IMG/VR virus record: IMGVR_UViG_3300047358_000105 | Span: 1-22,099 of that record | DNA: 22,099 bases | Strand: one strand, 5' to 3' | DNA from: a virus | Shown: in pieces, positions 1-22,099 of the stretch | Position numbering within the stretch: position 1 is the first letter of the stretch | Layout: the number at the start of each line of letters is the position of its first letter | Position numbers and translations under genes: made by a program | The notes under the pieces: generated by a model | What the model saw: only the letters and a program-made list of their open reading frames with translations | Databases searched by the model: none | Told to the model about the DNA's origin: nothing

Positions 1-878
1 CGATTAGCTGTTTGGTTAACATTATAAAAGACAACGCCAGAGTACAAAAGATCGGAGTTAATTGTACCGCTAGTAGTATTACCAATTGGTACAAACTCAA
101 TAACTTCGTTTATTTTTAAACTACCAGTAATATCTGCCCCAGTAGCCGTAACCGCACCAGTGACATCTAGCGGTTTATTCATCGTCCACTTGTCACCGCT
201 GTTGGCATAGTTAAATGTGGCTGAAGCACCGTCTACGCTTATCCCAGCGCCATTAGCTGCTGCTGCGTCTGCTGCGCCTTTTGCTACTGTGATGTTCAAA
301 TCATCAACATCTAAGGTTGTACTATTGATAGTCGTGGTGGTCCCGTTAATGATTAGAGAGCCAGTGACCGTAAGGTCACCACCCAAGTTTACATTACCAG
401 ATGTGTCTTCGTGCAGTAGGTTGTACCAATTAGAATTATGGCTAAATACAGCCCTTCCATTTGAATGGGTATGGGCAAAAAGGCCGTGGTATGTACTCGC
501 GCTCGGCAAGTCACCTGGCGTAGCATACATGTTGGCGTAGAGCACTTTACCAGTGGTCGTAATGTTGTTTGACCCCATGTCTATTGCGCCAGTAAACGTA
601 GCGCCAGTTAAAGCTGCGTAGCCAGATCCAGCTGCCTGGACAGCTGCTACTTGTGTAGTCCCAGCTGAATTAACCGCCGCGACTTGCGTTGTCCCAGCTG
701 TATTTACATTTGATACCTGGGTAGTACCCTCGGTTTGAACCGCTGCAACTGTTATGGATGGGTTAAGTGCTTCTACAGATTTGGACAGAAGTAAGAACTC
801 CTGACCATCAGTAGTGCCTGTGGTATTGTTTAGTTTAGTCTGTAAGTTCGACTCAAAGGTCGTCAGTGTTACTGTCAT
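1..878 (-). CDS. Tail fibre-like structural protein, 3' end beyond the window
   Basis: The frame is open from ATG at 878 to the left edge, giving 292 complete codons of a longer protein. It probably forms part of a tail fibre. Residues 51-83 are three tandem 11-residue repeats of the form GTTQVxxVxxA, a shaft-like pattern. Residues ~90-115 (ALTGATFTGAIDMGSNNIT) and ~168-185 (GDLTVTGSLIINGTTTTIN) are beta-rich fibre sequence. Residues ~198-222 contain KGAADAAAANGAGISVDGAS, a signature I know from structural proteins of marine T4-like cyanophages. The start follows the stop of the upstream fibre gene (881) by two bases, so the pair is probably co-translated. The C-terminal receptor-binding part is not visible. 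Fibre-type structural protein is fairly certain; its exact place in the virion is inference. Confidence 0.8.
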   Translation of the reverse strand, partial: MTVTLTTFESNLQTKLNNTTGTTDGQEFLLLSKSVEALNPSITVAAVQTEGTTQVSNVNTAGTTQVAAVNSAGTTQVAAVQAAGSGYAALTGATFTGAIDMGSNNITTTGKVLYANMYATPGDLPSASTYHGLFAHTHSNGRAVFSHNSNWYNLLHEDTSGNVNLGGDLTVTGSLIINGTTTTINSTTLDVDDLNITVAKGAADAAAANGAGISVDGASATFNYANSGDKWTMNKPLDVTGAVTATGADITGSLKINEVIEFVPIGNTTSGTINSDLLYSGVVFYNVNQTAN

Positions 879-880
879 AA

Positions 881-2563
881 TTATAATCCCGCTAGAGCTA
901 GAGCTTGGACACCATTAATGAGGTTGTCGGTTTGAGTTTTATTGTAGTGGTCTGCCAGTTGGAAAGTGCCAAACGACATTACGGTTATGATGTCTGAGGT
1001 TGTTGCTGAAGTAGATAACACAATCTGTGTACCAGACGTTCCTGTGTAGTCTGACGGATCTAGAAGCACCCCATTGAGCCACACGAAAGCATAAGCTGGG
1101 TCATATACAGCTGGGAAGGTCGTCAGAGATCCTGTGTAAACCCCAGCTGATGTCGTTTTGTTTGTTCCTACCAAGTAGCTAACTGATTGAGACACGCCGT
1201 TTACTGAAGATCCAGCTGCTTGCCATCCAGATGATCCATACACACGCATGATCGATGTAGACGTATCGAACCAGAGGTCGCCAGAATTAACATTTGCGCC
1301 TGTTGGGGCATTAGCTCCCACAAAGTACGTGTCGTTAAATGACGTCAGGCTGTTGATGTTTGACGCAACTGTAGACACAGCTGCTATCTGACTTCCCACG
1401 TTTGCCACGTTGGTTGCATTTGATGCCACAGTCGACAAGTCAGAAGTACTGATGCCAGCTACACTTGTGATGTCTGCACTAATAGCACCCAGGGCAGTGA
1501 CTTCCGTACTTAGGCCAGCTAGGGTGGTTACATTAGCGGCAATACCGCTGACGGATGTAACTGACGACATGTTAGAGTTGACGTTGGTGACCGCTGCTAT
1601 GTTGGTATTGACGTTAGTCAGGGCAGTCATATTGGTGTCAATGTTTGTCAAAGATGACATGTTGGAATTGACGTTAGTAACAGCTGATAAGTTTGAGTTT
1701 ACGTTGGTAACGACAGCCATATTAGAATTGAGGGTCGTAACTGCACTTAAGTTTGTACTGATGTTTGTCACTGCGCTTATATCTGACGCTACCGTCGATA
1801 CATCAGCTATGTTAGTCGCTACGATCCCAACGTCGCCACCAGTGCCAATCTGAGCAGCCAGGGCATTTACGTTTGCTATGTTGGTCGATACCGTCGATAC
1901 GTTTGTGATTCCAGAAGCTACTGTCGACACGTCGGCTATATTAGTCGCCACGATGCCTACGTCGCCGCCAGTACCAATCTGAGCAGCCAGGGCATTAATG
2001 TTGGTCAGGGACCCAGATACTGAATTGACATTTGTTATCGAGCCACCAACGAGATCTACATTAGTTGCAGATGCCGCCACTGTGTTTATATCGGCAATCT
2101 CTGGCACCAATAGATTGACGTTAGCTATAGAGCCGCCCAGGGCGTTGACGTTACTTATTGATCCACCAACCAGGTCCACGTTTGCTATTGATCCAGACAC
2201 TGTTGCGACATTGGAAAGAGCAGCTGAGACTAATGTAACTGGCTGTCCTGTGCCTAAGTTGGTTGCCACTTGATTGACGTTTGCAATGTCAGTCGAAACG
2301 GTGTTTATCGCAGTTATGTTAGCAGTTTGGGCTAAGGTCGATATAGGCGTCAAAGCGTTAGCGACATTTACTACAGACGTAATATTGCCGCCAACATTGA
2401 CGACGTTAGTATCGGTGGCGTAGTACCTGGCAGAATATAGGCCATCAGCTACAGGATCAACTAACTTAGTTGCCCAATCTTTGGATTCTTGAACGTATGA
2501 TTCAAGTGTATTAACGGTTGTATTCTGTAGACCTGAGCCTGAGTAAAATGATGTTTTTGCCAT
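881..2563 (-). CDS. Tail fibre protein with repeat-built shaft
   Basis: A 560-residue protein, most likely a trimeric tail fibre that contacts the host surface. After a short N-terminal part (MAKTSFYSGSGLQNTTVNTL), residues ~50-415 are a long array of degenerate repeats of the kind (T/S)NIxxVxT and NVNSNM. These are rich in Asn, Val, Ser and Thr with hydrophobic residues at regular spacing, as in a fibrous shaft. Within it a 43-residue unit is duplicated in tandem. Towards the C-terminus, PTGANVNSGDLWFDTS is a common phage fibre module. The segment FVWLNGVLLDPSDYT ending SFGTFQLADHYNKTQ resembles C-terminal modules of marine phage fibres. The ATG is preceded by GAGGAT, which overlaps the stop region of the adaptor gene. 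The protein ends two bases before the next fibre gene. Confidence 0.85.
   Translation of the reverse strand: MAKTSFYSGSGLQNTTVNTLESYVQESKDWATKLVDPVADGLYSARYYATDTNVVNVGGNITSVVNVANALTPISTLAQTANITAINTVSTDIANVNQVATNLGTGQPVTLVSAALSNVATVSGSIANVDLVGGSISNVNALGGSIANVNLLVPEIADINTVAASATNVDLVGGSITNVNSVSGSLTNINALAAQIGTGGDVGIVATNIADVSTVASGITNVSTVSTNIANVNALAAQIGTGGDVGIVATNIADVSTVASDISAVTNISTNLSAVTTLNSNMAVVTNVNSNLSAVTNVNSNMSSLTNIDTNMTALTNVNTNIAAVTNVNSNMSSVTSVSGIAANVTTLAGLSTEVTALGAISADITSVAGISTSDLSTVASNATNVANVGSQIAAVSTVASNINSLTSFNDTYFVGANAPTGANVNSGDLWFDTSTSIMRVYGSSGWQAAGSSVNGVSQSVSYLVGTNKTTSAGVYTGSLTTFPAVYDPAYAFVWLNGVLLDPSDYTGTSGTQIVLSTSATTSDIITVMSFGTFQLADHYNKTQTDNLINGVQALALAGL
1788..2002. repeat. Tandem duplication with 129-base period inside the fibre gene
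   Basis: Bases 1788-1873 match 1917-2002 with about ten differences. The offset is 129 bases, or 43 codons. Both copies encode the same ~28-residue stretch (NALAAQIGTGGDVGIVATN and following IADVSTVAS). Nearly all base differences are therefore silent. This is an in-frame duplication of a shaft unit, old enough to have collected silent changes while its protein sequence was kept. Confidence 0.85.
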
Positions 2564-2574
2564 TATTCAGATCC

Positions 2575-3183
2575 TCAGTCGTTATATGTTGCAATAGGCT
2601 GCATAGCCTGGACTGTGCCAGATACCTCCGCATCGTTAGCTTGCTCCTGTAGTTCGGCTATGAATGTTACAAAGCGCTGCTCGAACAGTTGCCCACGTTC
2701 GTCTAAGAAGTAGTCAGCTGCATAACTAAGTGCGCCGTATGCAATCAAATCAGACGCAATCAATGACAGATCATTTGTGGAAGTTTCAGTCGCTAGATCT
2801 GCAAATTGACCATAGTAATTTACCGTTACAGAGCCAGATGACGGATATGGATATACCCGTATGTTTTCGCCTTCACGAACGAAGAACCTGGGTGTCCCAG
2901 CTTCCCCTGGCTGGGAGATTTCAACATACTTCGATAGAGGTACTTTGGTTAAATTAGTATTGGCATAATAAATGTCGATTATCTCTAAGAAGTCGGAAGG
3001 GATAATTAAAGTCGTTGTGCTCCCGTTAATGTTATAAGTTTGTGTCTTTTCCATTGGTGGTATGCGTAAGACACGCTGCGCTCGAGCAATAGATTGATCG
3101 ATAAAGGTATCAGCCAGGGTATTGCTACAGTCCGTCCTATTTAGAAGGGCCAGGAAGTGCGCCCTGAGTTCACCTTTGTTCAT
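2575..3183 (-). CDS. Head-tail adaptor (connector) protein
   Basis: A 202-residue protein that I place among the adaptor proteins that form a ring under the portal and join it to the tail in short-tailed phages. It starts with a helical segment (MNKGELRAHFLALLNRTDCS, then FIDQSIARAQRVLR). The segments LIIPSDFLEIIDIYY and PLSKYVEIS are typical of phage adaptors, as is RVYPYPSSGSVTVNYYGQF. The helical C-terminal part (LIAYGALSYAADYFLDERG, then AELQEQANDAEVSG) also fits. Length and position near the head genes agree. The ATG lies two bases after the stop of the 53-residue gene, with AGG in TAGGTAGAA as a weak ribosome-binding site. Adaptor is likely from pattern; no structure or search supports it here. 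Confidence 0.75.
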   Translation of the reverse strand: MNKGELRAHFLALLNRTDCSNTLADTFIDQSIARAQRVLRIPPMEKTQTYNINGSTTTLIIPSDFLEIIDIYYANTNLTKVPLSKYVEISQPGEAGTPRFFVREGENIRVYPYPSSGSVTVNYYGQFADLATETSTNDLSLIASDLIAYGALSYAADYFLDERGQLFEQRFVTFIAELQEQANDAEVSGTVQAMQPIATYND

Positions 3184-3185
3184 TT

Positions 3186-3347
3186 CTACCTAACTTTCTT
3201 TCTTGCTGCCATGTTGTCGACCAGGTTTGGATATGGACGGCCAGCTGCTTTAGCTCTAGCCTTTGCCGATGATACTTGTGATGGTGTCATCTTCTTGCGC
3301 TGGCTTTTAGGCTTTGGGTTTTTCTTATTCCAAGGAGGGGTAGCCAT
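3186..3347 (-). CDS. Small basic protein of 53 residues
   Basis: This short gene fills the gap between the 101-residue protein and the adaptor, three bases after one stop and two bases before the next start. The product is strongly basic: MATPPWNKKNPKPKSQRKKM, then MTPSQVSSAKARAKAAGRPY, PNLVDN, and a Lys/Arg-rich end. It has no hydrophobic stretch. The pattern TPSQ...AKARAKAAGRPYPN is one I have seen in small phage proteins of unknown role. The gene fits exactly between its neighbours and uses ATG, which supports it as real. Binding to DNA or to an acidic head protein is plausible from charge alone; I do not assign a function. Confidence 0.75.
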   Translation of the reverse strand: MATPPWNKKNPKPKSQRKKMTPSQVSSAKARAKAAGRPYPNLVDNMAARKKVR

Positions 3348-3350
3348 CAG

Positions 3351-3656
3351 TTAAATCCTCTTTTCGGTTGCTAAAAAGTAGTCGAGGTTTTCGTTTTTAA
3401 GCCGTTTTACTATTTCTGAGCCTGATGCTTCCCAAAGGTTAAATCCTTCGCGCATCCACTTCTCTGCCACTACAGTAGGTATTGAGGCTACACGTAAGAA
3501 ATCTCCTGAGGGGACATTGCTCGTTTGATTTCGGGTGTCTTTTAGATCATCTAAGAAAGCTTTTGATATGTTCTGCGAGTGCTCTCGCATCACTCGATCA
3601 TTGTCTTGGATGAAGTTGACATCAGGGTCTATTAGATTGACCTTATTCTTATCCAT
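3351..3656 (-). CDS. Conserved phage head-region protein, function unknown, 101 residues
   Basis: A soluble protein of 101 residues directly downstream of the major capsid gene. The open frame reaches back to a GTG at 3689, but that lies in the terminator stem. The ATG at 3656 has a clear ribosome-binding site (AAGGAGA) seven bases upstream and is the better start. The middle (GDFLRVASIPTVVAEKWMRE) and end (IVKRLKNENLDYFLATEKRI) match a short protein often found beside capsid genes in phages, whose role I do not know. No membrane segment or signal peptide is visible. A capsid-associated or head-completion role is suggested only by position. Its transcription should depend on read-through of the terminator at 3676-3745, which would lower its level relative to capsid protein. 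Confidence 0.8.
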   Translation of the reverse strand: MDKNKVNLIDPDVNFIQDNDRVMREHSQNISKAFLDDLKDTRNQTSNVPSGDFLRVASIPTVVAEKWMREGFNLWEASGSEIVKRLKNENLDYFLATEKRI

Positions 3657-3675
3657 TATTGTCTCCTTGATAAAT

Positions 3676-3745
3676 AAAAAGAGACCCACCCAAGTCGCCA
3701 GGTAAGGAGAGCAGAAACCTGGTTAAAGTGACGAGGGTGGGCCTC
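3676..3745 (-). terminator. Intrinsic terminator after the major capsid gene
   Basis: On the minus strand GAGGCCCACCC (3745-3735) pairs with GGGTGGGTCTC (3691-3681). That gives 11 base pairs with one G-U pair, followed at once by TTTTT (3680-3676). Inside the long loop a second stem, CCAGGT (3722-3717) with ACCTGG (3703-3698), gives a stacked two-part hairpin. It begins ~14 bases after the capsid stop codon and ends just before the ribosome-binding site of the next gene. The GC-rich stem plus T-run is a textbook rho-independent terminator, here probably partial because co-directional structural genes follow. Confidence 0.85.
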
Positions 3746-3758
3746 ATCTCGTTAGGTC

Positions 3759-4646
3759 TTATGAAAGACCTGTGATCTTGACTGAATCGCCAAAGTTCAT
3801 GTGCTTACATGAATATTCGCCGACGATACTGTGCTTGTCAGAGTCGCCTGTGGCTGCAAGCAGCGTTCTAGCGAACGGACGTAGTACCGCTGTTTTAAAC
3901 ATAGACGGGTCAACTAGCAGAGCATGGTCTGTTGCTAACTCGCGGTTCAAAACACATCTATATTCACCGTAGGGCGACACATATAAATCGATTGCATTAA
4001 CGAGGGTTTTACCCTGTGCAATCTCACGGTTACGACCAGCTGAACCAGCGAAACCAGCAACGATTTGAGCGTCACCTGGTTTGATCATAAACGTGTTTAC
4101 GTCTGAGCCGTTTGTATACGCAGTTTCACCAGCTGTAAGAAGCTTTGCTTCTGTCAGTGGATCGGTTGCGTTTGAACCAGCGTCGACAGCTGTTGAGATC
4201 TGATTAAGCAAAGATGCCATTTTACGGGCAGCTGAACCTGATCCTGTTACGGCTGCTTGATCACGACCAACGAAAGAAGCTTCAACGTCTTTCTTGATAG
4301 CTTTTAGAGCTTTAGAAAGTTGATGGGCTGTTTCTTTAGCACGACCATATGTGGCAATAGCGTCTGCCGTTTTTGAGACCTGAAAACTCTCTTCCATGAT
4401 CTGGGTTGTGTTTGAACGCATTGTAGTAGCGACGAGAGTTGCCATTGTCGCGTCGGCTCCTTCGACGATTGCGTTATCTGCGCTGGAGCTTCTAATGGCG
4501 TCCTCTTGCCATTCAAATACTCGAGCTTGTACTTTCTCTGTTTTCATCAGAGTAAACATGGGCGTAGAAAGTGGACTAATGTCTGAGATGATATCTGAAA
4601 CGTCCTCTTTCCGTCCCACTTGGTCATAGGTTGTGTAAACCGTCAT
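3759..4646 (-). CDS. Major capsid protein (DUF5309/SU10-like)
   Basis: This 295-residue protein is the main shell protein of the head. It begins MTVYTTYDQVGRKEDVSDII, then SPLSTPMFTLMKTEKVQARVFEWQED. This opening with 'SPLxTPM...' and 'FEWQxD' is typical of the DUF5309 family, which includes the SU10/phiEco32-type major capsid proteins with an HK97-like fold. Later parts also fit: QIMEESFQVSKTADAIATYG, a helical segment ~100-125, NTFMIKPGDAQIVAGFAGS, and a C-terminal beta region with DPSMFKTAVLRPFARTLLA. Length is near the usual ~300-350. The gene follows the scaffold by 35 bases, with AAGG as ribosome-binding site, and is followed by a strong terminator. Both suit a highly expressed gene. 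There is no sign of a cleaved pro-peptide. Confidence 0.92.
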   Translation of the reverse strand: MTVYTTYDQVGRKEDVSDIISDISPLSTPMFTLMKTEKVQARVFEWQEDAIRSSSADNAIVEGADATMATLVATTMRSNTTQIMEESFQVSKTADAIATYGRAKETAHQLSKALKAIKKDVEASFVGRDQAAVTGSGSAARKMASLLNQISTAVDAGSNATDPLTEAKLLTAGETAYTNGSDVNTFMIKPGDAQIVAGFAGSAGRNREIAQGKTLVNAIDLYVSPYGEYRCVLNRELATDHALLVDPSMFKTAVLRPFARTLLAATGDSDKHSIVGEYSCKHMNFGDSVKITGLS

Positions 4647-4681
4647 GGTAAAGTTACCTTTTTCTAGATTTGGTTATTGAA

Positions 4682-5746
4682 CTAACGCTCCCAACGCGCC
4701 ATTAAGGCTTCAGTCACATCATCCATATCCGTACTACTTCGCAGACGTTCTCTAGCTTTCTGTTGTTTAGCTCTTTGATCGTCAGATCTTGTAGACGGGG
4801 ACTTTTTAGCTTTCAGAACTCGACCTTTTGACTGCTTGGTCTTAATGACTTTAGCTTTTGCCTTCTTTGTTTCGGCTGTAGCTTTAGTCTGATCATACAG
4901 TCTGGCTTTGTTGAGTATCTTGATGACTTGAGGGTCAACATATTGATCTACTTGTTCTTGAGGTAATCCCTGGCTGACTGCGTAGTTACGAATGTCATTG
5001 TACAATTCGTCACCCCAATCGGGCAGATCATTCCTCAAGACCTTGATGCATTCTGTGGCTGCTTCTTGCACTTGCTTTTGTTGTTGTGCTTGAGCGTCCT
5101 TGTAAAATGCAGAAGATTCTTCTTGTAGAAACTTTAGATCTTTTTCAGCTTCCTGAGATTCACGACGGAATGCAGCAAAATCCTCAGTGGACATCTGTCG
5201 ACTAGCGACAAGCATGTCTACTTCGGCGTAGGGCTTCATCCGCGCTTCTGCTCTTTCGAGAAGCTTCTGATAGCTTATGTGTGCCTTACCGAGGGCATCC
5301 TCGGCTTCCTTGCGTTTGGCAGCAACTTCTTGAGACTTACGGGTCAATGATGCTTCTTGTCCATGAAGACGTTTGAGATCTTTTAAGGATGCCTGTTTGA
5401 CTTCTCCGTCCACCGAGATTTCAACCATAGTATCATCAGATAACAAAACTTCCGTTTCATCATCTTCTTCTTCTGTTTCTGGTTCATCCTGGTCTTCAGT
5501 GTCATCGTTATCAGGGTCCTCGTCAGTTTCTTCTACTTCCTCGTAGTCCTGTTCTTCATCATCTTGTGTATCTGATGTGTCCTCTTCAGTCTCTTCATTT
5601 GAGGGTTCATCAGTCGCCTCTAGTTCTTCGTTATTTGCTGATAGGTCTTCACCGTCAGCCCAACGATCTAGAATGGCATCCGCTGCATCTGACAAGTCGT
5701 CGTATGCAGTGGGTTGAGTAGCTTCTCTGTTTTGGACGTTTGACAT
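4682..5746 (-). CDS. Capsid scaffold protein
   Basis: A 354-residue protein between portal and capsid genes, the usual place for a scaffold that guides shell assembly and then leaves. Residues ~38-105 are extremely acidic (runs such as EETEEDTSDTQDDEEQDYEE). Residues ~108-126 carry an 'EISVDGEVKQASLKDLKRLH' element followed by LTRKSQEVAAKRKEAED, a pattern common in phage scaffolds. Residues ~135-235 are strongly helical and probably coiled coil. Residues ~286-336 are very basic (KKAKAKVIKTKQSKGRVLKA). An acidic N-part, helical middle and basic C-terminal tail that could bind coat protein match scaffold design. A short DxxDxxxAxxxRW motif occurs near both ends (17-29 and 340-352). The start lies four bases after the stop of the 86-residue gene. 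No protease domain is visible. Confidence 0.85.
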   Translation of the reverse strand: MSNVQNREATQPTAYDDLSDAADAILDRWADGEDLSANNEELEATDEPSNEETEEDTSDTQDDEEQDYEEVEETDEDPDNDDTEDQDEPETEEEDDETEVLLSDDTMVEISVDGEVKQASLKDLKRLHGQEASLTRKSQEVAAKRKEAEDALGKAHISYQKLLERAEARMKPYAEVDMLVASRQMSTEDFAAFRRESQEAEKDLKFLQEESSAFYKDAQAQQQKQVQEAATECIKVLRNDLPDWGDELYNDIRNYAVSQGLPQEQVDQYVDPQVIKILNKARLYDQTKATAETKKAKAKVIKTKQSKGRVLKAKKSPSTRSDDQRAKQQKARERLRSSTDMDDVTEALMARWER

Positions 5747-5750
5747 GGTC

Positions 5751-6011
5751 CTATGCTTCCTCTTCGCTGTTGTCGCGCTTGGCTAGTACTTCGTCTCTGA
5801 CTGATACTTGCTGCTTCAATGTGTTCACCACGTCTACAAGTGCGCGATAGTGGTAGTAGTAGATCGAGCGCTCTTTAGATTGCTCGGGAGTTGAGTTGAC
5901 AAAGTTCTGGAATGTTTGCTCCACCAACTTATTTACAACTCGGTTAAATGGCTCGGACTTCAGTAATGTGTCTGCGTCGTTGCCGTGGTTAATGAGTTCT
6001 TGCTCATCCAT
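5751..6011 (-). CDS. Small conserved head-module protein, 86 residues, function unknown
   Basis: The product begins MDEQELINHGNDADTLLKSE and continues FNRVVNKLVEQTFQNFVNS, then YYYHYRALVDVVNTLKQQVS and an acidic end. It is predicted to be mostly helical and soluble. I recognise the pattern 'FNxxVxxLxxQ...YYxYRALxDVVxTLxQ' as that of a small protein often seen between portal and scaffold genes in phages, without a known role. AAGGAGAGC lies upstream of ATG at a good distance. It sits between the 18-residue peptide and the scaffold, and ends four bases before the scaffold start, so it is likely co-translated. A role in head assembly is inferred from position only. Confidence 0.8.
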   Translation of the reverse strand: MDEQELINHGNDADTLLKSEPFNRVVNKLVEQTFQNFVNSTPEQSKERSIYYYHYRALVDVVNTLKQQVSVRDEVLAKRDNSEEEA

Positions 6012-6035
6012 GTTTTTGCTCTCCTTAATGAATAG

Positions 6036-6092
6036 TTACTTTTTAGGTGGGCGTCCTTTTTTGGACCCATATGTGCCAGGACCTTTCGGCAT
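6036..6092 (-). CDS. 18-residue basic peptide (AT-hook-like)
   Basis: A very short gene in the 119-base gap between portal and the 86-residue protein. It encodes MPKGPGTYGSKKGRPPKK. A strong ribosome-binding site, AGAGGAGTG, lies a proper distance before ATG, and the next gene starts 24 bases after its stop. The peptide has six Lys, one Arg and four Pro. Its end, KKGRPPKK, resembles the GRP core of AT-hook DNA-binding motifs. Peptides of this form (MPKGxGTYGSKxGRPPKK) are familiar to me from marine phage structural regions, generally without known function. The good translation signal and familiar sequence make it likely real. DNA binding is inference from charge and motif. Confidence 0.7.
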   Translation of the reverse strand: MPKGPGTYGSKKGRPPKK

Positions 6093-6130
6093 AGGTTCAC
6101 TCCTCTGTTTGTGATTGTGGGCGGCTATAC

Positions 6131-8170
6131 TTAGCCAGTTGGTGATGCGATTGCTCTGACGTCGTCAGCTGTTCTCGCAATCTCTAGTTCAGCATTATCG
6201 ACCATCTGTTTGTGCTCGAGTTGTGCTTCTTTGAGATCCTGATTGTCAGACTGTAGGGCAAATTGTTGCTGTGCTTTCATCTGCTCTAATTGTACTTTCA
6301 TCTGTGCTACCTGGGCATCCATCTGAGCTTTCATCTCGGCTACCTGGGTTTGACGCTCTTGTAGTTCAATCTGTTTCTGTTGCATTTGCATCGCCATCTC
6401 GGCATTCTGATCAGGCTGCTCTGGTGGCAACTCTGATGGTGGCGTTAAGTAATCTTTGACGTTCTTAATGCCGTTCTGCTCCATGACGTGCGTCATCAGC
6501 TTATGTTGGTTCTCAGGTGTATACATCTTAGACAAGGTTTCATCAGCTGACATAATAGCGTGAAGGCTCATGTACTTTGTAGCTTCTGCTTCCTGTTCGC
6601 CGTATCCTAGGTGTAGCTCGACAGTGACGTCTCGTTTCTGACCCCAGGCAGCTGGGCTTACTTCTACAAAGTCTCCAGCTATTTCCACGATCTTGGCATC
6701 TGGCTCGTTCTCGACGACCAGCTGGTAAATCATTTGATACAGAGGTTTCAGAAAGTTGTTTGCGAAGTTACGTGCGATAATCTTTTGACGTTGCTGGCTC
6801 ATCGTTGCAAGTTGTTCAACCATTGCAGCTGAGTTTTGCTTGCTGATAGCGTCCTTGTTTAAGCCTTGGCTAAGACGTGAGACGCCTGTGGTATCCTCTT
6901 TGTCCTCATCCAGCATCTGTATGGTCTGGAAGATAAACGGGTTCAGAGGTGCCTGAGCCATTGGTGATATTGCATCGGGCCTAGAAACATTGATAATGCC
7001 GCCGACGCGATTGTCGATGAGCTCCCTTGGGTTGGTCAAACCGCCTTTGACCACCTGGTAACGTGGGTTATTGGTGATCATTGCGTGATCGAGGATCGAC
7101 CTGGTCAATACAGTTCGAGCGGTTTGTATTGGCAGTACTTTGGACCCAAAGTTAGAACCAAAGAATGCGTGGGGTATCGGTAGTGGAACGAAGGCACAGA
7201 ACGGTTTGTATGTGCATAGTTCTTTCTCAAGAATTACATTGCCAGCCTTTATGATCTTGTACGTTTCAGCAATGCCGTCACCCGACAAATCGACGTCCAT
7301 GTAAATCTCATACACCGTGACAGAACGGACCTGATCTTGATAGCCCTTAGCGTTGAAACCACGGTCTGACCCAATCTCTTCATGCCTCGATAGCACTTCT
7401 GGGTCACTTTCCATTTCCACATCGTCGTGATCGCCAATTTTAGCGATAAGCTTCTCATCATATCCAGCCTCTCTGAGTTCTGAAATTGTCATTTTAGTTC
7501 GATGGCCCAGAAATGATGCCAATTCTAATGACTTACACTGGGGCTCGATTATAAACTCCTCAGGAGCAATGGCCTCAATGGCTACCTGGCTTGCGTCCTG
7601 GCTAATGCGTAGGTCTCCGCTGTAGAGACCGAGTTCGTCTTGTGTAACTTCCTCGATCTCTACGTTGTCCTGGGCAACTATAGCGTCGAACTCTTCTTCC
7701 GTTAAATCTTCTATTGGTTCTAAGTAAGATTCCTCACGCTCGTCCCAGTATACTTTACATAAGCCAGCCCTTGCTATGAGACCGTCGTGGATAACCGACT
7801 GCATCACTTCAAATAGATTGTTTTGTCTGTTGGCTACATAGTCACAGTACGCAGTGCTTACTTCTGCTATACGGGTATCCTCGCCTGTTTGCGCTGCGAA
7901 ACGTACAGTTTTATAGCCAGTGCTAAATGTTTCTAGCAGTGCAGCTTTCATGCTCTCGACGGCATCATAGACATCCATCGATACATACTTAGAGTTGCCA
8001 TCGTGCGCTGGGCGTGGGAGAGCGGCATTGTAATAATCTACAACCTTCTTACGCTCTCTACTAATGGCGCTGTCGAAGTAACCTATAGATCTGCGGATAT
8101 TATCATCCAGCATCGTGACTAGCTTTTCGTCATCGACCTTTTTGTAGTCTTTTTTATCCATAATGATCAT
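6131..8170 (-). CDS. Portal protein
   Basis: This 679-residue protein should form the twelve-part ring through which DNA enters and leaves the head. Typical portal stretches are SMDVYDAVESMKAALLETFS and VMQSVIHDGLIARAGLCKVY near the N-terminus. They continue with IAPEEFIIEPQCKSLELASF, FGSNFGSKVLPIQTARTVLT, and a helical region ending MSQQRQKIIARNFANNFLKP that would line the stem and crown. The length suits the large portals of podoviruses. Residues ~590-670 are rich in Gln, Met, Glu and Lys in heptad spacing and probably form a long coiled coil or barrel. The start overlaps the terminase stop in an ATGA arrangement; a second ATG three codons later is also possible. Position right after terminase fits. 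Confidence 0.93.
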   Translation of the reverse strand: MIIMDKKDYKKVDDEKLVTMLDDNIRRSIGYFDSAISRERKKVVDYYNAALPRPAHDGNSKYVSMDVYDAVESMKAALLETFSTGYKTVRFAAQTGEDTRIAEVSTAYCDYVANRQNNLFEVMQSVIHDGLIARAGLCKVYWDEREESYLEPIEDLTEEEFDAIVAQDNVEIEEVTQDELGLYSGDLRISQDASQVAIEAIAPEEFIIEPQCKSLELASFLGHRTKMTISELREAGYDEKLIAKIGDHDDVEMESDPEVLSRHEEIGSDRGFNAKGYQDQVRSVTVYEIYMDVDLSGDGIAETYKIIKAGNVILEKELCTYKPFCAFVPLPIPHAFFGSNFGSKVLPIQTARTVLTRSILDHAMITNNPRYQVVKGGLTNPRELIDNRVGGIINVSRPDAISPMAQAPLNPFIFQTIQMLDEDKEDTTGVSRLSQGLNKDAISKQNSAAMVEQLATMSQQRQKIIARNFANNFLKPLYQMIYQLVVENEPDAKIVEIAGDFVEVSPAAWGQKRDVTVELHLGYGEQEAEATKYMSLHAIMSADETLSKMYTPENQHKLMTHVMEQNGIKNVKDYLTPPSELPPEQPDQNAEMAMQMQQKQIELQERQTQVAEMKAQMDAQVAQMKVQLEQMKAQQQFALQSDNQDLKEAQLEHKQMVDNAELEIARTADDVRAIASPTG

Positions 8171-9744
8171 ACCATTTCAATGTAATAGTCATCTGCACTC
8201 TCAATCGGTTCCCAGGCACCTTCATGCACATGGTTTGCTAATGCCAGCGCCATGACACAGTCGTCATAACAACCAGGCTCGGCTTCCATAGAGCCACTTT
8301 CTGTGACGACATATGTAAGCATCTCTCGAATTGTAACTTTGTCGTTAAGCTCTATTTCGCCCTCTCTGGCTGACGCTCTTAGCTCGTCAATTATGAGGGG
8401 CTTAGTTTTAGCTGTTGTACTAAAGCCTAGCTTTATGGTTTCTTTGTCGGTCAACTTGTCGACCTGTATTTCTGTAAAGAAGTTAGAGTAAGCCATATCT
8501 TTAGCTAACCTGGTGCAAGTCAAAAGACCGTGACCGTTGTTTTCGACAATAATATACGCAGTGTTAAAGAAGTTTCCTAAGTGAAACAGAACCTGGGCAT
8601 AATAGTCTGGGTGAACATGGCCCCTCCAGGTTGCTACCATCCGCTTCTTACTATCGAGCACTTGAGCGACACTGTAGTCACCACCTCGGACGCCCATAGC
8701 GACGTCTGCGCCTATAACATATTGTTCGCCAGGATCGTGGCGTCGGTACATCGTAAGTTCGCCGCGCAAGTTGTTTAGCCACTCGTCGCCCTCGAGAGCT
8801 AAACGCTCGATAGGGTCTCGAGCAGTCTCAAGATGCTTCTGTAGCTGCTCTGGGTTAAACACTGGTCGACCTGTTGTCAGGAAGGCTTCCTCAGGCTCTG
8901 AGGGGTACTCCTGTTTAAACAAATCGATGCCGTTTTGTGCAATCTTGCGACGACGGAACATTAACTGCTCGTCATCGAGGGAATACTTGTCAGCTAGGTC
9001 TTCCTCGTCAGGTGTACGCTCAAACTTCTCAGGTACTTTCTCTCGGTACTCAGGGTCGACGTACCAGGGAATAAACACTGGCACAAAACCGTTCGTGCCT
9101 TCGACAGCGCCTTTCCAGAGGTCATAGAAGGTCCCTGTGACGCCGTTCGCTGTACTCTCAACGAATATAGCAGTGCCTGGTGCACTAGGAACGGCCTGTG
9201 TCAGCGAGTTCCAGTTGTCCAGGGCGGTAGTCTTACTCCAGAATGCAAGTTCTGAGCAGTGTACGTGTGTCAAGGTTTCCCCTCGACCAATGGCTTCACC
9301 GCCAGCGGTTGCAACAATGTACGAACTATCGAGGACATCAAAAGACAACTCGCGCCTCGAGGAATACTTAGTGTGTGGCTTGAGTATCTCAGGACAGTTC
9401 TCGTGATACCTTTTAGTCATATCAAATAGCGCACGAGTAGAGTCACTGTGGTGAGTGATGACCATAGCTTTGGCAGCTGGTCGCTGAGACACACTAAAAT
9501 ACAAGTAGCCGCCGACGTATGTCGACAGTCCCTGTTGTCGGGCCTTCAAGATAATTACTCGGACTTTGCCGTCTGTTTTTATCTGGTCGGTTACTGCGTC
9601 GTTTAGGATTTCCTGGGCTGGCTTAAGTGCTAGAGGTGCAATCTGCCCCGTTTTAGTTCTAATCTTGAGTGCAGACTTCGCGTAAAAGCTAAAGTCTTCA
9701 TAAAGTCGCTTACGAACTTGCTCCAGTTTCTTCTTCTGTGTCAT
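8167..9744 (-). CDS. terL: Large terminase subunit (ATPase and nuclease)
   Basis: The DNA-packaging motor that pumps DNA into the head and cuts the concatemer. Numbering is from the ATG at 9744 (525 residues). A deviant Walker A, KARQQGLST, is at ~67-75. Walker B, HVHCSE, is at ~160-165. The coupling motif VESTANG is at ~195-201. The RNase H-like nuclease has GADVAMG with the first Asp at ~347, IVENNGHG with Glu at ~401 and YDDCVMALA with Asp at ~494-495. All key residues are present. The open frame starts earlier at TTG 9765, but AAGGAG nine bases before ATG 9744 decides the start. It overlaps the end of the small terminase gene by 35 bases and the start of portal by four, a tightly coupled packaging cassette. 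Confidence 0.96.
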   Translation of the reverse strand: MTQKKKLEQVRKRLYEDFSFYAKSALKIRTKTGQIAPLALKPAQEILNDAVTDQIKTDGKVRVIILKARQQGLSTYVGGYLYFSVSQRPAAKAMVITHHSDSTRALFDMTKRYHENCPEILKPHTKYSSRRELSFDVLDSSYIVATAGGEAIGRGETLTHVHCSELAFWSKTTALDNWNSLTQAVPSAPGTAIFVESTANGVTGTFYDLWKGAVEGTNGFVPVFIPWYVDPEYREKVPEKFERTPDEEDLADKYSLDDEQLMFRRRKIAQNGIDLFKQEYPSEPEEAFLTTGRPVFNPEQLQKHLETARDPIERLALEGDEWLNNLRGELTMYRRHDPGEQYVIGADVAMGVRGGDYSVAQVLDSKKRMVATWRGHVHPDYYAQVLFHLGNFFNTAYIIVENNGHGLLTCTRLAKDMAYSNFFTEIQVDKLTDKETIKLGFSTTAKTKPLIIDELRASAREGEIELNDKVTIREMLTYVVTESGSMEAEPGCYDDCVMALALANHVHEGAWEPIESADDYYIEMV

Positions 9745-10213
9745 CTTCTGCATCTCCTTCGTCAAGTAGTGAACTTAGGAATGCTTCTGCTTTTCCTACG
9801 GTCACTTCCTGTTTTGACACTGGTTTTGACTTGGTGAAGTCAAGGACCAGACGTGCAGCTGTTAGACGATCTCGAGTTTGCCCTGGGGTGCGTAGGATTT
9901 CTACAGCTGCCTCGAGTGCCTCTGTGGCGTGGGTGTTTTCGTTTTCATCTGTCATAATTGCTACTGCCTTCTTTGCGTCTTCTTTCGCTTGCTGCCTAAT
10001 TGGCTCGATAGTTTCTTTGGTGAACCCGTCAGGGACTGCTAGTGGTCGACCACCTTTGTTCTTTCGGGTCAAAAGCATTTCTCTGTGCTTTGCTCGGCCT
10101 TCTGGCGTAAAATGCTGAGTTGCTAAAGGGTTCTTGTTGGTTGGTCTCGCCATGTTTGAGTTATATGGCTTTTTCTTGGGAAACTTGGATCGAGGATGCT
10201 TTGGTACGGGCAT
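9710..10213 (-). CDS. Probable small terminase subunit
   Basis: A 167-residue protein placed just before and overlapping the large terminase. The N-terminus is very basic (MPVPKHPRSKFPKKKPYNSN) and is followed by an R-x-K-N-K-GGRP element that could bind DNA. Residues ~60-135 are helical (FTKETIEPIRQQAKEDAKKA, then ALEAAVEILRTPGQTRDRLT, AARLVLDF). The end is acidic (DEGDAEDDTEEETGASS). This matches proteins found upstream of terL in many marine phages. The small subunit recognises the packaging site and passes DNA to TerL. A good ribosome-binding site (AAGGAG, spacing eight) precedes the ATG. The call rests mostly on position and general make-up, since small terminases diverge strongly. Confidence 0.7.
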   Translation of the reverse strand: MPVPKHPRSKFPKKKPYNSNMARPTNKNPLATQHFTPEGRAKHREMLLTRKNKGGRPLAVPDGFTKETIEPIRQQAKEDAKKAVAIMTDENENTHATEALEAAVEILRTPGQTRDRLTAARLVLDFTKSKPVSKQEVTVGKAEAFLSSLLDEGDAEDDTEEETGASS

Positions 10214-10233
10214 CTGACTGTCTCCTTACGTTA

Positions 10234-13200
10234 TTATGCTGATAGTGCTCCAGGTTGCATTGGTTGGTTGAGTGCTCCTGGTGGTGGCATCATGCGACGA
10301 CGCTCTTCTTCGTCAGCTGCTTCGTCTTGTTTTGCCATAATTGCCATAACGACAGCCATTGCCATAGCTAGTGGGTGCGTAAAGAATTGAACTCGAGTGC
10401 TATATTGAAAGAACCCTTTTATAACTTTTGCAGTTTCTGGGTAATCCTTTTTCATCTTTTTGGGATTATTCATGTAGAATATTAAAGGATCGACAGCCAT
10501 CTCAGGCGCACCTCTGGCATACTTTTTATAATCAGGGTCTACTGCTAGGCCGATAGGGTTGCGCACTTGATACTGGTCAAAAGGGGATTGTCGGAGACCT
10601 GTTGATCTAAATTTTGCTTTGCTTTGCATGTCCTTAATTTCTTTTAGAACCTTGTTGCGAACCCCTTTTGGTACTTGAGTATTGTTTGTTAAAAGACGGG
10701 CTACAAACTGCTCAAAAGAACCGTGACCAGCTATTTCAATACGCCCTGTTAATTTGTTTTTACCTACCTTCACAGCTGGCCTGGTTATTCCCTCTGCCTT
10801 TGTACCAAACTTGTTTAATATAGCTGGGTGGTACTGTTGGTCTGCTAGTCCGTGTAGAACTTCATGCAGTGCAGTAATATATGAATCAAACTCCGACGTC
10901 TCATTCCCAGTTACGTCTACAGCGCCCTCTTGTAAAACTGCTGCTCGACCTCGTTGTGTCGTTTCATTACGCATAAAGAAACCTACAACGTCTCCCATGC
11001 CCCGTATTTCTTGGAATGCTTCAGTAATTGCTTTTTGATCACTAAATAGCTCTAAAGATACATTTATGACGTCAGCAAGTTGCCTAACTTCATCAAGAGT
11101 TTTAATGCCATCCTCATATTTAGATCCAGGCTTACCAATCTCAAAGACTGCTTTTATTGCCTGACCAGCCTGTTTTACTTCGTCTTGGGTTGGAACAGGA
11201 CCCCTGGGTGAGGGTCCCCTATCGGACCCTTGGATACGTTCTGCGAGGGCGGCTGCGACGCCTGTTTGTTGCGCTGGCCCAACTCGACTAGCTCTTGGAT
11301 TGCCTGGGCCATCTTGTCCTGAGGTATCTGGCTGATTATTGACTGCTCCGTCTCCGTCTGATGGGGGGAGTGTTTGGTTAATTTGGTCATCTGTAAACCC
11401 TTCCTTTAGTGCAAGCATCTTAGCAGCATCTAAATAGTCATTATCTGCGCCACGTCCTGGGGCTACACCCAGTTTTCTAAACAGCTGCTTCTCGGGATAC
11501 CACATAAGCGCCTGGAAGTCGGCTGTATCTATCATATAGCCATTCTGACGTAGCTTTTCAATGGCAGCCTTAGTAACTGTACGCATGTAAGAGCGTTCTC
11601 CAGCGCCTTTTGGCTGCGCTTGCAGCTGAGGGACCATATTCTTGGTCATGGTGCCTGATGATTTAAACAATTGAGGCTTTTCGACCTTTTGTTTTGTACC
11701 TTTAAGCTCTATCGAGCGTTTTCTGAAGAAACTTTGGTAATTGCTTTCTAGCTTAGTAACAAAAGTATCTAATGTTTCGTCGTTTTTGAGGTCAGACCGC
11801 TTTATTCCTAGTTCTTTAAGCGTTTGGTTTGTTAAGCGCTTTTCTAATGCGTCCTGGTTTTTAGTTTTTACTTGTTCGCGGATTGTAGCTCTGTTTTTGC
11901 CGAGATCTTTAGATGCCTCAAAGGGGCGTCCAACAAGCCTATTCCACATACGCATCCACCATATATCCATCGTTAATGGATCATAGTTCCCTCGAATGTT
12001 TTGGTAAAAACCTTGGCCTATTTTAGGTCCAATTATGAAAGAGCCTTTAACTGTTTCGTTTTGACCTTCAGATGATGGTACTTTAATGTTAGTGCCATTT
12101 CTTTCATTAAATCCAGATGCCCACTCCTTAAGATCTCTTACAGTATAATCACCGTCTAAAAACTCTTGAATAGGCAAGTTTGTGCCTGACGCATTATAGG
12201 CATTAAAGAAGTTAAAAGCTTGGACCATTCCGTTGTTACGCTCACCACCTTTAATCCAGGTATCGGTAGGCATGACGCCATTGTCCATAAAGTGCCTAAA
12301 CACTTCCAATGCATACTCAAAGTTATCAGCAACTGCTTGACCATTAGATGTAACTGCCAAGGCAAAATCAAATGCTGCTTCCGCATCTGGTGATTGAGTT
12401 ACCCGAGGCTCAACTAGAGAAACGACAGACTTAGCTGCTTTCAGCTTTCTGTCGTACCAGCCAATAGCATTGCCGTCGTTCTTAAGAGCTTGCATTGCTT
12501 CTGTAGCCATCAATGATGCTATTCTGTCGACGTTCTCAGGTGTGTACTCAAATGGTTCTGTACGGCCTGTAGCCTTCTGCCATTTGTTATTAAGGTAATC
12601 AACAGCCTCAACAAGTGTTCGTTTGTTTTCGGGCTTGTAGTCTCCCTCGCGCATTTGAGCTATGTCTTCAGCTGATGGCATTTCGTTTAAGTTGGTTGCA
12701 GACAAATCCTCAGTAGGTATGTTTAGTGGGTTTGGTGTCTGGCTTAAGACGGGTCCTGTAGCTGTTTCAGTCTGCATAAGCTCCTGGGCTTTTGTTGCGT
12801 CGACACCAGTAAACGAGTTATCTATTTGGTTTTCTAAACCGTTGTCTCGTAAGATTTGAGAAACTTCTGCATCATTAAGAATGCGGATAGGACGCATAGA
12901 TCCAGCAATAGGCCACCCTCGAGCATCCTGGGATGCATTAGGATTAGTTTTAAAGTCATAGCTTTCGGTAGGATCTAGGTTACGATTTAGGATACCATCA
13001 TTAGCCTTACGCTTAGGGTTAAATGAGTTATCACTTTCCGTCTGTGTTTCTGGGTTAATCATAGGCATTTCTACCTCAACCCAAACGCGCTGCTCACCGC
13101 TGACCTGAGCTTTACCTTGGTCAAACACTGGTAGTTCTACGCCATGAATACCTGATCTAGGGGAAAGTAACTTGTTACCAATCTTAGGGCGTTGAAACTC

Positions 13201-15798
13201 AGACGCATACCATTTGCCTAGTGAGTATCCACTGGGTGGTCCTTTGTCTCCACCACTTTTGGCGTATAAAGGCAGTATTTCACCTGGGCGCTTCTTCTGC
13301 ACTTTCATAAGCTTGTAGACAGTCCTGGTCTGCTCTGGAATAAGCTCTGGATTTAGCAAAGGCGCTTGTGGTTTCTTGGGGTCTGACTGAATATTTGGAA
13401 CTCTAGAAGCTTTTGGTTCAGCTGGCTGCTCGGGAGCATTACGCTTTTGCTGACCAATGACACGATCAGCGTACGGTTTGACGTACGTGTCGATAGCTTC
13501 CTGGGAGACGCCAGCGTCTTGTAGCTTCTGGATCTCTGTCTGTACGGTAGGTACTGGTGATGACCCTAAGTTGTTTGTTAGGTTCTCCAGAGACGTAATG
13601 ATGCGACCACGGTCTACGAGAGACAAGCTTTTATCTAACGTGGCACCGTCTTGTAGCTCTCGATTGAACTGTAAGTTGTTCTCGATGCCTCGATTGTAAT
13701 TCTGAGGAGTTGTGAACTGTGGTCCAAACTCATCGCCGCCCTGGGGTTGCGCTGGTCCTGTTGTGTCTACGTTTGGCTGTACACTATTGTTTGGCTCTCG
13801 TACTCGCTCGACAAGACCAGGGTTATTAGCGACACGCTCGTTAACCATGCGGATCAAAGGTGTTAAATCTTTTACTTTGCCACCTTCAGCAACTGACTTT
13901 TTGTAACTGGCAATGGCATCGAGAATGGCTGGGTTGTCTGTTGTAGCTTCAATAATACGTAAGACTTTAGCGACACCTGATCGGTCTAGTCCCGTAGCGT
14001 CTTCCATCCTACCTTGAGGACTTTCAATAAAAGGTTCTGCATTCCTCTTAGTCAAATCTAGGTTCATTTGTCGTCGGTTAAATCTAGCAGTTTCTGCGTC
14101 AGCTGCTTCCTGATCTGCTCTCTGTTGTGCAGCTGCTTCTGCATCAGTCTGGGCTTGTATAAGAGAGTTACCTGACGGAGCGTCTAAGCCTGGTTTGCGC
14201 TCGTTCTTTCGAGTGAAACTATCGACAGCTGATCTTCTGCCTGTAAGTGCGTCGACGACACGACCACCAGCTGCAATACCTAATGTTGTACCACCAGATT
14301 GAAATGCACCACCAGCGCCCAGGATTATGTTTGCAACCCTACTTGGGTCATATGCACCACCTGAGACAGCGATAGGATTAAAGTAATCTGTAAATTGGCT
14401 AATGCCGCCTTTGAGACCGTTGTTGAACAAGTCAGTGACCTGGTTAGACATCTTAAGCAAGTTAGCCATCTTTGTCTTCTCAGCGCTGTCTGGAAGAAGA
14501 CGCATAATGGCGTCGTAGTTATCTTGCATTACTATAGATTTTACTTTGTTTTTACCTTGTCGAAGCGCTACATTGGCAGCTGAATAATCATCGATAAGTT
14601 CATCTAATGTGGTTGCATTTTTAGGCGACAAATATCCTTTAACAGCGTCGTTACTTGCTATCTGTTTTATTTGATCAGAAATATCCTCATGTGCTTTTTC
14701 TAAGGCTTGCTTTGCCCCTCTTTTTGAAGAAGCATTTACATCTGCAAGATTTAATCCGTTTTGGTTTGCAGTCTGGCGTATAATCTTGGCGACACTAGCA
14801 GCTGCTTCTTTTTGATCTGCATCGATGCTGTCAGGATCAACTAAGTTACCTTCTCCAGTAAATAGGCTTTTTACTTTAGTTGCAGTATTAGAGCTTGCTT
14901 TTATGCTAGAGCCTACGACACCACCAGCTGCTACAGCTTCTTTTAGGCGCTCAACTATTTCACTTTGTTCAAACTTTTTACCAGCTACAGCTTCTGAACC
15001 AATAACGACTAGCTCTTGTAAACCTTCTGTCGTTCCCTCGGTAATAAAACCTTTAGATATGCCACCAATAATACTTGTTGAAACGCCGTTTGGTAATAAC
15101 TTAGCGATACCTAGGTTTTCCAAGACAGCCATGATGGCACCGCCAGTGGCTGCTATGTCGTCTTTCTGTGCTTGGTTTAAACCTTCGATCTCATCGAGCG
15201 ACTGACTAATCTCACCGACGCCAAACGGGTACGTTAGTGTGCCTCCTGATGCTAATGCTGCTCCCATGTATGGAAGTGCCTGGGCAGTCTTTTGAGACAC
15301 AAAGTTAACGAATGATCCGACGTCTTTGATGTCACCTGTAGTCAGGTTTTGAAAGTTAAGGTCGTCTTGTAACTTTTGCGCTGCTTCCGCTGACAGATCA
15401 GCTGCTTTCTCCAGGCGTTTAGTTTCTGCCTGGTTAACTGCATCGATGTCGATAGGATCAAATCCAAATGTCTCTCGAACTGGGTTAGCTACGTTTTCTG
15501 TTAGATACTTTTGTGCATCACCAAACACGCCGCCTGATAGATTACGCTGTAAGGATGCTGCACCTGACTGTGATAATGATTGAGATTGAGCATCACCTAC
15601 TTTAAAAGCAGTACCAAAAGACGTATCGCCTGTAGGCGCTTCTGGTGCTTCATTAACTGGCTCTGGCTGTTGTACTTGGTTGTTTGTTGGCTGCGCCCTG
15701 GCTGCTTTGATAGCTTGTGCAAGCTTAGTAGCAGCTGCGGTATCTCCAGCGGCATGTGCCGCTTTGAGCGCACGGCTCAAGCGTTCTAAATCAGCCAT
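10234..15798 (-). CDS. Giant internal/ejected virion protein with polyvalent-protein domains and HExxH motif
   Basis: A protein of 1854 residues, by far the largest here. The N-terminus (LSRALKAAHAAGDTAAATKL) is a repeat type common at the start of large phage internal proteins. Residues ~175-300 hold Gly/Ala-rich hydrophobic stretches (ALPYMGAALASGGTLTYPFG; FITEGTTEGLQELVVIGSEA) that could touch membranes. Residues ~826-990 (YKLMK ... VWVEVE ... WPIAGSMRPIRILNDAEVSQ) and ~1060-1460 (AIGWYDRKL, IIGPKIGQGFYQNI at ~1255, LMWYPEKQLF at ~1432) resemble domains seen in large polyvalent proteins of phages and mobile elements. HEVLHG at 1645-1649 with FEQFVARLL (Glu 1696) suggests a zinc metallopeptidase fold. 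A last hydrophobic stretch is at ~1808-1822. It follows two other virion proteins and precedes terS. Ejection with the DNA is inferred by analogy with T7 internal proteins; no activity is proven. Confidence 0.75.
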   Translation of the reverse strand: MADLERLSRALKAAHAAGDTAAATKLAQAIKAARAQPTNNQVQQPEPVNEAPEAPTGDTSFGTAFKVGDAQSQSLSQSGAASLQRNLSGGVFGDAQKYLTENVANPVRETFGFDPIDIDAVNQAETKRLEKAADLSAEAAQKLQDDLNFQNLTTGDIKDVGSFVNFVSQKTAQALPYMGAALASGGTLTYPFGVGEISQSLDEIEGLNQAQKDDIAATGGAIMAVLENLGIAKLLPNGVSTSIIGGISKGFITEGTTEGLQELVVIGSEAVAGKKFEQSEIVERLKEAVAAGGVVGSSIKASSNTATKVKSLFTGEGNLVDPDSIDADQKEAAASVAKIIRQTANQNGLNLADVNASSKRGAKQALEKAHEDISDQIKQIASNDAVKGYLSPKNATTLDELIDDYSAANVALRQGKNKVKSIVMQDNYDAIMRLLPDSAEKTKMANLLKMSNQVTDLFNNGLKGGISQFTDYFNPIAVSGGAYDPSRVANIILGAGGAFQSGGTTLGIAAGGRVVDALTGRRSAVDSFTRKNERKPGLDAPSGNSLIQAQTDAEAAAQQRADQEAADAETARFNRRQMNLDLTKRNAEPFIESPQGRMEDATGLDRSGVAKVLRIIEATTDNPAILDAIASYKKSVAEGGKVKDLTPLIRMVNERVANNPGLVERVREPNNSVQPNVDTTGPAQPQGGDEFGPQFTTPQNYNRGIENNLQFNRELQDGATLDKSLSLVDRGRIITSLENLTNNLGSSPVPTVQTEIQKLQDAGVSQEAIDTYVKPYADRVIGQQKRNAPEQPAEPKASRVPNIQSDPKKPQAPLLNPELIPEQTRTVYKLMKVQKKRPGEILPLYAKSGGDKGPPSGYSLGKWYASEFQRPKIGNKLLSPRSGIHGVELPVFDQGKAQVSGEQRVWVEVEMPMINPETQTESDNSFNPKRKANDGILNRNLDPTESYDFKTNPNASQDARGWPIAGSMRPIRILNDAEVSQILRDNGLENQIDNSFTGVDATKAQELMQTETATGPVLSQTPNPLNIPTEDLSATNLNEMPSAEDIAQMREGDYKPENKRTLVEAVDYLNNKWQKATGRTEPFEYTPENVDRIASLMATEAMQALKNDGNAIGWYDRKLKAAKSVVSLVEPRVTQSPDAEAAFDFALAVTSNGQAVADNFEYALEVFRHFMDNGVMPTDTWIKGGERNNGMVQAFNFFNAYNASGTNLPIQEFLDGDYTVRDLKEWASGFNERNGTNIKVPSSEGQNETVKGSFIIGPKIGQGFYQNIRGNYDPLTMDIWWMRMWNRLVGRPFEASKDLGKNRATIREQVKTKNQDALEKRLTNQTLKELGIKRSDLKNDETLDTFVTKLESNYQSFFRKRSIELKGTKQKVEKPQLFKSSGTMTKNMVPQLQAQPKGAGERSYMRTVTKAAIEKLRQNGYMIDTADFQALMWYPEKQLFRKLGVAPGRGADNDYLDAAKMLALKEGFTDDQINQTLPPSDGDGAVNNQPDTSGQDGPGNPRASRVGPAQQTGVAAALAERIQGSDRGPSPRGPVPTQDEVKQAGQAIKAVFEIGKPGSKYEDGIKTLDEVRQLADVINVSLELFSDQKAITEAFQEIRGMGDVVGFFMRNETTQRGRAAVLQEGAVDVTGNETSEFDSYITALHEVLHGLADQQYHPAILNKFGTKAEGITRPAVKVGKNKLTGRIEIAGHGSFEQFVARLLTNNTQVPKGVRNKVLKEIKDMQSKAKFRSTGLRQSPFDQYQVRNPIGLAVDPDYKKYARGAPEMAVDPLIFYMNNPKKMKKDYPETAKVIKGFFQYSTRVQFFTHPLAMAMAVVMAIMAKQDEAADEEERRRMMPPPGALNQPMQPGALSA

Positions 15799-15813
15799 AG
15801 GTATTCCTAGTTA

Positions 15814-16656
15814 TTAATTAGTGGGAGCGTATTGATTAACCAAATCGTCGACGTCAGAGCTACCTCCAGAGACGGCTGCTTGTATCTTCTTAGCAATCTC
15901 CAAGCGTCTCTCAATTTGCGGTATCCAAGCGCCTTCGTTATCAAGAGCAATACTTGGGAATGGAGACATAAATAAGTTCATTTCTTGGTTAGAGATAGCA
16001 CCTTTAGTGAGGGCTACTTTAGTCAACGTCTGATCTACTTTGAACTCTTGTAGTAACTGGCGTAAGTACGCACGTTTAGATCCTTCGTTTGAACCTGACC
16101 ACCAATCTGATATACCCAAACGGTCTGCCCATTTTCCAGCGGTCCCATCATAGAAGCCTGTAAGGCCCCCTTCTTTTAGCCCCTCTAGAATAATCTCCAT
16201 TGTCTCAATCTGAGCATTAGCCATTGCTACGGCTTGCTCGTCTTCTGGATCTATTTCGGGCTTGGCTTCTTGCTCCATCTTGCGCTGCAAGTCTAAGCGA
16301 CGTTGCTGCTCGAGGGCCTGTTCTTGCTGTATGGCAAACTCGTCCATGTCTCGAGCGCGGTTGTAATCCATGATGTCGCCATACGTCTGTCCCATTGCGT
16401 TGTAGACACCTAAGCCACCACCAGTGGCTGACTGACCGAGACCAGATGTGCCTATACGCATCATTGCTTCACCAAGACCTATTTTCTGGTTCTGTGGCAT
16501 CTGAGGCATACGGATAGAGCCTCGAGCGTTACCACTGAGCGCTCCACCTGGTTGCGCTGTTGTGTTCATGGGTGCGTTGTTGGCTAAAACTGGCATTACA
16601 TTTTGCGCCCCGTTATAACCTGGGGTAAATCTTTGGTTCATTAATGCTGGGTTCAT
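15814..16656 (-). CDS. Probable internal virion protein, 280 residues
   Basis: The N-terminal ~60 residues are Asn/Pro/Gly-rich and probably disordered. Residues ~60-95 are Gly-rich (GLGEAMMRIGTSGLGQSATG, then GGLGVYNAMGQTYGD). Residues ~95-135 form a Gln/Arg/Glu-rich helix, likely coiled coil. The C-terminal half has LRQLLQEFKVDQTLTKVALT followed by KGAISNQEMNLFMSPFPSIA. This 'KGAISxxEMxLFMSPxP' pattern is common in virion-associated phage proteins, where it may be part of an injected or tail-inside protein. A strong ribosome-binding site, AGGAGG, overlaps the stop codon of the upstream gene (TAGGAGG), giving translational coupling. The location between two other likely internal proteins supports a joint role in DNA delivery. 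The exact function is not known. Confidence 0.7.
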   Translation of the reverse strand: MNPALMNQRFTPGYNGAQNVMPVLANNAPMNTTAQPGGALSGNARGSIRMPQMPQNQKIGLGEAMMRIGTSGLGQSATGGGLGVYNAMGQTYGDIMDYNRARDMDEFAIQQEQALEQQRRLDLQRKMEQEAKPEIDPEDEQAVAMANAQIETMEIILEGLKEGGLTGFYDGTAGKWADRLGISDWWSGSNEGSKRAYLRQLLQEFKVDQTLTKVALTKGAISNQEMNLFMSPFPSIALDNEGAWIPQIERRLEIAKKIQAAVSGGSSDVDDLVNQYAPTN

Positions 16657-16667
16657 TCTGTGTCCTC

Positions 16668-18065
16668 CTATACGACGCTAAATTGGCCTGGTTGGTAGCC
16701 AAAGTAGGGGTTCATAAAAGCGGAGTTACCGATGGCACTTCCTATCTGTGGTCCATACTGGTTCCCAAAGCCAAAACCAGCGCCCATACCAGCAAAGGTT
16801 TCTGCCGTTGGGTTTACCATGTTGGCTTGTGCAGTATTATTAGTTGTCGGAGCGCGGCCCAACATGCCAGACATGTAGTCTTTGTACATGTTGTATCCAA
16901 AGTCTCGATTGCCCTCAAAGTTGGCTCGGGTATCATTAAGTGCCGTCTGGTCAAACCCTTGTTGATTAGTGCCAGCGCCAAACGCCATGTTGCCACCATT
17001 TGTCGCCAGGTTTGTGCCTGTGTTAAATGCGTTGGCTATTTGGCTATTCATGTTGGCTGCGTTGCCAAATTGGTTGCCTACGTTACCAATGTTATTGGTT
17101 GCGTTCATAGCAGCGTTAGACGCATTTCCATAAGCACCGCCCATGTTGCCCGTCATTGCTGCCTGGTTGCCTATGTTGCCAACGGCGTTACCTAAGAAGT
17201 TGCCTGTGTTAGCCATTGATGTTCCCATCGATCCTGTGGCGTCCATAGCTTGTCCAAACTGTGCGTTGTCTTGGGCAAGCTTGGCGTTTCTCAATTGGTT
17301 GACGACGTCTGATCGCACGTCAGCCTCTCTGTCAGCAAAGCCTCTTTGGGCTACAGCTGAGGCGATACCAGCGCGGCTAGAGTTAGTGTTTCCACTGCCT
17401 GATGCGCCCATGTTGATCCCTGGCAATGTGCCTTCCTCGAGTGCGCGACGATCATCTCTGAGCATGGCGTCCACCAACGGGTTAGCATTGTTTACTGCGT
17501 AGTCGTTGGCTGCACCTATGCGGTCCTCATTGGCCCTGTCAGCTAGGGCTCCAAATCTATTTGTGATGCCTTGGGACTGACCAGTAAGGGCATCGAACTG
17601 TCCTTGGTAGTCACCTATCTGTTGTCGGTTACCACGGTAATCGTCAGCTAGTCCTATGTTCTTGGAGTACATATCGTCAAACTGACCAGTGCGGCCAGAT
17701 ATTTGATTACCTAAGCCATAGAACTGATTGTATAGGTCCTGTGAATTATTACCGAAGCCAGCGTTGTTTGCCATCATGTTCTGACCAGTAGCCATGTTGC
17801 CAGTGCCAAAGTTGTACATAGCGTTGTTGGCGGTGGTCTGCATGTCATTAGGGCCAGCTAAGGTTTGTCCCTGGTAGTAACCTCCAGCGAGAGCATCGTT
17901 GAAAGCACCTTGACCACCTTGCAAACCAGCGTCCACGTATGGCTCGTATTGTCTAAAGCCAGCCATGTTGGCTTCGTTCATACGTTCATTTGCAGCGCGG
18001 TCAGCTTTAGCGCTCTTATTTGCCATCAAGCCGCCAACGACGGCACCTATTACGGGCCAAACCAT
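16668..18065 (-). CDS. Asn/Gly-rich internal virion protein, 465 residues
   Basis: It begins MVWPVIGAVVGGLMANKSAK, a short hydrophobic Gly-rich stretch followed by a helical segment (DRAANERMNEANMAGFRQYE). This start is well known in virion proteins of marine phages that may be injected. The rest is strikingly rich in Asn, Gly, Ala, Met and Gln. Residues ~255-390 are degenerate repeats such as GNxxGN and NAxNxxxN (for example GNAVGNIGNQAAMTGNMGG). The open frame extends 30 codons upstream into the 92-residue gene, but ATG 18065 has GGAGAAG just before it and matches the usual family start. Neighbours on both sides of this gene and the next are virion proteins. The hydrophobic N-terminus could help cross the host membrane; this is inference. 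Confidence 0.7.
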   Translation of the reverse strand: MVWPVIGAVVGGLMANKSAKADRAANERMNEANMAGFRQYEPYVDAGLQGGQGAFNDALAGGYYQGQTLAGPNDMQTTANNAMYNFGTGNMATGQNMMANNAGFGNNSQDLYNQFYGLGNQISGRTGQFDDMYSKNIGLADDYRGNRQQIGDYQGQFDALTGQSQGITNRFGALADRANEDRIGAANDYAVNNANPLVDAMLRDDRRALEEGTLPGINMGASGSGNTNSSRAGIASAVAQRGFADREADVRSDVVNQLRNAKLAQDNAQFGQAMDATGSMGTSMANTGNFLGNAVGNIGNQAAMTGNMGGAYGNASNAAMNATNNIGNVGNQFGNAANMNSQIANAFNTGTNLATNGGNMAFGAGTNQQGFDQTALNDTRANFEGNRDFGYNMYKDYMSGMLGRAPTTNNTAQANMVNPTAETFAGMGAGFGFGNQYGPQIGSAIGNSAFMNPYFGYQPGQFSVV

Positions 18066-18102
18066 AGGCTTCTCCAATCTTATGTATGTATGTGTTTTTA
18101 GT

Positions 18103-18381
18103 TTAAACTTGTACCCAGGATGATCCGTTGTAGACCACGAGACCACTGAACCCATTACCGAGAGGGTTCCAAGGACTTACCGCATAGCGCACCATGCCCT
18201 TCTTGGGGCTGTCTGGTGGATTGTCTATTACTTGGATCGTTCCCTCGATGACGCTTCTTACGGCGTTCTCAATGGACTGTAGTTCCTGAGCTATGTAAAT
18301 CTTCACGCTCTCCTCGAGAGACGGGACTGCCCGTCTGACGTATGCATTAACAGTGACGTCGGTAATCTCATTGGTTGCCAT
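18103..18381 (-). CDS. Small structural protein next to the tail nozzle, 92 residues
   Basis: A 92-residue protein starting two bases after the stop of the nozzle gene, with GGGGAG as ribosome-binding site. The first half is helical (VRRAVPSLEESVKIYIAQEL, then QSIENAVRSVIEGT). The second half (NPPDSPKKGMVRYAVSPWNP, then GNGFSGLVVYNGSSWVQV) is a beta-rich module that I recognise from marine phage tail-fibre and baseplate-like proteins, where 'GMVRYA...G.GLxxYNGxxWV' recurs. It may be a small fibre-like or tail-attached protein. It has no signal peptide or membrane span. Structural nature is likely; the exact role is not known. Confidence 0.7.
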   Translation of the reverse strand: MATNEITDVTVNAYVRRAVPSLEESVKIYIAQELQSIENAVRSVIEGTIQVIDNPPDSPKKGMVRYAVSPWNPLGNGFSGLVVYNGSSWVQV

Positions 18382-18383
18382 GT

Positions 18384-19994
18384 CTAGCTTCTCCCCGTCG
18401 CCACGACGTCGAAGTCAAAACCTGAGACCGTAAAGTCTTTAATATCTGCTGTTTCTATCTTGTAACTAAGGTAGCGCCCTGACGCTCTAGAGTCGATCTT
18501 GTATGCAGTACCACTGTTAAAGGTAAAACTGGTTTCATATGTAGGATCTAGGGTAGCCAGGTCGGCTGCACCCATCGAGACAACAAACTCTTTATTGCCA
18601 GCGCTGGTGACAAACTGAGGGACCATCTTTGTGATGTTCTTGTAGCCTGACAATGGCAGCTGCGCCTCATCCAGGTCTATGCCTACGCGCTCCAACTTTA
18701 TTGGTTTAGTTGCAGCTGTATCTAGTGGCTCTGACAAAGACGAATTCTCGTTTATGCCATCCAGACCAAACATCTTTGATGCTGTCAGGCCATCGACTGT
18801 GGATGCCTGTCCGAGCATGAGAATGTTACGTGTAAAGCCAGCGTCCTGGGCGGCGTATGTACCGCCAGCTGTGTCGTAGGTTAATGTCGTTGATGCGTAG
18901 GTAGAAACGGTGTTTACGTTTGCTGACGTACCAGCGTAGATGTTAGGCAGATCTAAGAAAGACCAGGTGTCACTTCTGTAGTTGTAGACAGCTGCTCGAT
19001 TACACCCGTCGCCATTTGTGAACTCTGCCATGTCATCAGCGCTTTTGTAACAGAAGTAGATCTCTTCTCTCGCCTGGTCATACTGAACGAAGCACCTGTT
19101 AAAAGAGTTAGTGTCGATACTTGAGAAGACGTAGTCCTTGATGCGCCCGTCGACTATGGACTGCCTGGAGACGCCGTCTGTGACGTAGATGTCATTTTGA
19201 TCGAAGACGTAGTGTTTACCTTCCACCTCGACAATGCAGTTCTGATTGACGACACCAGCATCATTAAAGAGCTTACGAAAGTTGAATATGAAGGTGCCAC
19301 CAACGAACTCCATAAGCCACACCTGGTCACTAGAGTAGATCAGGAAGTTGGAGCCGAGAGTGGCCCCGTCTATGATAGGGGTAGTCATTTGCGATAGGTC
19401 ATTAAAGCCAGCTGACTTAGTGGTATCTGTAGCGTCCCAGCTGTCTGGGGCGTTGTTTGCCAGCGCTATATTGCTGAAGCGAACCCTGGTGGGAAATGCA
19501 GAACCGCCCTCGTCCATGTTAAGTGCTATCAAGAAATCACCAAAGGATCTTAAGGAGGCAGTGCGCCAGGTACTGTCCCAGTTTACAAGGGTGGCAAAGT
19601 TAGACATAGACGGTGATCGATACAAAGGTAAGACGTCTACCCTGTTAAGGTACTGCACGTTAGCTAATGACGTAGTTGTTACCTGGGCAGCGCTGGTTGA
19701 TGACGACGTAGCGTGATCGAGCGATATGGTGCCATTGGTAAACTCATGTACGTCGAAGGTATCACTAACAATAATGACAGTGTCGTAGCCTGTGGCGTTG
19801 TAGAGGCCATTAGTAAAGATAGGTGTAAACCCAGTTACGTCTATAATTGATCTGAAGCCAGGAGAGCGACGGACGTTGCCCTGGTCAAAGCGCACGTTCT
19901 TTGCCCTGGTGTATGCATTAAGCGGAAGGTTAAATGAATCAACGTCAGTAATTACGCCTACGGAACCTAGGTTACGGATCGGTAGGTTTGGCAT
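18384..19994 (-). CDS. Tail nozzle / tail tubular protein B-like
   Basis: A 536-residue protein that probably forms the short tail's nozzle below the adaptor ring. The start region, MPNLPIRNLGSVGVITDVDS followed by FNLPLNAYTRAKNVRFDQGN and VRRSPGF, is the signature of this family in short-tailed phages ('LPxNAYTxAxNVRF..G.v.r.pGf'). The remainder is beta-rich with blade-like repeats such as NFLIYSSDQVWLMEF, GKHYVFDQNDIYVTDG and AAVYNYRSDTWSFLDLP, which suggest a propeller. The open frame extends 13 codons upstream from a TTG, but ATG 19994 begins the family signature and lies ten bases after the stop of the small membrane gene. The ribosome-binding site is weak (GAAGTGAA). Confidence in the family is good; 'nozzle' is by analogy. 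Confidence 0.75.
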   Translation of the reverse strand: MPNLPIRNLGSVGVITDVDSFNLPLNAYTRAKNVRFDQGNVRRSPGFRSIIDVTGFTPIFTNGLYNATGYDTVIIVSDTFDVHEFTNGTISLDHATSSSTSAAQVTTTSLANVQYLNRVDVLPLYRSPSMSNFATLVNWDSTWRTASLRSFGDFLIALNMDEGGSAFPTRVRFSNIALANNAPDSWDATDTTKSAGFNDLSQMTTPIIDGATLGSNFLIYSSDQVWLMEFVGGTFIFNFRKLFNDAGVVNQNCIVEVEGKHYVFDQNDIYVTDGVSRQSIVDGRIKDYVFSSIDTNSFNRCFVQYDQAREEIYFCYKSADDMAEFTNGDGCNRAAVYNYRSDTWSFLDLPNIYAGTSANVNTVSTYASTTLTYDTAGGTYAAQDAGFTRNILMLGQASTVDGLTASKMFGLDGINENSSLSEPLDTAATKPIKLERVGIDLDEAQLPLSGYKNITKMVPQFVTSAGNKEFVVSMGAADLATLDPTYETSFTFNSGTAYKIDSRASGRYLSYKIETADIKDFTVSGFDFDVVATGRS

Positions 19995-20004
19995 TGCTTG
20001 TGTT

Positions 20005-20103
20005 TCACTTCTTTCTATTGCTGTCGATGACAACGGTTACAAAGATAAAGACGATAGCGGTAGCCATGAAGGCATACAGGATAATCTCAGATATAGGCAT
20101 CAT
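20005..20103 (-). CDS. 32-residue single-span membrane protein
   Basis: A short gene between the chaperone-like gene and the nozzle. The product starts MMPISEIILYAFMATAIVFI and continues FVTVVIDSNRKK. Residues ~5-26 form one hydrophobic helix and the end is positively charged (RKK), so by the positive-inside rule the C-terminus probably faces the cytoplasm. The ATG overlaps the upstream stop codon as TGATG, a classic coupling arrangement, and the gene ends ten bases before the nozzle ATG. An alternative start is the next codon, also ATG. Small hydrophobic proteins in such places can act as holins or other lysis or membrane factors, but nothing here proves that and no endolysin gene is visible nearby. 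The function is unknown. Confidence 0.65.
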   Translation of the reverse strand: MMPISEIILYAFMATAIVFIFVTVVIDSNRKK

Positions 20104-20522
20104 CAAAGTGAGGGCCATGAAATAGTGTTAGGAAACCCAGCTTGTTGTGGGACATCTAATAAGGCCATCCTATAGGCACTCATGTCAGCTTGGTCTTGCT
20201 CGGACATTGCAGCCCAGCGCAGAGAGTTGCTCACGATGGGGTCCACTTCAGATACCAGGCGTCGGTCTCTTTCGGCTCTCACATCAGCGGCTGTAGCTGC
20301 ATCTAGTTCTGCCTGGGTTGGTGCCACGTAAGCAGTAAAGTCAGATCCGACCAGTGCTAACAGGGCTGCATTGTCTATTGTCATGTCTGTGTCGGAGGGG
20401 TCGATAGTGTACGGTATCCATCCATAGGTGGGATGGTTTATCTCGACATTCATCCTAGCGTTGTCAGACGACAGAGATGCTGCATTTCTGTACTCTGTGA
20501 TAGCTACTGTCGTTGTAGTCAT
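20103..20522 (-). CDS. Tail assembly chaperone-like protein (Phage_tail_APC type)
   Basis: A 139-residue protein just after the tail fibre gene. The C-terminal third has RDRRLVSEVDPIVSNSLRWA, then MSEQDQADMSAYRMALLDVP and QQAGFPNTISWPSL. This is the pattern R.rxL...D........(W)...YR.aLxDvPqQ.GFP..i.WP of phage tail assembly chaperone or fibre assembly proteins. The N-terminal part (ARMNVEINHPTYGWIPYTID, then ALVGSDFTAYVAPTQAELDA) is also usual for these proteins. A TTG three codons upstream would overlap the fibre gene. ATG 20522 lies one base after the fibre stop and has GAGG at a suitable distance, so it is preferred. It likely helps the upstream fibre fold or attach; that role comes from the family. 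Confidence 0.8.
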   Translation of the reverse strand: MTTTTVAITEYRNAASLSSDNARMNVEINHPTYGWIPYTIDPSDTDMTIDNAALLALVGSDFTAYVAPTQAELDAATAADVRAERDRRLVSEVDPIVSNSLRWAAMSEQDQADMSAYRMALLDVPQQAGFPNTISWPSL

Positions 20523-20523
20523 G

Positions 20524-21480
20524 TTATGCAATCCTCAAGAATAATGTTGCTGGGTAACGCCCTGACGTAACATCAGCTTCACCCATAGCTCTCCAAGTTC
20601 CACTTGGTGATGCACCACCAATGTCCATAGCAGTGTCATCACTGTATATAGATGTAGAAACAGAACCAGCGTATCTCAAGCTGGAGCCATAGTAGGTAGT
20701 GCCAGCTGTTATAGTGCCATACGATGATTTACCGAGCCAAGCGTATGAAGTTATTGCCCCTAGGGAATAATTAAAAGTAGCACTTATAGTTGTGCCAGAT
20801 ATTATAATACCACCACCAGCTGTATACGCCGTGTTAGTATCTGTGGAGCTAATGGTAAAGTTAGGGTAGGTCCCAGAGACTGATGTAGCGCCAGACCCCG
20901 TCAGATTGACAGTCTGATCTGGTGCAGAGTTACTTATGGTCGTACCCGATATGGAGATACCGCTGCCAGCCGAGAAGGATGCAGACGATCCACTTATGAC
21001 ACCATTGGCATCGATAGCTATGTTGGCACCAGCTGAGAAGGCACCCCTGATGTTGCTGTCGGTGACACGGCTGAATGTGTAGTTACCTGAGTTATCGTAA
21101 GCTAAGGAGCCGTAGCCAGTGCCTGAGTTGGCAGCTGCAAAGTCTGTGGTCGAGAGGTTACCTGACGCTGCAACTGAGATGGCATTGATTTGTGCTTGGA
21201 TGTCTGACGTTACGTTAGTTAGGTATCCTAGTTCGGTGCTACTGAGACCAGCGCCTGACTGCCCAGACAACAAGTTGAGGTCGTTGGCGTTACCAGTGTA
21301 TGAGCTAATAAGATTAAGGTGGTCCTCGGTAGCTGTGACGGGCGCATCGATGTTGGGAAAGGTATTCTTGATGGTGCTCTTGAGGAGACGAATGTGGTCG
21401 TCTGCTTGACCTAGGCCATCAGTGGACGCTGGGTTGCTGGCGTTCAGACTGTTGATGTAGGTTCCTGACTCTAGGGCCAT
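20524..21480 (-). CDS. Tail fibre protein, 318 residues
   Basis: The opening MALESGTYINSLNASNPAST, then GLGQADDHIRLLKSTIKNTF and PNIDAPVTATEDHLNLIS, is a very common start for phage tail fibre proteins. Residues ~95-235 are Ser/Gly/Thr-rich beta repeats (for example SAGSGISISGTTISNSA and TAGGGIIISGTTISATF). The last ~75 residues (TSYAWLGKSSYGTITAGTTY, then GSSLRYAG and SGTWRAMGEADVTSGRYP) resemble the terminal beta domain of marine phage fibres that may touch the receptor. AAGGA lies before ATG. This is the first gene after the 460-base non-coding region and so likely heads the structural operon. A chaperone-like gene follows directly. Confidence 0.88.
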   Translation of the reverse strand: MALESGTYINSLNASNPASTDGLGQADDHIRLLKSTIKNTFPNIDAPVTATEDHLNLISSYTGNANDLNLLSGQSGAGLSSTELGYLTNVTSDIQAQINAISVAASGNLSTTDFAAANSGTGYGSLAYDNSGNYTFSRVTDSNIRGAFSAGANIAIDANGVISGSSASFSAGSGISISGTTISNSAPDQTVNLTGSGATSVSGTYPNFTISSTDTNTAYTAGGGIIISGTTISATFNYSLGAITSYAWLGKSSYGTITAGTTYYGSSLRYAGSVSTSIYSDDTAMDIGGASPSGTWRAMGEADVTSGRYPATLFLRIA

Positions 21481-21508
21481 GACGGGGTTCCTTACTACTT
21501 GTGGGGGG

Positions 21509-21567
21509 ACTGTGGTGGGACTGGGGTCTACTGAGAACCGTAAGAGGTACTGTGGTGGGGCTGGGGT
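21509..21567. repeat. Two 19-base direct repeats 40 bases apart
   Basis: ACTGTGGTGGGACTGGGGT at 21509-21527 is repeated at 21549-21567 with one change (A to G). Start-to-start distance is exactly 40 bases. They lie 29-87 bases upstream of the tail fibre ATG, in its probable leader. The first eight bases are the same box that recurs in the array at 21884-21953. Confidence 0.85.
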
Positions 21568-21585
21568 TGCTGCTTCAAAGAGGCT

Positions 21586-21609
21586 AACAACAACAACAAC
21601 AAGAACAAC
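21586..21609. repeat. AAC microsatellite in the tail fibre leader
   Basis: Eight units of AAC with one AAG variant, read on the plus strand. A minus-strand transcript would carry GUU repeats, an unstructured segment about 105 bases before the fibre start codon. Confidence 0.85.
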
Positions 21610-21631
21610 CTTTAACGGTCTTTTGAAATCT

Positions 21632-21719
21632 ATTGATTGATTAGACCACTGGGGGGGTCAAATGTCTGACATGGGACCCACCAAAGTCATTGATTCATTA
21701 GACATTGATTAGATTAGAC
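21632..21719. repeat. Three direct repeats ATTGATT-N-ATTAGAC
   Basis: Copies lie at 21632-21646 (ATTGATTGATTAGAC), 21689-21703 (ATTGATTCATTAGAC) and 21704-21719 (ATTGATTAGATTAGAC). The first and third are followed by ACTGG one base later. On the minus strand they read GTCTAAT(C/G)AATCAAT. A fourth partial match, GTCTAATG, lies near 21811-21818. The spacing suggests binding sites for a regulator or polymerase. Confidence 0.8.
21655..21679. promoter_or_regulatory. 25-base interrupted palindrome
   Basis: GGGTC (21655-21659) pairs with GACCC (21675-21679), and inside it ATGTC (21662-21666) pairs with GACAT (21668-21672) around a single central T. Only the two-base AA/GG step breaks the symmetry. 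It sits between the first and second ATTGATT repeats. It lacks a T-run, so it is more likely an operator-like site than a terminator. Confidence 0.6.
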
Positions 21720-21757
21720 TACTGGTATCCAATGATATCAATAGCTTACCAGGTCAA

Positions 21758-21772
21758 CGGATACTATATCCG
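21758..21772. promoter_or_regulatory. Short palindrome CGGATA-CTA-TATCCG
   Basis: Perfect six-base arms around a three-base centre within the non-coding region. A further loose inverted repeat, CTGGTA (21722-21727) with TACCAG (21747-21752), lies beside it. Either could bind a dimeric protein; no protein is known. Confidence 0.45.
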
Positions 21773-21883
21773 ATGACATGAGTATGATCTGATGGTGTAT
21801 CGATGGTAAGACATTAGACATTATGCGATAGTTGTTAGGCTAAGGTGTATTTCTTTAAGTTACAAATGGGGACCTAAGTCACC

Positions 21884-21953
21884 ACCTCGGTAGCACACTG
21901 TGGTTACACCTCGGTAGCACACTGTGGTTACACTGTGGTTACACTGTGGTATC
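21884..21953. repeat. Tandem repeat array of 24-base and 11-base units
   Basis: Two identical 24-base units (21884-21907 and 21908-21931) begin ACCTCGGTAGC and end ACTGTGGTTAC. They are followed by a third copy of only the last 11 bases (21932-21942) and a fourth variant ACTGTGGTATC (21943-21953). The last units run into the final codons and the stop of the upstream gene. Four ACTGTGGT boxes result, with start-to-start distances of 24, 11 and 11 bases. Confidence 0.9.
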
Positions 21954-22099
21954 ATCCACCTCTGTATCCTGGTGATCATATGGACCGAGAGTATCCAAAG
22001 CAGCATCGACCTTTAGTCCGTCCTTAGTTATGTCAGACGTGACACTGAGGGTTTGACTGTCGTCGACCCAGGTGAACTCATGTCCAACCTGGTTAGGTG
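21939..22099 (-). CDS. C-terminal end of an unidentified protein
   Basis: One minus-strand frame is open from the right edge for about 53 codons and ends with TAA at 21941-21939. The other two frames close quickly. The visible end reads PNQVGHEFTWVDDSQTLSVT, then SDITKDGLKVDAALDTLGPY and an acidic tail ending DDTTV. It is acidic and hydrophilic with no membrane segment. I do not recognise the family. Its last five codons and stop lie inside the tandem repeat array, so the repeat has spread into, or arisen from, the gene's end. It could be the last gene of an earlier-expressed cluster; that is inference. Confidence 0.55.
   Translation of the reverse strand, partial: PNQVGHEFTWVDDSQTLSVTSDITKDGLKVDAALDTLGPYDHQDTEVDDTTV

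What the first reader, a model, noticed from the sequence alone, without database searches (positions are those of the whole stretch)
10234..15798. Ejection-type giant protein carrying an HExxH metallopeptidase-like domain
HEVLHG at residues 1645-1649, followed ~50 residues later by FEQFVARLL with Glu 1696, has the layout of a zinc metallopeptidase (two His, catalytic Glu, downstream Glu ligand). Here it lies near the C-terminus of an 1854-residue protein in the position of T7-like internal virion proteins. If ejected, the phage would deliver a protease into the cell envelope or cytoplasm at the start of infection, where it could cut envelope or defence proteins or process the ejected protein itself.
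Basis: partly seen in the sequence, partly recalled or inferred. Interest (0 to 1): 0.6.

Follow-up and report, generated by a model that had tools for sequence, protein, structure and literature searches.

The report
Obligate zinc-protease domain in ejected protein
The giant protein that this marine short-tailed phage probably injects into its host ends in a genuine zinc-protease-type domain, one that every complete relative keeps although in different versions and places; this is a new example of a known theme (injected multi-domain phage proteins) rather than a new kind of system.

Summary
The ORF is on the minus strand, and the third zinc ligand is not Glu1696 (not conserved) but almost certainly Glu1766, invariant with Tyr1760. 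HExxH is kept in 65 of 65 relatives covering the region (35-93% identity). AlphaFold2 gives a zincin topology; the best solved matches are M34-type zincins (lethal factor, PPEP-2/-3), at marginal E-values. Gene order (tail, gp14-like, gp15-like, giant, TerS/TerL, portal, capsid) is fixed in relatives, and the gp15-like neighbour carries an SLT transglycosylase in some, so the giant is probably a gp16-type ejection protein. After the zincin come a conserved hydrophobic helix and a conserved C-terminal 'PGALSA' tail. The most conserved part is a 460-residue helical core (1040-1500), shared with giants of unrelated phages bearing LPD38 or LPD22/ART-PolyVal domains. All 102 distinct complete core-bearing giants have an HExxH (1.06 expected), in five BLAST-unlinked zincin groups, before or after the core: an obligate but replaceable protease domain. 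This matches the zincin metallopeptidases of phage 'polyvalent' proteins (Iyer 2017), including N4 virion RNA polymerase. Most likely role: processing of the ejected protein at the host inner membrane; inferred, not shown.

The parts
10234..15798 (-). 1854-aa giant, gp16-type ejection protein (P0001)
   Evidence: ORF and translation; fixed gene order in relatives
10399..11181 (-). Zincin-like metallopeptidase domain, residues ~1540-1800
   Evidence: AlphaFold2 mean pLDDT 82.7; Foldseek best hits lethal factor, Certhrax, PPEP-2/-3; alignment of 49 sequences
10852..10866 (-). HEVLH, residues 1645-1649: two zinc-ligand His and catalytic Glu1646
   Evidence: 65/65 relatives
10489..10521 (-). Y1760-ARGAP-E1766-MAV-D1770: probable catalytic Tyr, third zinc ligand Glu1766 and Asp1770
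   Evidence: Y 50/50, E 50/50, D 49/50; Glu1766 at the start of a helix in the model
10711..10713 (-).
10336..10392 (-). Hydrophobic helix, residues 1803-1821, possible membrane segment
   Evidence: most hydrophobic 19-mer of the protein and kept in all listed relatives
10237..10287 (-). C-terminal tail PPPGALNQPMQPGALSA, residues 1838-1854
   Evidence: two Leu invariant in 50/50; ends listed
11299..12681 (-). Conserved all-helical core, residues 1040-1500, with sub-threshold DUF7178 similarity
   Evidence: alignments A2/A3; AlphaFold2 mean pLDDT 86.3; Pfam
12841..13326 (-). phrog_30118-like region, residues 825-986
   Evidence: E 3e-8
15814..16656 (-). 280-aa gp15-like ejection protein
   Evidence: homologues directly upstream of the giant; SLT domain in L068, L073, L027 versions
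16668..18155 (-). 495-aa gp14-like protein, weak 'DNA ejection protein' match
   Evidence: phrog_4287 E 0.0057; synteny
18384..20033 (-). Tail/virion structural protein
   Evidence: phrog_3287 E 3.6e-91
9710..10213 (-). Small terminase
   Evidence: phrog_2538 E 7.2e-5
8167..9765 (-). Large terminase
   Evidence: phrog_2 E 9e-32
6131..8170 (-). Portal protein
   Evidence: phrog_1216 E 2.5e-129
3759..4646 (-). Major capsid protein
   Evidence: phrog_1328 E 8.6e-80

Best explanation
The giant is a gp16-type ejection protein of the polyvalent kind. Its C-terminal domain is a zincin with a complete active site (His1645, His1649 and Glu1766 bind zinc, Glu1646 activates water, Tyr1760 probably assists catalysis). 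With the gp14- and gp15-like proteins the giant is packaged in the head and threaded into the cell envelope at infection. The hydrophobic helix after the zincin then anchors the C-terminus in the inner membrane, and the zincin cuts the ejected protein (itself or a neighbouring copy), freeing the helical core and other parts. Shown here: the motif, its conservation, the predicted fold, the synteny and the obligate pairing of core and zincin. Inferred: packaging, ejection, catalysis, membrane anchoring and self-processing. The confidence given is for the whole chain including self-processing; that the domain is a zincin I put at about 0.93, and that the protein is ejected at about 0.85.
For: HExxH 65/65; Tyr1760, Glu1766 and Asp1770 essentially invariant where mean column identity is 29%. 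Zincin secondary structure with HExxH and Glu1766 on separate helices; best PDB matches M34-type zincins; BFVD matches include polyvalent proteins and a phage 'endopeptidase family M34'. Profile match to the N4 vRNAP zincin set, probability 75, pairwise E 2.5e-5. Fixed gene order, SLT in the gp15-like neighbour, conserved hydrophobic helix and tail, as T7 gp16 has C-terminal membrane helices and essential end residues (PMC8954989). Self-processing rather than an optional host effector: 102/102 core-bearing proteins carry an HExxH, in five unlinked groups, on either side of the core; Iyer et al. propose the same for such domains (PMC5512222).
Against: No Pfam family is hit by the window protein. 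PDB Foldseek E-values are marginal (best 9e-3, TM 0.29). The core-zincin linker has no clearly conserved cleavage site. N4 vRNAP is reported packaged unprocessed and its full-length recombinant form was purified. No virion proteomics exists for this phage.
Confidence: 0.5

Rival explanations
1. The zincin is an effector that, once ejected, cuts host envelope or defence proteins.
For: Zincins in conflict systems can act on target proteins (PMC5512222); membrane-proximal position next to a hydrophobic helix.
Against: An optional host-directed weapon should be lost in some lineages, yet 102/102 core-bearing proteins keep an HExxH. No target is known.
Confidence: 0.22
2. The zincin acts before or during packaging, trimming the giant protein or another virion protein in the head, as suggested for P1 DdrB.
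For: DdrB is cut before packaging (PMC5512222); no separate prohead protease gene was recognised in the window.
Against: N4 vRNAP is packaged unprocessed; no conserved linker site seen; the conserved tail directly after the zincin suggests the full-length C-terminus matters.
Confidence: 0.15
3. The domain keeps zinc-binding residues for structure, docking or packaging and has no relevant protease activity.
For: The N4 vRNAP region that includes its zincin is needed for encapsidation, and its solved C-terminal domain inhibits the polymerase rather than being reported as a protease.
Against: The catalytic Glu1646 and Tyr1760 are as invariant as the metal ligands, which a structural zinc site does not require.
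Confidence: 0.1
4. HExxH is a chance match in a helical virion protein.
For: No Pfam hit.
Against: Universal conservation, predicted fold and structural matches.
Confidence: 0.02

Closest known systems
Zincin-like metallopeptidase (MPTase) domains of phage polyvalent proteins (Iyer et al. 2017, PMC5512222)
   Same: HExxH helix plus later Glu helix, inside very large phage proteins next to virion genes; relatives of the core carry LPD38, LPD22 and ART-PolyVal domains named in that work or in Pfam after it
   Different: The window protein itself has no recognised LPD or other polyvalent domain by Pfam; which of the 12 published clades it belongs to, if any, could not be checked
N4 virion RNA polymerase (gp50) C1 zincin domain, Schitoviridae (PMC12633501)
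   Same: Ejected giant protein with a zincin after its main domain; profile similarity over the N-terminal part and HExxH helix
   Different: The window protein has no recognised RNA polymerase domain; its zincin is at the extreme C-terminus followed by a hydrophobic helix, whereas N4 has a further ~1,100 residues
Peptidase family M34 (anthrax lethal factor, PPEP-2/-3)
   Same: Best solved fold matches; Tyr shortly before the ligand Glu (Tyr728/Glu735 in lethal factor, PMC3496994; Tyr1760/Glu1766 here)
   Different: About 120 residues between HExxH and Glu against 49 in lethal factor; no significant sequence match; the resemblance is of fold and active site only and implies nothing about toxicity
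T7 gp16 internal virion protein
   Same: Gene position after gp14/gp15-like genes, large size, C-terminal hydrophobic segment and conserved end residues
   Different: No transglycosylase domain here (it sits in the gp15-like protein of some relatives); the review read here does not describe a zincin in T7 gp16

Membership tests
Zincin-like metallopeptidases | HExxH on a helix, conserved | tested here: met
   65/65 relatives; helix 107-124 of the model
Zincin-like metallopeptidases | Core of N-terminal helix, beta strands, HExxH helix and later helix with conserved Glu | tested here: met
   helices and strands in order, Glu1766 at start of helix 235-248; zincins as best fold matches, marginal E
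Zincin-like metallopeptidases | Metal-site geometry of the His, His and Glu side chains | not testable with these tools
   model coordinates not provided
Zincin-like metallopeptidases | Zinc binding and proteolysis | not testable with these tools
   needs experiment
Phage polyvalent proteins | Very large multidomain protein encoded next to virion structural genes | tested here: met
   1854 aa, between tail and terminase genes
Phage polyvalent proteins | Domain shared with or fused to known polyvalent domains | tested here: met
   met for the family, not for this protein alone: core shared with proteins bearing LPD38 (E ~1e-33) and LPD22 + ART-PolyVal; no Pfam domain in P0001
Peptidase family M34 | Sequence membership (Pfam ATLF model) | tested here: not met
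   no Pfam hit for P0001; ATLF in only 2 of 49 relatives, best E 0.045
Peptidase family M34 | Fold and Tyr...Glu active-site layout | tested here: inconclusive
   top Foldseek hits are mostly M34 members, best E 9e-3; Tyr-Glu spacing 6 here against 7 in lethal factor
T7 gp16-like ejection protein | Synteny with gp14- and gp15-like ejection proteins | tested here: met
T7 gp16-like ejection protein | Presence in the virion and ejection into the host | not testable with these tools
   needs virion mass spectrometry and infection experiments
HhH-GPD DNA glycosylases (considered for the core) | Sequence or fold match | tested here: not met
   PF00730 no match; no fold match; profile comparison with E. 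coli Nth at chance level

The most novel reading that the evidence does not exclude
A single helical core domain of unknown function, passed between unrelated short-tailed phages, cannot do its job after ejection without a protease: at least five different zincin types have been recruited to it, on either side, which would make protease-dependent activation of an ejected core a general early step of infection in a large group of aquatic phages.
Probability: 0.3. Interest if true: 0.65.

Novelty: new member of a known kind. Interest (0 to 1): 0.42.

Why it matters
It gives a clean, testable case for an open question about ejected giant phage proteins: what their near-universal zincin domains do. 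Here the catalytic residues are invariant, the likely third ligand is now identified (Glu1766), and a zincin-type motif accompanies one core in every complete relative while the zincin type and position change. That pattern argues that proteolysis serves the ejected protein itself. An isolated relative with the same core and a zincin (Limnohabitans phage DC33) makes virion and infection proteomics possible.

Tried and rejected
Glu1696 as zinc ligand: rejected, not conserved. Chance motif: rejected. Pfam, NCBIfam and PADLOC on the window protein: no useful hit; PHROGs gave only unknown-function families. PDB sequence search with the zincin profile: nothing meaningful. Core as an HhH-GPD DNA glycosylase, suggested by GPKIGxGFxxN...TMDxWxxR with a Lys-Asp spacing of 19 (against 18 in endonuclease III, from memory): not supported by PF00730, fold search, PDB profile search or comparison with E. 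coli Nth; the scan for more diverse Nth sequences returned only close relatives. Core in bacterial genomes: 9 pattern matches, none confirmed. Conserved cleavage site in the core-zincin linker: none obvious. Zincin domain in plasmids and in the phage collection: no convincing match. Profile comparison of the window-type zincin with the other two main types gave only weak scores, so whether the groups share a recent ancestor is open.

Full report
What is in the window. All recognised virion genes run on the minus strand of a 22.1-kb viral fragment: tail-associated genes, a tail/virion structural protein, a 495-aa gp14-like protein, a 280-aa gp15-like protein, the 1854-aa giant (10234-15798), small and large terminase, portal, a 354-aa probable scaffold, major capsid protein and further tail genes. 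The record is a virus contig of 22,099 bases. The closest annotated relatives of its terminase and capsid are a Roseobacter phage and freshwater-spring phages at under 40% identity.

The motif. One scan of viral contigs gave 80 relatives of the giant. Of those, 65 reach the C-terminus, and all 65 have HExxH there, although residues around it vary (for example HEVAHG, HEISHA, HELGHA). In an alignment of 50 distinct sequences Glu1696 is E in only 13, whereas Tyr1760 and Glu1766 are invariant and Asp1770 is D in 49 and E in one. A larger alignment repeats this; its only four exceptions at Glu1766 are stray members of another type.

The fold. AlphaFold2 on residues 1530-1854 with 49 sequences gives mean pLDDT 82.7 and pTM 0.76, with the order helix, strand, helix, strands, HExxH helix, a long insert, then a helix starting at Glu1766. 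The best solved structures are anthrax lethal factor, Certhrax and the PPEP-2/-3 endopeptidases, M34-type zincins or their fold relatives, but at marginal E-values (9e-3 and above). Among predicted viral structures, one unnamed protein matches strongly (E 4e-12), and weaker matches include polyvalent-domain proteins and a phage 'endopeptidase family M34'. In lethal factor the zinc ligand Glu735 follows the catalytic Tyr728 by seven residues (PMC3496994); here Glu1766 follows Tyr1760 by six.

Is the protein ejected? In relatives with enough flank the order gp12-like, gp14-like, gp15-like, giant, TerS, TerL, portal, capsid is unchanged and on one strand; in the more distant ones the gp15-like gene falls below the search threshold. 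In three relatives the gp15-like protein has an SLT transglycosylase domain above the Pfam cut-off, as expected of an ejection protein; lysozyme domains are known to move between gp15- and gp16-like proteins (PMC8954989). The giant's most hydrophobic segment lies just after the zincin and is kept in all listed relatives, followed by an acidic stretch and a conserved tail whose two Leu are invariant. T7 gp16 likewise has C-terminal membrane segments and essential end residues. Ejection is therefore likely but inferred.

A conserved core with a changing protease. The most conserved part of the giant is residues 1040-1500, predicted all-helical (mean pLDDT 86.3), with a sub-threshold DUF7178 similarity in 33 of 52 sequences and no fold match. 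The core is about 52-55% identical between the window protein and giants of 2,500-3,000 aa from phages whose neighbouring genes do not match the window's. Those carry LPD38 at the C-terminus and a zincin before the core. A third type, including Limnohabitans phage DC33, has LPD22 and ART-PolyVal before the core and a different zincin after it. In L002/L003 the core is only about 30% identical although the C-terminal zincin is 44% identical, which looks like a swap.

Counting. Among loci gathered by three scans, 102 distinct complete core-bearing proteins were found. All 102 have HExxH, 89 after the core and 13 before it, against 1.06 expected from composition. At a BLAST threshold of 1e-5 the motif regions fall into five unlinked groups of 47, 43, 9, 2 and 1. 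The loci were collected with core or whole-protein queries and not by the presence of HExxH, so the motif was not selected for. That each of the rarer motif regions is a real zincin was not tested by structure.

Known theme. Iyer et al. (PMC5512222) described zincin metallopeptidases as the commonest domain of polyvalent proteins, noted that N4-like virion RNA polymerases are always fused to one, and proposed self-processing before packaging, in the head or after injection, or action on host proteins. The cryo-EM study of N4 vRNAP (PMC12633501) places HExxH in its C1 domain. The zincin profile of the window's family aligns with the N4 set at probability 75. The finding is a new member of this kind.

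Mechanism. The obligate but replaceable pairing argues for a role serving the ejected protein itself; I give self-processing after ejection 0.5, host-protein cleavage 0.22, pre-packaging maturation 0.15 and a non-catalytic role 0.1. None of these was tested here.

Noticed in passing
window 11299-12681 (residues 1040-1500): Near-invariant motif GPKIGxGFxxN...LTMDxWxMR in the all-helical core recalls the HhH-GPD DNA-glycosylase motif, but every test of that idea was negative.
   Followed up: partly
window 10237-10287 and 15814-16656: A PGALS-type motif is in the C-terminal tail of the giant (twice) and near the N-terminus of the 280-aa gp15-like protein, and in several relatives of both; possibly a shared docking or packaging signal.
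   Followed up: partly
residues 1-60 of the giant; relatives L004-L081: The first ~40 residues are exchanged between several unrelated short modules among relatives whose remaining sequence aligns.
   Followed up: no
L002, L003: Core only about 30% identical to the window while the zincin domain is 44% identical, suggesting exchange of the core.
   Followed up: no
L068, L073, L027 gp15-like genes: SLT transglycosylase domain present in these versions and absent from the window's shorter 280-aa version; L040 has a different, unmatched N-terminal extension.
   Followed up: partly
window 2575-3183: Matches the SU10 adaptor Pfam family (E 5.4e-27).
   Followed up: no
L082 (PQ492659.1, Limnohabitans phage DC33): The public record's taxonomy line says Inoviridae (filamentous phage), yet the 39-kb genome encodes a 3125-aa ejection-type protein with LPD22, ART-PolyVal and a zincin, as in tailed phages; the taxonomy looks wrong.
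   Followed up: no
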